Of a stretch of 64,000 nucleotides of DNA, positions 1 through 64,000 are shown piece after piece (the first letter of the stretch is position 1; every line of letters begins with the position of its first letter). Both the position numbers and the translations under genes were made by a program. Source of the stretch: Candidatus Rokuibacteriota bacterium (GTDB lineage Bacteria; Methylomirabilota; Methylomirabilia; Rokubacteriales; CSP1-6); the NCBI GenBank assembly GCA_003221695.1, contig QHSX01000048.1, forward strand, positions 1 through 64,000. The letters are read 5' to 3'. The notes beneath the pieces were generated by a model. That model ran no database searches and was not told the origin of the DNA. It saw only the letters and a program-made list of their open reading frames with translations.

Positions 1-1098
1 CGGTTCGTCGAAGGCCTCTCGCTCGTCAATATGTTGCCAGGCGCGAGCGCTGCACAGCTCAGCATGTTTTTGGGTTACGCCCGCGGGGGGTGGTGGGGTG
101 GTCTGCTTGGCGGACTGTGCTTTGTCCTCCCAGGGTTCTTCATCTTGCTTGCGCTCACGATGGGCTATGCGGCCCTGGGCGTCACCCCCATTATGCGCGG
201 CGCGCTCTATGGCCTGGGGCCAGTCGTCTTAGGAATCTACCTGGTGGCTGTCTATCGTCTGGGTAGGGCTGCCGTAAGCACGTTCTCCCAAGCCCTCGTG
301 GCCGTTGCCGCGGCAGCGGCCGTAATCTTCAGCCCGATCGGTATTGCAGCGACCTTGTTGCTCGCGGGCGGTACGGGCGTCTTGCTCTTTCATTCCACGA
401 AGCTCGGAGCAACCGTCCTCGCCGCTTTGACGGCCGTTCTCGGCCTCCTGTACGTTTCCGCGCGATCAACGCCGGTCCCCGTCGTGGGGGCGCCCCTTGA
501 AACCCCGCTCGCGGCGAGCCTGACGGAGGTCAGCGCGTTTCTCCTCAAGGTGGGGACGTTCACGTTCGGTGGCGGCCTCACGATGATCGCGTTCATCCAG
601 GAACAGGTGGTCACGCAGTTTCACTGGCTCACGCCGCAAGAGTTCATCGACGGCCTGGCGCTCGGTCAATTCACGCCCGGACCGATCCTGATGGTCGCGG
701 CGTACGTGGGTTACAAAGTAGCGGGGCTCGCCGGCGCGGGGGCCGGTGCCGCCGCCGCATTCTTGCCTTCGTTCGTCATGATGCTGGCGGTTGTTCCCGC
801 GTTTGACCACGTCAGGAAGTTGGTGTGGACAAAGGCGGCGATGAGAGGCATCGGGCCCGCGGTGATCGGCGTGCTCGGTGTTTCGCTCGTCCGAATGGCG
901 CCGCATGCGCTTCCCGACGTGTTCGCGGCCGCCACGCTGATTGCGACCGTGATCGCGCTGATGGTCTGGCGAGTCGGCACGGTCAAAGCCATGCTTCTGG
1001 GTTCGCTCTTGGGAGTCCTGCGGAGTCGTTTGTCTTCGCTCCGAGCAGTGAAGGGGGTTCTGTACACATTCACGCGCGCGCTCGGCCCGGCGTCGTGA
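1..1098 (+). CDS. chrA: Chromate transporter, ChrA family (5' end outside window)
   Basis: Membrane transporter of the CHR family, which exports chromate in characterised members. The reading frame is open from base 1, so the N-terminus lies upstream. The visible part has the two homologous halves of long ChrA proteins. The first half carries EGLSLVNMLPG and the second repeats the pattern as KVGTFTFGGG, followed by FIDGLALGQFTPGPI. Many hydrophobic segments follow, with basic residues between them. The family assignment rests on these repeated FGGG and PGP motifs. The actual substrate is not shown by the sequence. The next gene on the same strand is an MFS exporter about 115 bp downstream. 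Confidence 0.88.
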   Translation, partial: RFVEGLSLVNMLPGASAAQLSMFLGYARGGWWGGLLGGLCFVLPGFFILLALTMGYAALGVTPIMRGALYGLGPVVLGIYLVAVYRLGRAAVSTFSQALVAVAAAAAVIFSPIGIAATLLLAGGTGVLLFHSTKLGATVLAALTAVLGLLYVSARSTPVPVVGAPLETPLAASLTEVSAFLLKVGTFTFGGGLTMIAFIQEQVVTQFHWLTPQEFIDGLALGQFTPGPILMVAAYVGYKVAGLAGAGAGAAAAFLPSFVMMLAVVPAFDHVRKLVWTKAAMRGIGPAVIGVLGVSLVRMAPHALPDVFAAATLIATVIALMVWRVGTVKAMLLGSLLGVLRSRLSSLRAVKGVLYTFTRALGPAS

Positions 1099-1213
1099 GC
1101 CCCCCGCGGTGAGATGACTCAGTGTTGCGAGAACCGGGCACGCACAGGTTTGGCGGTACGCCGGAAGGCGGCGGGCGCGTCGCATGGACCCCTGCTGTGA
1201 CGACGGGTCAAGA

Positions 1214-2410
1214 ATGACGCCGTTCCTGACCCTGGTGCTCGCGGGGTTCTTATCCCGTGTCGGGTATCAGATGGCCCGGAGCCCGGTCCTCCCCCGCTTC
1301 GCGCAGGACCTGGGAGCCGCGCCTGAATTGATCGGCATAATCGTCGCGGCCTCGACGGTCACGGGCGTCCTCATCAAGCTTCCGGCTGGCGCGCTCTCTG
1401 ACGTGCTCGGACGCAAGCGGATGATGCTGCTAGGATGTCTCTTCTTCGCTGGTCCGCCGTTCCTTTACCCTTTCGTGGAGTCGCCGGGAGCGCTCCTCGC
1501 GCTTCGCTTCCTCCACGGCTTCGCGACCGCCATCTTCTCACCGGTGGCCTCGGCCTTCGTAGCCGACCTCTTTCAGCGTGATCGTGGCGAGAAGCTCGGT
1601 TGGTTCGCGTCGGCGAACGATCTCGGCGCCACGGTGGGACCGCTCGCCGGTGGCCTCCTCCTGTTTTACACGGCCAGTTACTCGATGACGTACCTCGCCG
1701 TTGGCGTTCTTGGCCTGCTCCCGCTCGTGATGGTCGTGCGACTGCCGGACCATGATGCGCGCGTGTCGACCGGCTCAACGCTGGCCGAGCGTTCCCGCCA
1801 GTTCTGGAGCGGCATCCGCGAGGTCCTGAGAAGCCGCGCCGTGCTGGTCGCGTCAACACTCGAAGCGGCAATGTACGTTGGCTACGGTGCCTTCCTGGGC
1901 TTCTTCCCCACTTACGCAAGAGGAGTCGGCCTGAACGATGCTCAGATCGCGCTCGTGATGGGCGCCCAGTTGGCCACCACCGTGCTCGCCAAACCGCTCT
2001 CCGGAAGACTCTCCGACCGGCTCGGCCGCAAGCCGATGATCGTGGCCGGTCTCTTCCTGTGCGCCGTCACGCTGCCTATGATCCCGGCGTCCGCGTCGTT
2101 CTGGATCCTCTTGCCGGCGTCGGCGCTCTTTGGTCTGGGCGTGGCCATCGTCACACCGTCGACAACGGCTCTGGTGGCGGACCTCGTTAAGGCCGGTCGT
2201 CAGGGATCGGCGATGGGCGTATTCGGCACCATCTGGGACAGCGGAGAGGCTGCGGGCCCGATCCTGGCAGGCTTCCTCATCGCTTCGCTCTCTTATACGC
2301 CTGCCTTCGGCCTCATTGCGGCCTTCATGGCGGCGATGGCCCTGCTCTTCCTCATGATGGTGAAGGACCCGAGCCTTCCGGTTCATGCGGACGGACGACC
2401 GACAGCCTGA
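1214..2410 (+). CDS. Major facilitator superfamily transporter
   Basis: A 398-residue inner-membrane transporter with about 12 hydrophobic segments in two halves. The loop between helices 2 and 3 has the MFS signature GALSDVLGRKR, and the second half repeats it as GRLSDRLGRKP. That pair of motifs is diagnostic of the superfamily and typical of drug or metabolite:proton antiporters. I chose the ATG at 1214, which puts the first helix directly at the N-terminus. An in-frame ATG at 1184 would add ten polar residues. The substrate cannot be told from sequence. It follows a chromate transporter and precedes a Rieske protein, with no overlap to either. Confidence 0.88.
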   Translation: MTPFLTLVLAGFLSRVGYQMARSPVLPRFAQDLGAAPELIGIIVAASTVTGVLIKLPAGALSDVLGRKRMMLLGCLFFAGPPFLYPFVESPGALLALRFLHGFATAIFSPVASAFVADLFQRDRGEKLGWFASANDLGATVGPLAGGLLLFYTASYSMTYLAVGVLGLLPLVMVVRLPDHDARVSTGSTLAERSRQFWSGIREVLRSRAVLVASTLEAAMYVGYGAFLGFFPTYARGVGLNDAQIALVMGAQLATTVLAKPLSGRLSDRLGRKPMIVAGLFLCAVTLPMIPASASFWILLPASALFGLGVAIVTPSTTALVADLVKAGRQGSAMGVFGTIWDSGEAAGPILAGFLIASLSYTPAFGLIAAFMAAMALLFLMMVKDPSLPVHADGRPTA

Positions 2411-2461
2411 CCGAGGCGTCACGTATGTCCCGGTAACCCGTGCAACCAAAGGAGACTCACC

Positions 2462-3094
2462 ATGATGCTTGCGCACCAGAACTCATGCTCTGATCGCCCC
2501 GCAGACGGCGCTTCTGGAACTCTCAGGAGCGTGCCCCAGGGGCGTCGCGCGGTATTGAAGGCAGCCCTCGGCCTGGGGCTGTGTTTCTCATTCTTCGACG
2601 GTGCCTTCGCTCGAGACGAGGATCCGAAAACGGCTCGCCCACAGGAGGGCGATCAGTTCGTGTTCTCATCCGGCGACCGGGACGGCCAGCTCGTCACACC
2701 TGAGTACTTGCCGCTCGGCGGGCCCCAACAGCTGGCCTACCCGATGGATCCGCGCGCGAAGATCGTCAGGAACGGGTCGACCCTCAACCTGGTGGCGCTA
2801 GTCCGCTTCGATCCGGCCGAGCTCGCCGACGAGACCCGGGCGCTTGCGGCGCACGGCGTGGTCGCGTACTCGGCGATCTGCACGCACCAGGGATGCCCAG
2901 TCTCGATGTGGCAAGCCCAGGCGAAGACCCTCTTCTGCGCCTGCCACGCGGCCCAATACGACCCCCGGGATCACGCCCGGGTCGTCGATGGGCCGGCGCC
3001 CCGGCGCCTCCCCATGCTGCCCATCAAGATGGTCAATGGCCTCTTGACGGTCGCAGGTGGGTTCACGGGTCGAGTTGGCGGCGAGCACCCGTGA
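2462..3094 (+). CDS. Rieske [2Fe-2S] protein with Tat-like N-terminus
   Basis: A 210-residue protein with the Rieske cluster-binding boxes CTHQGC (about residue 140) and CACH (about residue 160), the His/Cys pairs that ligate a high-potential [2Fe-2S] cluster. The N-terminus has a long polar stretch, a twin-Arg-like GRRAV and then a hydrophobic segment ending near DGAFA. This suggests a Tat-exported or membrane-anchored protein facing the periplasm. Such proteins transfer electrons in bc-type complexes or small oxidases. No cytochrome b or catalytic partner is adjacent, so its complex is unknown. A good ribosome site (AGGAG) lies about 6 nt before the ATG. Confidence 0.85.
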   Translation: MMLAHQNSCSDRPADGASGTLRSVPQGRRAVLKAALGLGLCFSFFDGAFARDEDPKTARPQEGDQFVFSSGDRDGQLVTPEYLPLGGPQQLAYPMDPRAKIVRNGSTLNLVALVRFDPAELADETRALAAHGVVAYSAICTHQGCPVSMWQAQAKTLFCACHAAQYDPRDHARVVDGPAPRRLPMLPIKMVNGLLTVAGGFTGRVGGEHP

Positions 3095-3309
3095 GGGAGA
3101 GTGCCACTACAGCGCGCAGGGCGTCGCTGCACTGCCTCGAGGCTCAACCAGGCCACAAACGCACGCCGAGTTGGGGACTCCCGTGGCGGGCGCGGTACCG
3201 CTAGCGCGGCGCCCTCGGGAGCGTCACGTGCAGGCCGAGGCCAAGGATCGCGGCAAGCTGGGCGCCCGCGAGCGGCACGCCGACGACAGCCCGCCCGGGT
3301 GTTCGGTGG

Positions 3310-3993
3310 CACGCGCGGTAACCTCAAACTCTTCATCGGAAAGCGACCGAAGAAGAAAAAGGGGGACTATCAGTGGTTCCGCCGTGAGGAGATGCCGGCG
3401 CTGCTCGAGGCCTGCCTGGCGCGCTATCCACGATGGCATCCGTTTCTCCTCGTCGCCTTCGCGGCCGGCACCCGTTGGGGCGAGACGGTGGCCCTCTATC
3501 GGACGGACGTCGACTGGGCACTCGGCCGGATCCACGTGCAGCGGACGTGGTCGGAAAAGGGTCGACGAATCGAGGACTGCAAGGACGGCGACGACCGCTG
3601 GGTCAAGCTGGCGGCGCCGACGGCACTCGAGGCGCTTCGCACGCATCTCGAGACCATCGAGCTCGAGGCCCAGGTCCGCGGCTGGAACCATGACCAGCGG
3701 GAGCTGGTCTTCCCGAACACCTTCGGCCGGATCCCTCGGTTCTGCACGTTCCTCTCGAAGTTCTGGATTCCCCTCTTGACGTTAGCGAAGCTCCCCTACC
3801 GGTCGCCCCACTCCATGCGCCACTCCTACGCTACCTGGATGCTCGAGGACGGCGCCGATCTGCGCTACGTAAAGGACCAGCTGGGGCACGCCTCGATCGA
3901 GGAGACGGAGGGCACCTATGGGCACCTCGAACGCCGTCGGCACGAAGCCGCGACCGACCTCGAGGCGTACCTGCGTCCCGTCACTTCGCGTCA
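3310..3993 (+). pseudogene. Tyrosine recombinase (phage integrase) remnant, catalytic domain only
   Basis: This stretch encodes the catalytic domain of a tyrosine site-specific recombinase. The expected residues are in order: Arg in GTRWGE, a hairpin Lys in RWVKLA, the H-x-x-R box HSMRHSYAT, His in LGHAS and the nucleophile Tyr in GTYGHL. Upstream there is no recognisable SAM-like DNA-binding domain and no convincing start. Downstream the frame simply runs on antisense through the opposing aminotransferase gene because of codon bias. I therefore call it a decayed integrase, a scar of an old integration. The boundaries are approximate. No attachment-site repeat or tRNA was found beside it. Confidence 0.7.
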
Positions 3994-4069
3994 ATCTGCG
4001 TCAGTAAGGCTCGGCGCACCGGCTCGGGAGCGATCGGAACGCGCAGCAGGACACGAGGCGCAAGTGCAG

Positions 4070-5245
4070 CTACGACTGCAGTTTGAGGAGGCGTTCTCCC
4101 GCGTCCCGAAGCACGTCGTCGGTCTTCGGAAAGCAGAACCGGATCTTCGTGCGGCCGAGCTCGGGGTGGGCGTAGAACGACGTGCCGGGCACCGTCGCCA
4201 CCCCGACCTGCTTGATGAGCCACATCGCGAACGCCGTGGGGTCCTGCACGCCGTACTGCTTCATGAAGTGGGCGACGTCGGTGAGGATGTAGTAAGCGCC
4301 CCGCGGCTTCCAGGCGACGAACCCCGCCTTCTCGATGTAGCCGTAGAGCAGGTCGCGCCGCGCCTGGTATTCCGCCCGAAGACGCGCGTAGTACCCGTCC
4401 GGCAGCCCGAGCGCCACGACCGCGGCTTCCTGCAGCGGGTGGGGCGCACCGACGGTGACAAAGTCGTGCGCCCGTCGGATGCCGGTGCTGAGCTCGGCGG
4501 GCGCGATCGCGTACCCGATCCGCCAGCCCGTCACCGAGTACGACTTCGAGATGCCCGAGATCGTCACGGTGCGCTCCGCCATGCCCGGCAGCGTCGCGAT
4601 CGGCGTGTGGCCGAGACCGTCGTAGACGATGTGCTCATAGATCTCGTCGGTGATCGCGAGCAGGTCGTGCTCGAGGCAGAGCGCCGCGATCGTCTCGAGC
4701 TCGGCGCGGCCGAAGACTTTTCCCGTCGGGTTGTTCGGGCTGTTGAAGACGATGGCGCGCGTCCGGGGGGACACCGCCTTCCTGAGGCGGTCAGCGTCGA
4801 AGGTGAAGTCGGGCGGCTCGAGAGGGACGAAGACGGGCTCGGCGCCCGAGATGATGCAGCCGGGACCGTAGTTCTCGTAGAACGGCTCGAAGACGATCAC
4901 CTCGTCGCCGGGGTTCAGGACCGCCAGGAGCGTCGAGAGCATCGTCTCGGTCGAGCCGCAGCAGACGGTCACGTTCCGCTCGGGATCGACGTCCATGCCA
5001 TAGAACTTCGCGTACTTGTCGGCGATGGCACGGCGGAGCCGGGGCGCGCCCCACGTGATCGCGTACTGATGGAAGTCGCCCTCGAGCGCCACGTGCGCCG
5101 CCTCGATCAGCTCCCGCGGCGGCGGGAAGTTCGGCATGCCCTGGGCCAGGTTGACGCCGCCCACCTGGCTCACGATCCGCGTCATCTCGCGGATGACGGA
5201 CTCGGTGAACCCCTGGACCCGCTGCGAGATCGGGGGTGGAGGCAC
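4070..5245 (-). CDS. Class I/II PLP-dependent aminotransferase
   Basis: A 391-residue fold-type I aminotransferase of the aspartate aminotransferase superfamily. Visible motifs are an N-terminal GGVNLAQGMP, the NNPTGKV loop, DEIYEH with the Asp that contacts the pyridine nitrogen, and SKSYSVTGWRIGYA with the PLP-binding Lys and phosphate-binding Arg. The GTG start overlaps the stop of the upstream NIL gene by one base (TAGTG), so translation is coupled. The longer upstream frame is low-complexity and not used. It closes a four-gene unit with threonine synthase, a sulfur-carrier protein and a NIL protein. A role in transaminating a methionine- or aspartate-family amino acid is inferred from that company. 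Confidence 0.88.
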   Translation of the reverse strand: MPPPPISQRVQGFTESVIREMTRIVSQVGGVNLAQGMPNFPPPRELIEAAHVALEGDFHQYAITWGAPRLRRAIADKYAKFYGMDVDPERNVTVCCGSTETMLSTLLAVLNPGDEVIVFEPFYENYGPGCIISGAEPVFVPLEPPDFTFDADRLRKAVSPRTRAIVFNSPNNPTGKVFGRAELETIAALCLEHDLLAITDEIYEHIVYDGLGHTPIATLPGMAERTVTISGISKSYSVTGWRIGYAIAPAELSTGIRRAHDFVTVGAPHPLQEAAVVALGLPDGYYARLRAEYQARRDLLYGYIEKAGFVAWKPRGAYYILTDVAHFMKQYGVQDPTAFAMWLIKQVGVATVPGTSFYAHPELGRTKIRFCFPKTDDVLRDAGERLLKLQS

Positions 5246-5487
5246 TACGGGACGATGACGTCGCGCTCGATGGGGTCGACCTGGACGCCCTTGCCCTTGA
5301 GCCACCGGACGCCGCGCTCGAGCGCGCCCTCGTCCCCTTCGAGCTCGAGCGCGATCCATCCGTAGTCGGCCTTGACGTCGGCCCGCCGAATGTTGATGAC
5401 GAGGTCGAAGTCCTTGACCAGACGGTAGACGATCGGCTCCTGGATCAGCTCCGGCGGGAACGTCAGCCGTACGCGTATGCGCGGCAT
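5245..5487 (-). CDS. Stand-alone NIL-domain protein
   Basis: An 80-residue protein made almost entirely of a NIL domain, the ferredoxin-like fold named from the C-terminus of MetN methionine ABC transporters. It begins MPRIRVRLTF, then has EPIVYRLVKDFDLVINIRRADV and a GWIALELEG strand, as in other NIL proteins. Here it is a separate gene and lacks an iron-sulfur extension. It lies 13 bp after the sulfur-carrier gene, and its stop overlaps the aminotransferase start. NIL domains commonly sense or bind sulfur amino acids, so a regulatory or chaperone role in sulfur amino-acid synthesis is likely but unproven. Confidence 0.82.
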   Translation of the reverse strand: MPRIRVRLTFPPELIQEPIVYRLVKDFDLVINIRRADVKADYGWIALELEGDEGALERGVRWLKGKGVQVDPIERDVIVP

Positions 5488-5500
5488 CGTGAGCACCGGC

Positions 5501-5779
5501 TCAACGGCCCCCGGCGATGGCGGGGACGATCGACACCTGGTCGCCATCCTTGAGCGCGGTCTTCTTCGACTGGAGGAAGCGGATGTCCTCCTCGTTGACG
5601 TAGATGTTGATGAAGCGCCGCAGCTCGCCCGACTCGTCTACGAGTCGTTCCTTGAGCCCGGGGAACTGACGCTCCAGGTCGTCCACCAGGCCCTCCACCG
5701 TGTGGCCCTTGGCCTGGACCTCGGCGTTGCCCTTCGTGATCGAGCGGAGCGGCGTCGGGATCCGTACGAGCACCGGCAT
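5501..5779 (-). CDS. MoaD/ThiS-family sulfur-carrier protein (CysO-like)
   Basis: A 92-residue beta-grasp protein of the ubiquitin-like sulfur-carrier family. It has the usual length, the LKDGDQVSIVPAIAGG ending and the FINIYVNEEDIRFL strand seen in CysO-type proteins. Such carriers are converted to a C-terminal thiocarboxylate that donates sulfur to a PLP enzyme. The last residues are Gly-Gly-Arg rather than the bare Gly-Gly needed for adenylation, so one residue would have to be trimmed first. It lies between threonine synthase (11 bp upstream) and the NIL gene. That context favours amino-acid sulfuration over molybdopterin or thiamine synthesis. The thiamine carrier is a separate gene at 51787-51987. 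Confidence 0.85.
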   Translation of the reverse strand: MPVLVRIPTPLRSITKGNAEVQAKGHTVEGLVDDLERQFPGLKERLVDESGELRRFINIYVNEEDIRFLQSKKTALKDGDQVSIVPAIAGGR

Positions 5780-5790
5780 GCGCGTTCCTC

Positions 5791-7038
5791 CTACGTCGCG
5801 TGGGACTTGAGGTCGGCCAGCGCGCGGTCGAAGGCCGAGAGTGACGGCTTGATCTTCACGTGGGCCTCGAGGCGATCGTAGAGGGCGTCCGGCGTCTTGA
5901 GACCGTTGCCGGTAATGCAGATGACGATCGAGTCGGTCCGTTGGATGACCCCGGTCTCGATGAGCTTCTTGGCGGCCGCGACGGTGACGCCGCCCGCGGT
6001 CTCGGTGAAGATGCCCTCGGTCCGCGCGAGCAGCAGCATCCCCTCGACGATCTCCTCGTCGGTGGCGTGCGCCCCGAAGCCCCCCGACTCCTTCACGGTC
6101 CTGTACGCGTAATAACCGTCGGCCGGGTTGCCGATCGCCAGGGACTTCGCGATCGTGTTCGGCCGCACCGGCACGAGCACGTCCGTGTCGTTCCGGATCA
6201 TCGTGACGATCGGCCCGCAGCCGGCCGCCTGCGCGGCGTGCATTTTCGTCGTCACGGGCTCGGTGATGAGCCCGAGGGCCTTGAACTCCTTGATCGCCTT
6301 CCAGATCTTGGTGATGAGCGACCCGCCGGCGCACGGCACGATGATATGTCCCGGTGTGCGCCAGCCCAGCTGTTCGACGATCTCGAATCCGTAGCTCTTG
6401 GATCCCTCCGAGTAATACGGTCGAAAATTCACGTTCACGAACGCCCAGCGGTACTTGTCGGCGATCTCCGAGCACAGCCGGTTGACCTCGTCGTAGGTGC
6501 CGTGCACGGCGACCAGGGTCGGGTTGTAGACGAGCGTGGCGAGCACCTTGCCCTGCTCGAGGTCGGCCGGGATGAAGATGTAGGACTTGAGCCGGCCCTC
6601 GGCCGCGTGGGCCGCCACGGAGTTGGCGAGGTTGCCCGTGGACGCGCAGGCGACCGTGTCGTAGCCGAACTCTCGCGCCTTGGTCACCGCGACCGAGACG
6701 ACACGATCCTTGAACGACCACGAGGGGTGGCAGACCGAATCGTTCTTGACCCAGACCTCGCGGCAGCCGAGCTCGTCGGCGAGGTTCTGCGCGCGGATGA
6801 GCGGCGTGAACCCGACGTGGTGGCCGACCGCGACGTCGCCCTCGACCGGCAGCAGGTCCTTGTATCGCCACATCGAGGGCGGCCCGGCGGCGATCGACGC
6901 GCGCGTGACGACGGTCTTGAGCGTGTCGTACCGGTAGTCGACCTCGAGCGGACCGAAGCAGAACTCGCAGACGTGGACGGGGGTGGCGGGGTAGCGGCGC
7001 CCGCACTCGCGGCACCGCAGGCCATTCAGCTTCTCCAT
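5791..7038 (-). CDS. thrC: Threonine synthase-like PLP enzyme with N-terminal zinc ribbon
   Basis: A 415-residue fold-type II PLP enzyme. The N-terminus is a zinc ribbon (CRECG about residue 9, CEFC about residue 25), as in archaeal-type threonine synthases. The PLP Lys lies in SFKDR, the phosphate-binding loop is STGN, and a glycine-rich loop reads PCAGGS. Classical threonine synthase converts O-phosphohomoserine to threonine. Relatives of this subgroup accept other nucleophiles, for example in cysteate or homocysteine formation. The neighbouring sulfur-carrier gene makes a sulfur-transfer reaction a real alternative. I chose the ATG at 7038, directly before the ribbon. An upstream in-frame ATG (7116) would add a non-conserved tail. 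Confidence 0.82.
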   Translation of the reverse strand: MEKLNGLRCRECGRRYPATPVHVCEFCFGPLEVDYRYDTLKTVVTRASIAAGPPSMWRYKDLLPVEGDVAVGHHVGFTPLIRAQNLADELGCREVWVKNDSVCHPSWSFKDRVVSVAVTKAREFGYDTVACASTGNLANSVAAHAAEGRLKSYIFIPADLEQGKVLATLVYNPTLVAVHGTYDEVNRLCSEIADKYRWAFVNVNFRPYYSEGSKSYGFEIVEQLGWRTPGHIIVPCAGGSLITKIWKAIKEFKALGLITEPVTTKMHAAQAAGCGPIVTMIRNDTDVLVPVRPNTIAKSLAIGNPADGYYAYRTVKESGGFGAHATDEEIVEGMLLLARTEGIFTETAGGVTVAAAKKLIETGVIQRTDSIVICITGNGLKTPDALYDRLEAHVKIKPSLSAFDRALADLKSHAT

Positions 7039-7132
7039 CGGGCCGTCTCCATCGGTAGGGGATTTGAGCCCCGCGTTTTGTTGCACCGACAGCAAGACAT
7101 TTCCACCACTAAACACTCAACCCCGAACGAAG

Positions 7133-8491
7133 TCAATCGCGTCGCGCGTCGGGCTTGATCGTGTGGGTGAAGAGGACCGTGCCCTCCTCGTCGCGGAGCC
7201 GCACCGTGAGCTGGGCGGGCTCGATCGTGACCTCGCCGAAGTTGTTGACGCCGCCCCGGGCGAAGAGCGAGCGCGGGTGCAGGCCCTCGTCGAGCGGCCG
7301 CGGCCGGCCGAACCCGGCCGAGAGCGGCCCGGCGACGAACTCGTGGAACGACCATGCAGGCGTCGGGTGATGGCGGGCGAGCTCGGCGTGGTGAACGTCG
7401 GCCACGACGAAGACGAGGTTCGTCACGCCCTGCTCGCGGAGCTGGCGGAGGATCGCGTCCCGCTCGACCGCGAAGCCCGTCCCGCCCTCCTGGGGCGTCC
7501 CATACACGCTCGCGTTCGACCACGAGTCACGCCGCTCCGGGCTCCCGGTGGGGATCGAGAGCGGCACGCTCGAGACGGCCACCTTCCAGGTGGCGGTCGA
7601 CGTGGCGACATTGTCGACGAGCCAGCGGCGCTGCGCCGCGCCGAGCATGGTCTTGCCGGGGCCGTCGGGCTCGGCGTTGGGGCTTCGGTACTGGCGCGTG
7701 TCCAGGATGAACACCTCGAGGAGCCGTCCCCAGCGAAACTTCCGGTAGAGGCGGGTGGGCTCCTCATCCGGCGGCACGATCGGCCAGTACTCGACGAATG
7801 CTCGCCGCCCCGTCGGCATCAGGGGCTCCGTGGGGCCCGAGAAATCGTTCCGCACCTCGTGGTCGTCCCAGATCGCGTCGACCGACGTCGCGCGAAGAAG
7901 CTCCTGCATCGCGGGGTCCTCGCGCTGGTAGCGATGGCGTGCGCGGTACTGATCGAGCCGCGTCGCGATGAAGTCGGCGCCCGGCACGACGCCCGGCCGG
8001 TCGCACTTGACGTCGGCGTAGATCGTGTCGCCGACGAACAGGAAGAAGTCGGGCCGGGCGCGCGCCATCGCCTTGAAGATCCGGTAACCGCCGTCCACCC
8101 GGCGGCAGAAGCCGCCACCGCCGAGGTCGCCGCTCCAGAGGAACCTCACCGGGGCGCCCTCGTCGTGGGGGGGCGCCGTCACGAACTCGCCCCTCACCGT
8201 CTCACCGGCCCCCCGCGCCTCCCAGGCGTAGCGCGTGGCGGGCGTGAGCCCGGACAGCACGCGCTTGCCGGTGAAGTCACCTCGACGCGTGATCTCGAGG
8301 ACCCCCGTGACGCCGTCGCCGGTGGCGGGCTTGAGGGCCACCGCCACCTCGCCCTCGGCGCCGAGCCTGGCCCACACGACGGCGGTGGTGGCGGTGACGT
8401 CGCCGATCGTGACGAGGAGCGCGGGTCCGGCGCCGCCCGCGGCGCCCAGCGCCAGGGCGACGAGGACGAGCGCCGCGGCGAGGGCCCGCAC
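7133..8491 (-). CDS. PhoD-family alkaline phosphatase, exported
   Basis: A 452-residue secreted metallophosphatase of the PhoD family, which hydrolyses phosphate mono- and diesters outside the cytoplasm using Fe3+ and Ca2+. The first 25 residues form a cleavable signal peptide. An Ig-like N-terminal domain follows (about residues 28-110), then the metallophosphatase domain. Its motifs are SGDLGGGG, FVGDTIYAD, IWDDHEVRNDF, LDTRQYR and VVADVHHAEL. These supply the expected metal-binding Asp, Asn and His. It lies 16 bp after an SDR gene on the same strand. A phosphate-scavenging role is the family norm. No Pho box was identified. Confidence 0.88.
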   Translation of the reverse strand: MRALAAALVLVALALGAAGGAGPALLVTIGDVTATTAVVWARLGAEGEVAVALKPATGDGVTGVLEITRRGDFTGKRVLSGLTPATRYAWEARGAGETVRGEFVTAPPHDEGAPVRFLWSGDLGGGGFCRRVDGGYRIFKAMARARPDFFLFVGDTIYADVKCDRPGVVPGADFIATRLDQYRARHRYQREDPAMQELLRATSVDAIWDDHEVRNDFSGPTEPLMPTGRRAFVEYWPIVPPDEEPTRLYRKFRWGRLLEVFILDTRQYRSPNAEPDGPGKTMLGAAQRRWLVDNVATSTATWKVAVSSVPLSIPTGSPERRDSWSNASVYGTPQEGGTGFAVERDAILRQLREQGVTNLVFVVADVHHAELARHHPTPAWSFHEFVAGPLSAGFGRPRPLDEGLHPRSLFARGGVNNFGEVTIEPAQLTVRLRDEEGTVLFTHTIKPDARRD

Positions 8492-8507
8492 CGGGCCGCG
8501 CGGCGCG

Positions 8508-9419
8508 CTAGACGAGCGGGTCGTAGTTGAAGTACTGGCCCGAGGTGACGTTGGGCACGAGGTGGTGCTGGAGGGTCCCGGGGAAGATATCGATTAGCTT
8601 CTCGACCGTCCAGCCCTCGGCGTCGTGGATCCGCATGAGCGGGCGGTGCTGGGCGAAGAGCATGATCTCCTTGCCGCGCACGCCGAAGATCTGGCCGGTG
8701 ATGTCCTTGGCCTGGTCGGTCGCCAGGAACGCGGCGACCGGGGCGATGTGGGCCGGCGACAGCTTCTTGATCTTCTCGACCCGCGCCTGTTGCGCCTCGG
8801 TCTCCGTCGGGATCGTGCCGATCATCCGCGTCCAGGCGAAGGGTGAGATGCAGTTCGCGGTGACGTTGTAGCGCGCCATGTCGAGCGCCGTCACCTTCGT
8901 CAGCCCCACGATCCCGAGCTTCGCCGCCGCGTAGTTCGCCTGGCCGACGTTGCCGACGAGACCGGAGGTGGACGTCATGTTGATGAAGCGCCCCCACTTC
9001 TGTTCCCGCATGAGCGGCGCCGCGGCGCGCGTGACGGCGAACGATCCCTTGAGGTGGGTGTCGATGACGGCGTCCCACTCCTCCTCCGTCATGTTGAAGA
9101 TCATCCGGTCGCGCAGGATGCCGGCGTTGTTGACGACGATGTCGATCCGCCCGAAGGCGTCGACCGCGGTCCGCACGATCGCCTGCCCACCCGCCATGGA
9201 CGCGACCGAGTCGTAGTTGGCCACCGCCTGGCCCCCCGACCGCGTGATCTCGCTCACGACTTCGTCGGCCGGGACGTGGCCGCTGCTGGTCCCGGACTCC
9301 GTGCCGCCGTAGTCGTTCACGACCACCAGGGCGCCGTGACGCGCCATGAGGAGCGCGATCTCGCGCCCGATCCCTCGCGCCGCCCCCGTCACCACCGCGA
9401 CCTTGCCCTTGAGCATCAT
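8508..9419 (-). CDS. SDR-family oxidoreductase, MFE-2/hydroxyacyl-CoA dehydrogenase type
   Basis: A 303-residue short-chain dehydrogenase. The NAD(P) site is TGAARGIG, followed by NNAGILRDRM. The catalytic set is Ser in NMTSTSG, then Y-x-x-x-K in ANYAAAK. The long C-terminal extension and the insertion around residues 40-55 (YGGTESGTSSG) resemble the dehydrogenase domain of peroxisomal multifunctional enzyme 2 and bacterial 3-hydroxyacyl-CoA dehydrogenases. Oxidation of a hydroxyacyl-CoA is therefore the best guess. A strong GGAGGG ribosome site precedes the ATG. An upstream TAnnnT box is far from the start, so this gene has a normal leader. Confidence 0.85.
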   Translation of the reverse strand: MMLKGKVAVVTGAARGIGREIALLMARHGALVVVNDYGGTESGTSSGHVPADEVVSEITRSGGQAVANYDSVASMAGGQAIVRTAVDAFGRIDIVVNNAGILRDRMIFNMTEEEWDAVIDTHLKGSFAVTRAAAPLMREQKWGRFINMTSTSGLVGNVGQANYAAAKLGIVGLTKVTALDMARYNVTANCISPFAWTRMIGTIPTETEAQQARVEKIKKLSPAHIAPVAAFLATDQAKDITGQIFGVRGKEIMLFAQHRPLMRIHDAEGWTVEKLIDIFPGTLQHHLVPNVTSGQYFNYDPLV

Positions 9420-9456
9420 GCGCCGAGCCCTCCGGCGATCGAATGAGAAGCGCCGC

Positions 9457-10317
9457 TCACGATAGCACAGCCGGCCTCGGCTGGCCGGATGAAGCGGGCG
9501 GCCGGCGGCGCCGAGCGTCGAGGGCGGCGACGAAGGCGCCGGAGAACACGAACACGACCGCCGAATAGTAGACGAACATCACGAACGCGACGAGGACGCC
9601 GAGCGGGCCGTAGATCTGGTCGTACGCGCCGACCTGCTGGACGTAGACGCGGAAGAGCTGCTTGGCGGCCTCCCACAGCACGCTCGCGAGCATCGCGCCC
9701 GCCAGCGCCGCGCCCGGCCGCGGCCGCCGTCGCGGTACGAAGCGGTAGCCGAGATAGAACATCACCGCCGAGAGCGAGAGGGAGAGACCGAACGACACGA
9801 TATCGAACCACTCCGGCGGGACGGGCAGGAGGGCATTCATCGCCAGCGCCTGGAGCCCGTGATAGATCCACGACACCGTGGTCGTGATGAAGAGGAGCAT
9901 GCTCAGGAGCACCACGAGGGCGGCGTCCGTGACCAGGTTCCGGAAGAAGTTCCGGACCACCCCTCCCTCGACCTTCACGCCGAGCAGCCGGTGCAGCACC
10001 AAGCGGCAGGCGCCGAAGAGCGGGGTCGAGGCCACGACCAGGACCGCGGTCCCGAGGAGGCTCCCCACCGCGCGGGTCTCGACGATCCGGACGAGCACGC
10101 GTGCGATCTGCCGCTGGTAGACGGGGAACTGCTGGGTGACCTGTTCCACGACGTGCCGCGACGCCTGCCCTGTCGAGAGGACGAACCCCATGATCGAGAC
10201 GCCGAGGATCAGGATCGGGATCAGGCAGATGAGGAAGAAGAACGAGAGCCCGGCGCTGAGCAGGAAGCCGTCGGCTTCGACGAACCGCGACAGGGCTCCC
10301 CGGCCGTGGACGCTCAA
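9457..10317 (-). CDS. YihY/BrkB-family integral membrane protein
   Basis: A 286-residue inner-membrane protein of the YihY/BrkB (UPF0761) family with about six hydrophobic segments. Recognisable family features are FLLSAGLSFFFLICLIP in the first helix, the central PLFGACR loop, a GALAGAMLASVLWEAAKQLF helix and the ending YGPLGVLVAFVMFVYYSAVVFVFSGAF. The molecular function of this family is not established. It lies 3 bp after the PDZ-domain gene and 37 bp before the SDR gene, so it is probably transcribed with them. The C-terminus is short, basic and Pro-rich. Confidence 0.85.
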   Translation of the reverse strand: MSVHGRGALSRFVEADGFLLSAGLSFFFLICLIPILILGVSIMGFVLSTGQASRHVVEQVTQQFPVYQRQIARVLVRIVETRAVGSLLGTAVLVVASTPLFGACRLVLHRLLGVKVEGGVVRNFFRNLVTDAALVVLLSMLLFITTTVSWIYHGLQALAMNALLPVPPEWFDIVSFGLSLSLSAVMFYLGYRFVPRRRPRPGAALAGAMLASVLWEAAKQLFRVYVQQVGAYDQIYGPLGVLVAFVMFVYYSAVVFVFSGAFVAALDARRRRPPASSGQPRPAVLS

Positions 10318-10320
10318 GGG

Positions 10321-11226
10321 CTAGAGCTGCCGGAAGAAGTAGGCGCGGTCGCCGCCGAGCACCTCGACCCGACGCACCTTGCTGTCACGCATCACCTCGA
10401 GGGTCAGGCGCTCGCCGGGCTCGTGACGCCAGAGGCGCACGTAGAGGTCGCGGCGGCTCGCCACCGCCTCCGCGTTGAGCGACACGATCAGGTCGCCCTC
10501 CTGCAGGCCGCCCCGATCGCCCGGGCCGTCGGGCACCACGCCGGCCACGACCACGCCCTCCTCGACCGGATGGGCGAAGACACCCAGCCAGGCACGCCGC
10601 GGCCGGCTCACGACCCGCCCGTGGCGCAGGAGCTCGTGCTCGTGCTTGCGGTAGTAGTCCGTCGGAATCGCCAGCGAGCTTCGCGCGATCTCGTTCAGGT
10701 TCAGCGAGACCACGCCCACCATGGCGCCGGTGAGCGTGAAAAGCCCGCCGCCGCCGAAGCCCGGGTTCGTCGCGCTCGTGACGATCGAGCGATCCAGGAG
10801 GTACTCCCAGTACGCCTCGAACTCGCCGACATGGACCACGAGCCCGCCCGCCACGCGGCGCTCCTGGGTGCCCGTCGAGGCCAACGCGATCACGGCGGTG
10901 CCCGGCTCGAGCGCCTCGCCGTTGCCGAGCTTCGCGGCGCGAAGCCCCTGGCGCTTGACCTTGAGCAGCGCCAGGCCCACCTCAAAGTCCTGGGCGACGA
11001 TCTCGGCCCGTGCCCGCCGGGCCTTGGCGAAGGCGACCTCGACGGACTGGGCGCCCATCACGACGTAGTTCACGGTGAGGATCAGCCCGGACGAGTCGAC
11101 GACCACGCCGCTCCCGAGGCGATCGTTGCCCAGGATCTGCGTCGAGGGATGCTCGCGGGCGACGGTGGCGTGGATGTGGACCACGGGTGGCAGCAGGTGC
11201 TTGACGATCTCGACCGAGGCGTCCAT
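10321..11226 (-). CDS. HtrA/DegP-like PDZ protein lacking the catalytic triad
   Basis: A 301-residue protein with a trypsin-like HtrA fold (about residues 25-195) and one C-terminal PDZ domain (about 210-290). Aligned by eye to DegP, every catalytic residue is replaced. The His of TNNHVV is Tyr54 in TVNYVV. The Asp of the D-x-A-L strand is Gly84 in VGLALL. The nucleophile of GNSGG is Gly158 in GFGGGG. It has no signal peptide, so it would act in the cytoplasm unless exported otherwise. It is therefore most likely a non-proteolytic peptide-binding or scaffold protein. It lies between a hydrolase lipoprotein gene (10 bp) and the YihY/BrkB gene (3 bp). Confidence 0.82.
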   Translation of the reverse strand: MDASVEIVKHLLPPVVHIHATVAREHPSTQILGNDRLGSGVVVDSSGLILTVNYVVMGAQSVEVAFAKARRARAEIVAQDFEVGLALLKVKRQGLRAAKLGNGEALEPGTAVIALASTGTQERRVAGGLVVHVGEFEAYWEYLLDRSIVTSATNPGFGGGGLFTLTGAMVGVVSLNLNEIARSSLAIPTDYYRKHEHELLRHGRVVSRPRRAWLGVFAHPVEEGVVVAGVVPDGPGDRGGLQEGDLIVSLNAEAVASRRDLYVRLWRHEPGERLTLEVMRDSKVRRVEVLGGDRAYFFRQL

Positions 11227-11236
11227 GGGCGATCGG

Positions 11237-12082
11237 CTACTTCCGCTTCAGATGATAGCCGAAGAAGTCCTCGATGCGCCGCTGCGCGTCCACGAAGGCG
11301 GCCGCCTCGAAGCCGACGGTCGCCCCGCAGCACTCGCCCGGCTTGTTCCGGTTGCCGACGTCGGGCAGGTACGTCCGCCGCTGGCCGACCACGTCGAAGT
11401 AGTGGACGGCGCCCGGATAGAGGACGATCGTGGCGTCCGCGCCGCGGCGCCGCATGTTGGCGACCATCTCGACGCAAGGGCCGGGGAGCGTCCAGTCGTC
11501 GGCCTCACCCATCAGGATCAGCAACGGCCGGGTCACGAGCTCGTTCACCAGCGAGTAGCACCCGCCCGGGTAGACGCCGATCGCCGCCGCGAAGCCCGGC
11601 GACGGCAGCGTGACGCCTCGCCTGCGCGCGCGCTCCAGGCTCGGACCGTTCACGGCGGCGATCGCGAACACGCCGCCGTTGGACCAGCCGATGACGCCGA
11701 TGCGGCTCCGGTCGACGAACGGCTGCGCCTGGAGGAAACGCAGCGCGCCGCCGGTGTCGTCGAAGCGCTCGGTCGACGGGAGATCGGGTGTGTCCGCGTC
11801 GCAGCCGCGACCGATCCCGCGCGCGGCCCAGCTGTCCACGATCAGCGCGACGTAGCCGCGCTCGCGGAACCAGCCCGCCCAGTCGCGGGTCGACGCGGAC
11901 ACGCCGTGGCAGCCGTGCAGCAACACGACCGCAGGAAACGGGCCCTCGCCGGCGGGACGCAGCTCCCAGCCCGGCACGCGGAGCGGCGCGCCCGGAGTCA
12001 CGTTCGGGAACGCGACGCGCGTGGAGGCGCAGCCGACCAGGGCGAACACGGCGAGCAGCGCCACGGAGGGGCGGCGGGGCAT
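11237..12082 (-). CDS. Dienelactone hydrolase-like alpha/beta hydrolase, lipoprotein
   Basis: A 281-residue alpha/beta hydrolase of the dienelactone hydrolase group. The N-terminus is a lipoprotein signal with lipobox LVGC at about residue 18, so it is probably anchored to a membrane outside the cytoplasm. The oxyanion motif LLHGCHG is followed by the nucleophile elbow GWSNGG, with Ser where classical dienelactone hydrolases have Cys. Asp (GEADDW) and His (AVHYFD) complete the triad. Substrate unknown; esters or lactones are likely. A TATCCT box ends 7 nt before the ATG with no ribosome site between, so its message is probably leaderless. It diverges from the selenoprotein gene at 12122. Confidence 0.85.
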   Translation of the reverse strand: MPRRPSVALLAVFALVGCASTRVAFPNVTPGAPLRVPGWELRPAGEGPFPAVVLLHGCHGVSASTRDWAGWFRERGYVALIVDSWAARGIGRGCDADTPDLPSTERFDDTGGALRFLQAQPFVDRSRIGVIGWSNGGVFAIAAVNGPSLERARRRGVTLPSPGFAAAIGVYPGGCYSLVNELVTRPLLILMGEADDWTLPGPCVEMVANMRRRGADATIVLYPGAVHYFDVVGQRRTYLPDVGNRNKPGECCGATVGFEAAAFVDAQRRIEDFFGYHLKRK

Positions 12083-12089
12083 GGGGTTG

Positions 12090-12115
12090 AGGATACACCG
12101 AGGCCCGGGTATGCT
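12090..12115. promoter_or_regulatory. Divergent pair of -10-like boxes for leaderless genes
   Basis: On the minus strand TATCCT (12095-12090) ends 7 nt before the ATG at 12082. On the plus strand TATGCT (12110-12115) ends 6 nt before the GTG at 12122. Transcription from such boxes would begin at the start codons themselves. The start codons are only 39 bp apart, so each -35 region must fall in or near the other gene. Seen by inspection; transcription start sites are not known. Confidence 0.55.
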
Positions 12116-12121
12116 GGCCCC

Positions 12122-12739
12122 GTGAATCGCGTGGTCCGCGTCATCGCGTACTCCGACTACCTGTGACCGTGGTGCTTCCCGGCGGCGGTTCGCCTCCGGC
12201 GATTGCGCGAGGAGCTCGGCTCCGTCGTTACGATCGAGTCACGGGCGTTCCCCCTCCGCCCGGCGCCCGCGCGCGGGGTCGCCTTCAAGTCCACCTACCG
12301 CGAGGAGGGGTGGCGGCGGTGCGCCGAGATGTCGGCGGCCGACGGCATCCGCTTCACCCCGTGGCCCCACGCGGAGCTGCCGGGCTTCAGCCTCCCCGCC
12401 CTGGAGGCTGCCAAGTGCGTCGCCAAGCAGAGCGGCGAGCTTTTCGAGCGCGTTCACCTCGCGCTCTACGAGGCGTTCTTCACGGAGAGCCGTAACATCG
12501 CCGACGCGAAGGAGGTCGCGGCGACCGTCGCCGCAGCGGGCGCCGACATGGAGCGCTTCACCGCCGACTTCGAGGCGGGAATCGGCCGAGACGCGGTCAT
12601 GAGCGACTACGAGGCGGCCGTGAGCGAGCACGGCGTCCGCTCGATCCCGACGGTCATCGTCACCGACACGGGCCGCGCCGTGGTGGGCCTGGCCGACTAC
12701 GCCGTCTACCGCGCGGCCGTGGAGGAGGCCCTCGCCTAG
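12122..12739 (+). CDS. DsbA/FrnE-family thiol oxidoreductase with in-frame TGA: putative selenoprotein (UPWC)
   Basis: Read from the GTG at 12122, codon 15 is TGA (12164-12166), and the frame then stays open to a TAG at 12737. The protein would be 205 residues. It opens VIAYSDYL-U-PWCFP where DsbA/FrnE-type thioredoxin-fold proteins have a CPWC active site, so the TGA replaces exactly the nucleophilic Cys. The rest is a normal family member, with a helical insertion and the cis-Pro loop GVRSIPTVIV. A hairpin with a 3-nt loop beginning with G follows 21 nt after the TGA, matching bacterial SECIS geometry. Selenocysteine is the best explanation. A TGC-to-TGA error or a broken gene is the alternative. 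It is probably transcribed leaderless from TATGCT. Confidence 0.8.
12179..12199 (+). promoter_or_regulatory. Candidate bacterial SECIS hairpin
   Basis: Two 4-bp stem blocks (12179-12182 with 12196-12199, and 12184-12187 with 12191-12194) are separated by one C-T mismatch. They close a 3-nt loop GTT at 12188-12190. The loop starts 21 nt after the TGA at 12164-12166 and its first base is G. These features match the published model for SelB recruitment: a loop 16-37 nt after UGA with a G in its first two bases. Confidence 0.65.
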
Positions 12740-12878
12740 CCGCGGGCTCACGCTCGAGCACGCGCCGCTCCTCTTCGGCCGGGACCCGACGCCAGGACTC
12801 CTGGCCTTCGACCTCGCCGAGGGCGGGAGTGCGATCCGCCTCTACCGGCGCCAGGCGGACGTCATCCATACGGAGACC

Positions 12879-15005
12879 GTGCCCTTCTCCCCGTTCCTGC
12901 TCCTGGCGGACGCGGCGCTCGTCGAGTCCACCGCCGGGCTCCTGTCGCTCGAGCCGCTCGACGGCCCCAGCGTCTTCCGCTGGCTCGCGCGTTACCGCGC
13001 CTGGGCCGACGCCCTCGCCGCCCGCGACCGCTGCCGCGAGGCGAGCGGCGCGGGCGCGAACATGCCCGGGGCGCCCTATCGCTTCCTCGCCGATCCCGTC
13101 CATCAGTACCTCCTCGTGGCCGGGCGGACCTCGTTCGGCGGCCTGGCCTTCGGCGATCTCCGGCGCCTGGCGCTCGATATCGAAGTCGTCACCACGGCGG
13201 GCTACGAGTTCCCGAGCGCCGCGCGCGCCGACGACCGGATCGTCGCGGTCGCCCTCGCCGACTCCTCCGGCTTCCGTCACGTCGTGCGGGGAGACCGGCT
13301 CGACGAGCGCCTCCTGCTCGAGGAGTGCACGCGGATCATCCGAGAGCGCGACCCGGACGTGATCGAGGGCCACAACATCTTTCGCTTCGACCTCGAGTAT
13401 CTGGAAGCGCGGGCGCGTCGGCACGACGTCGTGCTCCGCTGGGGCCGCGACGGCAGCGCGCTCCGGAGGCGGGTCGCGCGCCTGCAGATCGCCGAACGGA
13501 CGATCGACTACCGGCGCTGGGACGCCGCCGGCCGGCACGTGGTCGACACCTGGATGCTTGCCCAGCTCCACGACGCGGGCGCCCGCGACCTGCCGAGCTT
13601 CGGTCTCAAGGAGCTCGCGCGCCACTTCGGCGTCGCCGCCCCGGACCGCACGTACATCGACGCGTCGCAAGTCGCGCGGACGCTCCGGGAGGACCCCGAG
13701 CGGCTCGTGGCCTACGCGATCGACGACGCGGTGGAGACGCTCGGCGTCGCCGCCGTGCTCGCGCCGCCCTACTTCGCCCAGGCGCAGGTCGTCCCGTTCG
13801 ACTACCAGACGTGCACGCTGCGCGGCGCGGCCGCCAAGATCGATGCGTTGATGCTCCGCGAGTACCTCTACCGGCGCCACGCCGTGCCCGCCCCCCAGCC
13901 GACCGCACCGGTGGGCGGCGGCCACACGGTCATCTGCCAGCAGGGTGTTGCCCGCCCGGTCCTCCACGTGGACGTGACGTCTCTCTACCCATCGCTGATG
14001 CTCGCCCACTCGATCGGGCCGGCCTCGGACGCGCTGGGCGTCTTCCCCGCGCTGCTCCAGCATCTCCGCGACTTCCGGATTCGCGCCAAGCGACTCGCCC
14101 GGGAGACGGCCGAACCGGCCGAGCGTGCCCACCTCGGCGCGCTCCAGCAGTCGTTCAAGATCCTGATCAACGCCTTCTACGGCTACCTCGCATTCAGCGG
14201 CGGTCACTGGAACGACTACAACGCCGCCAACCGCGTGACGGCGGAGGGCCGCGCCGTGGTCGCCTCGCTGCTCGAGCGGCTCACCGGGCTCGGCGCCACT
14301 CCCGTCGAAGCGGACACGGACGGCGTCTACTTCGTCCCACCGCCGGGCCACCGCCCGGACGACGACGACGCCCTGCTCGAGCGGATCGCGGTCGGTCTGC
14401 CTGCCGGGCTCCAGCTCGAGCTCGACGGCCGGTACGCGGCGATGTTCAGCTACAAGATGAAGACCTATGCGCTCCTGGACGCGCGCGACCGGCTTCAGCT
14501 CAAGGGCTCCGCGTTCCGCTCGCGCGGCCTCGAGCCGTTCCAGCGGCAGGTCATCGAGGAGGTCGTCCGCGCTCTCCTCGACGGCCGCCCGGACGAGGTC
14601 CGGCGGATCATCGACCGCCGGCTCGCCGATTTCGGCGCCCACCGCGTCGACGTGCGCGCGTTCGCCAGGACGGAGACGCTCCAGGAGTCGCTCGACGCTT
14701 ACCGGCTCAAAGTCAACGCCGGCGCGCGGTCGGTCTCCGCAGCGTACGAGCTGGCGGCGGCGGCAGGACGCGCGCTGGAGCCCGGCGATCAGATCTCGTA
14801 CTACGTGACCGGCCACGGCGCCGGCGTGGCCGTCAACGGGCACGTGAAGCTCGCGAGCCAGTGGGACCCGGCGCGCCCCGACGAGAACGTCGAGTATTAC
14901 CAGGCCAAGGTGCGCGAGATCTGGGAGCGCTTCCGCCCGTTCACGGAGTTCGACGGGCTCCGACCGTACGTCGAGGAGCCGGAGCCCCAGCTCAACCTCT
15001 TCTGA
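12879..15005 (+). CDS. Family B DNA polymerase with 3'-5' exonuclease domain
   Basis: A DNA polymerase of family B (Pol II-like), 708 residues from the GTG used here. The proofreading exonuclease has motifs LALDIEV, GHNIFRFDLEYL and YAIDDAVE. The polymerase has motif A DVTSLYPSLM, motif B FKILINAFYGYL and motif C ADTDGVYF, so both activities look intact. It ends EEPEPQLNLF, resembling a beta-clamp binding tail. The coding pattern clearly continues upstream in frame to about 12741 (LLFGRDPTPGLLAF and onward), but no ATG, GTG or TTG occurs there. The true start is either non-canonical or hidden by a sequence error. It follows the selenoprotein gene directly. Likely role: repair or translesion synthesis. 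Confidence 0.88.
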   Translation: MPFSPFLLLADAALVESTAGLLSLEPLDGPSVFRWLARYRAWADALAARDRCREASGAGANMPGAPYRFLADPVHQYLLVAGRTSFGGLAFGDLRRLALDIEVVTTAGYEFPSAARADDRIVAVALADSSGFRHVVRGDRLDERLLLEECTRIIRERDPDVIEGHNIFRFDLEYLEARARRHDVVLRWGRDGSALRRRVARLQIAERTIDYRRWDAAGRHVVDTWMLAQLHDAGARDLPSFGLKELARHFGVAAPDRTYIDASQVARTLREDPERLVAYAIDDAVETLGVAAVLAPPYFAQAQVVPFDYQTCTLRGAAAKIDALMLREYLYRRHAVPAPQPTAPVGGGHTVICQQGVARPVLHVDVTSLYPSLMLAHSIGPASDALGVFPALLQHLRDFRIRAKRLARETAEPAERAHLGALQQSFKILINAFYGYLAFSGGHWNDYNAANRVTAEGRAVVASLLERLTGLGATPVEADTDGVYFVPPPGHRPDDDDALLERIAVGLPAGLQLELDGRYAAMFSYKMKTYALLDARDRLQLKGSAFRSRGLEPFQRQVIEEVVRALLDGRPDEVRRIIDRRLADFGAHRVDVRAFARTETLQESLDAYRLKVNAGARSVSAAYELAAAAGRALEPGDQISYYVTGHGAGVAVNGHVKLASQWDPARPDENVEYYQAKVREIWERFRPFTEFDGLRPYVEEPEPQLNLF

Positions 15006-15200
15006 TTAACGTCGGGGGGAGCGACGCCGCTCCACCCCGACACCCCCCACCGATCACACGTGGCAGTCACGCACAGAGGATGGATTGCGCGGGCCAAGCC
15101 CGCGCTCGAACCGGGACCGGGACGTCCGCACACGACGCGGAGGGAACGGGTCTCACCCACCGGCTGTCCGGGCGTCCCGGGCCCCACGGTCGGGTCAGAT
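15006..15200. other. Intergenic region without recognised feature
   Basis: This is 195 bp between the convergent polymerase and radical SAM genes. It has a C-rich start and a GGGTCAGATTCACCA string, but I see no terminator with a T tract, no RNA gene and no credible ORF. Confidence 0.4.
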
Positions 15201-16187
15201 TCACCATACGAGAGACAGTTGACTCGGGGTCGGGCTATCGGCCGGGCGGTCGGCGCGGCGACGCGCGCCGAACCCGACTTCGGCGGAGAGTCTCCGCACG
15301 AGCGCTTCGATGCCGGCGACGTAGTCGCGCCTGGCATACGCCGAGTCGGCGTAGAGCCGCTCGTACTCGGGGACGAGCTCCGGGAATTCCGCCCGGAGGA
15401 ACTCGAAGAACGTCTCTCGCGTCCCGCGTCGCAGGAACAGCACATTCGATTCGGCGATCTCGGCTCCGGCCTCGCGCGCCCGGACCAGGAGCGCACGCAG
15501 ATTCGCCTCGCCGTCGGTCAGCCGGGGGAGCACCGGCATGATGAACAGGCGCGTGGGGATCCCGCCGGCCGCCAGCGCCGTCATCGCCTCGAACCGGAGA
15601 TCGGGCCGGGGCGCGCGGGGCTCGAGGCGCCGCGCGAGGGCCTGGTCGAGCGTCGGGATCGAGAAGTTCACCGAGACCTCCGAACGCGCGGCGATCTCTC
15701 GGAGCAGCGTCAGATCACGGCGGACGAGGACCGATTTCGTGGTGATGGACAGTCGCACGCCGACCACCTTCGAAGCCGCCTCGAGCACCCTCCGGGTGAC
15801 CTCGAACCTGGACTCTGCCGGCTGGTAGGGATCCGTTGCGGTCCCGAGGGCGACGAGCAGCCCGCTGCGCCGAGCCCGCTTGAGCTCGGCGACGAGCGAG
15901 CCCGGGTCGGTGAGCTTGACGTAGATGCGTCGCTCGAACGCCGCGGGATCGTTCTCCCCGAGGAACTCGTGAGTGTAGCGGGCGAAGCAGTACTTGCACG
16001 ACATCTCGCAGCCCCGATAAGGATTGACGGTCCACCCGAACGGCATCGGCCGGGCGTTCAACCGGTTCACGAGGCTCGCAGCTCGAAGTTGCCGGTATTC
16101 AACGCCACGACGCTCGTCGAACGTCGGCCCCATCCGATCCCTCATTCCCGGCGCCGGAACCCCTGGCTTGATCTTAATAATCATCAC
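15201..16187 (-). CDS. SPL-family radical SAM protein (DNA repair photolyase-like, COG1533)
   Basis: A radical SAM enzyme of about 328 residues with the cluster motif CEMSCKYC (Cys-x3-Cys-x2-Cys) after VNPYRG, and the family strings ALGTATDPYQP and SITTKSVLVRRD. COG1533 is related to spore photoproduct lyase, but most members are uncharacterised, so DNA-lesion repair is only a family-level suggestion. A perfect TATACT box (16199-16194) ends 6 nt before GTG 16187, with ATG 16184 next to it. I chose the GTG, giving a leaderless message. A TTG at 16208 would place the box inside the gene. Confidence 0.82.
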   Translation of the reverse strand: MMIIKIKPGVPAPGMRDRMGPTFDERRGVEYRQLRAASLVNRLNARPMPFGWTVNPYRGCEMSCKYCFARYTHEFLGENDPAAFERRIYVKLTDPGSLVAELKRARRSGLLVALGTATDPYQPAESRFEVTRRVLEAASKVVGVRLSITTKSVLVRRDLTLLREIAARSEVSVNFSIPTLDQALARRLEPRAPRPDLRFEAMTALAAGGIPTRLFIMPVLPRLTDGEANLRALLVRAREAGAEIAESNVLFLRRGTRETFFEFLRAEFPELVPEYERLYADSAYARRDYVAGIEALVRRLSAEVGFGARRRADRPADSPTPSQLSLVW

Positions 16188-16206
16188 CTGTTGAGTATAT
16201 CTCACC

Positions 16207-16241
16207 AAGAAAAAGGCCCGGGAACGAAGAATCCCCGGGCC
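16207..16241 (-). terminator. Rho-independent terminator of the RRM gene
   Basis: On the minus strand a perfect 8-bp GC stem (GGCCCGGG with CCCGGGCC, 16241-16234 and 16222-16215) closes an 11-nt loop and is followed by TTTTTCTT. It begins 7 bp after the RRM gene stop. It is the clearest intrinsic terminator in the window. Confidence 0.88.
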
Positions 16242-16247
16242 GATTCT

Positions 16248-16574
16248 CTAGCGGCGCCAGCCTCCGCCGGGCCCGCCGCCTGGACGCGGACCACGGTCAC
16301 CGCGAGGCCCGCCGGATCCGCGTTGCGGCTGGGGCCGCGCCTCGTCCACGACGAGGTTCCGATCTCGGAAGAGGCGTCCGTTCAGCATCTCTATCGCCTT
16401 CGTCGCCTCCTCTTTGGTGGCCATCTCGACAAACCCGAATCCGCGCGGCCGTCCCGTGAACTGATCGGTGATGATTCGAACCGTCTCGACGGTGCCAGCC
16501 TGTGCGAAGAGTTCCCGGAGATCTTCCTCCGTGGCCTGGAACGAAAGGTTACCGACAAACAGCTTAGCGGCCAT
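16248..16574 (-). CDS. RRM-domain RNA-binding protein
   Basis: A 108-residue protein with one RNA-recognition motif at residues 1-80. RNP2 is LFVGNL and RNP1 is RGFGFVEM, with the aromatic residues that stack on RNA bases in place. The C-terminus is a Gly/Arg/Pro-rich tail, as in cyanobacterial Rbp and other bacterial cold-inducible RRM proteins. A role in RNA chaperoning is the likely function. It is a single-gene unit with its own promoter (TTGACA, TAATCT), a strong AGGAGG ribosome site 8 nt before the ATG and its own terminator. That is a contrast to most genes around it. Confidence 0.93.
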   Translation of the reverse strand: MAAKLFVGNLSFQATEEDLRELFAQAGTVETVRIITDQFTGRPRGFGFVEMATKEEATKAIEMLNGRLFRDRNLVVDEARPQPQRGSGGPRGDRGPRPGGGPGGGWRR

Positions 16575-16650
16575 CGCGCGACCCTCCTAGCCCTCACGAA
16601 AGCGGCGGAAAAAAGGGAGACTTCTTGATACCCTCCCTCGCGACACCGAC

Positions 16651-16680
16651 AGATTAGTGACAGGGGGCGACACATGTCAA
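16651..16680 (-). promoter_or_regulatory. Sigma-70-type promoter for the RRM gene
   Basis: On the minus strand TTGACA (16680-16675) is separated by 18 bp from TAATCT (16656-16651). Transcription would start near 16644. This leaves a leader of about 70 nt that contains a T-run and the AGGAGG ribosome site. A perfect -35 hexamer is not seen at the other promoters of the window. Confidence 0.7.
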
Positions 16681-16707
16681 GGGAACCCGCTCGCTGGACA
16701 GGAACCA

Positions 16708-17502
16708 TCAGAGATAGACGCCACGGGTCGCCCCGCCGTCCACCGTGATGCAGATCCCGGTGAGGAACGACGCGCGCGCGGAGGCGAGGAAGCAGACGAG
16801 ATCCGCGATGTCCTCCGGGCGCGCGATCCGCTTGAGCGGGTACGCCGCCATCGCCTCCGCGCGATACTGCTCGACCGTCTTCCCAGCCGCCGCGGCCTGC
16901 TGCGCGATCAGCCCCTCCCAGCGCTCCGTCGCCGTCGCCGCAGGCGAGACGGCTGTGGCCAGGATCCCGTGCGGCGCGCCGAGTTCGGCCAAGCCCTTGG
17001 TGAAGTTCACGAGCCCGGCGTTGGCGACGCCGCCCGGCAGGTAGCCGGTGGTCGGGTTGCGCGCGGCGGCGCCGACCACGTTGACGATCCGTCCGCCGCC
17101 CTGCGCCCGCATCAGTGGGAACACCGCGCGCGCCATCCGGATGTAGCCGAGGAGCTTCAGGCTCCAGTCGCCGGCCCACTGCGCGTCCGGGATCGCGAAG
17201 AAGTCGCCGCCGCGGATCGCTCCCGCGTTGTTGACGAGGATGTCGATCCTGCCGAAGCGTTGATGGACCTCGCGGGCGACCCGCTCCACTTCGTCGAGCC
17301 GGCCGAGGTCGCCGGCCACGATGAAAGGCTCGGCGCGCGTCTCCCGCGCGATCTCCCGCGCCGCCGTCTCCAGCGTCCCCTTATCGCGCGCGCACAGCGC
17401 GACGCGGGCGCCCTCGGCGGCGAGCGCACGGGCGATCGCGCGGCCGATGCCCCGGCTCGCTCCGGTCACGAGCGCGACTTTTTCCTTGAGCTCGAGGTCC
17501 AT
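16708..17502 (-). CDS. Atypical SDR-family protein without Ser-Tyr-Lys triad
   Basis: A 264-residue SDR with a normal cofactor half: TGASRGIG, NNAGAIRGG and C-terminal TGICITVDGG. The catalytic half deviates. The usual Ser is Gly144 in NVVGAAA, and the Y-x-x-x-K box is replaced by G157-G-V-A-N161 directly before AGLVNFTK. Tyr154 lies nearby but no Lys is at the +4 position. A set of SDRs with this altered box exists, so it may bind NAD(P)H and catalyse by another residue, or be non-catalytic. The start is the ATG at 17502, with AGGAGG 7 nt before it. It is downstream of the DUF309 and RDD genes. Confidence 0.8.
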   Translation of the reverse strand: MDLELKEKVALVTGASRGIGRAIARALAAEGARVALCARDKGTLETAAREIARETRAEPFIVAGDLGRLDEVERVAREVHQRFGRIDILVNNAGAIRGGDFFAIPDAQWAGDWSLKLLGYIRMARAVFPLMRAQGGGRIVNVVGAAARNPTTGYLPGGVANAGLVNFTKGLAELGAPHGILATAVSPAATATERWEGLIAQQAAAAGKTVEQYRAEAMAAYPLKRIARPEDIADLVCFLASARASFLTGICITVDGGATRGVYL

Positions 17503-17525
17503 GGTCAGCCTCCTGTCAGTCCTTG

Positions 17526-18098
17526 TCACTCCTTGCGCGCGCGCGGGAACGGCGGCACGTCCGACTCCCCGAGATCGGCCAGCCGGTCGAGCGCGCGGGC
17601 CACCGCGCGCGCGAAGGGCTCGAGGTCGAGCCCGAGCGTCCGGCCGTGTAGCCGACGGCTCCCCTCCTCCAGCAGCGCCCGCGCGCCCCGGAGGTTGCCG
17701 TTCGCCAGGTGTTGATAGCCGACGGCCACCTGGATGAGGCCCTGCAGCGTCTCCTTCGCCGCGCCGCCCGCCCGCGCCCAGTACGGCTCGAGCAGCTCGT
17801 GGACCTCGAAGTGGAGGCCCGCGTCGTGGAGCGTCGCCGCAGCGTCCAGCGCCGTGGCCAGCGACGGCCCGGGGCTCTCGAGCGGCAGCGTGGCCATCGC
17901 CCCGCTCGCCCGCCGCGCCCGCGCGCGAAGGGCTCCCGCGTGCCGCAGTTCGTCGGCGCCGAGCCAGTCTCCCGCGAGGGCACGCTCGCCGCAGTCCGCC
18001 AGCGCCGCGAGCTCGCGGCGCGCCCCGGCGTCGGAGAGCGCGGCGAGGATCAGCGCCGCGAGCCGGTTACGCGGCGCGAGGGGCAGCGTCGGGATCAC
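17526..18098 (-). CDS. DUF309-domain protein
   Basis: A 190-residue protein whose C-terminal half (about residues 90-160) has the DUF309 helical motif: FEVHELLEPYWARA followed by LQGLIQVAVGYQHLANGN. This is a small metal-binding-like fold of unknown function. The N-terminal half is an alpha-helical, Ala-rich region without recognised domains. The GTG start at 18098 overlaps the stop of the upstream RDD gene (GTGA), so the two are translationally coupled. A later ATG in the frame (MATLPLESPG) would give only the DUF309 part and is an alternative start. Confidence 0.75.
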   Translation of the reverse strand: MIPTLPLAPRNRLAALILAALSDAGARRELAALADCGERALAGDWLGADELRHAGALRARARRASGAMATLPLESPGPSLATALDAAATLHDAGLHFEVHELLEPYWARAGGAAKETLQGLIQVAVGYQHLANGNLRGARALLEEGSRRLHGRTLGLDLEPFARAVARALDRLADLGESDVPPFPRARKE

Positions 18099-18598
18099 GC
18101 GGAGCCGGAGCCGCTCGGCTGGTCCACGGGCGCCTCGGCGCGCGGGTCGGCCGGGCCGTCGACGGCCGGCGCCCGCCGCACGCGCTCGACCCGCGTGCCT
18201 GCGATGAGGTCGTGCAGCGCGCGCTTGTCCTGACGGAGCGCCGCCATCACGTAGCCGAACCCGAGCGTCGCGCACGACACGAAGTACGCGACGTACCGTA
18301 ACAGCGACACCCCGAAGGACGGCGGAACGCCGTCCTCACCGACGACGACGCGTACGCCCACGATCGCCTTGCCGACCGTCTGGCCGAAGAGCGTGTGGAG
18401 CACGGTCCCGTACGCCGCGGCGAACACGAGGGTGAACGTCCACAGCATCGGCGCGAGTGTCCAGGCGTCCTCGACCTGCGTGGACCAGACCAGGTGCGAG
18501 AGGGCGCCGTACGACGCCTGCACGAGGGCGAGGATCGCGAAGTCGAGCGCCGCCGCGAGCGCGCGGAGCCAGAAGCCGGCGGCACGAGTCTCGGCCAT
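18095..18598 (-). CDS. RDD-family membrane protein
   Basis: A 167-residue integral membrane protein of the RDD family, named for an Arg-Asp-Asp pattern (here GFWLRALAAALDFAIL). It has about four hydrophobic segments and the conserved loop LFGQTVGKAIVGVRV, then RALHDLIAGTRV. The function of RDD proteins is mostly unknown; some act in Na+/H+ exchange. The ATG at 18598 is preceded at 7 nt by TATTAT, so the message is probably leaderless. It diverges from moeA with only 18 bp between the start codons. Confidence 0.85.
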   Translation of the reverse strand: MAETRAAGFWLRALAAALDFAILALVQASYGALSHLVWSTQVEDAWTLAPMLWTFTLVFAAAYGTVLHTLFGQTVGKAIVGVRVVVGEDGVPPSFGVSLLRYVAYFVSCATLGFGYVMAALRQDKRALHDLIAGTRVERVRRAPAVDGPADPRAEAPVDQPSGSGSA

Positions 18599-18604
18599 GC
18601 CGCG

Positions 18605-18611
18605 TATAATA
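18605..18611. promoter_or_regulatory. Overlapping bidirectional -10 element between RDD gene and moeA
   Basis: The 7 bp TATAATA read on the plus strand give TATAAT (18605-18610), 6 nt before the moeA ATG. Read on the minus strand they give TATTAT (18611-18606), 7 nt before the RDD ATG. The two -10 hexamers share five bases, and both transcripts would begin at a start codon. RNA polymerase cannot occupy both directions at once. Confidence 0.6.
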
Positions 18612-18616
18612 TCGCC

Positions 18617-19813
18617 ATGATTTCGGTGCAGGATGGCCAAAATCGGATCCTCACCCAGATCACTCGTGCCACCTCTCCCGAGCTCGTCCCCCTGGGCAAG
18701 GCACTCGGTCGCGTCATCGCCGAGGACGTGCGGGCGCCGTTCGACGTTCCCCCCGCCGACAACTCGGCGGTGGACGGCTACGCCGTCGGGAGCGCGGACA
18801 TCCCCGCGGGCGCGACGCGCGATCTTCGGGTCGTCGCCGACCTCCCGGCCGGCTCCGTGTTCGACGGCGCGCTGGCGGCCGGCGAGACCGTCCGGATCAT
18901 GACGGGCGCGCCGATGCCGCGCGGCGCCGACACCGTGTATCCACAGGAGGTCGTGACCAAGCTCGACGGGGGTCGGGTGGAGATTGGACCGATCGCCAAG
19001 GGCGCGAACGTGCGGATGCGCGGCGAGGACATCCACGCGGGCACCATCGTCATCGAGCGCGGGACCGTCCTCCGACCGCAAGAAGTCGGGCTGATCGCCT
19101 CGCTCGGCCAGGTCCAGGTGACGGCCCATCGCCGGCCGCGCGTCGTGCTCCTGTCGACGGGCGACGAGGTGGTCGAGCCGGGTCAGCCTCGCACGCCCGG
19201 CCAGATCTACGACGCGAACCGGTTCACGCTCCGCGGGTCCATCGAGCAGTGCGGCGGCGAGGTCGTGGACCTCGGCATCGTCCCCGATGTCCGCGACGCG
19301 CTCGGCGCGCGCCTCGCGGACGCGGGCGCGACCGGCGACGTCGTCGTGACCTCGGGGGGCGTGTCCGTCGGCCTCTACGACCTCGTCAAGGAGGTCCTCG
19401 ACGAGATCGGCGCGATCGAGTTCTGGCAGGTCGCGATGCAGCCGGGCCGTCCGCTCGCGGTCGGACGGATCGGGTCGGCCCACTTCTTCGGCCTCCCCGG
19501 CAATCCCGTCGCCTCGATGCTCGCCTTCATGCTGTTCGTCCGGCCGGCCATTCACAAGCTCGCGGGTCGTCGCCGCCTCTTCCCCGAAGTCTACGAGGCA
19601 CGCGCCACCGAGACGATGCGCAAAAAGACGGGGCGGCGCGAGTTCAAGCGGGGCATCCTCCAGTGGAGAGACGGCGGCTGGGAGGTGCGCACCACGGGGC
19701 CACAGGGCTCGGGCATCCTCTCCTCGATGGTCGCCGGCAACTGTCTCATCGTGCTCGAGGAGGAGCGTGGCGACGTCGCGCCAGGCGAGCCCGTGCTCGT
19801 CGAGCCCTTCTGA
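18617..19813 (+). CDS. moeA: Molybdopterin molybdenumtransferase MoeA
   Basis: A 398-residue MoeA/gephyrin-type enzyme that inserts molybdate into adenylated molybdopterin in the last step of molybdenum cofactor synthesis. Family motifs are PPADNSAVDGYAV, RIMTGAPMPRGADTV, the catalytic domain strings LLSTGDEVVEPGQ and VVTSGGVSVGLYD, and the nucleotide-site GLPGNPVAS. Domains I-IV are all present. No other Moco genes adjoin it. It is followed at 10 bp by tldD. The start has no ribosome site but a perfect TATAAT 6 nt upstream, so a leaderless message is inferred. Confidence 0.93.
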   Translation: MISVQDGQNRILTQITRATSPELVPLGKALGRVIAEDVRAPFDVPPADNSAVDGYAVGSADIPAGATRDLRVVADLPAGSVFDGALAAGETVRIMTGAPMPRGADTVYPQEVVTKLDGGRVEIGPIAKGANVRMRGEDIHAGTIVIERGTVLRPQEVGLIASLGQVQVTAHRRPRVVLLSTGDEVVEPGQPRTPGQIYDANRFTLRGSIEQCGGEVVDLGIVPDVRDALGARLADAGATGDVVVTSGGVSVGLYDLVKEVLDEIGAIEFWQVAMQPGRPLAVGRIGSAHFFGLPGNPVASMLAFMLFVRPAIHKLAGRRRLFPEVYEARATETMRKKTGRREFKRGILQWRDGGWEVRTTGPQGSGILSSMVAGNCLIVLEEERGDVAPGEPVLVEPF

Positions 19814-19823
19814 GAGCGGTCGC

Positions 19824-21392
19824 GTGCCCCCGCGGATCACCGTCGAGCTGATCGACCACGCGAAGCCCGCGGTGGAAGCGTGCCTCGGCGATGCGGCGCG
19901 CCGCCTTCCCGGCCTGCGCCATGCTGATCTGCGCGTGGAGGTCGTCGAGGGCAAATGGGCCGCGGCCGAGAACGGCGCGCCCAAGGGCGCGGGCGACGAC
20001 GAGCGGCTGGCGCTCGGCGTGCGCGTCCTCGCGGGTGAGCGGATGATTGCGCCGGGCTACGTCGGCCTCACGCTCGGCGCCGCGGATCTCGCCGAGCTCG
20101 AGCACCGGCTCCGCGATGCCCTCGAAACGGCCCACCGCCGCGCGACGTTCAACGCCGAAGCGAAATCGGACGCGCGCGAGAAGCTCGGCCCGCTCGGCGA
20201 GGCGCTCGCCGACACGCGGCTCGCGCCGGTCGCGATCCGCCGGGACACCGTCGCCGCCGTCTACCGGGTGGATCCGCGCGCCGTCGCGCTCGCCGAGATG
20301 GTCAGGTACACCGCGGAGGTCTCGCGCGCGGTCGTCGCGGCCGACCTCGCCGTGAAGTACAACTGGGTCTCGACGCTCACCCAGCTCGCGCGCGAGCTGT
20401 TCGCCTCGACCGAGGGCGCGCTGATCGACCAGACGTTCGCGCTCACCCAGGGCGCGTGCTCCGTCGTCGCGGTGGCGGGCGCGACCAGCCTCGACCTCCA
20501 CGACGTCCTCGGCCACCAGCGAGGCTGGGAGATCCTGCTCGAGGGCATCGCGGAGCCGTGGATCCGCTTCCCGACATTCCACGAGTTCTCCGTCGCGCTC
20601 GCGCGAGAGGCGGCGGAGCTGGCCGCGGCGCCGCCCCTGCGCTCTTCTGACCGTGAGACCGTCGTCGTCACCGACCCGCACTACAACACGCTCGTCGCCC
20701 ACGAGATCATCGGGCACCCCGTCGAGCTCGACCGCGCGCTCAAGATGGAGACCGCGTATGCGGGACGCTCGTGGCTCCTGCGTGGCCTCACTGAGCACCA
20801 CGTCGGCCGCCCGGTGGCGTCGCCGCTCGTCACCGCGTACTCCGACCCCTCGCTCCCGGGCTATGGACACTACGCGTACGACCACGAGGGCACGCCGGCC
20901 CGCCGAGTCGTCCACATCGACCGGGGCGTCCTTCGCGGCTTCATGAACAGCCGGCAGACCGCGGCGATCTTTGGCGGCGAGCCGAACGGCCACTGGAAGG
21001 GGACGCGCGCGTCGCTCGTCCCGCTGATCCGCATGTCGAACACGGTCTTCGACGCGGGAAGCCGCAACCCCGAAGACATCCTGAAGGAAGTCGATCACGG
21101 CTGGTACGTGACGGGGCACCGCATTCCGTCGATCGCCGAGAGCCGCGAGAACTTCCGGATCTCCGCCCGCCGGGTCTACGAGATCGAGAACGGCCAGCTC
21201 GGGCGCCTGTACCGAGACGGCGGCATCATGGCCGACTCGCGCGCCTACCTCATGAACGTGGACGCGGTGGGCTCGGACTTCCACCTGTACCCGATCTCGA
21301 ACTGTGGCAAGGGGCAGCCGATGCAGATCAAGAAGCTCGGCAACGGCGGCCCGACGATGCGGAGCCGCGCCAGGCTCGCGGGAGGCCGATGA
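19824..21392 (+). CDS. TldD-family metalloprotease (first pair)
   Basis: A 522-residue member of the TldD/PmbA family. The TldD-type zinc motif is present as HEIIGHPVELD (about residue 295), the H-E-x-x-x-H arrangement that binds zinc in E. coli TldD. The C-terminal beta-domain string RVYEIENGQLG is also typical. TldD forms a heterodimer with TldE and cleaves unfolded peptides in a narrow channel. I chose GTG 19824, 10 bp after moeA; longer in-frame starts overlap moeA. The stop overlaps the next gene as ATGA, so the pair is coupled. It is diverged from the second TldD at 44487-45935. Confidence 0.85.
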   Translation: MPPRITVELIDHAKPAVEACLGDAARRLPGLRHADLRVEVVEGKWAAAENGAPKGAGDDERLALGVRVLAGERMIAPGYVGLTLGAADLAELEHRLRDALETAHRRATFNAEAKSDAREKLGPLGEALADTRLAPVAIRRDTVAAVYRVDPRAVALAEMVRYTAEVSRAVVAADLAVKYNWVSTLTQLARELFASTEGALIDQTFALTQGACSVVAVAGATSLDLHDVLGHQRGWEILLEGIAEPWIRFPTFHEFSVALAREAAELAAAPPLRSSDRETVVVTDPHYNTLVAHEIIGHPVELDRALKMETAYAGRSWLLRGLTEHHVGRPVASPLVTAYSDPSLPGYGHYAYDHEGTPARRVVHIDRGVLRGFMNSRQTAAIFGGEPNGHWKGTRASLVPLIRMSNTVFDAGSRNPEDILKEVDHGWYVTGHRIPSIAESRENFRISARRVYEIENGQLGRLYRDGGIMADSRAYLMNVDAVGSDFHLYPISNCGKGQPMQIKKLGNGGPTMRSRARLAGGR

Positions 21393-22948
21393 TGTGCGCG
21401 GCGGACCTGGCCCGGGCCGCCGAGCAGGCGCTCGAGCTCGTCCGGAGCCAGCCCGGGGTCCTCGAGGCCGAGGTTTTCGTGGCCCGAAACCAGGCGCTCC
21501 TCGCGCGTCTCAACTACACCTCGCACATCCCCTCCAACGGCGTCGAGGAGCCGAAGTCCACGGCGTCGTGTGGCCTCGGGATCCGCGCGGCCTTCGCCGG
21601 GGCCGCGGGCAGGCAGGTCGGCTTCGGCAGCGAGCCGAGCGACCTCGGCGTGGCGGGGGCGCGTCGCGCCCTCGACCGCGCGCGGGCCTCCGCCGTCGCC
21701 GACCCCGACTTCGTCTCGCTCCCGCGTCCGTCGCGCGCGGCGCGCGCGCTCGTCGACTATCACGACCCGGCGCTCATGGCGCTCGACGATGCCGCGCTCG
21801 TGGAGGCCGGGTGGAAGATCGTCGGCGGCGCGCTCCGGACCTTCACCACGTCCGGCAAGCTCGCCGCCCTCGCGGGCGACGACGCCGGCCTCCGGCGCCT
21901 CGGCTTGATCCTCGGGGGCGACGTCACCGTCCTCCAGGAGCGCGTGGCGATCACGTCCACCCACATGCCGCGCGTCCAGACGGACGAGTCCACGCTGCTC
22001 ACGGCGTTCGTCACCGCGATGGTCGAGGCCGAGAGTGCCAAGGGCTCCGGCGCGTCCGCCGGGACGCGCCTCGACGGCTTCACGGACGAGGCCGGGGTCG
22101 AGGCGGCGGCGAACGCGATCGCCGCGATCGGCGGCGAGCGGGTTCCGTCGGGCGAGTACACCGTCGTCTTCGGTCGGCAACCCGTGGCGGATCTCCTGAA
22201 CAACATCGTCGTGCCGGCGTGCACCGCGCGAGCGTTCTACTCCGCGCGCACGCCGTTTCTCGGCAGGCTCGGCCGGCGTGTCGCCTCGCCCCGGCTCACG
22301 ATCGTCGACGACGGCGCGCTCCCCGGCCTCGTCGGCTCCAAGGGGATCACCTGCGAGGGATTGCCGACCGGCCGCACCGAGCTGATCAAGGACGGTGTCC
22401 TCGTCGGATGCCTGTCGAACTGGTACGAGACCCAGCGCCTGCTCAAGGATCCGGCGCTCCGCGAGAAGCTCGGCGCGGCGGGCGCCCCGGCCGAGCGCGC
22501 GCTCGTGCCGCGCAACGGCTTCCGCTTCGGCGCCGGGGGCGGGCGCGAGTTCGATGCGGAGCCCGGGATCGCGGCATCCAACGTCATCGTCGAAGGCGCC
22601 GACCCGGTCTCGCTCGAGGAGCTCCTCCGGACGGTCGGGGACGGGCTCTATATCGGGCGGATCTGGTACACGTACCCGATCAACGGCCTTCGTGCGGGCG
22701 ACTTCACCTGTACGGTCGTCGCGGATTCCTATATCATTCGCGCTGGACGGCTCGCGGCGCCGATCCGGGCGAACGCGATCCGGATCAACGAGAACATCGG
22801 GACGATCCTCGAGAACATCGTCGGCGTCACCAAGGACGTGCGGTCCACGATCGTCTGGGCGGCGGACGAGGTCGTGTACGCGCCCGAGATCGCCGTGCAG
22901 GGTGTCCGCGTCGACGAAATCGCCGCCTCCACGGAGGAGCTCGACTGA
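21389..22948 (+). CDS. TldE/PmbA-family partner protein (first pair)
   Basis: A 519-residue PmbA/TldE-like protein. It lacks the H-E-x-x-x-H zinc motif, as TldE subunits do, but shares the fold: VVFGRQPVADLLNN, GLPTGRTELIKDGVLVG and the C-terminal DSYIIRAGRLAAPI region. In E. coli the TldD/TldE heterodimer degrades peptides and matures microcin B17. Here it is longer than usual (typically about 450), with an extra segment around residues 340-380. Its ATG overlaps the TldD stop, and its own stop overlaps the transketolase start. Four genes are thus read as a coupled unit. Confidence 0.85.
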   Translation: MMCAADLARAAEQALELVRSQPGVLEAEVFVARNQALLARLNYTSHIPSNGVEEPKSTASCGLGIRAAFAGAAGRQVGFGSEPSDLGVAGARRALDRARASAVADPDFVSLPRPSRAARALVDYHDPALMALDDAALVEAGWKIVGGALRTFTTSGKLAALAGDDAGLRRLGLILGGDVTVLQERVAITSTHMPRVQTDESTLLTAFVTAMVEAESAKGSGASAGTRLDGFTDEAGVEAAANAIAAIGGERVPSGEYTVVFGRQPVADLLNNIVVPACTARAFYSARTPFLGRLGRRVASPRLTIVDDGALPGLVGSKGITCEGLPTGRTELIKDGVLVGCLSNWYETQRLLKDPALREKLGAAGAPAERALVPRNGFRFGAGGGREFDAEPGIAASNVIVEGADPVSLEELLRTVGDGLYIGRIWYTYPINGLRAGDFTCTVVADSYIIRAGRLAAPIRANAIRINENIGTILENIVGVTKDVRSTIVWAADEVVYAPEIAVQGVRVDEIAASTEELD

Positions 22949-23862
22949 TGCCTGACGCGCGTGTCGTCGCCATCGCCCGCCAGTGCCGGGTGCAGATCAT
23001 CCGCATGCTCACCCACGCAGGCTCGGGGCATCCGGGCGGCTCGCTCTCGGTGATCGATATCCTCACGGCGCTCTACTTCGGTCGGCTGCGCTACGACGCG
23101 AAGCGCCCCGACTGGCCCGATCGGGACCGCGTCGTCCTCTCCAAGGGCCACGCCGTCCCCGCGCTCTACGCGGTCATGGCGCGGGCGGGCTACTTCCACG
23201 AATCCGAGCTCGTCACGCTCCGCAAGCTCGGCTCGCGGCTCCAGGGCCATCCCGACCGGACCGCCCTGCCCGGCATCGAGGCGGCGACGGGCTCGCTCGG
23301 CCAGGGCCTGTCGATCTCGCTCGGCATGGCGCTCGGGCTCAAGCTCCGCGCCGCTCCGGCGCGCGTCTACTGCATCCTCGGCGACGGCGAGATCCAGGAG
23401 GGGCAGGTGTGGGAGGCGGCGATGTCGGCGCCGAAGCTCGGCCGGCCCGACCACCCGCTCGACAACCTCTGCGTCATCCTCGACTACAACAAGATCCAGC
23501 TCGACAATTTCGTGGCGAAGATCATGGACCTCGAGCCCGTCGTCGCGAAGTGGCAGGCGTTCGGGTGGCCCGTCCTCGAGATCGACGGCCACGACACGGA
23601 CCAGATCGGGAAGGCGCTCGATGCGGCCGAGGCGACCCGGGGGACGCCGACGTTCATCGTGGCCCACACCGTCAAGGGCAAGGGGGTCTCGTTCATGGAG
23701 AACGACCCCGAGTGGCACGGCAAGGCGCCGAAGCCCGCCGAGGCGATTCGCGCGATCCGCGAGATCCTCGGAGTCGGCGAGGCCGCGTGGGGCGACTATC
23801 TGAAGACCGACCCGGCGACGCGCGCGATCGTCGACGAGCTCGCCGCCCTGGAGAAGAAGTGA
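22948..23862 (+). CDS. Transketolase, N-terminal subunit
   Basis: A 304-residue thiamine-diphosphate-binding half of a split transketolase. It has HAGSGHPGGSLS at the N-terminus, the ThDP motif GDGEIQEGQVWEA and its closing ILDYNKIQLDN. The intact enzyme moves two-carbon units between sugar phosphates in the pentose phosphate pathway. Split enzymes are common in archaea and some bacteria and can also serve other ketol transfers. Both its start and its stop overlap neighbours by ATGA, so it is strictly coupled to the C-terminal subunit. Confidence 0.93.
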   Translation: MPDARVVAIARQCRVQIIRMLTHAGSGHPGGSLSVIDILTALYFGRLRYDAKRPDWPDRDRVVLSKGHAVPALYAVMARAGYFHESELVTLRKLGSRLQGHPDRTALPGIEAATGSLGQGLSISLGMALGLKLRAAPARVYCILGDGEIQEGQVWEAAMSAPKLGRPDHPLDNLCVILDYNKIQLDNFVAKIMDLEPVVAKWQAFGWPVLEIDGHDTDQIGKALDAAEATRGTPTFIVAHTVKGKGVSFMENDPEWHGKAPKPAEAIRAIREILGVGEAAWGDYLKTDPATRAIVDELAALEKK

Positions 23863-24788
23863 TGGCGGCCAAGGCCAGCCGCGTCGCGTTCGGCGAGACT
23901 CTCCTCGAGTTGGGCGCGCGGGACGAGCGGATCGTGACCCTGGACGCCGACCTCTCGAAGTCCACGATGACCGCCAAGTTCGCCAAGACCTATCCCGCCC
24001 GCGCGTTCAACCTCGGCATCGCGGAGTCGAACATGATCGGCATCGGCGCCGGGCTCGCGCTGACCGGCCGGATCCCGTTCGTCTGCTCCTTCGCCTGCTT
24101 CGTCGTCGGCCGCTTCGAGACGATCCGTATCTCGGTCGCGTACACCAACGCCAACGTGAAGATCGTCGGGACGCACTCGGGCATCGCGATCGGCGAGGAC
24201 GGCTACAGCCAGATGGGAATCGAGGACATCGCGTGCATCCGGGCGCTGCCCAACATCCCGGTGATCCAGCCCGCGGACGAGCTCGAGACCAAGCAGGTCA
24301 TCGCCTACGCCGTCGAGCACGCGGGGCCCCTCTACCTCCGGCTGACGCGCCAGAGCCTCGACCCCGTGTGCCCGGCCGACTACCGCTTCCAGCTGGGCCG
24401 CTGGCTCGTCCTGCGTCCAGGCCACGACGTCACGCTCCTCGGCACGGGCGGCCCGCTCTCCAACTGCCTGGAGGCGGCGAAGCTCCTGGAGGCCGACGGG
24501 ATCTCCGCGGAGGTCATCAACGCGGCGTGCATCAAGCCGCTCGACGAGGAGTTGCTCCTTGGCTCCGCGGGCAAGACCGGTCACGTCGTGACGGTCGAGG
24601 ACCACGCGATCCACGGCGGCCTCGGCGGCGCGGTCGCCGAGACGTTGAGCGAGGTGATGCCGATCGAGGTGCGGCGCCTCGGCGTCCAGGGCTTCGGCGA
24701 GTCGGGCGACCCGAAGGGCCTCTACGCCAAGCACGGCCTCGACCCCGCCGGGATCGCCACGAGCGTCCGGAAGTTCCTGAACCGGTAG
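23862..24788 (+). CDS. Transketolase, C-terminal subunit
   Basis: A 308-residue partner of the preceding gene, with the pyrimidine-binding domain of transketolase (residues 1-170; catalytic Glu in NLGIAESNMIGIGAGLA) and the C-terminal domain (LLGTGGPLSNCLEAAKLLE and VVTVEDHAIHGGLGGAV). The two subunits assemble so that ThDP is held at their interface. The start overlaps the upstream stop (TGATG). It ends 13 bp before the convergent polysaccharide deacetylase gene, with no obvious terminator. Confidence 0.92.
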   Translation: MAAKASRVAFGETLLELGARDERIVTLDADLSKSTMTAKFAKTYPARAFNLGIAESNMIGIGAGLALTGRIPFVCSFACFVVGRFETIRISVAYTNANVKIVGTHSGIAIGEDGYSQMGIEDIACIRALPNIPVIQPADELETKQVIAYAVEHAGPLYLRLTRQSLDPVCPADYRFQLGRWLVLRPGHDVTLLGTGGPLSNCLEAAKLLEADGISAEVINAACIKPLDEELLLGSAGKTGHVVTVEDHAIHGGLGGAVAETLSEVMPIEVRRLGVQGFGESGDPKGLYAKHGLDPAGIATSVRKFLNR

Positions 24789-24801
24789 TTGTTCGGAGCG
24801 C

Positions 24802-25725
24802 TCACGAGCGACAAAGCGTTCCGAACGCCTCCGGTGCACGGGACAGGGCATCCGGGACCGAGACGTGTCTGGTGTGGGCGACCTGCGCTAAGAACGTGCG
24901 TCCCCCATCCCCGACGAATCCCGGGTCGATCGTGTAGGCGGAGTCCTGAACGGCTTCCTGGAGGCTGATGAATCGGATACCGGCGGCGCGATACGCGGCG
25001 AGCAGGTCGCCAAGCATCAAGGCTTCGAACGCGCTGATGTGCGCCACGAGAATGTGCTTGATCGGCCGCCTGAACAGGCGCGCGGACAGGTCCTCGAACG
25101 CCGCCAGTCGTGACATCGCCGTCTCCAGGAACAGGCTCTTCAGGCGGGTGATGGCCGGCGTGTCACCGAGCCCGACGCAACGGGCGTACACGTCGTTCCA
25201 CGCCCAGTCGTCCTCCACCGTGACCGTGACCTGCGCGATGGTATAGCCTCGAGCCGCGAGCCACCGCCGAATCGCTTCACGCTTCTCTCGGGTATTGCCC
25301 TCGTGCAGGTAGGGATATCGGAAGTACTTCGGCGAGCCAGGGGGAAGAAGGCGCGCCAGGAGCTCCTGGTTTCGTTCGATGTCGACGGTGTAGTCGGTGG
25401 TGCTCACTCGCGTGAGATCCGAGTGCGAGAACGTGTGGTTGCCGAGCAGGAACCCGGCCTGACGCCAGGCGCGCAAGACGCCCTCAAGCTCAGGATTGCT
25501 CTGGAGTGGTCCACCGTTCGCAAAGCCGTACACGTCCGGCACGGCGTGCTGCCTCAGGGCCCGGATCACCTGTGCGGCGATGGCCAGGCGGGTGGCCCCG
25601 CGGGGCAGGGCGCCGTGAGCCGGAAGGTCGTCCACCGTCACGGCCATCTCCGTCGCGGCGATCGCTCGAGAGACGAGGGCTGTCGGGAGCACCAGGAGCA
25701 GCGCGGCGACGCTCCGCCATCTCAC
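24802..25725 (-). CDS. Exported polysaccharide deacetylase (NodB homology)
   Basis: A 307-residue carbohydrate esterase 4-type protein with a cleavable signal peptide (about residues 1-23, ending SRAIA-A). The NodB motifs are TVDDLP (catalytic base and metal Asp), GNHTFSHSDL (the two metal His) and RYPYL. Such enzymes remove N-acetyl groups from chitin-like chains, peptidoglycan or poly-N-acetylglucosamine. It is the last gene of the c-di-GMP-controlled operon, and its GTG overlaps the SGNH gene stop (GTGA). A periplasmic deacetylase acting on the polymer made by the upstream synthase is a natural reading, comparable to PgaB. Confidence 0.87.
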   Translation of the reverse strand: MRWRSVAALLLVLPTALVSRAIAATEMAVTVDDLPAHGALPRGATRLAIAAQVIRALRQHAVPDVYGFANGGPLQSNPELEGVLRAWRQAGFLLGNHTFSHSDLTRVSTTDYTVDIERNQELLARLLPPGSPKYFRYPYLHEGNTREKREAIRRWLAARGYTIAQVTVTVEDDWAWNDVYARCVGLGDTPAITRLKSLFLETAMSRLAAFEDLSARLFRRPIKHILVAHISAFEALMLGDLLAAYRAAGIRFISLQEAVQDSAYTIDPGFVGDGGRTFLAQVAHTRHVSVPDALSRAPEAFGTLCRS

Positions 25726-26960
25726 CGCGCGATGCCCAGGTCAGTAACGAGTCGCGTCGCGATGATCCGATTCACCTCGGCCGAGTTGTGGTAGTCGAAC
25801 TCGGAGAGGCGATACCGAGGGTCGCGCGCGTCGAAGAGCCGGGTGTAGTCGAGGGACGCGACCTCTTCGCGCGCGAGGGCTTCGCGGAGCTCCTGGATCA
25901 CGCGACGCTGGGCATCGTTGTACACCTGTCCGAGAATGACGGCGAAGCCGCGGAGGTGCAACTGCTCGGCGAGCAAGCGGCCCGACTCTTTGAAGATTCG
26001 AGCGGTCAGCCAGTAGTCGTGCGCGGTCGCCCGCAAAGGCAGCTCCACACCGAAGTATGTCGTCAGGTTGGACTTCGTCCAGAAGAAGTAGGCGAGCGTC
26101 GTGAAGGGGCGTCCGTGCGCGAAATCACCCTTCGCGAGCAGGTCTCCACGGTCGTCCATCTCATAGTACGGAAAGTGGCGCCCCCACCCCGTGCTGACCG
26201 TACTCGATCCGACCACGCGGCCGACGTGAGCCGGAATGAGGAAGAAGAGCGCATAGCCGTCCGGCTCGGGGACCTCCTGCCTGAGGCGGCCCGAGCGGGC
26301 GAGCGCGAGGAGCTGCGCCGGTCCGTAGCCGGACACCCCGTAGTTGTAGGGCCGCCAGGCCGTGGCACGCTCGCCTGCATAGTATGGCAGGGTCTCCGTC
26401 TGTGACAATCCTTCGCCAAAGGTATTCGAATCACCGAAGAAGAGCAGGAACGACGCGCGCGCGGCGCCGGTCTTCGTGGGCGTCTCGCGACGCCCCCACT
26501 CGTCGGTCCGGTAGGTGACGTCGTAGATCTGTGTGTCGCCCACCGTGCGGCGGTGACGTGCGACGGCCGACGGGGCCATGACGTAGCCGACGACCGGAGC
26601 GCGCACGTAGAACGACGCGGCGCCCGTCGTCTGGGGCTCGCCACGCATCACCGGCCTCGCCGGGGTCAGCATCCACGCCCCGGCCTCGGCGACGACGAGC
26701 AGACCGGCGAAGACCGCCAGGTTGATCGTCACGATCCGCGGCAGCGCGGCCACGATGAGACAGACGACGATCAGCGACACCGGGAGCACGAGGAGCGCGT
26801 AGAACCTCGCCGCCCCTTGCAGCAAGCTGTCGAGATTGACGTACGCGAGGCCCTCGACGGAGAGCGTCGTCACGACCAGAGCGGTCGACGCGGCCGCCAC
26901 TGCCATGAGGCGGGCGCGCGTGCGCCTCAACGTTGCGCCGGCGACCCCGGTCCCAGCCAT
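25722..26960 (-). CDS. Membrane-anchored SGNH/GDSL-like hydrolase or acyltransferase
   Basis: About 412 residues. Three hydrophobic segments occupy residues 20-110. A periplasmic SGNH-hydrolase domain follows, with nucleophile box FFGDSNTFGEG, GVSGYGPAQ and a C-terminal DYHNSAEVN holding the Asp/His pair. Members either deacylate or O-acetylate sugars (compare AlgX-type proteins). It lies between a polysaccharide synthase and a deacetylase, so polymer acetylation control is inferred. The start is uncertain: ATG 26960 overlaps the synthase end by 34 bp, and ATG 26906 is an alternative. The long upstream in-frame extension is antisense-like and excluded. Confidence 0.78.
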   Translation of the reverse strand: MAGTGVAGATLRRTRARLMAVAAASTALVVTTLSVEGLAYVNLDSLLQGAARFYALLVLPVSLIVVCLIVAALPRIVTINLAVFAGLLVVAEAGAWMLTPARPVMRGEPQTTGAASFYVRAPVVGYVMAPSAVARHRRTVGDTQIYDVTYRTDEWGRRETPTKTGAARASFLLFFGDSNTFGEGLSQTETLPYYAGERATAWRPYNYGVSGYGPAQLLALARSGRLRQEVPEPDGYALFFLIPAHVGRVVGSSTVSTGWGRHFPYYEMDDRGDLLAKGDFAHGRPFTTLAYFFWTKSNLTTYFGVELPLRATAHDYWLTARIFKESGRLLAEQLHLRGFAVILGQVYNDAQRRVIQELREALAREEVASLDYTRLFDARDPRYRLSEFDYHNSAEVNRIIATRLVTDLGIAR

Positions 26961-29116
26961 TTGACACCCGGCAGTCCGATGAAGTTGACGATCGCGTACG
27001 CCAGGAATCCCGCGTTCACCAGTACCACCGCCGCCTGGAGCTGGCGCCCCTGCAGCATCTCGACGACGGTGCCCAGGAGCCACTGGGCCAGGAGAACGTA
27101 CTCCGCGACCACGTAGGCCCTCGGCACCCGTGTGACCTCTCCGGTCTTCGGTGTCCGGCCGAAGGCGATCTTCCGTCCAGTCCACGCCTGATGGAGAGAC
27201 TTGAACGCACCGCTCAGATGGATGGGGATCAGCAGCAAGTTCAGCGCGTACACCCGAAGCACGTCACTGGCGCGATAGCCGCTCTGCAAAAGGTCCCGCG
27301 TGTAGAGGGCGTAGTACGGCACGGCGGTCAGCGGCAACCAGAGCGTCTGCAGACCCTCGCCCATCGGAAATGCGAGCACCACGAGGAGGCCAACGTTCAC
27401 GACCGCGAGTGAAGTGAGGTAGTGGCAGCGCATCAGCCCTTCCACGAACCACCGTCCTCGCGACGATCGGCGCCCCATAGAGCCGATCAGTTTTGGCAGG
27501 ATGATGAGGCCGCCGTTGGCCCAGCGCCGTCGCTGGATGATCAGGGCACCGAAGTCCGGGGGCGTCGCGCTGAAGGCCAGCCGCTCCTGGTAATTGTACA
27601 ACTGCCACCCGTGATCGATCAGATCCACGGTGGACTCCGTGTCCTCGATCAGGGTCCGGTCCTGAATGAACTTGCGAATCGGATAGCCCCGCTCGACATC
27701 GACGACCGCGATGTCTTCGAGCGCGCGCTTGCGGGCGAGCGCGTTCGCCCCGACCCAGAACGTCGCCCCATAGCGGGTGAACCCCTGGTGGATGATGTAC
27801 TGGATGTCAGTGGTGGCACCCGCGATCCGCTCGAGAACACCCGGCGCTTTCGGAAAGGCGTTGTACGGCGTCTGCGCCACCGCAATCCGCTGGTGCCCGG
27901 GCTGCTCCATAAAGTAGACGAGCCGGATCGTATACTCCGGGTCGAGGATGCTGTCGGCGTCGACCATCAACACGTAGTCGGCGTCCGGCACCGAGAGCTC
28001 CGCGCTCGCCTGGTCGGTCTCCTCGAGGACCAACCCCCCGTCCCGGGTCACGCCTTCGCGAAACGACCGCCCCATGAGGCCGATGTAGCTGTTGAGGTTC
28101 ATCGCCTTGTTGGGTGCGTGGGAAAGGTTGGCGTACCGCTTTCGTTCGAAGCTGCTCACGCTGACGTCGAACAGGCTCACGAGCCATCGATAGGCGGAGA
28201 CGAGATCCTCTTCGTCCAGGTGACGTGAGGCCGGCCACTGGTCGAGCTCTTTGCTCCGCCTGAAGGACCGTCGCGCCTGGCGGCGATAGACGAGGTCAAC
28301 GAAGAGCGCATCGACATGGTCTGCGATCGGGTGCCGGACCGCCTGGGTCCGGAACCAGGCGCCGATGTCGCGGTGAAGCCGGGACAGTCGACGCAGTTCT
28401 TGCTGGAGGTCGAGCGGGGGACCGGTCCGACGTTCACAGAAGGCGGCGAAGGCCACGGTACACCGGCGTCGGGGTTCTCGGAGCAGCCCGTCGAGCTCCT
28501 CGGGCAGGCGCCGCAAGGCCGACAGACTTGCGAGATCGTGAGGGCTCGCGGGTTGCGGTGGGTCGTCGATGAGGAGCACGATCCGACGCTTCGGATAACC
28601 TTGCAAGGCGGTCGAGAGGAGGGTCTTTCGAACCACCTGGACCTCTTCTTTATAGGCGGGAACGAGGACCGTCACGCTCGGAGCACGGGGTGTCCGGTAG
28701 AGCCGGAGCAACGCGTCGTCCGAGGGGCGCCGATGGAACAAGAGCCGCCTGAGGTACGCGAGGCGGGTGAGCTGGTACACGAGGCTTCCGTAGATGAGAT
28801 AGGCGACGATGAGGAGAAAGACGAGACCCGTGAGGAGATGCGGCCACGTCGCGACAGCACGCTGACCAAAGAGGCGGACAGCGACGGTGGCGATCGAGAG
28901 GAGGGCGGCGATCAGCGTCGCAACGATCCCAACGCGCGTGAGATTGATCTCGCGGTGCGTGTCCGCCGCCGTCGTCGTGGTTGGTCGAGGTACCGCGGGT
29001 CCCGGTGACGCTTCGGGACCACTCGACGAAGGTCGGGTGGCTCGGAGCCTCGACGCGGGCGCGCGCATCGGAGCGCCGAGGAGGTGCTTCGCGCGCCCCG
29101 AGAGCCCAGCGAGCAT
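26927..29116 (-). CDS. Processive GT2 polysaccharide synthase (cellulose/hyaluronan synthase-like)
   Basis: A 729-residue inner-membrane glycosyltransferase of family 2. Two helices (about residues 60-115) precede the catalytic domain. This contains VLVPAYKEE, the D-x-D VDADS, the acceptor-site Asp in TLIEDTEST and the processive signature QRRRWANG. Several membrane helices follow. This layout is that of BcsA, PgaC and HasA-type synthases that polymerise and extrude a polysaccharide. It has no PilZ domain, so c-di-GMP control seems to be exerted on the RNA by the riboswitch just upstream. A GGAGG ribosome site lies 6 nt before the ATG and can pair with the upstream TCTCC. Polymer identity is unknown. 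Confidence 0.9.
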   Translation of the reverse strand: MLAGLSGRAKHLLGAPMRAPASRLRATRPSSSGPEASPGPAVPRPTTTTAADTHREINLTRVGIVATLIAALLSIATVAVRLFGQRAVATWPHLLTGLVFLLIVAYLIYGSLVYQLTRLAYLRRLLFHRRPSDDALLRLYRTPRAPSVTVLVPAYKEEVQVVRKTLLSTALQGYPKRRIVLLIDDPPQPASPHDLASLSALRRLPEELDGLLREPRRRCTVAFAAFCERRTGPPLDLQQELRRLSRLHRDIGAWFRTQAVRHPIADHVDALFVDLVYRRQARRSFRRSKELDQWPASRHLDEEDLVSAYRWLVSLFDVSVSSFERKRYANLSHAPNKAMNLNSYIGLMGRSFREGVTRDGGLVLEETDQASAELSVPDADYVLMVDADSILDPEYTIRLVYFMEQPGHQRIAVAQTPYNAFPKAPGVLERIAGATTDIQYIIHQGFTRYGATFWVGANALARKRALEDIAVVDVERGYPIRKFIQDRTLIEDTESTVDLIDHGWQLYNYQERLAFSATPPDFGALIIQRRRWANGGLIILPKLIGSMGRRSSRGRWFVEGLMRCHYLTSLAVVNVGLLVVLAFPMGEGLQTLWLPLTAVPYYALYTRDLLQSGYRASDVLRVYALNLLLIPIHLSGAFKSLHQAWTGRKIAFGRTPKTGEVTRVPRAYVVAEYVLLAQWLLGTVVEMLQGRQLQAAVVLVNAGFLAYAIVNFIGLPGVKWLGPGSPAQR

Positions 29117-29159
29117 GAGGTGCCTCCATTTCAGGAGACCCCATGCCCAGCCTCGTCCA

Positions 29160-29252
29160 CCCTTCCTTCGGTAGCCCGGCTATCAGGCAGCCTTACCTGA
29201 CCCGTGGCTTTGCGTCCCTGCCTTACGACAGGTTTGCCGTTGTCGGGAAGGG
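29160..29252 (-). ncRNA. Cyclic-di-GMP-I riboswitch (GEMM)
   Basis: On the minus strand the conserved GEMM parts occur in order: GGCAAACC (29238-29231), AGGGACGCAAAGCCACGGG, a variable hairpin arm, and GCCGGGCTACCGAAGG. A 7-bp P1 helix CCCTTCC/GGAAGGG (29252-29246 with 29166-29160) closes the domain. The start codon of the polysaccharide synthase is 43 nt beyond. In between, a TCTCC (about 29134) can pair with the GGAGG ribosome site, offering a translational switch. The family binds c-di-GMP, so the operon should respond to that messenger. Confidence 0.9.
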
Positions 29253-29281
29253 GTCTCCGTGCTTGACCAAGAGTCCGCTTC

Positions 29282-29297
29282 GCAAGGGCCGAGCCAA
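29282..29297 (-). promoter_or_regulatory. Sigma-54 (-24/-12) promoter upstream of the riboswitch
   Basis: Minus-strand TTGGCTCGGCCCTTGC (29297-29282) matches the sigma-54 consensus TTGGCACGnnnnTTGC at 11 of 12 fixed positions with exact spacing. Transcription would start about 12 nt downstream, near 29270, just before the riboswitch P1 helix. An enhancer-binding protein would be required; none is encoded in the window. Confidence 0.65.
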
Positions 29298-29441
29298 CCT
29301 CGAGGCGAAAGCGGAGGGAGGGAGTCGCACACAAACCTCTTAGTTCGACAGGGACTTGAGCGACACGAATCGCACGACAACCCCGACTCGAGAGACGAAG
29401 AAAGACCCCCTACACGTCAGTGAAACGCCAAAATGACACGC
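29298..29441. other. Region upstream of the sigma-54 promoter
   Basis: About 145 bp between the sigma-54 promoter and the end of the RraA gene. It should hold the upstream activator site if the promoter is real, but I see no clear inverted repeat or gene. Confidence 0.35.
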
Positions 29442-30056
29442 CTAGATCCCGAGGCTTCGCGTCAGCTCGTCGATCCGCGTCTTGTGCGCCTTCACCCAGT
29501 CGGCGAGCGTCGTCTTCGCGTCCTTGTCCGCGCGCTGGAGCGCCTGGGCCAGGATCGCCTCGGCGTGCGCCTTCGGCAGGACGACGATCCCCTCCTCGTC
29601 GGCCACGACGACGTCGCCCGGCGCGACGGTCACGCCACCGCACACCACGGGGACGTCGATGAGCCCCGGCGTCTTCCGCACGCCAGGGATCGGGATCACG
29701 CCGCGCGCGAAGACGGGAAAGCGGCGCTCGCGGGTCTCGGCGAGGTCGCGGACCAGGCCGTCCACGACGAAGCCCGCGATCCCGCGCTGCTGCGCGTAGG
29801 CGCACACGTTGCCCCCCGCCATCGCCCAGTTCGAGTCGCCCGCCGCGCACACGAGCACCGAGCCGGCGGGCGCCCGGTGGATCGCGACGTGGAGCATCAG
29901 GTTGTCGCCGGCGGGGCACGCGACCGGATACGCGGGGCCCGCGAGGCGCTCCATCGGGGACCAGAGTGGCCGGATCCCCGGGTCCATCACGCGGTCGCGC
30001 GTGACCACTTCGGCGAGCGTCGTCGGCGAGAGCCTAGCGAAGGCGGCGATGTCCAT
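29442..30056 (-). CDS. RraA-family protein (4-hydroxy-4-methyl-2-oxoglutarate aldolase-like)
   Basis: A 204-residue protein of the RraA/HMG aldolase family. The family core is GDNLMLHVAIHRAPAGSVLVCAAGD, then AYAQQRGIAGFVVDGLVRD, whose RD pair contacts pyruvate and metal in the aldolases, and APGDVVVADEEGIVVLP. Members are class II pyruvate aldolases or, in a few species, RNase E inhibitors; older databases call them demethylmenaquinone methyltransferase. Aldolase or oxaloacetate decarboxylase activity is the more likely here. The ATG lies 4 bp after the ABC permease gene, suggesting co-transcription, though no functional link is evident. Confidence 0.83.
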   Translation of the reverse strand: MDIAAFARLSPTTLAEVVTRDRVMDPGIRPLWSPMERLAGPAYPVACPAGDNLMLHVAIHRAPAGSVLVCAAGDSNWAMAGGNVCAYAQQRGIAGFVVDGLVRDLAETRERRFPVFARGVIPIPGVRKTPGLIDVPVVCGGVTVAPGDVVVADEEGIVVLPKAHAEAILAQALQRADKDAKTTLADWVKAHKTRIDELTRSLGI

Positions 30057-30060
30057 GCGG

Positions 30061-30855
30061 TCACTCCGACATTTTGAGGAGGAGCCCGGTGCGCCGCGCG
30101 CGCTGGATCGCGGCGAAGAAGCACCAGTGGGCGAGCGCCGCGTAGACGACCGAGAGCGCGAGCCCGGTGGCGATCGGGGCGCGGAACTCCGGCGCGAAGC
30201 CGAAGTGCGCGCGGTACGCGTCGAGGAAGTATGTGAGCGGGATCGCCGCGGCAACGGTCGCGACGGGCTCCGGCAGGACCGAGACCGGGTAGTAGAGCCC
30301 GGCGAGCACGAGGACGAGGTTCACGCTCGCCCACGCGAAGGCCTCGGCCCGGTTGCCGAAGAGCGCGATCAGCGCGCAGACGAAAACACCGACGATCCAC
30401 GCGTTCAGGAAGCAGCCCAGGAGGAACACCGCCACCGCTAGCCACCCGGGCGCGAGCACGCGGAAGTCGAAGGCCCACCAGCCGAGCGCCGCGAGCAGGA
30501 GGAAGAGTACCCCGCCCCGCGCCATCCCGACCAGCCAAGAGCCCAGCGTCAGGTGCCGGATCCCGATGGGCGCGAGGAACTGGTGCTTCAGCGACTTCGA
30601 CCACACGTCCAGGAGGACGGCGTACGCGACCTCGAGCTGGCAGACGTTGACGATCGAGAGCGCGATCGTGCCGATCAGCACGAAAGAGGCCTGCGCGGGC
30701 GTGAGGTGAAGGAACCGGGTCATGAGGCCAATGGAGAGCACGCCCACGATCGGCCAGAAGAGGAGCTCGAAGAAGAAGAACACGTTGCGCGAGGCCATGA
30801 GCGCGTTGCGCACGACCACCGCCCAGACCGCGAGCAGCTCAGCGCGCCAGCTCAA
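30061..30855 (-). CDS. ABC-2 type transporter permease
   Basis: A 264-residue integral membrane protein with six hydrophobic segments, of the ABC-2 permease family used for export of lipids, polysaccharides or drugs. Typical ABC-2 features are the long first cytoplasmic stretch, FELLFWPIVGVLS as the first helix and the motif LAGLYYPVSVLPEP before the last helices. The TTG start overlaps the 3' end of the ATP-binding gene by 17 bp, so the two are one transporter. The substrate is not identifiable. Confidence 0.85.
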   Translation of the reverse strand: MSWRAELLAVWAVVVRNALMASRNVFFFFELLFWPIVGVLSIGLMTRFLHLTPAQASFVLIGTIALSIVNVCQLEVAYAVLLDVWSKSLKHQFLAPIGIRHLTLGSWLVGMARGGVLFLLLAALGWWAFDFRVLAPGWLAVAVFLLGCFLNAWIVGVFVCALIALFGNRAEAFAWASVNLVLVLAGLYYPVSVLPEPVATVAAAIPLTYFLDAYRAHFGFAPEFRAPIATGLALSVVYAALAHWCFFAAIQRARRTGLLLKMSE

Positions 30856-31774
30856 CGAACACGTCCTCCAGCTCCGGCTCCCTCACGCGCACGTTCCTCA
30901 CCGCGATGCCCTCAGCGGAGAGCGCACGGAGAAGGTCGGGCAGACGCTTCTCGGCCCCGTCCACGGTGCACTCGACCCACCCGTCCACCGCTCTACAGCG
31001 GAGCACGCCCGGCGCTTCGCCGAGCCAGGGCACGGCGGGAGGGTCGAGCCTCAGCGCGATCACGTCGCCCAGGCGGATCCGGCGCTTGAGCTCGGCCGGC
31101 GTGCCGCGGGCGAGGATCCGACCCGCCTTGATGAAGGCGATCTCGTCGCACAGCTCGTCCGCCTCTCGCATGTAGTGCGTGGTCAGGACGATCGTGATCC
31201 CCCGCTGCGACCGGAGGTCGGCGATGTGGCGGCGCACGCGCACGGACACGTCCGGGTCGAGGCCGAGCGTCGGCTCGTCGAGGAAGAGCAGCTCGGGGTC
31301 GTTCACGAGCGACTTGGCGAGCGCGACGCGCTGCTTGAGCCCCGTCGACAGCTCGCTGTAGGGCGTTCGCCGGTTGGCCCCGAGCTCGCAGAGCTCGATC
31401 AGCTCGTCGACGCGCCGTCGGAGCTTCGACCCGCTGAGCCCGTAGAGGCGACCGTAGAACGCGACGATCTCTCCGACGCGCAGGCTCCACAGAAACGACG
31501 GTCGGCCGCTCGCCATGTTGAGCCGCCGGCGGAGCCGCGCCGCATCGCGGACGACGTCGTGGCCCAGGACGCGCACGCTCCCTGAGTCCGGCGTCAGCAG
31601 GGTCGCCAGGATCGACAGGAGCGTCGTCTTTCCCGCGCCGTTGGGGCCCAGCAGCCCGACGATGGTCCCGCGCGGCACGGTGAGCGACACACCGCGCAGC
31701 GCGGCCGTCCGCGTCGGGCGGAGCCATCCCGACTTGAAGGTCTTCGTCACGTCGTGGGCGTCGATCGCGAGCAT
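30839..31774 (-). CDS. ABC transporter ATP-binding protein (ABC-2 exporter)
   Basis: A 311-residue ATPase with Walker [10 protein letters not shown], signature LSTGLKQRV (a G-to-T variant of LSGGQ), Walker [13 protein letters not shown] and the H-loop TTHYM. The last 90 residues form the extra domain usual in DrrA/CcmA-type export ATPases. It pairs with the ABC-2 permease whose gene overlaps its 3' end. I chose ATG 31774, since the longer upstream frame runs through a divergent gene. A TACCAT box lies 8 nt upstream, so the leader is absent or very short. Confidence 0.9.
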
Positions 31775-31782
31775 CGGACTCG

Positions 31783-31792
31783 ATGGTAACAT
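31783..31792. promoter_or_regulatory. Overlapping divergent -10-like boxes
   Basis: TACCAT on the minus strand (31788-31783) is 8 nt before the ATPase ATG at 31774. TAACAT on the plus strand (31787-31792) is 7 nt before the ATG at 31800. The start codons are only 25 bp apart. This is the same leaderless divergent layout as at 12.1, 18.6, 39.4 and 57.8 kb. Confidence 0.45.
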
Positions 31793-31799
31793 GCGGCGC

Positions 31800-32144
31800 A
31801 TGACGGCCCCCGGCGAGTGGCGCTGCGCGGCGGCGAGCGTGCCGCCCGGCCGCACCGCGACCTTCCGTCTCGAGTGCGGCGGGCGCAGCGTGAACGGATT
31901 CGTCGTCAACTTCGCCGGCGGCTATCACGCGTACGTCGACCGGTGCCCGCACGTCGGCACGCCGCTCGACCTCTGGCCCAACGAGTTTTTCACCGAGGAC
32001 GGCCGGGCGCTCGTCTGCTCGACCCACGGCGCGATCTTCGAGCCCGACACGGGGTTCTGCACCGGCGGCCCGTGCGCGGGCGACCGGCTGACGCGCCTGC
32101 CGCTCCGGGTGGAGGACGCGTCCCTCGTCGTGACCTGCCCATGA
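31800..32144 (+). CDS. Small Rieske-type [2Fe-2S] ferredoxin
   Basis: A 114-residue soluble Rieske protein. The cluster ligands lie in CPHVGTPLD (about residue 47) and [10 protein letters not shown] (about residue 73), with the ending [16 protein letters not shown] typical of Rieske ferredoxins. Such proteins feed electrons to ring-hydroxylating oxygenases or act in unknown redox steps; no oxygenase lies nearby. ATG 31800 is 7 nt after the TAACAT box. An in-frame ATG at 31791 lies inside that box and is less likely. Confidence 0.87.
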
Positions 32145-32221
32145 GCGACGCGCGCGAGGTCGAGCAGGTCAACGCGCGCTCCGACCGCGGGCTCGGCCGG
32201 ACGCGGTCTGACCCAACTTGA
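32141..32221 (+). CDS. Short coupled ORF, possible stub of a lost gene
   Basis: A 26-codon ORF ([17 protein letters not shown] and onward) whose ATG overlaps the Rieske stop as ATGA, the coupling pattern of real genes in this genome. It ends at a TGA in a sequence less like coding DNA. It may be the 5' stub of a gene deleted downstream, or chance. Confidence 0.2.
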
Positions 32222-32255
32222 TTTGACCCGGGCGACGGCCGACAATAGCCGCACG

Positions 32256-33062
32256 ATGGCGGACAGGCGCATCGCGCTCGGCGACGTCCCGCGTTACGTG
32301 CGGAGCGGGATCGCGCTCGGGATCGGCGGCGGGCCGGTCATGGTCACGCCGATCGCGATGATCCGTGAGGTCCTCCGGAGCGGCGCGCGCGACCTCCACG
32401 TGGTCGCGTCCTCGACGGGAGGCTTCGGCATCGACCTGATGATCGGCGCCGGGGCCGTCGCCTCGGTGGAGTTCGCCCAGATCGCTCTCAACGAGTTCGG
32501 GCCGGCGCCGAACTTCCGCCGCTACGCGGAGAGCGGCCGGCTCCGGTGCCTCGACCACACCTGACCCGGGCTCCTCGCGGGGCTCCAGGCGGGAGCCCAG
32601 GGGATCCCGTTCATGCCGGTACGGGGTCACGTCGGCTCCGACTACGAGCGATTGCGACCCGAGTTCCGCGTCATCTCGAACCCGTGGGCACCGACCGAGC
32701 GCGTCATGCTGGTGCCCCCGATCGTTCCCGACGTGGCGCTGATCCACGCGATCGCGGCGACGAGGGACGGCACGCTTCTGCTCGACCACATGGAGGACGA
32801 CGCGCTCCTCGCCCAGGCGTCGCGAACGGTCGTCGCGTCGGCGGAGCGTATCGTCGCGTCGGAGGAGCTCCGTCGCACCGGTGACGGCGTGATCCTCGAG
32901 GGGATCCACGTCACGGCGCTCGTCGAGGCTCCCGGCGGCGCCAGGCCGACGCTCGTCCGCGGCGTCTCCCCCATCGACGCCGACCAGATCCGCGAGTACG
33001 TCGCCGCCGCGGTCGACGACGCGGCGTTCAAGCGCTACCTTGACCGCTACGTCTACGACTGA
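32256..33062 (+). CDS. CoA-transferase alpha subunit (GctA/IpdA-like) with in-frame TGA: putative selenoprotein
   Basis: A 268-residue family I CoA-transferase alpha subunit if codon 103 (TGA, 32562-32564) is read through. Before it stands RRIALGDVPRYVRSGIALGIGGG and CLDHT. After it the same frame continues PGLLAGLQAGAQGIPFMPVRG, GSDYERL and the C-terminal VEAPGGARPT, all in family order, to a normal stop. There is no other lesion and no start or ribosome site after the TGA. A perfect 7-bp hairpin with loop AGGCG starts its loop 22 nt after the TGA, fitting a SECIS. It overlaps the beta-subunit gene. A nonsense mutation is the alternative. Whether relatives have Cys here needs an alignment. 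Confidence 0.75.
32580..32598 (+). promoter_or_regulatory. Candidate bacterial SECIS hairpin
   Basis: GGGCTCC (32580-32586) pairs perfectly with GGAGCCC (32592-32598) around the 5-nt loop AGGCG. The loop begins 22 nt after the TGA and has G as its second base, satisfying the bacterial SECIS model. The E. coli fdhF loop also begins AGG. An alternative longer-range pairing uses 32568-32574 as the 5' arm. Confidence 0.65.
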
Positions 33063-33792
33063 CATCGCGCGATACACCCGGGAAGAGCTGATGGCGTCCG
33101 TCATCGCCCGCGAGGTGCGCGACGGCGAGACGGTGGCGGTCGGCACGCTCGCCGCGATCCCCGCGTGCGGTACCTTGCTGGCCCACTTCACCCACGCGCC
33201 GCGCGCGACGGTCATCATCATCAATCATCCGGACTACTGGCCCTTTCGCGGCGGCTCGAAGGAGTTCTACGACTTCGCGCAGCGGGGGAAGATCGACCTC
33301 TTCTTCCTCTCGGGCGGCGAGATCGACCGGCGCGGCAACCTGAACCTCATGTTCGTCGGAGACCACGAGCGGCCTCGGGTCCGCTTCCCCGGCGGCGCCG
33401 GCGCGGCGATGCTCTACTACATGCCCCGCCGCGTGGTCGTCTTCCGTGCCGAGCACTCGCCCCGGATCTTCGTCGAGCGCGTGGACACGGTGACGAGCCC
33501 GGGATCGACGCCTCTCGATGTCGTTCGCCCGGGTGGTCCGTGGAAGGTCGTGACGCCGCTCTGCGTGTTCCGCTACGACCCGGGCGGCGCGGGGCTCGTC
33601 GTCGAGTCGCTCCACCCGGGCGTGAGCCGGGAGGAGCTCGGGCGACGAACCGGCTTCGCCCCGGCATACGATGGGGCGGCCGGCGTGACGCCCGAGCCGA
33701 CGAGCGAGGCGCTCGATCTCCTCAGGACGCGCGTGAAGGACGCCGTGGCCCGGATCTACCCGCGTTTCGCCGCGACCGCCTTCGCGCGCTAG
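33040..33792 (+). CDS. CoA-transferase beta subunit (GctB/IpdB-like)
   Basis: A 250-residue family I CoA-transferase beta subunit, the partner of the preceding gene. Recognisable are YTREELMASVIAREVRDGETVAVGT at the N-terminus and the conserved GGAGAAMLYYMPRRVVVF and DRRGNLN segments. Such pairs move CoA between short or cyclic acids; relatives act in glutaconate or steroid-ring degradation. The TTG start overlaps the alpha gene by 23 bp; ATG 33091 is an in-frame alternative but would remove conserved residues. That this subunit is intact and coupled argues that the alpha gene, despite its TGA, is functional. Confidence 0.85.
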   Translation: MTATSTTDIARYTREELMASVIAREVRDGETVAVGTLAAIPACGTLLAHFTHAPRATVIIINHPDYWPFRGGSKEFYDFAQRGKIDLFFLSGGEIDRRGNLNLMFVGDHERPRVRFPGGAGAAMLYYMPRRVVVFRAEHSPRIFVERVDTVTSPGSTPLDVVRPGGPWKVVTPLCVFRYDPGGAGLVVESLHPGVSREELGRRTGFAPAYDGAAGVTPEPTSEALDLLRTRVKDAVARIYPRFAATAFAR

Positions 33793-35393
33793 TCGTTCCG
33801 CCGGAGCAGGACCCAGCCTCCCTCGCGACGGCGCACGCTGAACCTCGCGGGCCCGGTCTTTGCCACCTCGTTCGCGCGGTCGAGGATGAAGCGGCTCGTC
33901 TCCACGCCCGCCGGAAAGACGTAAACCTCTCGGCGAGTCGCGAGATGCGGGACGAGTCGCTCGTTGACGCTCACGGCGACGCCCGCCGGAATCTCGCGCA
34001 TGAGTGCCCGGGCGGCGCGCCGATCGTCGTTCGGCCACCAGCGCGTCACCATGAAGTCGTTCACGGTGCGCGCCGTGAGCACCGTGCTCGCGAAGAAGCC
34101 GAACGCGACTACGGCAGTCGGAGTAAGAAGACGCGAGGGGAGGGGGCGGGGCCCTCCGCTCGGAGCGACACTCACTCGGGGCCCGCCCCCTGCCCCGCCC
34201 GCGAGCGCCGACACCTCTCGTAGTCGAGCGTAGCCGTCTACAGCGGCGAGGATCAGGAACGGCAGGACGAACGACTGGTACTGCGCGCGGTAGTTGATCA
34301 GGACCGGATCGACGCTCAGGAGATTCATCGCAAGCCCGGGGAGCGCCGCGGCCAGCGCGCGCGGCGCCAGGAGCGGCAGGAACCCGAGCGGTGCCAGCAT
34401 CGCCGCGAGATACACGAGCTTCGGCAGCGTCAGCACGTCCAGCGCCCACGTCCACGGCCGCGCCACCAGCGTCACGAGAATCTCGGGGACGGACCCACCG
34501 AGATGGCGGTAGCGGTGCAGGTGCGGGTACGGACCGCCGCGGAAGTACGGCATGACCCAGGCGAGATCGACGAGGAGGACGAGGACGCTCGCGGCGGCCA
34601 CCGCGACGCCGAGGGCCCAGCGCCGGCGCGCCAGGGCGAGCCAGAGGCCGAAGCCGACGACCGCGACCGCGGCGTCCTCCCTCCCCCCGAGCGTCAGCAG
34701 CAGGGCGAGCGCGGACCATCCGTAGCGCCGGGCGTCGAACGCCGACGCGGCCCACACGACGGACGCAATCGCAAACGCCTGGGGGTGGATGTCGCGGATG
34801 TTGATCCCGTGGAGCGACGGGTTGACGAGGTACAGGAGCGCGAGGGCCGCAGCCGGTCGCGCGGCGTCGGGCGCCGGGCCCAGGCGCCGCGCGGCGTAAG
34901 CGAAGACCGCTACGGCGCCGGCGCAAAGGACGACCATCTGCGCGAGGACGAGGGCGCCTCCGCCGGCCGTCAGCCGCCCGAGCGGCGCCAGCAGATAGAG
35001 GACGGGGGAGAAGTGGTCGCCCCAGGCGTGCATGGGCGGAAGCGTCACGTAGGCGCCGTGGCCGTGGGCAATGGACCACACGACCTGGACGTAGTAGCCA
35101 AGATCGAGCGCGTGGGTCTGGAGCGCCACATGCCGGCTCACGACGAGGAAGCCCATCAGGAGCGTGTACGCCGCGACCCCCGCCGCGACGGCGCGGGTCG
35201 GGCGCACGCCCGGCAGCGCGAGCGGCGCCACGAGCGCGCGGAGCGCTACGACCGCGGCGAGGACGACCAGCAGGTCCTCGGGCCGGTGGATCCCGAGCCC
35301 ACGCACCGTGAAGCCCCCGGTCGCGACCACCGCGACGGTCAGGAGGAGGACGCCGGCCGCCAGCGTGTCGAGCGGGCGGGCCAGCCCCGTCAC
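33789..35393 (-). CDS. DUF2079 multi-pass membrane protein (GT-C-like)
   Basis: A 534-residue membrane protein of the DUF2079 family, related in layout to GT-C mannosyltransferases. It has roughly ten hydrophobic segments. The family strings are FDLGYY-like ALDLGYYVQVVW, AWGDHFSPVLYLLAPL, INIRDIHPQAFAI and GGREDAAVAV. Asp residues in periplasmic loops are typical of lipid-linked sugar transferases. The GTG start overlaps the upstream GT2 stop (GTGA). A GC-rich palindromic stretch (34130-34205) is embedded in frame between two conserved parts. Likely role: transfer of a sugar from a polyprenyl carrier, inferred from the cluster. Confidence 0.8.
   Translation of the reverse strand: MTGLARPLDTLAAGVLLLTVAVVATGGFTVRGLGIHRPEDLLVVLAAVVALRALVAPLALPGVRPTRAVAAGVAAYTLLMGFLVVSRHVALQTHALDLGYYVQVVWSIAHGHGAYVTLPPMHAWGDHFSPVLYLLAPLGRLTAGGGALVLAQMVVLCAGAVAVFAYAARRLGPAPDAARPAAALALLYLVNPSLHGINIRDIHPQAFAIASVVWAASAFDARRYGWSALALLLTLGGREDAAVAVVGFGLWLALARRRWALGVAVAAASVLVLLVDLAWVMPYFRGGPYPHLHRYRHLGGSVPEILVTLVARPWTWALDVLTLPKLVYLAAMLAPLGFLPLLAPRALAAALPGLAMNLLSVDPVLINYRAQYQSFVLPFLILAAVDGYARLREVSALAGGAGGGPRVSVAPSGGPRPLPSRLLTPTAVVAFGFFASTVLTARTVNDFMVTRWWPNDDRRAARALMREIPAGVAVSVNERLVPHLATRREVYVFPAGVETSRFILDRANEVAKTGPARFSVRRREGGWVLLRRND
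34130..34205. repeat. GC-rich palindromic element inside the DUF2079 gene
   Basis: Arms GGGGGCGGGGCCC (34142-34154) and GGGGCCCGCCCCC (34178-34190) are near-perfect inverted repeats around a second small palindrome, CTCCGCTCGGAG. It is translated as a Gly/Pro/Arg-rich stretch between two membrane segments and keeps the frame open. It looks like a small inserted repeat element. Confidence 0.45.
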
Positions 35394-36166
35394 GGCAGGC
35401 GGGTGTACCTGGCGCGCAGGCTGTCGAAGCGCCGGGAGCGCCTCCAGCCCCGGCGGTGGAGCGTGTACCAGAAGAGGACGGCCAGGATTCGGAGGCCGTA
35501 GATCGTCGAGGCGACGAATCCCGCCGTCGACGCCTCCGGGAAGTAGCGCGTCGGCACCGCGATCTCGGCGATCCGGAACCGCGCGGCCACGACCTGGGCG
35601 ATGATCTCCTGGTCGAAGACGAAGGCGTCGGAGTTCGCCCCGAAGTTCACGGTCTCGAGGACCTCGCGGCGAAACGCGCGGTAGCCGGTGTGGTACTCCG
35701 AGAGCCGGAGGCGGAAGACCCAGTTCTCCACGGCCGTCAGGAAGCGGTTCGCGACGTACTTCCACCACGGCATCCCCTGCTGGAGCGCCGAACCCGTCTT
35801 GAGCCGCGAGCCCAGCACCACGTCGGCCTCGCCGCGGGCGATCGGCTCGACGATCTGGGGGACGAGCCGCGGATCGTACTGGTAGTCGGGGTGGACCATG
35901 ACGACCACGTCGGCGCCGGCGCGGAGGGCCTCCGCGTAGCAGGTCTTCTGGTTGGCGCCGTAGCCGTAGTTCCGGTTGTGGACGAAGATCTCGAGCCCGA
36001 GCTGCCGGGCGACCTCGAGCGTCGCGTCGGTCGAGCCGTCGTCCACGAGGATCACCATGCTGACGGTGTCCTTGGGCAACTCCTCGTACGTCATCCGGAG
36101 CGTGCGGCCCGCGTTGTACGCGGGCATCACCACGATGACCTTCGGATTCCGGACCTCGTCCCTCAT
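35390..36166 (-). CDS. GT2 family glycosyltransferase (dolichyl-phosphate mannose synthase-like)
   Basis: A 258-residue family 2 glycosyltransferase with VVMPAYNAGRTL, the VDDGSTD nucleotide site and VMVHPDYQYDP (D-x-D equivalent), followed by GSRLKTGS and a C-terminal amphipathic or membrane region. This is the pattern of enzymes that load a hexose from a nucleotide sugar onto polyprenyl phosphate (DPMS/ArnC type). It would supply the donor for the GT-C enzymes on either side. Its ATG overlaps the methyltransferase stop and its TGA overlaps the DUF2079 start. Confidence 0.87.
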   Translation of the reverse strand: MRDEVRNPKVIVVMPAYNAGRTLRMTYEELPKDTVSMVILVDDGSTDATLEVARQLGLEIFVHNRNYGYGANQKTCYAEALRAGADVVVMVHPDYQYDPRLVPQIVEPIARGEADVVLGSRLKTGSALQQGMPWWKYVANRFLTAVENWVFRLRLSEYHTGYRAFRREVLETVNFGANSDAFVFDQEIIAQVVAARFRIAEIAVPTRYFPEASTAGFVASTIYGLRILAVLFWYTLHRRGWRRSRRFDSLRARYTRLP

Positions 36167-36861
36167 GGCTCGCCGTGGCCCTTGGGGCGCGCGCGCACGA
36201 TGAATTGATACCCGAGCAGCCGCGGCAGGCGCCGCGCGACCACCGCGTTGATCGTATGCGTCGCGGCGACCCAGCGCTTGTGCCAGCTCGTCGGCAACAC
36301 CTGGTAGAGTGGCGCCGGCGTCGCGGTGAAGCGCTCGACCACGAGTCCGGCGTCGGCGATGAAGGTGGAGAGCGAGCGCGCCGTGAAGAAGTGGAGGTGG
36401 GTCCGGTCGAGAATGCCGCGGTCGATGTAGTCGAAGCGGCCGCAGAGAAGCAGGAGCCGGATGTAGAGATGGGCGATGTTCGGCACCGAGACGATCACGA
36501 AACCCTCCGGCGCGAGGTGCCGGTCGAGCCCGTAGAGCACCCGCAGCGGGTCGACGAGGTGCTCGAGCACGTCCGCGTACACGATCACGTCGAACGGCCC
36601 CTCGAGCAGCGGGATCTCGCGATCGAGGTTCACCACGACCATCCGCTCGCAGTGCTGGACGCCGGCCTGCGCGAGCGCCGCGTCCCCCTCGATCGCGGTC
36701 ACGCGCCAGCCACGCTCCGTGAGTTTTCGGCTCAGGAGCCCGTCCGCCGCGCCCACGTCGAGGAGGCGCCGGCCCTGCCCTTCGCCGAGCCAGCGCAGGA
36801 TGATCGAGTGGCTCGAGTGCGGGTCGGGCTTGAGGACGTAGCGCGCCGTCGGTCCGCTCAC
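36163..36861 (-). CDS. Class I SAM-dependent methyltransferase
   Basis: A 232-residue methyltransferase. SAM motif I is LLDVGAADGLLS, the acidic residue at the end of the second strand is in TAIEGD, and the post-II region is VIVYADVLEHLVDP, a ubiE/Coq5-like set. The C-terminal part has a hydrophobic LLLLCGRFDY segment and DRTHLHFFT, common in sugar or lipid methyltransferases of polysaccharide clusters. GTG 36861, with GGAG just upstream, follows the GT39 gene closely. A longer start at 36921 would overlap that gene by 53 bp. Likely acts on a lipid-linked sugar; inferred from context. Confidence 0.8.
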   Translation of the reverse strand: MSGPTARYVLKPDPHSSHSIILRWLGEGQGRRLLDVGAADGLLSRKLTERGWRVTAIEGDAALAQAGVQHCERMVVVNLDREIPLLEGPFDVIVYADVLEHLVDPLRVLYGLDRHLAPEGFVIVSVPNIAHLYIRLLLLCGRFDYIDRGILDRTHLHFFTARSLSTFIADAGLVVERFTATPAPLYQVLPTSWHKRWVAATHTINAVVARRLPRLLGYQFIVRARPKGHGEP

Positions 36862-36868
36862 CGCTCCA

Positions 36869-38617
36869 TCATCGGACGGAGGCACGCGGATCGGCAAGGT
36901 TCGAGTAGAGCCGCCGCCCACCGGACTCTCCGATGAGATGGACGCGCTCCGGCGGCAGCGCGCGCACGACCGAGCGCCGTGGGTCCACGGCGGAGAGGAG
37001 GAACAGTCGCGCGGGCCCGGACCACGCCGCCTGCAGGCGCGGCACGTCCCAAAAGACGTCCCGTGCCTCGGGGAACGTGGCGCCGAACGCCAGGGTCGAG
37101 GGGAGCCCGTTCACGATGCCGATCCGCTGGGGGAGCACGAGGAGCGCCGACGCGCTGTTCTCGATGGCGCCTTCGTGCAGCACGACGTCGCCCGGGCGCA
37201 CGTGCTCGGCTAGCGTCACGGCCAGCGGCCGCACCGAGCGCGCCCGCACGAGCTGAGCCCGCCCCTCGGCGGCCACCGTCGGCAGGAACGCGATCGTCGT
37301 GGCCAGCGCCACGCCGACGCCGAGCGCGGGCGCCTGGCGCCACAGCGCGACCGCCATCGCGACGGTGCCGAGCCCGAAGATGACGGCGCCGCGCATCAGC
37401 AGCGGGCGCCACGCGTCCGGCGGCACGCCGGACGCCCCCGGGCTCCGCGCGGCGAGACCGCGCGTGGTGACGTCGAGGGCCGCGAGGACGTCCGAGGGGA
37501 TCCGCGCGACGCCGCTCCAGACCGCCATGAACGTCAGCGTGGCCAGGGCGAAGAGCACGAGCACCGGTCCGAGGAGCGCGCGCGGGCGGGCGGAGCCGGG
37601 CGTGGCGTCGATCGTCTCGTCCCACACGCGCGCCACGAGGAGCGCCAGGGCGGGGAACGCGGGGAGCCCGTGGTGCGGAAGCTTGAAGGGGGACGCGGTG
37701 AAGAGCCCGACGACGAAGACCGCCCAGAGGGCGAACAGGAGCCAGAGCCGTGCCGTCGCGTCCTCCCACGGGCGGCGGAACGCGCGCCACAGAGCCCACG
37801 GCAGCGCGAGCGCCCACGGCAGGAACGCCAGGAGCGTGATGACGAGGAACTCGATCGAGCCGAGCGACGCGTCCTCGTCGGGGAAGACGCGCGGTCCCGC
37901 TCCACTCAGGACGCGGCTCTCGACGAGCGTGTACCGCAGGAAGCCGCGGCTCTCCGCCTCGACGAGCACGTACCATGGCAGGGCCGTCGCGACCAGGAGG
38001 AGCACGCCCCACCACGGAACCCACAGCGTGAGGGGCCGTTCGCCGGTGAGCCAGAAGAACATGGCGACGACGACCAGCGGCCCCAACGCGCCCAGGAGGT
38101 CCTTCGTCATCGCGGCGAGGCCGAGCGCGGCGTAGAAGAGCGCCAGACCGCGGCGGCCGCCGCCGCGGTACGTGATCGCGAAGCCCGCCCACGCCAGCGT
38201 GAGCCAGAGGACGAAGACGAGGTCCGGCTTGACGATGCGACCGCAGAGGAACATGCCGAGGTTCGCGGCCACCATGAGGCCCGCGAGGAAGCCGGCGCGC
38301 GCGCCGCCGAGGATCACGCCCAGGCGCGCCGTGACCGCGGCGACGCCGACCGCCGCCAGCGCCGACCAGAACCGCCCGGCCGCCGGCGTCGTCCCGGCGA
38401 CGGCGAACGAGCCCGACAGGAGCCAGTAGAGGAGCGGCGGCCGATCCAGAGAGCGCACGCCGTCGACCCGCGGCGTGATCCAGTCGCCGAGCTCCGTCAT
38501 CTGGCGCGCGGCCTCCGCGTGCAAGCCTTCGGGGGGGTCGACGAACGGCGCCGCGCCGAGGCCGACAAAGTACAGGCCCACCGCAACGACGGCAACGCCG
38601 AACGGGATGCCTCGCAC
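36869..38617 (-). CDS. GT39/ArnT-like integral membrane glycosyltransferase
   Basis: A 582-residue membrane protein of the ArnT/PMT family with about 12 hydrophobic segments. The first periplasmic loop has EGLHAEAARQMTELGDWITPR, the E-x-R-Y-like catalytic region that takes a sugar from undecaprenyl phosphate, followed by DRPPLLYWL and SPFKLPHHGLPAFPAL. ArnT-type enzymes modify lipid A or glycans at the outer face of the inner membrane. GTG start. It heads a coupled unit of four genes (ArnT-like, methyltransferase, polyprenyl-P-sugar synthase, DUF2079), 26 bp after the CinA-like gene. Confidence 0.85.
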   Translation of the reverse strand: MRGIPFGVAVVAVGLYFVGLGAAPFVDPPEGLHAEAARQMTELGDWITPRVDGVRSLDRPPLLYWLLSGSFAVAGTTPAAGRFWSALAAVGVAAVTARLGVILGGARAGFLAGLMVAANLGMFLCGRIVKPDLVFVLWLTLAWAGFAITYRGGGRRGLALFYAALGLAAMTKDLLGALGPLVVVAMFFWLTGERPLTLWVPWWGVLLLVATALPWYVLVEAESRGFLRYTLVESRVLSGAGPRVFPDEDASLGSIEFLVITLLAFLPWALALPWALWRAFRRPWEDATARLWLLFALWAVFVVGLFTASPFKLPHHGLPAFPALALLVARVWDETIDATPGSARPRALLGPVLVLFALATLTFMAVWSGVARIPSDVLAALDVTTRGLAARSPGASGVPPDAWRPLLMRGAVIFGLGTVAMAVALWRQAPALGVGVALATTIAFLPTVAAEGRAQLVRARSVRPLAVTLAEHVRPGDVVLHEGAIENSASALLVLPQRIGIVNGLPSTLAFGATFPEARDVFWDVPRLQAAWSGPARLFLLSAVDPRRSVVRALPPERVHLIGESGGRRLYSNLADPRASVR

Positions 38618-38643
38618 CGGCCGTGGCTACCCGGAGGAGGCGG

Positions 38644-39372
38644 TCAGGTGACCTTCACCACGGCCACGGCGGGCAGGCGGCGGAGGAGCTCCGCCAGCGC
38701 CTTCTCCAGATACCCGGGATCCCGCGACTCGAGCGTCACCTTCACCTTGTACTCGGGGTTCGAGAATTCCGGGTACGAGCCGAGCAGCAGCACCGGGAAG
38801 TCGGCGAGCACCCCGTTCAGGTGCTCGGCGAGCGTCCCCTCGCCGATCGACACGAAGACGTTCCGGAGATGGATCGGCGCGCCACGGAAGCGCTCACGGA
38901 TCGCCTCGAACTTCTGACGAAAGATCTCGGGCACGCCGGGCAGGATGTACACGTTGCGCATGAGGATCGTCGGGAAGCGCAGCGGCTCGCCGCCGACGAG
39001 CTCCGCGCCCTCGGGCGTCTCCGCCATCTTGAGGTGCGCGTCGTTCAGCCGGTCGTGGTAGTGGCTCTGGAGGGCGGCGACGAGTCGCGGGTGGCGCACG
39101 ACGCGCACGCCCATCGCCCGCGCGACGCCCTCGATCGTCACGTCGTCGTGCGTCGGGCCCACGCCGCCCGACGTGAACACCACGTCGTGGTCGGGGCTCT
39201 GGGCCGCCACCTCCCGCGCGATCGGCTCGACCTCGTCCGGGATGACCGAGATCCGGCGCACGTCGACGCCGAGCTGACGGAGCTCGCGACAGAGGTAGGC
39301 GGCGTTGGCGTCCGCGATCTTGCCCGACAGGATCTCGTTGCCGATGAGGACGATGCCCGCGGTCTTCGGCAT
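38644..39372 (-). CDS. CinA N-terminal (MoaB-like, COG1058) domain protein
   Basis: A 242-residue protein with the MoCF/CinA domain at residues 1-165: GIVLIGNEILSGKIADANAAYL and VVFTSGGVGPTHDDVT. The C-terminal part carries the ILPGVPEIFRQKFE region. The C-terminal nicotinamide-nucleotide deamidase of full-length CinA (about 160 residues) is absent. COG1058 members hydrolyse ADP-ribose or dinucleotides, or resemble eukaryotic FAD synthase. TAGAAT lies 10 nt before the ATG, so any leader is only a few nucleotides. It diverges from the FabL-like gene. Confidence 0.85.
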   Translation of the reverse strand: MPKTAGIVLIGNEILSGKIADANAAYLCRELRQLGVDVRRISVIPDEVEPIAREVAAQSPDHDVVFTSGGVGPTHDDVTIEGVARAMGVRVVRHPRLVAALQSHYHDRLNDAHLKMAETPEGAELVGGEPLRFPTILMRNVYILPGVPEIFRQKFEAIRERFRGAPIHLRNVFVSIGEGTLAEHLNGVLADFPVLLLGSYPEFSNPEYKVKVTLESRDPGYLEKALAELLRRLPAVAVVKVT

Positions 39373-39382
39373 GTCTGCCGCG

Positions 39383-39414
39383 ATTCTATCACCGCCGGTC
39401 CGCGATGCTACAAT
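39383..39414. promoter_or_regulatory. Divergent -10-like boxes of CinA-like and FabL-like genes
   Basis: TAGAAT (39388-39383, minus) is 10 nt before ATG 39372. TACAAT (39409-39414, plus) is 6 nt before GTG 39421. No Shine-Dalgarno sequence lies between either box and its start, so leaderless or near-leaderless messages are inferred. Confidence 0.5.
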
Positions 39415-39420
39415 GCCGAC

Positions 39421-40236
39421 GTGCCGGACCAGGCTTCCCTTCGTCTCACCGGCTGGGCGCTCGTGCTCGGCGCTTCCTCCGGCTTCGGCGAGGCCACGAG
39501 CCTGGCGCTGGCGCGCGCCGGAATGCACGTCTTCGGCGTGCACCTCGACCGCAAGGCGACGCTCGCGAACGCCGAGCGCGTCGTCACCGCGATCCGCGCG
39601 CTCGGCCGCGAGGCGCACTTCTTCAACGCGAACGCGGCGGACCCCGAGCGCCGCGCCGAGGTCGTGGCCGAGATGGAGCGCGTCCTCGCCGACCGGGGCG
39701 ACGCGGGCGCGCTGCGGGTCCTCCTCCACTCGCTCGCGTTCGGCACGCTCACCCCCTACATCGACGACCCGATCAAGAACGCCGTCACCCAGGCGCAGAT
39801 GGACATGACGCTGGATGTGATGGCGCACAGCCTCGTGTACTGGACCCAGGAGGTCGTGGCCCGCGGGCTCATGACGCGCGGCGGCCGCATCTACGCGATG
39901 ACGTCGTCGGGGAGCACGCGCGTCCTGCCCGCCTACGGGCCGGTGTCCGCGGCGAAGGCCGCGCTCGAGGCGCACATCCGCCAGCTCGCCGCGGAGCTGG
40001 CGCCGCGCGGGATCGCTGCGAACGCGATCCGCGCCGGCGTGACGGACACGCCGGCGCTCCGGAAGATCCCGGGCCACGAGGCGATCATCGCCGGCGCCCG
40101 GCGGCGCAACCCGAGCGGGCGCCTGACGACACCGGAGGACGTCGCGCGAGCCATCGCCACGCTCGCGCATCCCGACACCTACTGGATCACCGGGAACGTC
40201 ATCGGCGTCGACGGCGGCGAAGAAATCGTCGGGTGA
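39421..40236 (+). CDS. Enoyl-ACP reductase-type SDR (FabL-like)
   Basis: A 271-residue SDR whose active site has the Tyr-x6-Lys spacing of enoyl-ACP reductases (Y-GPVSAA-K) rather than Tyr-x3-Lys of ordinary SDRs. The cofactor loop GASSGFG is of the G-x3-G-x-G type seen in FabL, not the FabI type. The ending WITGNVIGVDGGEEIVG is also enoyl-reductase-like. It would reduce the enoyl double bond in fatty acid elongation, although some relatives act on other enoyl thioesters. The GTG start lies 6 nt after TACAAT, so it is probably leaderless. Its stop overlaps the uppP start. Confidence 0.83.
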   Translation: MPDQASLRLTGWALVLGASSGFGEATSLALARAGMHVFGVHLDRKATLANAERVVTAIRALGREAHFFNANAADPERRAEVVAEMERVLADRGDAGALRVLLHSLAFGTLTPYIDDPIKNAVTQAQMDMTLDVMAHSLVYWTQEVVARGLMTRGGRIYAMTSSGSTRVLPAYGPVSAAKAALEAHIRQLAAELAPRGIAANAIRAGVTDTPALRKIPGHEAIIAGARRRNPSGRLTTPEDVARAIATLAHPDTYWITGNVIGVDGGEEIVG

Positions 40237-41024
40237 CCTACCTCCAGGGGGTAGTGCTCGGCGTCGTCCAGGGGCTCACCGAGTTCCTCCCCGTGTCCTC
40301 CTCGGGCCATCTCATCCTCGTCCCTCACGTCTTCGGCTGGCCCGATCAGGGCCTCGCCTTCGATGCGGTCATGCACCTCGGCACGCTCGCGGCGCTCCTC
40401 GCTTACTTCCGACGCGAGCTCGTCGCGCTCGTGACCGGCGAGCTCTCCCGCGGGCTCGGCGCGAAGGTCCTCGTCGCGACGGTGCCGGGCGCCCTCGTCG
40501 GCATCGCGCTGGGCAGGCTCATCGAGGCGCACCTGCGCTCGCCCGCCGTGATCGCCATCTCGACCGGCGCGTGGGCGCTGGTGATGTGGGCCGCCGACCG
40601 ACGCGCGGTCCGCGCCCCGGACGCCGCCGGCGATCCGCTCGACCGGATCGGCTGGGGTCAGGGGATCGTGATCGGGTGCGCCCAGGCGGTCGCGCTGATC
40701 CCGGGCACGTCGCGCTCGGGCATCACGATCACGGCCGGACTGCTGGGCGGCCTGGATCGTGCGACGGCGGCGCGTTTCGCGTTCCTGCTCGGGATCCCCA
40801 TCACCGCAGGGGCCGGCGGCCTGAAGGCGCTCCACCTCGCGAAGACGGGCCTCCCGCCCGGGGAGCTCGGGCCGCTGCTCGCCGCACTGCTCACGGCGTT
40901 CCTCGCCGGGTGGTGTGCGGTGTGGTTCCTGGTGAACTATCTCAGGCGACGCTCCCTCGGCCCGTTCGTCGTCTACCGGTTGTTGCTCGCGCTCGTGATC
41001 GCCGCCGTCCTGCTTCGCAGTTAG
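40233..41024 (+). CDS. uppP: Undecaprenyl-diphosphatase UppP (BacA)
   Basis: A 263-residue inner-membrane phosphatase that regenerates undecaprenyl phosphate for cell-wall and glycan synthesis. Both active-site motifs are present: EFLPVSSSGHL near the N-terminus and PGTSRSG in the second half. About eight hydrophobic segments are seen. The GTG start overlaps the FabL-like stop (GTGA), so expression is coupled. The carrier it recycles is the one used by the glycan cluster at 33.8-38.6 kb. It ends 15 bp before the convergent amidohydrolase gene. Confidence 0.93.
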   Translation: MTYLQGVVLGVVQGLTEFLPVSSSGHLILVPHVFGWPDQGLAFDAVMHLGTLAALLAYFRRELVALVTGELSRGLGAKVLVATVPGALVGIALGRLIEAHLRSPAVIAISTGAWALVMWAADRRAVRAPDAAGDPLDRIGWGQGIVIGCAQAVALIPGTSRSGITITAGLLGGLDRATAARFAFLLGIPITAGAGGLKALHLAKTGLPPGELGPLLAALLTAFLAGWCAVWFLVNYLRRRSLGPFVVYRLLLALVIAAVLLRS

Positions 41025-41039
41025 GTCGCTCGGTGGTCC

Positions 41040-42161
41040 CTACCGCCGCCACCAGACCTCCCCCGCCCGGAGCGTGAGCACGGGCGTGAAGCGTTGGCGG
41101 CCCGTCATGTGCTCGCCGTGCGCGTCCTCGAAGTCGAACTCTCCCGTCTCGAGCCCGAACACCGCGACGTCGGCCACCGCGCCGGGCCTGAGGGTGCCGA
41201 GCTGGCCGGCCCGGCCGATCGCCTTCGCCGGGCTGGCCGTCACGGCGCGCACGACCTCGGGGAGCGGCATGCCGAGGTTGAGGAACTTCGCCATCGTCGT
41301 CGGTAGGTCCTTCACGCAGCCCGCCGCGCCTCCCGACGTCAGATCGGACGAGATCGTGTCGGGATAGAACCCCTGCTGGATCGCCGCGCGGGCGACGGGA
41401 AACTTCACGTGCATCCGGCCGTGCGCCACGTCGAAGACGATGGAGCGCTCGCGCGCCTGGCGGATCTCGCGCCTCACCAGTCCATTCGCATCGAGGATCC
41501 CGTGACCCCGGCCGTGAAGGAAGTGGCTCACGATGTCGCCCGGGCGCAGGAGGGCGAGGATCTCGCCGAGCGGCACGGGGGGGTTGGTGCAGTGGACCAT
41601 GACGCGCCCCCCGAGCGCGTCGGCCGCGCGCACCGCCCGCCGGAGCGGCTCGAGCCCCGCGTCGCCGACGACCTCGAGCTGGCTCCGCACCTTGATGCCC
41701 AGGATCAGGTCGCGGTGATCCTTGCCCGCGCCGATCGCCGCGTCGACGTCGGCGTAGGCGAGATGATTCAGTTCGCCGACCTTGAGGTACATGAGGCCGA
41801 TCGCCGAGATGTTGAGGAACGCGAGCATCCGCACGCGTGAGCGCGAGAGCACCCACTCGCGCATCCCCTCGAACGTGCCCGCACCGGTCGAGCCCCCGTC
41901 CACCCACGTGGTGACCCCGGTCGAGCGCGCGATGTCGTCGGTGCGCGGCCCGAAGTCCGACGAGCCGATGAAGCAATGCGCGTGGAGGTCGATCAGCCCC
42001 GGGAGGATGAGCTTCCCCGAGACGTCCAGGACCGCGTCGTCGGCCGCGGCGAGCTGCGGGCCCACCTCGGCCACGAGCCCGTCGCGCGTGCGCACGTCGA
42101 GCCGACCGGAGAGCCCCGCGCCGGGATCGAGGACCTCTCCGCCCTTGAGAAGAAGGCCCAA
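41040..42161 (-). CDS. Amidohydrolase/deacetylase family metallohydrolase
   Basis: A 373-residue TIM-barrel metallohydrolase of the amidohydrolase superfamily. An N-terminal composite domain precedes the metal motif LPGLIDLHAHCF (H-x-H). Further metal ligands lie in MVHCTNPP and VSHFLHGRG, and the catalytic Asp is in ISSDLTSGG. It belongs to the enamidase or EF_0837-like deacetylase group, some of which use a Cys or carboxylated Lys. The substrate is unknown; N-acyl amino acids or cyclic amides are possible. It is the last gene of a run with TatD and TldE/TldD on the same strand. Confidence 0.85.
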   Translation of the reverse strand: MGLLLKGGEVLDPGAGLSGRLDVRTRDGLVAEVGPQLAAADDAVLDVSGKLILPGLIDLHAHCFIGSSDFGPRTDDIARSTGVTTWVDGGSTGAGTFEGMREWVLSRSRVRMLAFLNISAIGLMYLKVGELNHLAYADVDAAIGAGKDHRDLILGIKVRSQLEVVGDAGLEPLRRAVRAADALGGRVMVHCTNPPVPLGEILALLRPGDIVSHFLHGRGHGILDANGLVRREIRQARERSIVFDVAHGRMHVKFPVARAAIQQGFYPDTISSDLTSGGAAGCVKDLPTTMAKFLNLGMPLPEVVRAVTASPAKAIGRAGQLGTLRPGAVADVAVFGLETGEFDFEDAHGEHMTGRQRFTPVLTLRAGEVWWRR

Positions 42162-42219
42162 CGTCAGCTCGCGTCGAGGACCAGCGCGCCCTCGAGGGGA
42201 ACCGTGTGCCGTTCGGGAT

Positions 42220-43005
42220 TCACGCCCAGACGAGGTCGAAGAGGCGGCAGGCGTTGGTCGACAGATGGTGCATCACGTCGTCGGCAGGCATCTGCTTGAG
42301 CTTTGCGATCTCCTCGGCGACGCGGCTCGCGAACCACGGCCCGGAGGGCAGCCCCTCGAACTCACCGCCGTACTTCCACGGCGCGTCGCTCTCCACCAGC
42401 AGCGAGTCGAGCGGCACCCGCGCCACCATCTCGCGGTCGCGCTCCCGGTAGACCACCTCCGGCGTCACCGAGACGTAGTAGCCCGCTTCCACGATGGTCC
42501 GCGTCACCTCCGGCGGCGCCTTGTGCCAGTGGAAGACGGCGCGCTCGATCCCGTGCGCCTTGAGCGCCTCGAGCGCGCCGACCGCAGCCCCGTGCGGCGC
42601 GTGGAGCGCCACCGGGAGGTCCCAGCGGGACGCGAGCCGGAGGAGGCGGTCGAGGCGGGCGCGGCCGCGCGCCATGAGCGTGGCGGCGTCGGCTCTGCCC
42701 TCGAGCGAGTACCACGGGAGCCCTACCTCGCCGAGCCCGACGATCCGCGAGTGGTGGACGGCGAGCTGGGCGGCCACCAGGTCGAGGTCCTCGTCGGTGA
42801 GCTGCGTCCAGTCGGGGTGGAAGCCGAGACACGCCCAGACGGACTTGGGCGCCGCGCCCGCGGCCGCGAGCGCGTGCGCGTTCGTCTCCGCGTCGCACCC
42901 CACGGCGATCACGCCCCACACGTCGTGCGTGAGCGCCGTCCGCAGCGTTTCGCGGAGATCGGCGAACGCGGGATCGTCCAGGTGACAGTGGGTGTCGATG
43001 ATCAT
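42220..43005 (-). CDS. TatD-family metal-dependent hydrolase
   Basis: A 261-residue TIM-barrel hydrolase with IDTHCHLDD, GLGEVGLPWY, VALHAPHG and VESDAPW, the TatD metal-binding set. TatD proteins are metal-dependent nucleases or deoxyribonuclease-like phosphodiesterases. This is a divergent member, since the usual GEIGLD is GEVGLP. I chose the ATG at 43005, just before the first motif. The much longer frame upstream is antisense noise over the TldE gene. It lies 24 bp after the TldE gene. Confidence 0.85.
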   Translation of the reverse strand: MIIDTHCHLDDPAFADLRETLRTALTHDVWGVIAVGCDAETNAHALAAAGAAPKSVWACLGFHPDWTQLTDEDLDLVAAQLAVHHSRIVGLGEVGLPWYSLEGRADAATLMARGRARLDRLLRLASRWDLPVALHAPHGAAVGALEALKAHGIERAVFHWHKAPPEVTRTIVEAGYYVSVTPEVVYRERDREMVARVPLDSLLVESDAPWKYGGEFEGLPSGPWFASRVAEEIAKLKQMPADDVMHHLSTNACRLFDLVWA

Positions 43006-43028
43006 CGCCGAGAGTCCCCCGTCGGTCT

Positions 43029-44363
43029 CTAGTTCCCCGCCACCACCATCCGGCCGATCATGAGCGTCGGCGCCGCGGTCCGGTCGCGCAGCACCAGGTC
43101 CGCGCCGATTCCCTCCACCGCCTGGAACATCTCGAGGAGGTTCCCTGCCACGGTGACCTCCTCGACCGGATACGTGAGTTCGCCGTTCTCGATCCACAAA
43201 CCGACCGCGCCGCGCGAGTAATCGCCCGTCACGCCGTTGACTCCGAACCCGATCAGCTCCGTCACGTACAGCCCACGCCGGACGGACCCGATCAGCTCCG
43301 ACGGCGTCGCGCGGCCCGGCAGGAGCATCAGGTTCGACGTGGACACCGAGACGCCATTCCCGTCGCGCGCGGCGTGGTGGGTCGACGCCATCCCGAGCTT
43401 GCGGGCGCTGTAGGTGTCGAGCAGGTACGACCCGAGGACGCCCTCGCGCACCAACACCGTGCGCGCGGTCGGGAGCCCTTCGCCGTCGAACGGGCGCGAG
43501 CCGAGGCCGGCGGGGATCAGCGCATCGTCGACGATCGTCACCGCCGGCGCCGCGATCTTCGTCCCGAGACGGTCGAGGAGGAACGACGCGCGCCGGTAGA
43601 GGCTCGGGCCACTCGCCGCCCCGGCGAGCGAGCGCAGGAGGCTCGCCGCCGTCTCCGGATCGAAGACGACCGGCACCTCGGCGGTCTTGACCTTGCGGGC
43701 GCCGAGCCGCCTGACGGCACGCGCCGCGGCCGTGCGGCCGACGGCGGCCGGATCTTCGATCCCTCCGCGCTTGCGCGCGGTCGAGTACCAGGAGTCGCGC
43801 TGCATCTGGCCGTTCCGGGTGGCGACGGGCGAGACGCTGATCCCGAAAGTCGTCGTCGTGTAGCCCCGGGCGAAGCCCTGCGAGGTGGCGTAAACGTAAC
43901 GCGCGCGGCGGTCGTAGTACTCGGCGCCCTCGGAGTTGGTGATTGAGGGGTCGCTCTCGAGGGCCGCAGCCTCGCACCGCCGGGCGACCTCGATCTTCGC
44001 CTCGGGTGTCTCCTCCGGGCTCGTGTCCGCGAGGTCGAGGTCCGGCACACCCTTGATCAGGTCCGCCGGATCGGGGAGGCCGGCGTGCGGGTCGTCGGCC
44101 GTGACATTCGCGAGCGAGGTCGCCTCGTCGACGACACGCGCGAGGGACTCGCGCGAGAGGTCCGACGTCGACGCGGCCGCGGACGCGCGGCCGGCGAAGA
44201 CGCGGAGGGACAGCCGCGCGTCACGCGCGTGGGTGACCGTCTCGAGGTCGCCGAGCCGGACGGAGGCACTGAAGGCGCTGTCTTCGACGAGGTACCCGTC
44301 CGCCTCCGTCGCGCCCTGGGCGACCGCCCTCGCGAGGACGCTGACCAGAAGGTCCATGTTCAT
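43029..44363 (-). CDS. TldE/PmbA-family protein (second pair)
   Basis: A 444-residue TldE/PmbA-like protein of usual family length without the H-E-x-x-x-H motif. The pattern ARKRGGIEDPAAVGRTAAARAVRRLGARKV and the ending GVTGDYSRGAVGLWIENGELTYPV are classic PmbA features, closer to the E. coli protein than the first pair. With TldD it forms a heterodimeric peptidase. The two genes are 123 bp apart here, not overlapping as in the first pair. Confidence 0.9.
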   Translation of the reverse strand: MNMDLLVSVLARAVAQGATEADGYLVEDSAFSASVRLGDLETVTHARDARLSLRVFAGRASAAASTSDLSRESLARVVDEATSLANVTADDPHAGLPDPADLIKGVPDLDLADTSPEETPEAKIEVARRCEAAALESDPSITNSEGAEYYDRRARYVYATSQGFARGYTTTTFGISVSPVATRNGQMQRDSWYSTARKRGGIEDPAAVGRTAAARAVRRLGARKVKTAEVPVVFDPETAASLLRSLAGAASGPSLYRRASFLLDRLGTKIAAPAVTIVDDALIPAGLGSRPFDGEGLPTARTVLVREGVLGSYLLDTYSARKLGMASTHHAARDGNGVSVSTSNLMLLPGRATPSELIGSVRRGLYVTELIGFGVNGVTGDYSRGAVGLWIENGELTYPVEEVTVAGNLLEMFQAVEGIGADLVLRDRTAAPTLMIGRMVVAGN

Positions 44364-44486
44364 TGGAACGAGGGCCCCGGGGCCGGCGCACTCCGTGGGT
44401 GGCGTGCTGTGGGCACGCGGCGGCTCCGTCCGACAAGGTGCGACCCGGCTCCGTTCCTCATGCCGCTATCCATTCCAGGGGCGGCG
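44364..44486. other. Spacer between tldD and tldE
   Basis: 123 bp with GC palindromes (GGCCCCGGGGCC near 44376 and GCCGCCGCGTGCC). No separate gene, terminator T tract or promoter is evident. Confidence 0.3.
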
Positions 44487-45935
44487 TCATACCGCGGTGC
44501 CGCCGACGGTCAAGTCGTCGATGCGGATCGTCGGGAGCCCCACACCCACCGGGACCGACTGACCCTCCTTACCGCAGGTGCCCACGCCCTCGTCGAGCTT
44601 GAGGTCGCGGCCGACGCGCGAGATGCGGCTCAGCGCCTCGGGGCCGTTGCCGATCAGCGTCGCGCCCTTGACCGGCACCGTCACGCGCCCGTCCTCGACG
44701 AGATACGCCTCGCTCGCCGAGAAGACGAACTTCCCGTTGGTGATGTCCACCTGGCCGCCGCCGAAGCTCACCGCGTAGAGCCCACGCTTGACCGACCTGA
44801 TGATGTCCTCCGGGTCGTCCTCGCCCGCCGGCATGAACGTGTTGGTCATACGGGGCATCGGGGGGTATGCGTAGGACTCCCGCCGTCCATTGCCCGTCGC
44901 GACCATCCCCATGAGGCGGGCGTTCAGGCGGTCCTGCATATACCCGACGAGGACGCCCTTTTCGATCAGCACCGTCCGCCCCGTCGGCGTCCCCTCGTCG
45001 TCGACGTTGAGCGAGCCGCGACGGTTCGGGATCGTGCCGTCGTCGATCACGGTCACGAGCTCGGAGGCCACCTTCTGGCCCATCCGGCCCGCGAACGCCG
45101 ACGTTCCCTTGCGGTTGAAGTCGCCCTCGAGCCCGTGGCCGACCGCCTCGTGGAGCAGGATGCCCGGCCAGCCCGGCCCGAGCACGACGGTCATCGTGCC
45201 GGCCGGAGCGTCCACGGCACGGAGCTTGAGGACGGCCTGGCGCGCCGCCTCCCGCGCGAACCGGCGCCAGCGCTCGTCCTCGAGAAAGAAGTCGAACGCG
45301 ACGCGGCCGCCACCGCCGTAGGTGCCGATCTCGCGTCGGCCGCGCTCCTCGGCGATCGCGGTCACGTTGAGTCGCGTCAGCGGCCGGACGTCGCCGACCG
45401 TCCAGCCCGAGGCCGTCGCGATCAGCGTCACGACCTCCTCGCCCGTGAGCGACGCGATCACCTGCGTGACGCGCGGATCGGCGGCCCGTACCGCGCCGTC
45501 CACCTTTCGCAGGAGCTCGAGCTTCTTCGCGAGGTCGGTCTCGAACGGCGGCTCCGCAAGCGTGTAGAGGTCGTGCGGCCGGCCGCGAGACGGAACGGCG
45601 ACGACGCCCGAGGTGGACGCGCGATCGGCGATCGCGCGCGCCTGGCGCGCCGCCTCCTCCAGATTCTGGAGCGAGATGTCATCGGTGTGGGCGTAGCCGG
45701 TGCGCGTTCCGGAAAGGGCCCGGACCCCCGCCCCTTGACTCACGTGGCGGGAGGCTTTTTTCACTGCTCCATCCTCGAGTTGGAGCTCTTCGTTCACACG
45801 GTACTCGAGGTAGACATCGGCGTCGTCAGCGCGTGCGAGCAGGTTTCCGCCGAGGACACGCGCGAGGAGGCTTTCCGTGAGGTTGAAGCGGTCGGCGAAG
45901 AAGCTCTCGGGGCGCGTGCGTGCAAGCTCAGTCAT
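44487..45935 (-). CDS. tldD: TldD-family metalloprotease (second pair)
   Basis: A 482-residue TldD of normal length with the zinc motif HEAVGHGLEGDFNRKGTS (about residue 258), and the preceding PGWPGILL, as in E. coli TldD. The C-terminal VDITNGKFVFSASEAYLVEDG motif is also present. It forms the active subunit of the TldD/TldE peptidase, which removes leader peptides or degrades unfolded peptides. It is the first gene of a same-strand run continuing with TldE, TatD and an amidohydrolase. Confidence 0.93.
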   Translation of the reverse strand: MTELARTRPESFFADRFNLTESLLARVLGGNLLARADDADVYLEYRVNEELQLEDGAVKKASRHVSQGAGVRALSGTRTGYAHTDDISLQNLEEAARQARAIADRASTSGVVAVPSRGRPHDLYTLAEPPFETDLAKKLELLRKVDGAVRAADPRVTQVIASLTGEEVVTLIATASGWTVGDVRPLTRLNVTAIAEERGRREIGTYGGGGRVAFDFFLEDERWRRFAREAARQAVLKLRAVDAPAGTMTVVLGPGWPGILLHEAVGHGLEGDFNRKGTSAFAGRMGQKVASELVTVIDDGTIPNRRGSLNVDDEGTPTGRTVLIEKGVLVGYMQDRLNARLMGMVATGNGRRESYAYPPMPRMTNTFMPAGEDDPEDIIRSVKRGLYAVSFGGGQVDITNGKFVFSASEAYLVEDGRVTVPVKGATLIGNGPEALSRISRVGRDLKLDEGVGTCGKEGQSVPVGVGLPTIRIDDLTVGGTAV

Positions 45936-46050
45936 TCGTCACTCGGCTCCGTCGGCAGTTAGAGAGGGCTCCAATCCTATCGTGGGCGTGCGCCTACCCC
46001 AAGCTTTTCCGCTGTCTCAATCTGTCTCAATTGTATCCAACGCGTCCACC

Positions 46051-46854
46051 CTAGCGGCGGGCCTGAAATCCCTGGATTATCTCGTGGATTCGTCTGAGAC
46101 CGACCATCAGCGATGGTCCCGGCGACAGGATGTCGGCGCCCTCGATCGCGTGGATCTCGCCCGCCTTCACCGCCGTGATCCGCTCCCAGCCCGCGCGGCC
46201 CGCGATGGAGCCCGTGTCGACGGGCTTGCCACACCACGACGCCAGGATGATCTCGGGATCCCGCTCGATCACCGCCTCCGGCGAGACGATCCGGCCCTGG
46301 GCCCCCGGCTCCGCGCGGAGCGCGGAAAAGACGTCGCGGCCACCGGCGATCTCGATCAGCTCGGAGACCCAGCGGATGCCCGCGATGAGCGGGTCGTGCC
46401 ACTCCTCGAAGTAGACGCGCGGGCGGTCGGGCCACACCGACGAGTACTCGCGGATCTGGTTCACTTCGTCACGCATGTCCTGGATCAGGGCACGCGCCCC
46501 GGCCTCGCAGCCGAGCGTGCCGCCGATGAGGAGCACGGCGCGCAGCACGTCGTCGACGGAGCGCGGGTTCGTGCAGAGCACCGTGATCCCGCTGCCGATC
46601 AGGTCGCGGACCACATCCTTCTGGAGGTCGGAGAACGCGAGCACCAGATCGGGCTCGAGCGCCAGGATCTTGTCGAGCCTGAACGTGGTGAAGCCCCCGA
46701 CAGGTACCTTCTCACGCACGGCCTCCGGCCGGCGCGCCGTGCCCGGGACGCCGACCACCCGGTCGCCGGCGCCCACGAGGTAGGCGATCTCCGCGGTGTC
46801 GGCCGTGAGGCAGACGATCCGCTGGGGGAACGCGATCGACGTCCTGCCGTACAC
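46051..46854 (-). CDS. BtuF-like periplasmic-binding-fold protein (cobalamin-binding)
   Basis: A 267-residue class III substrate-binding protein of the BtuF/FecB/FepB type: RIVCLTADTAEIAYLVGAGDRVVGV, KILALEPDLVLAF, IREYSSVW, GIRWVSELIEIAGGRDVF and the C-terminal IIQGFQ. Proteins of this sort bind cobalamin or haem-like ligands. No signal peptide or lipobox is visible and no permease is adjacent, so an orphan or even cytoplasmic protein is possible. GTG 46854 follows the M20 gene by 5 bp with GAGGG upstream. The long extension before it overlaps the peptidase and is rejected. Confidence 0.8.
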   Translation of the reverse strand: MYGRTSIAFPQRIVCLTADTAEIAYLVGAGDRVVGVPGTARRPEAVREKVPVGGFTTFRLDKILALEPDLVLAFSDLQKDVVRDLIGSGITVLCTNPRSVDDVLRAVLLIGGTLGCEAGARALIQDMRDEVNQIREYSSVWPDRPRVYFEEWHDPLIAGIRWVSELIEIAGGRDVFSALRAEPGAQGRIVSPEAVIERDPEIILASWCGKPVDTGSIAGRAGWERITAVKAGEIHAIEGADILSPGPSLMVGLRRIHEIIQGFQARR

Positions 46855-46859
46855 GGAGG

Positions 46860-48188
46860 CTAGCCCTCGTACGTCTCGCGCTTCGCGAGGCCGCGCTGGA
46901 ACGCGAGGTACTGCTGGCGCGTCATGGGCGGCGTGGCCCGGGCCAGGACCTCGCGCGCACCGGTCGCGCCCTCCCAGAGGAGGTCCACCGCCATCGCCGC
47001 GAGCGCCTTCGCGGGGACGAGGTACGCGAGCGGCTTGTCGACGATCGCGTAGTCCGCCCCGTGACCGGTGCCGCGGGCGCCGCCGACGTACGGATGGAGG
47101 ACGGGCATCACCATGGAGAGGTCGCCCATGTCGGTGGAACCCGTCCGGTGGCCGATCTGGCGATAGTGCTCCTCGCCGACGAGGGCCGTCGCGTTCTCTT
47201 TGAACGCGCGCGCCATGGTCGCGTCGCACGTCATCGGCATGTAGCCGGGGAGCGTCTCGATCTCGACCGTGGCGCCGAGCGCCAGCGCACCGGCGCGGAG
47301 CGCGCGGTCCACCTTCCGGTTGGCGTCCTGGATCGCCTCGACGGTCTTGCCACGCACGTACGTTTCGATCCGCACCTCACCCGGGATCACGTTCACCTGC
47401 GAGCCCCCGTGGGTGATGATAGGGTGCACGCGGATCGTGTCCTCGTCCCTGAAGGTCTCGCGGATCGCGTTGATCGCCGCGAGACCGATCTGGGCCGCGT
47501 AGAGCGCGTTGATCCCGAGATGCGGTGCGCCGCCCGCGTGAGCGGCGCGCCCGAGATAGCGCACGGTCTTCACGATGCAGCCGTTGTTGGACCCGGGCAC
47601 CCCGGCCTTGCCGTCCTCCGGCCGCGAGGTCGCGTGGATCATCATCGCGAGGTCGACGTCGTCGAAGTGGCCGAGCCGCAAGAGCTCGGGCTTGCCGCCG
47701 AGGAACTCCAGCTTCCCCGCACGCGCCTGGTTCACCCGCCATTCGATGTCGCCGTACTCCTCCGCCGGAACGGCGAAGAAGGCGACGCGCCCGGCGAGCC
47801 GATCGAGCGCCCCGGCGTTGATGAGCCCCATCGCCGCCCCCAGCATCGCCGCGATCTGGGCGTTGTGGCCGCAGGCGTGCGCGGCGCCTGTCTGGGGATC
47901 ACTCTCGGGGTGCCCCGCCACGACCAGCGCGTCCAGCTCGCCGAGCACTGCGAAGGTCGGCCCGGAGCCCGCCCGCCCCTCCGCGTCGGCGCGGACGCCC
48001 GTTAGCGCGAGCCCCGCGCGCGGCGCCAGGCCGAGCGTCTTGAACGTCTCCTCGACGAGCCGCGCCGTCTTGACCTCTTTGAAGCCGAGCTCGGGGTGAC
48101 GCCGGATCTGCTCCCCGAGCCCGATGATCTCCGTGCCACGCCGGTCGATCGCCTCCCACACCCGCCGCTTCAGCTCGTCTTTCGTCAT
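46860..48188 (-). CDS. M20 family amidohydrolase (AbgB-like)
   Basis: A 442-residue M20/M20D-type zinc hydrolase. Metal ligands lie in HACGHN (about residue 107) and AEEYGD (about residue 144), with the proximal GSTDMGDLS. A dimerisation insertion runs over about residues 200-310. This is close to p-aminobenzoyl-glutamate hydrolase subunit B and related amidohydrolases that split N-acyl amino acids. Cytoplasmic. It is followed at 5 bp by the BtuF-like gene. A GC-rich repeat element starts about 20 bp upstream of its ATG. Confidence 0.88.
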   Translation of the reverse strand: MTKDELKRRVWEAIDRRGTEIIGLGEQIRRHPELGFKEVKTARLVEETFKTLGLAPRAGLALTGVRADAEGRAGSGPTFAVLGELDALVVAGHPESDPQTGAAHACGHNAQIAAMLGAAMGLINAGALDRLAGRVAFFAVPAEEYGDIEWRVNQARAGKLEFLGGKPELLRLGHFDDVDLAMMIHATSRPEDGKAGVPGSNNGCIVKTVRYLGRAAHAGGAPHLGINALYAAQIGLAAINAIRETFRDEDTIRVHPIITHGGSQVNVIPGEVRIETYVRGKTVEAIQDANRKVDRALRAGALALGATVEIETLPGYMPMTCDATMARAFKENATALVGEEHYRQIGHRTGSTDMGDLSMVMPVLHPYVGGARGTGHGADYAIVDKPLAYLVPAKALAAMAVDLLWEGATGAREVLARATPPMTRQQYLAFQRGLAKRETYEG

Positions 48189-48208
48189 CGACGTTCCCCG
48201 TTCATAGG

Positions 48209-48302
48209 CTCGCCTCGCACGGCGGGGCCCCGATCACAGACTCGCCTCGCCTTCGGCCGCGGCTCGCAATGCGGCCCCACGACATGCTGCGGCTCGCACG
48301 GC
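48209..48302. repeat. Dispersed GC-rich repeat element, copy A
   Basis: This contains TTCAT, CGCCTCGCACGG, GGGGCCCC, ACAGACTCGCCTCGCC, CGGCTCGC and CCCCACGAC-TGCTGCGGCTCGCACG strings. All of them recur near 56521-56712. Both copies lie directly upstream of minus-strand start codons (48188 and 56525). Not coding in any convincing frame. Confidence 0.55.
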
Positions 48303-48379
48303 CACTCTTCCGCACCGTCTCGAAGGCCGCTCGACATTCTACTGCCACGCGACCGCCTGCGCCGGCATACTGGGGGGCC

Positions 48380-49252
48380 ATGGACTACCACCACGTGATG
48401 GAAGCCGCCGGCGTCGTGGTCTTCGGCCTGGTCTTTTACTCGTACACCTTCCGGTGGTTCCGCCCAAAGGGGCGGTTCGACCGGCGATGGCGGCCCGTCA
48501 TCACCGGCCTGGCGTTCGGCGTCCTGGCCCTTGTGCTCATGATCGCCCGCATCCGGGTCCACGAGGATTTGTTCATCGACGCGCGTGTCGTGCCCATCGC
48601 GCTCATCACGCTCATCGAGGGCTGGTGGGCCGGGCTCCTCGCCGCGATCGTGGCTTCCGCCTACCGCGGCTGGCTGGGCGGGACAGGCGCGGTGGCTGGC
48701 GTCGCCGGGATCCTGGTCACCGTGGCGGCGGCCGCGCTGGTGCGCGGGTGGGCACAGCGCGCGGGCCGCCTGCGCGCCTATCACGCGCTCGTGCTGAGCG
48801 GCGCCGTGTTCGTCGTCACCTTCCTCTCGTTCCTCCTCCTGGGATCGCGCGGGCTCACGCTCTTCGAGCCACTCGCGCTGCCGTTCCTGGTGATGTGCGT
48901 CGTCGGGCTCGTCTTCGGCGCGTTCCTGTTCCGCGATATCGTCGAGAGCCAGACCGCGGAGAGCGCGCGCCGCGACGCCGCCGAGCTCCGCGCCGTCACC
49001 TCGCTCGCCCGGGCGGCGGCGCACGAGATCAACAACCCCCTCATGATCGTCACGGGCGGGCTCGCCATCCTCGCCAAGCGCCTGACGCCCGACAGCGAGG
49101 AGGCCCAGTGGGCGGAGCGCGCGAGGGGGGGCGCGGAACGGATCCGGGAGATCGTGGCCCGCATGAACGAGATCACCCAGGTGCGCGAGGCGCCGGAGCA
49201 GGGCCAGCTTCCGCCGATGCTCGACATCCGGAAGTCGAGCGAGCCGCGCTGA
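48380..49252 (+). CDS. Membrane sensor with HisKA-like domain but no ATPase domain
   Basis: A 290-residue protein. The N-terminal 190 residues form about five membrane segments of the 5TM-LytS type (DLFIDARVVPIALITLIEGWWAG). A helical region follows with a histidine-kinase H-box AAAHEINNPLMIV (about residue 215), and then the second dimerisation helix (residues 235-265). The chain stops about 30 residues later, so the HATPase domain with N, G1 and G2 boxes is missing. It may be phosphorylated in trans, be a truncated kinase, or act as a membrane dimerisation protein. A CATACT box lies 8 nt before the ATG. Confidence 0.8.
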   Translation: MDYHHVMEAAGVVVFGLVFYSYTFRWFRPKGRFDRRWRPVITGLAFGVLALVLMIARIRVHEDLFIDARVVPIALITLIEGWWAGLLAAIVASAYRGWLGGTGAVAGVAGILVTVAAAALVRGWAQRAGRLRAYHALVLSGAVFVVTFLSFLLLGSRGLTLFEPLALPFLVMCVVGLVFGAFLFRDIVESQTAESARRDAAELRAVTSLARAAAHEINNPLMIVTGGLAILAKRLTPDSEEAQWAERARGGAERIREIVARMNEITQVREAPEQGQLPPMLDIRKSSEPR

Positions 49253-49255
49253 ACA

Positions 49256-49274
49256 GTCGGAGGCTCCCTCCGAC
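49256..49274. terminator. Hairpin between convergent genes
   Basis: A perfect 8-bp stem GTCGGAGG/CCTCCGAC with loop CTC lies 3 bp after the kinase-like stop and 9 bp before the thiO stop. It has no T tract, so it may block RNA polymerase or protect 3' ends from both sides rather than act as a full intrinsic terminator. Confidence 0.55.
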
Positions 49275-49283
49275 ACGCCGGGC

Positions 49284-50390
49284 TCAGTGAGCGGTGGCGA
49301 ACCGGTCGGGCAAGAAGTCCCGCACGTCCATGTTCGGCTTGCCCCCGGTGATCCACGCCGTCATGAGCCGCGCGGTGATCGGCGCCAGCAGGATGCCGTT
49401 CCTGAAGTGCGCGGTGGCGACCCAGAGCCCGTCGACGCCGGGCCACGGCCCGAGCACCGGAAAGCCGTCGGGCACCCACGGGCGGAAGCCGTACCACGTG
49501 CGGGTGATGGCGAGGTCGCCGAGCGCAGGCACGAGCTCGAGCGCGGCGCGGAGGAGGCCGGCGATCGCGCCGGCCGTGACGGCGCCCTCGAAGCCGACGC
49601 GCTCGACCGTCGCGCCGACGAGGAGCTCGCCCGAGGGGCGCGGGACCAGGTAGACGTCCTCGGCGTGCACAACGTGGTGCAACACGGGCGGCACGTGGGT
49701 CAGCGCGAACATCTGGCCGCGCTTGGGCTCGACGGGCAACCGCCCCCCGAACGACCCGACCAGCTGCCCCGTCCACGCCCCGGCCGCGAGCAGCACCACG
49801 TCACCGTCCACGCGCTCACCGTCGGCGACGACGCCGCGCGCCCGTCCGGCCTCGACGACGACGCGCGAGACCGACAGACCAGAGCGGAGGAGCACGCCCG
49901 CGGCGACCGCGGCCCGGGCGTAGGCGGCGACGAGGCGCTGGTTATTGACCCAGTGATCGCCCCGCACGAACAGCGCGCCACGCACGTTCGTGGCGAGCGC
50001 GGGCTCGCGGTCGCGCACCTCCCTCGCGTCCCACGCCGCGATGCCGAACTCCTCGCCCGGGTGGCGCGCGGCCCGCGCCTCCGCGCGACGGATCTCCTCC
50101 GCCGTGAAGAGCGGGTAGATCGTGCCACGGGTGACGTGCTCGACGTCGATGCCGGTCCGCTCGCGTAGGTCCTTCGCCACCTGCGGAAAGAGGCGCCAGC
50201 TCGCGATCGCGAGCGTCTCGAACGACGACCGCGCCGTCTCGCCGAGAGGCACCAGCATCCCGGCGGCCGCACCTGACGCCTCCGCACCCGGCGTCGCGCG
50301 TTCGAGCAGCGTGACCGCGCAGCCCGTCCTCGCGAGCTCGTACGCCGTCGCGCAGCCGATGATCCCGCCGCCGACGACGACGATCTTCAC
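49284..50390 (-). CDS. thiO: Glycine oxidase ThiO
   Basis: A 368-residue FAD-dependent amine oxidase that converts glycine to iminoacetate (dehydroglycine), the C2-N unit of the thiazole ring, using O2. The N-terminal Rossmann motif is VVVGGGIIGCATAYELAR; GAAAGMLVPL and the C-terminal FRNGILLAPITA are typical of ThiO. Use of ThiO rather than ThiH implies an aerobic thiamine route. GTG 50390 is 1 nt after the ThiE stop. It is the last gene of the riboswitch-controlled operon. Confidence 0.9.
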   Translation of the reverse strand: MKIVVVGGGIIGCATAYELARTGCAVTLLERATPGAEASGAAAGMLVPLGETARSSFETLAIASWRLFPQVAKDLRERTGIDVEHVTRGTIYPLFTAEEIRRAEARAARHPGEEFGIAAWDAREVRDREPALATNVRGALFVRGDHWVNNQRLVAAYARAAVAAGVLLRSGLSVSRVVVEAGRARGVVADGERVDGDVVLLAAGAWTGQLVGSFGGRLPVEPKRGQMFALTHVPPVLHHVVHAEDVYLVPRPSGELLVGATVERVGFEGAVTAGAIAGLLRAALELVPALGDLAITRTWYGFRPWVPDGFPVLGPWPGVDGLWVATAHFRNGILLAPITARLMTAWITGGKPNMDVRDFLPDRFATAH

Positions 50391-50391
50391 T

Positions 50392-51015
50392 TCACGACGC
50401 CGCCAGCGCCTCCAGGAACCGCCGGGTCGCGTCGGCCGGCGAGTCCGCGGCGAGAATGGACGACACGACGGCGACGCCGCGCGCCCCGGCCGCGCGCACG
50501 TCACGCACGCGTGCGGGTGTGATCCCGCCGATCGCGACGACCGGCAAGCGGACGGCGGCCGCGACGCGCGCGAGCTTGTCGAGCCCCTGCGGCGGGCCAT
50601 ACATCCGCTTCGACGGGGTGTCGTAGACCGGGCCGAAGACGAGCCAGTCGGCCCCCTCGAGCTCCGCCTGGAGCGCGTCGGGGAGCGAGTGGACCGAGGC
50701 CCCGACGCGGAGCCGCTTGTCGGCGATCGCGCGGATGTCCTCGACGGTCAGGGACGTCGAGGTGCGCTGCACGCCGTCGGCGCCGACCGCCAGCGCCACG
50801 TCCACGCGGTCGTTCACGATCAGGAGCGCCCGGGTGTCGCGCGTGAGGCCGCGGATGCGGCGGCACAGAAAGGCCAGCTCCGCGGCGCCCAGATCCTTCT
50901 CCCGTACGTGCACGGCCGGCAGCCCGGCCGCGAGAGAGTCACCCACGACACTCACGAGCTCCCGGCCCCGCGTCTGGGTGCGGTCGGTGACGAGGGTGAG
51001 CCTCAGCTCGTCCAA
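50392..51015 (-). CDS. thiE: Thiamine phosphate synthase ThiE
   Basis: About 207 residues. It joins hydroxymethylpyrimidine diphosphate and thiazole phosphate (carboxylate). Motifs are [27 protein letters not shown] and AIGGIT, the pyrophosphate and Mg2+ site of ThiE. The start is unclear: TTG 51015 overlaps the ThiG stop, and CTG 51006 would lie across it. Either way translation is coupled to thiG. It lies between thiG and thiO. Confidence 0.88.
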
Positions 51016-51782
51016 TCGGGCACGCCCTCGAGCGGTGAGGACGCGGTCGCGTAGAGCTTCTTGCCGATCCGCCCGGCGCGGTAGGCGAGCCGCCCCGCCT
51101 CGATGGCGAGCCGCATGGCCCGCGCCATCGCCACCGGATCCCGCGAGCCGGCGATCGCCGTGTTCATGAGGACGCCCTCGCAGCCGAGCTCCATCGCGAT
51201 CGCTGCGTCCGAGGCCGTGCCCACCCCCGCGTCGACGATGACGGGCACGGACACTGACTCGAGGATGATCTTGATGTTGTACGGGTTCCGGATCCCGAGC
51301 CCCGAGCCGATCGGCGCGGCCAGCGGCATGACGCACGCGGCGCCCGCCTCCTCGAGCTTCCGCGCGATCACCGGGTCGTCGTTCGTATACGGCATCACCG
51401 TGAACCCGTCGCGCGCGAGCTTCCGCGTCGCTTCGAGCAGCCCCTCGACGTCGGGGAAGAGCGTGCGCGAGTCGCCGATGACCTCGAGCTTCAGCATCTC
51501 GCCGAGGCCCGCCTCGCGCGCGAGGTACGCGGTGCGGATCGCCTCGTCGGCGGTGTAGCACCCCGCCGTGTTCGGCAGCAGCGTGTAGCGCGTGGTGTCC
51601 AGGTGATCCAGCAGGGACTCGCCCGACGGCAGGCTCACCCGCCGGAGCGCGACGGTGATGATCTGGGCGCCGGAGGCTTCGTGCGCCTCCTTCATCACGT
51701 CCATGGACGCGTACTTCCCCGTGCCGACGATGAGCCGCGAGGAGAACTCTTTGCCACCGAGGACCAGGTTCGTGTCGTTCAT
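51003..51782 (-). CDS. thiG: Thiazole synthase ThiG
   Basis: A 259-residue TIM-barrel enzyme that forms the thiazole phosphate from deoxyxylulose phosphate, iminoacetate and ThiS thiocarboxylate. Hallmarks are [12 protein letters not shown], the Schiff-base Lys region [21 protein letters not shown] and [13 protein letters not shown] chose ATG 51782, 4 bp after thiS with GGGGGAT upstream. The longer frame runs back into thiS. Confidence 0.94.
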
Positions 51783-51786
51783 GCCG

Positions 51787-51987
51787 CTATCCCCCACCCA
51801 TCGGTCGTACGATTTCCACCTTGTCACCCGCGTTGAGGCGCGTCGCCGCGTAGGCGCTCTTGGGCGTGACCTCGCGGTTCACCGCCACGGCCGTGTACTC
51901 GCGCTTGACACCCAGGTGCGCCAGCAGCGCCTCCACGCTGGTGCCCTCGGCGATCTCGTGCTCTTTGCCGTTCACCGTGATCCGCAT
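51787..51987 (-). CDS. thiS: Sulfur carrier protein ThiS
   Basis: A 66-residue ubiquitin-like carrier starting [12 protein letters not shown] and ending VRPMGGG, so the C-terminal Gly-Gly needed for thiocarboxylate formation is present. It donates sulfur to ThiG. The ATG comes directly after the T tract of the riboswitch-controlled terminator, with almost no room for a ribosome site. First gene of thiS-thiG-thiE-thiO. The adenylating enzyme ThiF is not in the window. Confidence 0.93.
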
Positions 51988-51989
51988 AA

Positions 51990-52024
51990 GCAAAACGGCC
52001 GCAACCCTCGCCGGGTGCGGCCGC
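51990..52024 (-). terminator. Regulatory terminator of the TPP riboswitch
   Basis: On the minus strand CGGCCGCACCC (52023-52013) pairs with GGGTTGCGGCCG (52007-51996) and is followed by TTTTGCTT. The start of thiS comes immediately after. When TPP is bound, this helix should stop transcription before the operon. Confidence 0.8.
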
Positions 52025-52043
52025 GTTCGTCTCTCGCTCGCCA

Positions 52044-52122
52044 TGTTCCCTTCGCTGGAATTACCCAGAGCAGGTTCGAGGGGTCCCGGGCCGCACCCGG
52101 TTCTCAGGAATCCTCCCCCCAC
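52044..52122 (-). ncRNA. TPP riboswitch (THI element)
   Basis: The minus strand shows the THI-box parts in order: GGGGGGAG and CTGAGA (pyrimidine sensor), then ACCCCTCGAACCTG, CTGGGTAATTCCAGCG and AGGGAA. It lies about 20 nt upstream of the terminator hairpin and controls thiSGEO. The family represses thiamine genes when thiamine diphosphate is plentiful. Confidence 0.94.
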
Positions 52123-52149
52123 GGCGCCACTCGAAGTATACCACTCTCG

Positions 52150-54099
52150 CTACACCGCCTCCGTGATCGCCCTCACCGCTGTGGGGTTCTCGAGCGACGA
52201 GAGATCGCCCGGCTCCTTGCCGAGGTACGTCGCGCGGATCACCCGACGCATGATCTTGGCGCTCCGCGTCTTCGGGAGATCGCGCGTGAAAAGCACGCGC
52301 TCGGGTTTGAGCGCCTTGCCCATCTGGCGGGCGACGCGCTCGGTGAGCTCGCTGCGGAGCGCGTCCGACGGCGACTGACCCGGTCGCAGGACGACGAAAC
52401 AGACGATCGCCTCGCCCTTCACCTGATGGGGCACGCCGACGACGCCCGCCTCGGCCACCGCCGGGTGACCCACCAGCACCGACTCGACCTCCGCGGGGCC
52501 GAGGCGCTTGCCCGCGATCTTGAGCGTGTCGTCCGAGCGTCCCTGGAGGAACCAGAAGCCGTCCGCGTCGATCAGCGCCCAGTCTCCGTGTACCCAGACG
52601 TTCTTCCAGCGCGACCAGTACGTCTCCTCGTAGCGCGCCGGGTCCTTCCAGAAGCCCTGCGTCATGCCGGGCCACGGCGCCGTGACGACGAGCTCACCGA
52701 CCTGGCCGCGCACGGGCCGGCCCGTCTCATCGAAGACGTCCGCCGCCATGCCGGGAATCAGCCCCGCGAAAGAGCAGGGTTTGATCGGCGCGATCGGAAA
52801 GCATCCGAGGATGCCGCCCGAAATCTCGGTGCCGCCCGTGTAGTTGATGATCGGCAGGCGCGCCTTGCCGACGTTCTCGAAGAGCCACCGGTAGGGCTCG
52901 GGGTTCCAGGGCTCGCCCGTCGAGCCCAGGATGCGCAGCGAGGAGAGCTCGTGAGCGTGGACGTGCTCGGCGCCGTGGGGCATGAGGCTGCGCACCGCGG
53001 TCGGCGAGAGCCCCATCACGGTCACCTTGTGGCGCTCGACAATGGCCCAGAGGCGGTCGGGCTTCGGATAGTCCTGCACGCCCTCGAAGAGCACCGCCGT
53101 GGCGCCGTGGAAGAGCCCCGCGGTGATCAGCATCGGGCCCATGAGCCAGCCGAGGTCGGTGAGCCAGAACAGGCGGTCACCCTCGCCGACGTCGTGGCAG
53201 TAGGCGAAGTCGCTCGCGGTCTTGATCAGGAAGCCACCGTGGGTGAGCACCGCTCCCTTCGGGCGTCCGGTCGTCCCGGACGTGTAGATGATGAGACACG
53301 GCCGGTCCGCCTCGACCGGGAGCGCAGGGCATTGATCCGATTCCCTGGCGAGAACGTCGTGCCACCAGAGGTCGCGCCCCGTGGTCCACGGAACCTCGCC
53401 GCCGAGCCGCCGATACACCAGCACGTGTTTGACGCTCGGAGAGGCCGCGACGGCGTCGTCGGCCGTCGCCTTCATCTTCACGACCTGGCCGCGGCGATAG
53501 AAGCCGTCGGCGGTCACGAGCGCCTTTGCCTCGCAATCTTGAAGCCGCGAGGCGACGGCCTGGGCACCGTACCCCGAGAAGCACGGCGTGTAGACCGCGC
53601 CGATCCTCACGACCGCGAGCGTGGCGATCGCCGCCTCGGGCGACATCGGCAGGAACACGCCGACGCGGTCGCCCTCGCCGACACCGAGACGCCTCAAGGC
53701 GTTCGCGAGCCGGTTCACCTCGCGCGCGAGCTCGCGGTAGCTCAGGGTCCGGCTCTGGCCGTCGTCCCCCTCCCAGATGATCGCGGGCTTGTCACCGCGG
53801 CCGGCGTCGAGGTTCTTGTCCACACAGTTGTCGGTGAAGTTCAGGAGCCCACCCGGGAACCACCGGGGCCACTCGATCCCGCGCGCGGCGTCCAGCACGC
53901 GCGTGTACGGCTTCGTCCAGCGGACGCCGAGGTCGCGCACGACGGCGTCCCAGTACCACTCGGGGTCCTCGCTGCTCCGCCGCTGCAGCGCTTCCAGCGA
54001 GCCGATCTGGTGGGCCCGCATGAACCGCCCGATGCGCGAGCGCTCGACATACTCCCTCGTGGGCCGCCAGACGATCTCGCTGCGAACGTCCTCGCTCAT
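52150..54099 (-). CDS. Acyl-CoA synthetase (acetyl-CoA synthetase-like)
   Basis: A 649-residue AMP-forming acid:CoA ligase. Motifs are YTSGTTGRPKGAVL (phosphate loop), NYTGGTEISGG, GDWALIDADGFWFLQGRSDDTLKIAGKR and the catalytic C-terminal Lys in PKTRSAKIMRR, the site usually regulated by acetylation. It has the N-terminal ACS domain and length of acetyl- or propionyl-CoA synthetases, but divergent substrate-pocket residues, so the acid is not certain. ATG 54099, with GGCGGG upstream, is preferred over ATG 54141. Confidence 0.9.
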   Translation of the reverse strand: MSEDVRSEIVWRPTREYVERSRIGRFMRAHQIGSLEALQRRSSEDPEWYWDAVVRDLGVRWTKPYTRVLDAARGIEWPRWFPGGLLNFTDNCVDKNLDAGRGDKPAIIWEGDDGQSRTLSYRELAREVNRLANALRRLGVGEGDRVGVFLPMSPEAAIATLAVVRIGAVYTPCFSGYGAQAVASRLQDCEAKALVTADGFYRRGQVVKMKATADDAVAASPSVKHVLVYRRLGGEVPWTTGRDLWWHDVLARESDQCPALPVEADRPCLIIYTSGTTGRPKGAVLTHGGFLIKTASDFAYCHDVGEGDRLFWLTDLGWLMGPMLITAGLFHGATAVLFEGVQDYPKPDRLWAIVERHKVTVMGLSPTAVRSLMPHGAEHVHAHELSSLRILGSTGEPWNPEPYRWLFENVGKARLPIINYTGGTEISGGILGCFPIAPIKPCSFAGLIPGMAADVFDETGRPVRGQVGELVVTAPWPGMTQGFWKDPARYEETYWSRWKNVWVHGDWALIDADGFWFLQGRSDDTLKIAGKRLGPAEVESVLVGHPAVAEAGVVGVPHQVKGEAIVCFVVLRPGQSPSDALRSELTERVARQMGKALKPERVLFTRDLPKTRSAKIMRRVIRATYLGKEPGDLSSLENPTAVRAITEAV

Positions 54100-54140
54100 C
54101 CCGCCTCCGCTCTCGACCTTGCTCCCCGAGGAGCATCGCA

Positions 54141-54251
54141 ATGGCGAAGCCGATGATACCGCTCCCCGACGACTTCGTTAAGAGGTGGCTCGGCAAGGCG
54201 CTTGCGCACGCCCTCGCGCTGCCGGCCAAGGCGAAGAGGACTACGCGGTGA
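54141..54251 (+). CDS. Small ORF, 36 residues, uncertain
   Basis: An ATG with GGAG 7 nt upstream opens a 36-codon frame (MAKPMIPLPDDFVKRWLG and onward) that is basic and amphipathic. It lies between the start of the acyl-CoA synthetase gene and the retropepsin remnant. It could be a real micropeptide or a decayed gene start. No homology is recognised. Confidence 0.22.
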   Translation: MAKPMIPLPDDFVKRWLGKALAHALALPAKAKRTTR

Positions 54252-54485
54252 GCTCCATGAGCAATCCGGGGACGGGGACGAGGCGGCGGCCGATGGGGTC
54301 GGGCGCGAGCCGGAGGCCTTCAAGGGCGTAGGCACCGAGCAGCGGCGCGGCGGCGGGCTCGGCGAACACGAACAGCGTGACCACCGCGCGGCCGCTCACC
54401 CGAATCCAGCTGCGGCCGATGTCGTGCTCGACGCGCCGCCCGTCCGCCAGCACAAAGGTTGGGGTAAGGCAATGTGCCGGATTCG
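54241..54485 (-). pseudogene. C-terminal remnant of a retropepsin-like aspartic protease
   Basis: In the frame after the DUF255 stop the sequence reads FVLADGRRVEHDIGRSWIRVSGR, then VVTLFVFAEPAAAPLLGAYALEGLRLAPDP and RRLVPVPGLLM. This is the C-terminal half of small bacterial retroviral-type aspartic proteases. The N-terminal half with the catalytic D-T-G/A motif is absent; that DNA is now the end of the DUF255 gene. The frame has no start of its own. I call it a truncated pseudogene. Confidence 0.65.
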
Positions 54486-54494
54486 ATACCGGAG

Positions 54495-56525
54495 TTAGAC
54501 CGCGTCGAGTTGACGAGCGAGCGATTCCCTGTCGGTGACGGGTAGCTCGCAGGCGTAGTTCCGGCAGACATAGGCAGTCGCCTTGCCACCCACGGCCTCG
54601 CGATTCTGGAGGAGCGGGATGCCCTCGGCGCCCTTCGGGTCGCCCGCAACCAACCCGGCGACGACGCGGTTCGGCAGATACCGACCGAAGACCTCGGCCG
54701 CCAGCGGCGCCAGGCCGTTCCCGCCGGGCGGCGCGACCAGCGCGATCTCGACGACGGGCCCCAGATGGAAGTCGAGCGCACAGAGAAAGCGGCCGAAGCC
54801 GGACGCATGGCGCGCCATGAGGTCCGCCATCGGTCTGAGCGCCTCGAGCGCCGCCCCTTCGTACCGCCGCTCCCCCGTCAGGATCGCGAGCCTGAGCAGC
54901 GTCTCGATCGCGACCGAGCTGCCGCAGGGCACGGCGTTGTCGAAGAGGTTGCGCGGGCGGACGATGAGCCGCTCGTGGTCGGCCCCGGTGTCGTAGAACC
55001 CTTCGAGCCGCTCGTCCCAGAAGAGCCGCAGCATCTCGTCGGCAAGCCCGCGCGCCTCGTCGAGCCAGCGACGGTCGAAGGTCGCCTCGTAGACACCGAC
55101 GAGCGCCGCCGCGACCATCGCGTAATCCTCGAGATAGCCCTTGAGCTTGGCCTGGCCGCCCTTCCACGTCCTGAGGAGCCGGCCGTCCACGCGCATCGCC
55201 CCGAGGACGAACTCGGCGTTCTTCACCGCAGCCGCGACGTAGTCGGGCCGGCCCAGGGCGCGGCCCGCCTCGGCGAGGGCGCGGCACGCGAGCCCGTTCC
55301 AGGCGGCGAGGACCTTGTCGTCGCGCGCCGGGGGAACACGCCGCGCGCGCGCCTCGTAGAGCATTCGCCGGATGGGCGCGATGCGCTCGGGGTCGGGCTC
55401 GTCCGCGACGTAGAGGATGCTCTCGCCCTCGAAGTTCGGGCCACGGTCCACGCCCCAGTAGCGCGCCGCGTACTCGGCGTCGCCGGCACCGAGCACCCGC
55501 TCGAGCTCCTCGCGGCTCCACACGAAGAACTTCCCCTCGTGGCCCTCGGAGTCGGCGTCGGTCGCCGAGTAGAAGCCCCCGGCCGGGTCGGTCATCTCGC
55601 GAAGGAGGTAGTCGAGCGTCTCCTCGGTGACGCGCCGGCACTTGCGATCGCCGAAGGCGAGCCAGCCGTGGAGGTAGAGCGAGGCGAGCTGACCGTTGTC
55701 GTAGAGCATCTTCTCGAAGTGCGGCACGAGCCAGTGCGCGTCCACGGAGTAGCGGTGGAAGCCACCGCCGACCTGGTCGTAGATCCCGCCGCGCGCCATC
55801 ATCGTCAGCGTCGTGTGGACCATCTGGCGGGCCCGCGCGTTCTTCGAGCGCCGCCAGAAGCGCAGGACGAACTCCCAGATCATCGGCTGGGGAAACTTCG
55901 GCGCGCCCCCGAGCCCGCCCTCCCTCTCGTCGAACTGGGCCGAGAGCGCCTGGAAGGCGCCGAACAGGATCTCGTCGGTGAGGAGCTGGGTCGAGCTACG
56001 GAGCCGGTCTGCCTGGGTGAGCGCCTCGCCGATCTGGCGCGCCGAGGCCGTCACCTCGCCGCGTCGGTTCGCCCACGCCTCCGCGAGCGCCTGGAGAAGC
56101 CGCGGAAACCCCGGCAGGCCGTGCCGCTCGACGGGCGGGAAATAGGTGCCGCCGTAGAACGGCTCGCCCTCGGGCGTGAGGAAGACCGTCATCGGCCAGC
56201 CGCCGTGGCCGGTCATCGACTGCACCGCCTGCATGTAGATCTGGTCGACGTCGGGCCGCTCCTCGCGGTCCACCTTCACGCACACGAAGTGCCGGTTCAT
56301 GAGGGCCGCGATCTCGGGGTCCTCGAACGACTCGCGCTCCATCACGTGGCACCAGTGGCACGCGGAGTAGCCGACCGAGAGGAGGACGGGCTTGTCCTCG
56401 GCGCGCGCGCGGGCGAAGGCCTCCTCGCCCCACGGGTACCAATCGACGGGGTTGTGCGCGTGCTGCAGGAGGTAGGGGCTCGTCTCGCGCGCGAGTCGAT
56501 TTTCGGTCACGCAGTCCTCTTTCAT
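54495..56525 (-). CDS. DUF255 thioredoxin-domain protein (YyaL/SSP411-like)
   Basis: A protein of about 676 residues. The N-terminal thioredoxin-like DUF255 domain has [13 protein letters not shown] and the active-site [10 protein letters not shown] (C-x-x-C). A large six-hairpin/(alpha/alpha) glycosidase-like domain follows, with [27 protein letters not shown] and KVLAAWNGL. The family (YyaL in Bacillus, spermatogenesis-associated protein 20 in animals) is widespread but its reaction is unknown. I chose ATG 56525; the GTG 56540 upstream lies in a repeat element. The full-length protein is intact. Confidence 0.9.
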
Positions 56526-56580
56526 CGGGTCGCCTCGCACGGTGGGGCCCCAGCCCCACGACGTGCTGCGGCTCGCACGA
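56521..56580. repeat. Dispersed GC-rich repeat element, copy B (left part)
   Basis: TTCAT, CGCCTCGCACGG, GGGGCCCC and CCCCACGACGTGCTGCGGCTCGCACGA closely match copy A at 48209-48302. It runs directly into the 44-bp tandem array. Confidence 0.5.
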
Positions 56581-56712
56581 CCAGATTCACAGACTCGCCT
56601 CGCCTGCGGCTGCGGCTCGCACGACCAGATTCACAGACTCGCCTCGCCTGCGGCTGCGGCTCGCACGACCAGATTCACAGACTCGCCTCGCCTGCGGCTG
56701 CGGCTCGCACGA
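56581..56712. repeat. Three perfect 44-bp tandem repeats
   Basis: Units 56581-56624, 56625-56668 and 56669-56712 are identical by eye. Each begins CCAGATTCACAGACTCGCCT and ends GGCTGCGGCTCGCACGA. They lie between the YgfZ gene end (56723) and the DUF255 start, and share parts with copy A. Perfect identity suggests recent amplification. Confidence 0.92.
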
Positions 56713-56722
56713 CCATCCGCGC

Positions 56723-57793
56723 CTAACGGGCGAACGGCAGGGCGGCGACTCGCGCCGACACGGTCCCCGCGCCCAGGCGTACCGCCACGGCGCGGCCGGG
56801 CTCGGCGTGCTCGCGGCGCACGAGCGCGAGCGCGATCGGGCGCCCGAGGCCGAGCGAGCGCGTCGCGCTCGTGACTCTGCCCACGGCGGTGCCGTCGACG
56901 ACGACCTCGGCGCCGTGCGGCGGCGCCGCGTCGCCCTCGAGCACGAGGCCGGTGAGCCGCCGGTTCACGTGACCGCGGTCGCGGATGCGCACCACGACCT
57001 CCTGCCCCGGGTAGCACCCCTTGGTGTGAGAAACCAGGCGCTCGAGCGGGATCTCGGAGAGGAGCACGCTCTCGTCCACGTCGTGACCGAAGAGCGGCGT
57101 GCCCGCCTCGATCCTGAGCGATTCGTACGCGGTAACGCCGAGCGGCCGCGCGCCACCGCCGACGAGCGCGTCCCACACGCGGGGGCCGTGTGTCGCCCCG
57201 CACGCGACCCAGGCCTCGAGACCGCCCGTCTCCCCGCCGCCCGTCACGAGGCGGACGGCGATCCCGTCGAGCGTCGCGCCGACGTTCGACCACGCCGGCG
57301 CGGGCGGCCGCACGCCCGTGAGACGTTCGACCAGCGCGGGCGCCTCGGGACCGACGAGCAGGAACAGGGCCGTCTCCTCGCTCGCGTCACGCAGGGAGAC
57401 CTTCTCCGAGAACAGATAGTGGTCGAGCGCCGCCAGAACTTTCCGCGCCGTGCCGGGCGGCACGACGAGCAGGATCCTGTCGTCGAGAACCCACACGAAG
57501 AGCACGACCTGGACCTTGCCGTGGACGTCGAGCAGCGTCGCCGCACTCCCCTGCCCCGGGGCGAGCGCCTTGATCTCGTTCGAGAGGAGCGCGTGCAGGA
57601 AGGTGGCGCGATCGCGTCCCGTGACCTCGAGCACGCCGTCGTGGCCGCGGTCTGCGAGCGCCACTCCGCGGCGCGCGCCGGTGTACTCGGCGGCCGCGTC
57701 GCCGTAGTCGTCGGGAAGATCCCAATCGCACACCGTCACGCATCGCGCGCCGGCGACGATGTGCCGGTCGTGCAGGGGCAATCGGTTGGGCAC
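56723..57793 (-). CDS. ygfZ: Folate-binding protein YgfZ (iron-sulfur cluster assembly factor)
   Basis: A 356-residue protein of the GcvT-like YgfZ family with the signature KGCYPGQEVVVRI (about residue 245), whose Cys is essential in E. coli YgfZ. The N-terminal DRATFLHALLSNEIKAL and the central HGKVQ region match as well. It binds tetrahydrofolate and helps assemble or repair certain Fe-S enzymes. It is a plausible partner for the local radical SAM and MutY Fe-S proteins, by family knowledge. The GTG start lies 6 nt after TAGAAT, so it is likely leaderless, and it diverges from mutY. Confidence 0.9.
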   Translation of the reverse strand: MPNRLPLHDRHIVAGARCVTVCDWDLPDDYGDAAAEYTGARRGVALADRGHDGVLEVTGRDRATFLHALLSNEIKALAPGQGSAATLLDVHGKVQVVLFVWVLDDRILLVVPPGTARKVLAALDHYLFSEKVSLRDASEETALFLLVGPEAPALVERLTGVRPPAPAWSNVGATLDGIAVRLVTGGGETGGLEAWVACGATHGPRVWDALVGGGARPLGVTAYESLRIEAGTPLFGHDVDESVLLSEIPLERLVSHTKGCYPGQEVVVRIRDRGHVNRRLTGLVLEGDAAPPHGAEVVVDGTAVGRVTSATRSLGLGRPIALALVRREHAEPGRAVAVRLGAGTVSARVAALPFAR

Positions 57794-57799
57794 GCGCTC

Positions 57800-57822
57800 A
57801 TTCTAAACCCGCGTGCTACACT
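57800..57822. promoter_or_regulatory. Divergent -10-like boxes of ygfZ and mutY
   Basis: TAGAAT (57805-57800, minus) is 6 nt before GTG 57793. TACACT (57817-57822, plus) is 7 nt before GTG 57830. Both genes start with GTG and lack a ribosome site. This is the clearest divergent leaderless pair beside 18.6 kb. Confidence 0.55.
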
Positions 57823-57829
57823 CCGCGCC

Positions 57830-58501
57830 GTGAAGCTTCCGCCCGCGCCGCTGGTGCGCCGCTTCCAACGTCGCCTGCTCGCGTGGTACGCCGACCACCA
57901 CCGCGATCTCCCCTGGCGACGGACGCGCCAGCCCTATCGCGTGCTCGTCTCCGAGATCATGCTCCAGCAGACCCAGGTGGACCGCGTGATCCCGAAGTAC
58001 CGTCAGTTCCTTCGGCGCTACCCGACCATCCGGAGGCTCGCGCGGGCGCGCCCCGAGGAGGTCCGCCGGATCTGGTACCCGCTCGGTTACAACATCCGTC
58101 CCCTGCGTCTCTGGGCGATCGCGCGCGAGACCGTCGCGCGCTACGGCGGGCGTCTGCCCGACGACGCGGCGGCGCTCCAACGCCTCCCGGGCATCGGCCG
58201 GTACACGGCGGGCGCGGTCCTCTCGTTCGCCTACGGGCGCGACGCCGCCGTGCTCGACACGAACGTGCGCCGGGTCCTCGGCCGCGTCTTCCTCGGCCCG
58301 CGGCGCCTCGCGCGCGTCCGCGGCGAGAAGACCCTCTGGGACCTCGCCGAGGCGCTCGTGCCACGCGGCCGCGCGTACGACTTCAACCAGGCCCTCATGG
58401 ACTTCGGCGCCACGTGGTGCACGCCACAAAAGCCGCGGTGCCCGCCGTGCCCGATGAAGTCCTTCTGCGCGACCTATCCGAATGCCAATGGCCGCGCCTG
58501 A
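57830..58501 (+). CDS. mutY: A/G-specific adenine glycosylase MutY, short form
   Basis: A 223-residue HhH-GPD DNA glycosylase that removes adenine mispaired with 8-oxoguanine. SEIMLQQTQV carries the catalytic Glu, LPGIGRYTAGA is the helix-hairpin-helix, and VLDTNVRRVLGR contains the catalytic Asp. The [4Fe-4S] ligands follow the C-x6-C-x2-C-x5-C rule (CTPQKPRCPPCPMKSFC). It stops right after the cluster. The MutT-like C-terminal domain that recognises 8-oxoG in normal MutY (about 350 residues) is absent. A separate NUDIX gene follows 17 bp downstream. The GTG start is 7 nt after TACACT. Confidence 0.9.
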   Translation: MKLPPAPLVRRFQRRLLAWYADHHRDLPWRRTRQPYRVLVSEIMLQQTQVDRVIPKYRQFLRRYPTIRRLARARPEEVRRIWYPLGYNIRPLRLWAIARETVARYGGRLPDDAAALQRLPGIGRYTAGAVLSFAYGRDAAVLDTNVRRVLGRVFLGPRRLARVRGEKTLWDLAEALVPRGRAYDFNQALMDFGATWCTPQKPRCPPCPMKSFCATYPNANGRA

Positions 58502-58518
58502 CGTGGTCTGAGAGCGCG

Positions 58519-58917
58519 ATGCCGCTCATCATCGAGGTGGCCGCCGCGCTCGTCCGGGACGAGGCGGGCCGCTATCTCATCACCCAGCGGCGGAGCGGCT
58601 CTCACCTGGCGGGCCTGTGGGAATTCCCGGGTGGCAAGAGGGAGGTCGGCGAGTCGCCCGAAGCGGCGCTCCGGCGCGAGCTGATCGAGGAGCTGTCGGC
58701 GACCTTCACCGTCGGCGAGAAGCTGGATACAGTCACGTGGGAGTATCCCGACCGGACCGTGATCCTGCACTTCTACCGCTGCACGCTCGAGTCGGGGACG
58801 ATCGAGCCGCGCGAGTCCCAGACCATGGCCTGGGTCGCCCCCGAGCGGCTCAACGAGTTCGCCTTCCCGCCCGCGGACCGCGAGCTGATCGCTCGGCTCG
58901 CCAGGACGGGAGGCTAG
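58519..58917 (+). CDS. NUDIX hydrolase (MutT-like 8-oxo-dGTPase)
   Basis: A 132-residue NUDIX protein. The Nudix box GKREVGESPEAALRRELIEE fits G-x5-E-x7-R-E-U-x-E-E, although the final Gly is Ser. The preceding GSHLAGLWEFPGG is the MutT pattern. MutT removes 8-oxo-dGTP from the nucleotide pool. It lies 17 bp after a MutY that lacks its own MutT-like domain, so it could also cooperate with MutY directly. The two genes form a small anti-oxidation repair unit. Confidence 0.9.
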   Translation: MPLIIEVAAALVRDEAGRYLITQRRSGSHLAGLWEFPGGKREVGESPEAALRRELIEELSATFTVGEKLDTVTWEYPDRTVILHFYRCTLESGTIEPRESQTMAWVAPERLNEFAFPPADRELIARLARTGG

Positions 58918-58921
58918 CGCG

Positions 58922-59659
58922 CTACGCCGGACGGGGCCCGATCGTGGTGGCGAGCGCTCTGTGCGCCAGCGTGACGAGCGAGACGATGTCGAACACGGGC
59001 AGGCCGGTCTCGCGCTGGATGTCCGCCGTGTAAGGCGGCATGTTCGTGCACTCGAGCACGAGCGCGCCGATGTCGGGATGCTCACCGACGAGCCGTCGCG
59101 CCACCCGCACGTGCTCCTCGCGCGCCAGGTCGACGTCGAGCTCGAGCTCGTCGCCCAGGAGCACGCGGGTGAACTCCTTCTCCGTCTCCATCCCCGCGAC
59201 CGCGATCGGGATGTCGCTGCCGATGCCGGCGCCCTCGAGGTGCTCGGGCCCGAGTGTCGCGGCGCTCACGGTCATGATGCCGACGCGCCGCCCGCGCGGG
59301 AGCATCTGGTGGACGAGCGGGACGAGGAGCAGGCTCGAGGTGAAGACCGGCACCGTCACCGCGGCGGCCAGCTCCCGCTGGAACTTGACGAGGAACCCGC
59401 AGTTGGTCGTGACGGCGCCGACGCCCTCCCGCTCGAGCTGGCGCGCCCCGTCGACGAAGGCGGGGAGCAATCCCTCGGCGCCCCGGCGGACCACGAGGTC
59501 GGGGTTGGCGCCCTGTACCCGGTGGTAGCGCACCGGGAACGGGAAGGTTGTGGCGTTGCCCATGTCGCCCGGGATCCTCGGAAAGCGCGTGTCGAGCATG
59601 AGGATGCCGACGGTGAAGCCGTACTGGTTGAAGCCGCCGCCGACGCGCCCTGAAGTCAT
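58922..59659 (-). CDS. Aspartate/glutamate racemase-family protein
   Basis: A 245-residue protein of the Asp/Glu/hydantoin racemase superfamily. The two catalytic Cys are in TTNCGFLVKF (about residue 85) and VLECTNMPPY (about residue 205), and the pseudo-symmetric halves are visible. Members racemise amino acids or hydantoins, or decarboxylate arylmalonates. The substrate is unknown. TAGTAT lies 6 nt before the ATG, so it is probably leaderless. It converges with the MutT gene (4 bp apart). Confidence 0.85.
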   Translation of the reverse strand: MTSGRVGGGFNQYGFTVGILMLDTRFPRIPGDMGNATTFPFPVRYHRVQGANPDLVVRRGAEGLLPAFVDGARQLEREGVGAVTTNCGFLVKFQRELAAAVTVPVFTSSLLLVPLVHQMLPRGRRVGIMTVSAATLGPEHLEGAGIGSDIPIAVAGMETEKEFTRVLLGDELELDVDLAREEHVRVARRLVGEHPDIGALVLECTNMPPYTADIQRETGLPVFDIVSLVTLAHRALATTIGPRPA

Positions 59660-59690
59660 CGCCTCATACTATATGACACGGGGGCACGCG

Positions 59691-59999
59691 CTACTCGATC
59701 ACCCGATCCGCCCTGATCAGAATGCTATGCGGGATCGTCAACCCAAGCGCCCTGGCGGTCTTGAGATTAACCACCAGCTCAAACTTTGTCGGCTGCTCGT
59801 TCCCTCCCGGCCGCGCCAGGCTGGCGACGAATCCGGCTCCTACCGGGTCTATGCCGCTGAACGCCATGACGACAGGGATCGTCCGTGTGGCATCCTTGGT
59901 GGCCCTGATGGCGGGCGGACTCACGGCGACGATGACGTCCGCGTTGAGGCGCACCAAATCGGCGGCGAGGCCGGGCACGCGCTCGGTTGAGGATGGTTG
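59691..59999 (-). pseudogene. ABC substrate-binding protein remnant with internal deletion
   Basis: The frame reads [47 protein letters not shown] and then immediately [23 protein letters not shown]. These are the first third and the very C-terminus of the COG2984-type ABC substrate-binding family. The middle of about 170-200 residues is missing but the join stays in frame. The N-terminal signal region is also absent (a TAG lies upstream). I regard it as a decayed gene. COG2984 genes are highly multiplied in many soil bacteria. Confidence 0.7.
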
Positions 60000-60135
60000 G
60001 CGAGGAGTCTAGCCGAACGCCACCACGCGCACCAGCGCCCGGACCTGGACGAGCACCGTTGCGTCGCGCCGGCAGAGCCGGCGGCGGCTTTCTTTCCCGC
60101 GCCCGACACCTTATGCTCTCGGCGGAGGCCAACCC

Positions 60136-61674
60136 ATGGAAGAGATGAGCGTCTCCCCCGGACCCCCCGTATCCGCGAAGCGCGGAGTGAGCGCCCCCGG
60201 CTCAGGCCCGAGAGACCTGCGCGACTGGATCGCGCGCATCGAGGCGATCGGCCAGCTCAAGCGGATCACCGAGGAGGTGGGCCGTGACGAGGAGATGGGC
60301 GCGATCACCTACATGGCCCACCAGGAGATCGGCGCGCCCGCCCTCCTCTTCGAGCGGATCAAGGGATCGCCCAAGGGCTTCCGCTCGCTCTGGAACCCTC
60401 TGGGCTCGAGCGTGGACCGGTTCGCCCTCGCCATCGGCGAGCCCGCGGGGCTGCCCGTGATGGAGCTGATCCACCGGTGCAAGACCAAGTTCGCCAACCC
60501 GATCCCGCCCGTGGTCGTGGAGGGCGAGGGCTCGCCCGTGAACGAGAACCACCTGCGCGACGACAAGGTGGACATCCGCGACTTCCCCGCCGCGCGCCAC
60601 TGGCCCAGGGACGGCGGCGAGTACATCGGCACCTGCGATGCGATCATCACGCGCGATCCGGACGGCGGCTGGCTGAACGTGGGGTGCTACCGTCAGATGG
60701 TCCAGGGGAAGCAGGAGGTCGGGCTGTACCTCTCGCCGGGCAAGGACGCGCGCCTGCACATCGAGCGGTACTGGAGCCGAAACGAGCCCTGCGAGGTCGT
60801 CTGCTGCTGGGGCATCGACCCCGCGCTCTTCATCGCGGCTTCGCAAACCTTCCCCAAGACCGTCTCGGAGCTCGACTTCGTCGGCGGCATGCTGGGTCGG
60901 CCCGTCGAGCTGGTGAAGGGCGACGCGACGAGCCTCTACTATCCCGCGCGTGCGGAGATCGTGGTGGAGGGAGTCATCCCTCCCAACTCACAGAAGCTCG
61001 AGGGGCCCTTCGGCGAGTTCACCGGCTACTACGGCCGGCCCGAGGACTACGCCTTCCTCATGCAGATCAAGGCCGTGCACCACCGTGACAACCCCATCCT
61101 CACACACGCCCTCATGGCCGATTACCCAGCGAACGAGGTCGCGCTCCTCTACTCTATCGCGCGCTCGGCCCGTGTCTGGAACGACCTCGACCGGGTCGGC
61201 GTCCCCGGCATCAAGGGCGTCTACGCCCATCCCGCGGCCGCCGGTGGCTTCGCGATGACGATCGTCTCGCTCGAGCAGCGGTACGCCGGCCACGCGCCGC
61301 AGGCGCTGGCGCTCGCCGGGCAGGTGCCGGGCGGGGCGTACTTCTCCAAATGGATCATCGCCGTGGACGACGACGTGGATCCCTCCAACATCAACCAGGT
61401 CCTGTGGGCGATGTCCACGCGGTGCAACCCCGCCGAGGACATCGACATCCTGCGCCAGACGTGGTCCACGTGGCTCGACCCCACCCAGAACCCGCCCGAG
61501 GAGCGGCCCTATGGCTCCAAGGCGCTGATCAACGCCTGCATGGAGCACCGCTACCTCAAGCAGTTCTCCAGGCGCACCAGGCTTCGCCGCTCGGTGTACG
61601 AGTCCGTCGCCGCGCGCTGGAGGCAGCTCGGCTTCGACGGAGCCCCCCCGAAGCCGTGGGCGCTCGACGACTAG
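60136..61674 (+). CDS. UbiD-family (de)carboxylase
   Basis: A 512-residue prenylated-FMN-dependent decarboxylase of the UbiD family. The catalytic Glu-Arg-Glu network is suggested by YPARAEIVVEG and EGPFGEFTGYYG. Metal and prFMN contacts are in NENHLRDDK-like and FSKWIIAVDDDVDPSN segments. Such enzymes act on aromatic or alpha,beta-unsaturated acids, in ubiquinone synthesis or in degradation. No UbiX (prFMN synthase) is in the window. It lies 4 bp before a TAXI binding protein and a TRAP permease, suggesting that the imported solute is an unsaturated or aromatic acid. Confidence 0.9.
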   Translation: MEEMSVSPGPPVSAKRGVSAPGSGPRDLRDWIARIEAIGQLKRITEEVGRDEEMGAITYMAHQEIGAPALLFERIKGSPKGFRSLWNPLGSSVDRFALAIGEPAGLPVMELIHRCKTKFANPIPPVVVEGEGSPVNENHLRDDKVDIRDFPAARHWPRDGGEYIGTCDAIITRDPDGGWLNVGCYRQMVQGKQEVGLYLSPGKDARLHIERYWSRNEPCEVVCCWGIDPALFIAASQTFPKTVSELDFVGGMLGRPVELVKGDATSLYYPARAEIVVEGVIPPNSQKLEGPFGEFTGYYGRPEDYAFLMQIKAVHHRDNPILTHALMADYPANEVALLYSIARSARVWNDLDRVGVPGIKGVYAHPAAAGGFAMTIVSLEQRYAGHAPQALALAGQVPGGAYFSKWIIAVDDDVDPSNINQVLWAMSTRCNPAEDIDILRQTWSTWLDPTQNPPEERPYGSKALINACMEHRYLKQFSRRTRLRRSVYESVAARWRQLGFDGAPPKPWALDD

Positions 61675-61678
61675 GCTC

Positions 61679-62701
61679 ATGCTCTCGGTCGGCCTGCTCG
61701 TGACCGCCGTTGCCGGCCTGCTCGTGACCGCCGTCGCTGCAGATGCGCAGCTCCCTCGAGAGGTCACGCTCGCCACCAATCCGCCCGGGACCAGCTATTA
61801 CGCCGTCGCCAGCGGGCTGGCCAAGGTCGTCAGTGGCGCCGCCGGGTTTCAGATGGTCGTCCAGCCGTACACCGGCACCAGCACGATGCTGCCCCTCCTC
61901 AACACGGGCGAGGTGGACTTCGGCCTGGTCAACGCCGTCGACATGGGGCTCTCCTACCGCGGGCCCGACTTCAAGATCGGCGGCCGCAACCCCTTCCCCC
62001 ACGCTCCGAACCTGAGACTGGTCATGCGCGGCTCGCCGCTGCTGGTCGGGCTGCTGGTGCGCAAGGACTCGCCCATCCGGAGCGTCCACGACGTCAAGGG
62101 CAAGCGCATGACCGGCGAGTACCCCGCGCACCTCGCCGTCTGGTACAACATGCTCGGTCACCTCTCGAGCGCCGGCCTTGCCTGGCAGGACGTCAGGGTC
62201 GTTCCCGTCCCGGCGGTCAACGACGGCGTGGACGCGCTCGTGCAAGGACGGGCCGACGTCACCGAACACGCGCTGGGCTCGGCCAAGGTCAAAGAGGCCG
62301 ATTCCGCCGTCGGCGTGCGCCACGTTTCCATCGACTGCTCGCCGGAGGGCGAGAGGCGGCTTCGGGCGGCGGTGCCGGGCTACTATCCGCGCTGGGTGAA
62401 GGCCGGCTCGGCGACCGCGATCGCCGAGGACACGTGCTTCATCGCCTACGACAGCTACCTGGCCGCCAGCAGGAGCCTCCCCGACCCGGTCGTCGAAGCC
62501 GCGCTCAAGGCGCTCTGGGACAACGAGAGCCAGCTCGGGCCGATCCATCCGATGCTCCGAGAGTGGACCCGGGATCGGGCGGTCGGCCCCGACGTGACGA
62601 TCCCGTATCACCCCGCCGCGGTCCGTTTCTACAAGGAGCGAGGCGTCTGGAGACCCGAGCTGGACCAGCTCCAGCAGAAGCTCCTCTCGGTCGCGCCGTA
62701 G
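61679..62701 (+). CDS. TAXI-family TRAP transporter solute-binding protein
   Basis: A 340-residue periplasmic protein of the TAXI (TRAP-associated extracytoplasmic immunogenic) family. It has a signal peptide ending near AADAQ, then LATNPPGTSYYAVASGLAKVV, the family opening, and GTSTMLPLLNTGEVDFGLVNA. The signal peptide has an exact 8-residue duplication (GLLVTAVA twice). It delivers a solute to the TRAP permease downstream (4 bp). The ligand is probably an organic acid, given the preceding UbiD gene. Confidence 0.9.
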   Translation: MLSVGLLVTAVAGLLVTAVAADAQLPREVTLATNPPGTSYYAVASGLAKVVSGAAGFQMVVQPYTGTSTMLPLLNTGEVDFGLVNAVDMGLSYRGPDFKIGGRNPFPHAPNLRLVMRGSPLLVGLLVRKDSPIRSVHDVKGKRMTGEYPAHLAVWYNMLGHLSSAGLAWQDVRVVPVPAVNDGVDALVQGRADVTEHALGSAKVKEADSAVGVRHVSIDCSPEGERRLRAAVPGYYPRWVKAGSATAIAEDTCFIAYDSYLAASRSLPDPVVEAALKALWDNESQLGPIHPMLREWTRDRAVGPDVTIPYHPAAVRFYKERGVWRPELDQLQQKLLSVAP

Positions 62702-62705
62702 CGCG

Positions 62706-64000
62706 ATGACCGAGGTCATCGCCAAATTCCGGCAGCTCGGCGGCGCCGCACGCGTGATCGAGCGCGTGCTCCTCGTCCTCCTCGCGGCGGCCGGCTCGCT
62801 CTGGGCCACCCAGGTCCATCACTCTCTCCCGTTCGCGTTCTTCAACGAGCAGTACCTCGGCCTCTTCCTGGCGCTCGGGCTCGCTCCCGTGTTCCTCGTC
62901 GTCCGGGCGACACCGCGCGCGCCCATGGATCGCGTGCCATGGTACGACTGGCTCGGCTGCGCGGGAGCGCTCGCGGTCGGCGGCTACGTGACGGTCCTCT
63001 ACCCGAGCATCGCCTACTCGCTCAGCGCGCTCTCCTGGGACCGGCTCCTCCTGGGCGGCCTCACGATCGTGCTGGTTCTCGAGGCCGTCCGGCGCCTCGC
63101 CGGTTGGGCGCTCATGTGGATCGCCGTGGGGTGCATCCTCTACGCGAAGTTCGCCTGGCTCCTGCCCGGCATCCTCTACGCCAAGGGCGCGAGCTGGGAG
63201 CGTATCGCCGTCTATCTCTATCTCGACACCAACGGGATCCTCGGCGTCCCGCTCGCGGTCACCGCGACGATCGTCGTCGCGTACATCTTCTTCGGCCAGG
63301 CCCTCTCCGCGGTCGGCGGCGACAAGTTCCTCACCGACCTCGCGATGGCGGCGGCGGGCCGCTACCGAGGCGGTCCCGCCAAGATGGCGGTCGTCTCCTC
63401 GAGCCTCTACGGGATGGTCTCGGGGAGCGCGGTCGCGAACGTCGTCGTCGACGGCGCGATCACGATCCCGATGATGAAGCGGTCGGGCTATCCGGCGCAC
63501 CTCGCCGCCGCGATCGAGGCGGTCTCCTCGAACGGCGGTCAGATCATGCCGCCCGTCATGGGTGCGGCGGCGTTCCTCATCGCCGAGTACCTGGCGATCC
63601 CGTACGGCGAGGTCGCGCTCGCCGCGGCGATTCCCGCCTGCCTCTACTACCTCGCCCTCTTCGTCCAGGTGGATCTGGAGGCCGCCAAGAACGGGATCGT
63701 GGGGCTGCCCCGTGCCGAGCTCCCGAAGTTCCGCAACGTGATCCGCCGGGGCTGGGTCTTCCTGGTCCCCCTCCTCGTGCTCCTCTACACGCTCATGATC
63801 GAGAGCTGGGCGGCGGGCCAGGCCGGGATGCTCGCGGTCGCGACGACGTTCGTCGTCGGCGCCCTCCAGAAGGAGACCCGTCCGACCTGGCGCGGCGTCC
63901 TCGTGGCGCTCGAGGGCACCGGGCGGACCATGCTCGACCTCGTGGCGATCACGACCCTGGCGGGGATCGTCATCGGCGCGTTCCAGCTCTCCGGCCTCAC
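62706..64000 (+). CDS. TRAP transporter fused permease (4TM/12TM), 3' end outside window
   Basis: The first 431 residues of a fused DctQ-DctM permease as used with TAXI proteins. An N-terminal four-helix DctQ-like part (about residues 1-160) is followed by the DctM domain with VSSSLYGMVSGSAVANVV and AIEAVSSNGGQIMPPVMGAAAF, the Na+-site signatures. The reading frame is open at base 64000. It imports the substrate captured by the TAXI protein using a sodium gradient. No ORF conflict exists on the other strand. Confidence 0.92.
   Translation, partial: MTEVIAKFRQLGGAARVIERVLLVLLAAAGSLWATQVHHSLPFAFFNEQYLGLFLALGLAPVFLVVRATPRAPMDRVPWYDWLGCAGALAVGGYVTVLYPSIAYSLSALSWDRLLLGGLTIVLVLEAVRRLAGWALMWIAVGCILYAKFAWLLPGILYAKGASWERIAVYLYLDTNGILGVPLAVTATIVVAYIFFGQALSAVGGDKFLTDLAMAAAGRYRGGPAKMAVVSSSLYGMVSGSAVANVVVDGAITIPMMKRSGYPAHLAAAIEAVSSNGGQIMPPVMGAAAFLIAEYLAIPYGEVALAAAIPACLYYLALFVQVDLEAAKNGIVGLPRAELPKFRNVIRRGWVFLVPLLVLLYTLMIESWAAGQAGMLAVATTFVVGALQKETRPTWRGVLVALEGTGRTMLDLVAITTLAGIVIGAFQLSGL

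Follow-up and report, generated by a model that had tools for sequence, protein, structure and literature searches.

An α-subunit gene with the class I CoA-transferase fold in Candidatus Rokuibacteriota bacterium contains an in-frame UGA codon. Comparative evidence strongly supports the view that this codon, UGA103, is decoded as selenocysteine (Sec) with the aid of a downstream hairpin. We rate the family that this gene represents as new among selenoproteins and, catalytically, as a new variant of the class I CoA-transferase fold. Our reading, to which we assign a probability of roughly 0.8, is that α and its β partner form a two-subunit selenoenzyme in which a catalytic Glu of the β-subunit would have been replaced by a selenol in the α-subunit, and which would act on CoA thioesters in carboxylate catabolism. 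This reading was built from sequence comparison and structure prediction, starting from a window of 64,000 nucleotides (contig QHSX01000048.1, positions 1 to 64,000), by which we mean the whole stretch of DNA that was analysed (Table 1).

Table 1. Positions in the window of the α gene, its predicted Sec codon and hairpin, and the adjoining genes.
Feature	Position	Strand	Remarks
Small Rieske [2Fe-2S] protein gene	31791..32144	+	PF00355; position upstream of α conserved in Rokubacteria
α-subunit gene, class I CoA-transferase / IpdA fold (PF01144)	32256..33062	+	One in-frame UGA; 268 aa with Sec103
In-frame UGA, predicted Sec103	32562..32564	+	Starts helix 103-115 (AlphaFold2 model); aligned with IpdA Glu105
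SECIS-like hairpin GGGCTCC-AGGCG-GGAGCCC	32580..32598	+	Conserved GGC in apical loop; TGA-specific, covarying
β-subunit gene	33091..33792	+	Ile44 at the GctB Glu54 position (class I catalytic Glu)

The original prediction had described a TGA at codon 103 within a single GctA-like reading frame, an intact coupled β gene and a perfect 7-bp hairpin with the loop AGGCG, and all of these were borne out. The α frame has no further internal stop, and its match to PF01144 (residues 13–224 of the read-through protein) spans the TGA. AlphaFold2 modelled the read-through protein with a pLDDT of 95.9 and a pTM of 0.93. In the gapless pairs compared, dN was lower than dS on either side of the TGA. The β gene, which lies in a different reading frame from the α gene, starts at an ATG (33091) that is conserved in homologues and not at the mechanically assigned TTG at 33040. 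The hairpin sits 16–34 nt downstream of the TGA, and its loop begins at position 32587, leaving 22 intervening bases.

We searched 60 relatives, all 95 genomes of the phylum (Methylomirabilota) and 297 sampled Desulfobacterota. Throughout these sets, each stop-bearing match had exactly one internal stop, which was always TGA; such genes numbered 22 in the phylum and accounted for 18 of the 18 strong matches in Desulfobacterota. A contig scan added two Desulfarculaceae records, one deltaproteobacterial metagenome-assembled genome (MAG) and one Tectomicrobia MAG. Once repeats were removed, about 42 distinct TGA genes remained, from Rokubacteria (Methylomirabilota), Desulfobacterota and Tectomicrobia, and the TGA occupied the identical column in every gene that was retrieved and aligned. 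At this column, approximately 65 homologues carry Cys; they come from Alpha-, Beta- and Gammaproteobacteria and Nitrospinota, among other groups. Because one contig-scan pattern required Cys, the Cys:Sec ratio does not represent a frequency; the whole-genome searches were free of this bias. Many of the compared sequences are related, so these counts are not independent. The tree placed Sec in two separated subfamilies, both of which have Cys relatives. The second and more distant one includes three Rokubacterial genes (L027, L028 and L167) with TGA at the same column, together with Cys sisters (L166, L113 and L120), and its hairpin differs in sequence (GGATGC/GCATCC). The presence of TGA in a distant subfamily with Cys sisters implies that Sec and Cys have been exchanged more than once.

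Taken from a single sequence, the hairpin is insufficient evidence, because the window holds comparable hairpins in antisense: in two antisense read-through frames a TGA is likewise followed by a perfect 7-bp hairpin. The z-score of the α hairpin was only −1.6. Comparison across genomes lifts this weak signal above chance. Among 26 distinct TGA genes, 183 of 208 possible pairs were formed, compared with a mean of 114 and a maximum of 129 in 2,000 trials of synonymous-codon shuffling. The Desulfobacterota TGA genes (18 genes, 2 of which are also within the 26-gene set) formed 114 of 144 pairs, compared with 77 after shuffling (maximum 93). The 64 Cys genes stayed at the null expectation (208 of 512 pairs versus 203), and the hairpin therefore tracks the TGA and not the protein sequence. 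Covariation was 0.323 against 0.138 in shuffled sequences (0/500), and every slid register of the hairpin gave 0.086 or less. The hairpin also draws on rare synonymous codons: the Gly codon of the 3′ arm was GGA in 20 of 23 cases and GGG in the other 3, against a background in which GGC is the usual Gly codon and GGA makes up 8%, and where Ala stood in place of Gly its codon was GCA in 3 of 3 cases, versus a usage of 3%. Both lines of support that the original prediction had named, homologues extending across the TGA with Sec or Cys in one column and a conserved hairpin, were thus found: in both sets of TGA genes the hairpin paired beyond what synonymous-codon shuffling gives, it covaried, and the Cys homologues lacked it.

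The host genome contains the machinery for Sec decoding. Genes for tRNA-Sec (C52:11779), SelA (C52:13191) and SelB (C52:14578) lie at one locus, and the SelD gene (G000:C35:113035-113976, L213) itself carries an in-frame TGA, so α is not the only clear selenoprotein gene of this host. Of the 22 Sec-form genomes in the phylum, 20 gave a SelB match, as did the four other Sec-form genomes checked; the two exceptions are MAGs (G033 and G034) in which bin gaps could account for the absence. The sole member of the phylum with Cys (G070, 70% complete) gave no SelB match. We regard the assignment of α to a selenoprotein family as strongly supported because the TGA/Cys column is conserved, the hairpin is TGA-specific and covarying, and tRNA-Sec, SelA, SelB and SelD are all present in the host. 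The suggestion that this might be a new selenoprotein family is likewise strongly supported, as a 2026 inventory of 119 prokaryotic selenoprotein families has no PF01144 or CoA-transferase entry (PMC13188914). Full-text literature searches returned no selenoprotein with a CoA-transferase fold, although one may be listed in Deng et al. 2026 or Haft & Tolstoy 2025. The former concerns selenoproteins in groundwater MAGs and, according to a review, includes one Methylomirabilota MAG with 63 of them.

The nearest solved structures to α, identified with Foldseek, were IpdA (TM 0.92–0.94, approximately 30% identity), GctA and AibA. In a profile alignment, Sec103 lies opposite the only residue in the region that differs between PDB entries 6co6 (E) and 6coj (A), and the title of 6coj, IpdAB E105A, identifies that residue as Glu105 of IpdA. 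The same alignment places Gln of GctA and Gly of AibA at the Sec column. A 2018 paper on IpdAB reportedly found Glu105 essential to activity, and IpdAB is not known to be a selenoprotein. The catalytic Glu of class I CoA-transferases resides in the β-subunit (Glu54 of GctB); IpdB has Gly at this position (PMC5380842), and AibB has Cys (PMC7756340). We compared 129 α/β pairs, which include related rows and a few genes fetched twice, with three Sec rows having no readable β. The β Glu was present in all ten pairs with His or Leu at the α position, in none of the seven pairs with Glu and in none of the 109 pairs with Sec or Cys, where Ile, Leu, Phe, Tyr or Gly replaces it. In these sequences, the pattern reads as relocation of the catalytic residue from the β Glu to the α-subunit. 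Of the earlier description of α as a GctA-like CoA-transferase, the fold (PF01144 in α and β) therefore stands, and the label is valid for the fold only, because the catalytic β Glu is missing throughout the family. Since Sec occupies the place of the IpdA Glu and the partner subunit has lost its catalytic residue, a new family of CoA-thioester selenoenzymes is likely.

Gene neighbourhoods point to CoA-thioester steps in carboxylate catabolism. The neighbours counted were Pfam-supported or annotated, with some named from sequence, and scoring in high-GC DNA was confounded by antisense ORFs. In Desulfarculaceae, the neighbours were an acyl-CoA synthetase, an acyl-CoA dehydrogenase and a TAXI-TRAP transporter (named from sequence, not Pfam). 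Other Desulfobacterota had an AMP-binding ligase, a Liv-type ABC transporter, or an enoyl-CoA hydratase with an amidohydrolase, and Rhodobacterales plasmids had a CaiB-type CoA transferase, a 2-hydroxyacid dehydrogenase, an aldolase, a kinase and a ThDP enzyme. Because the neighbourhoods differ between lineages, no single substrate is indicated. The Pfam-scanned neighbours included no steroid (KstR2-type) catabolic cluster. The Rieske gene lies upstream of α in 11 further Rokubacterial loci (at least 12 with the window) and was not a neighbour of α in the loci examined outside Rokubacteria. Most of the other Rokubacterial loci have a gap of approximately 450 bp after the Rieske gene; in one of them (L124) the gap was identified as a SnoaL-like gene, which is absent from the window.

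Three further kinds of locus were observed. On plasmid 1 of Paracoccus denitrificans PD1222 (L175; α/β genes PDEN_RS22910/22905) and in L176 and L177, a conserved operon combines Cys-form α and β genes with genes for a third CoA transferase, of the CaiB type, a 2-hydroxyacid dehydrogenase, a class II aldolase, an FGGY kinase, a ThDP enzyme annotated as acetolactate synthase and a molybdopterin oxidoreductase. This operon appears to encode a catabolic pathway, as yet uncharacterised, in bacteria that are in culture. On a plasmid of Diaphorobacter sp. HDW4B (L178), genes for cysteine dioxygenase and 3-sulfinopropanoyl-CoA desulfinase are found close to those for Cys-form α and β and a third CoA transferase, a possible organosulfur link. 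In a deltaproteobacterial MAG (G097; L209/L056), an apparent single operon carries a Sec-form pair and two CoA-transferase-like α/β pairs, along with an amidohydrolase and an enoyl-CoA hydratase.

Considering these observations together, we propose that Sec most likely supplies the active site with a selenol that has no redox function and that serves to cleave or transfer acyl-CoA in the catabolism of carboxylates. In this proposal, the downstream hairpin would help UGA103 to be decoded as Sec, Sec103 would stand where the C–C hydrolase IpdAB has its catalytic Glu105, and the catalytic residue would have shifted from the β Glu to an α selenol (a thiol in the Cys homologues). Carboxylic acids would be imported, activated to CoA thioesters and catabolised. 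At the α/β interface, the selenolate may attack the acyl group of a CoA thioester or act on it as a base, with a selenoester acyl-enzyme as the probable intermediate; water would then cleave the acyl group or a C–C bond, or an acceptor would take the acyl group. We infer from its position only that Sec would be a nucleophile and not a base or acid. The more specific version, in which Sec is a non-redox covalent nucleophile that forms a selenoester with the acyl group, the residue having moved from β to α with Glu, Cys and Sec exchanged in at least two subfamilies, is one that we hold tentatively, at somewhat short of even odds.

The pair could instead be a true CoA-transferase, inter- or intramolecular, with the α Sec or Cys carrying the acyl group in place of the β Glu. 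The fold, the α/β operon and the CoA-thioester gene context would all fit such an enzyme, and loss of the Glu is compatible with transferase activity because ThnP, a class I member in which Gly replaces the Glu, retains intramolecular CoA transfer (PMC11659651). We nevertheless consider this rather unlikely: the closest structure, IpdAB, is a hydrolase that lacks the β Glu and has no detectable CoA-transferase activity (PMC5380842), and CaiB, which could itself transfer CoA, is a frequent neighbour within Cys-form operons.

The original prediction had also raised the idea that Sec brings redox chemistry or regulation to CoA transfer, and the enzyme might in that case be a CoA-transferase of the ordinary kind in which Sec103 acts as a switch or senses peroxide. 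Thiol oxidoreductases make up the majority of known selenoproteins (PMC13188914), and the upstream Rieske gene would suit a redox role in Rokubacteria, but this gene does not accompany α elsewhere. An ordinary CoA-transferase would also be expected to retain the β Glu, which is lost in all Sec/Cys pairs, and Sec occupies the position of a residue, Glu105 of IpdA, whose catalytic role is not redox. The aligned homologues share no second Cys or Sec (Cys97 is not conserved) and no UxxC/CxxU motif. We rejected a redox role, which we consider very improbable, because Sec has no conserved Cys partner.

Two further alternatives concern Sec itself. Decoding of the UGA as another residue, or general readthrough, has a near-negligible chance of being correct, given that Cys alternates with UGA in the column, that a UGA-specific hairpin is present and that the host encodes tRNA-Sec, SelA, SelB and SelD. 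A pseudogene, point mutation or assembly error, with the TGA as a real, gene-breaking stop, would agree with the single-sequence view (the modest hairpin z-score and the chance hairpins elsewhere in the window) but was rejected on the grounds of conservation, with the same TGA recurring in independent assemblies from three phyla, dN below dS on both sides of it and a confident fold for the whole α protein.

A selenoenzyme of this kind would add CoA-thioester chemistry to the selenoproteins, which are otherwise mostly redox proteins, and its carriers are widespread uncultured soil, groundwater and sulfate-reducing bacteria. The α gene usually carries the label CoA-transferase subunit A, and annotation of the Sec forms probably often goes wrong, or stops short, at the UGA. 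The natural series of Glu, His, Cys and Sec at one α position, in step with whether the β Glu is gained or lost, suits the study of a catalytic residue moving between subunits, and with Cys members in culture (Paracoccus denitrificans is one) the reaction can be tested directly.

Like known prokaryotic selenoproteins, this family combines a UGA with a bacterial-type downstream hairpin and Cys homologues, whereas the known families are mostly thiol-redox proteins with UxxC/CxxU motifs and none has PF01144 (PMC13188914). GctAB (glutaconate CoA-transferase, PDB 1poi) shares the PF01144 α/β heterodimer, the fold and the operon order, but has the nucleophile Glu54 in GctB where the present family has Ile, Leu, Phe, Tyr or Gly, and Gln in GctA where it has Sec or Cys. 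AibA/AibB (3-methylglutaconyl-CoA decarboxylase, PDB 5mzw) offers a precedent for reuse of the fold in another reaction with a thiol replacing Glu; that thiol is Cys56 of the β-subunit AibB, in contrast to Ile44 here (PMC7756340), and AibA has Gly in contrast to Sec103. IpdAB (a COCHEA-CoA hydrolase of steroid ring cleavage; PDB 6co6, 6coj and 6con) resembles the window pair in its α fold, in the position of its key residue and in a β-subunit without the catalytic Glu (PMC5380842), and differs in having Glu105 where this family has Sec or Cys and, as far as the Pfam-scanned neighbours show, in its gene neighbourhood.
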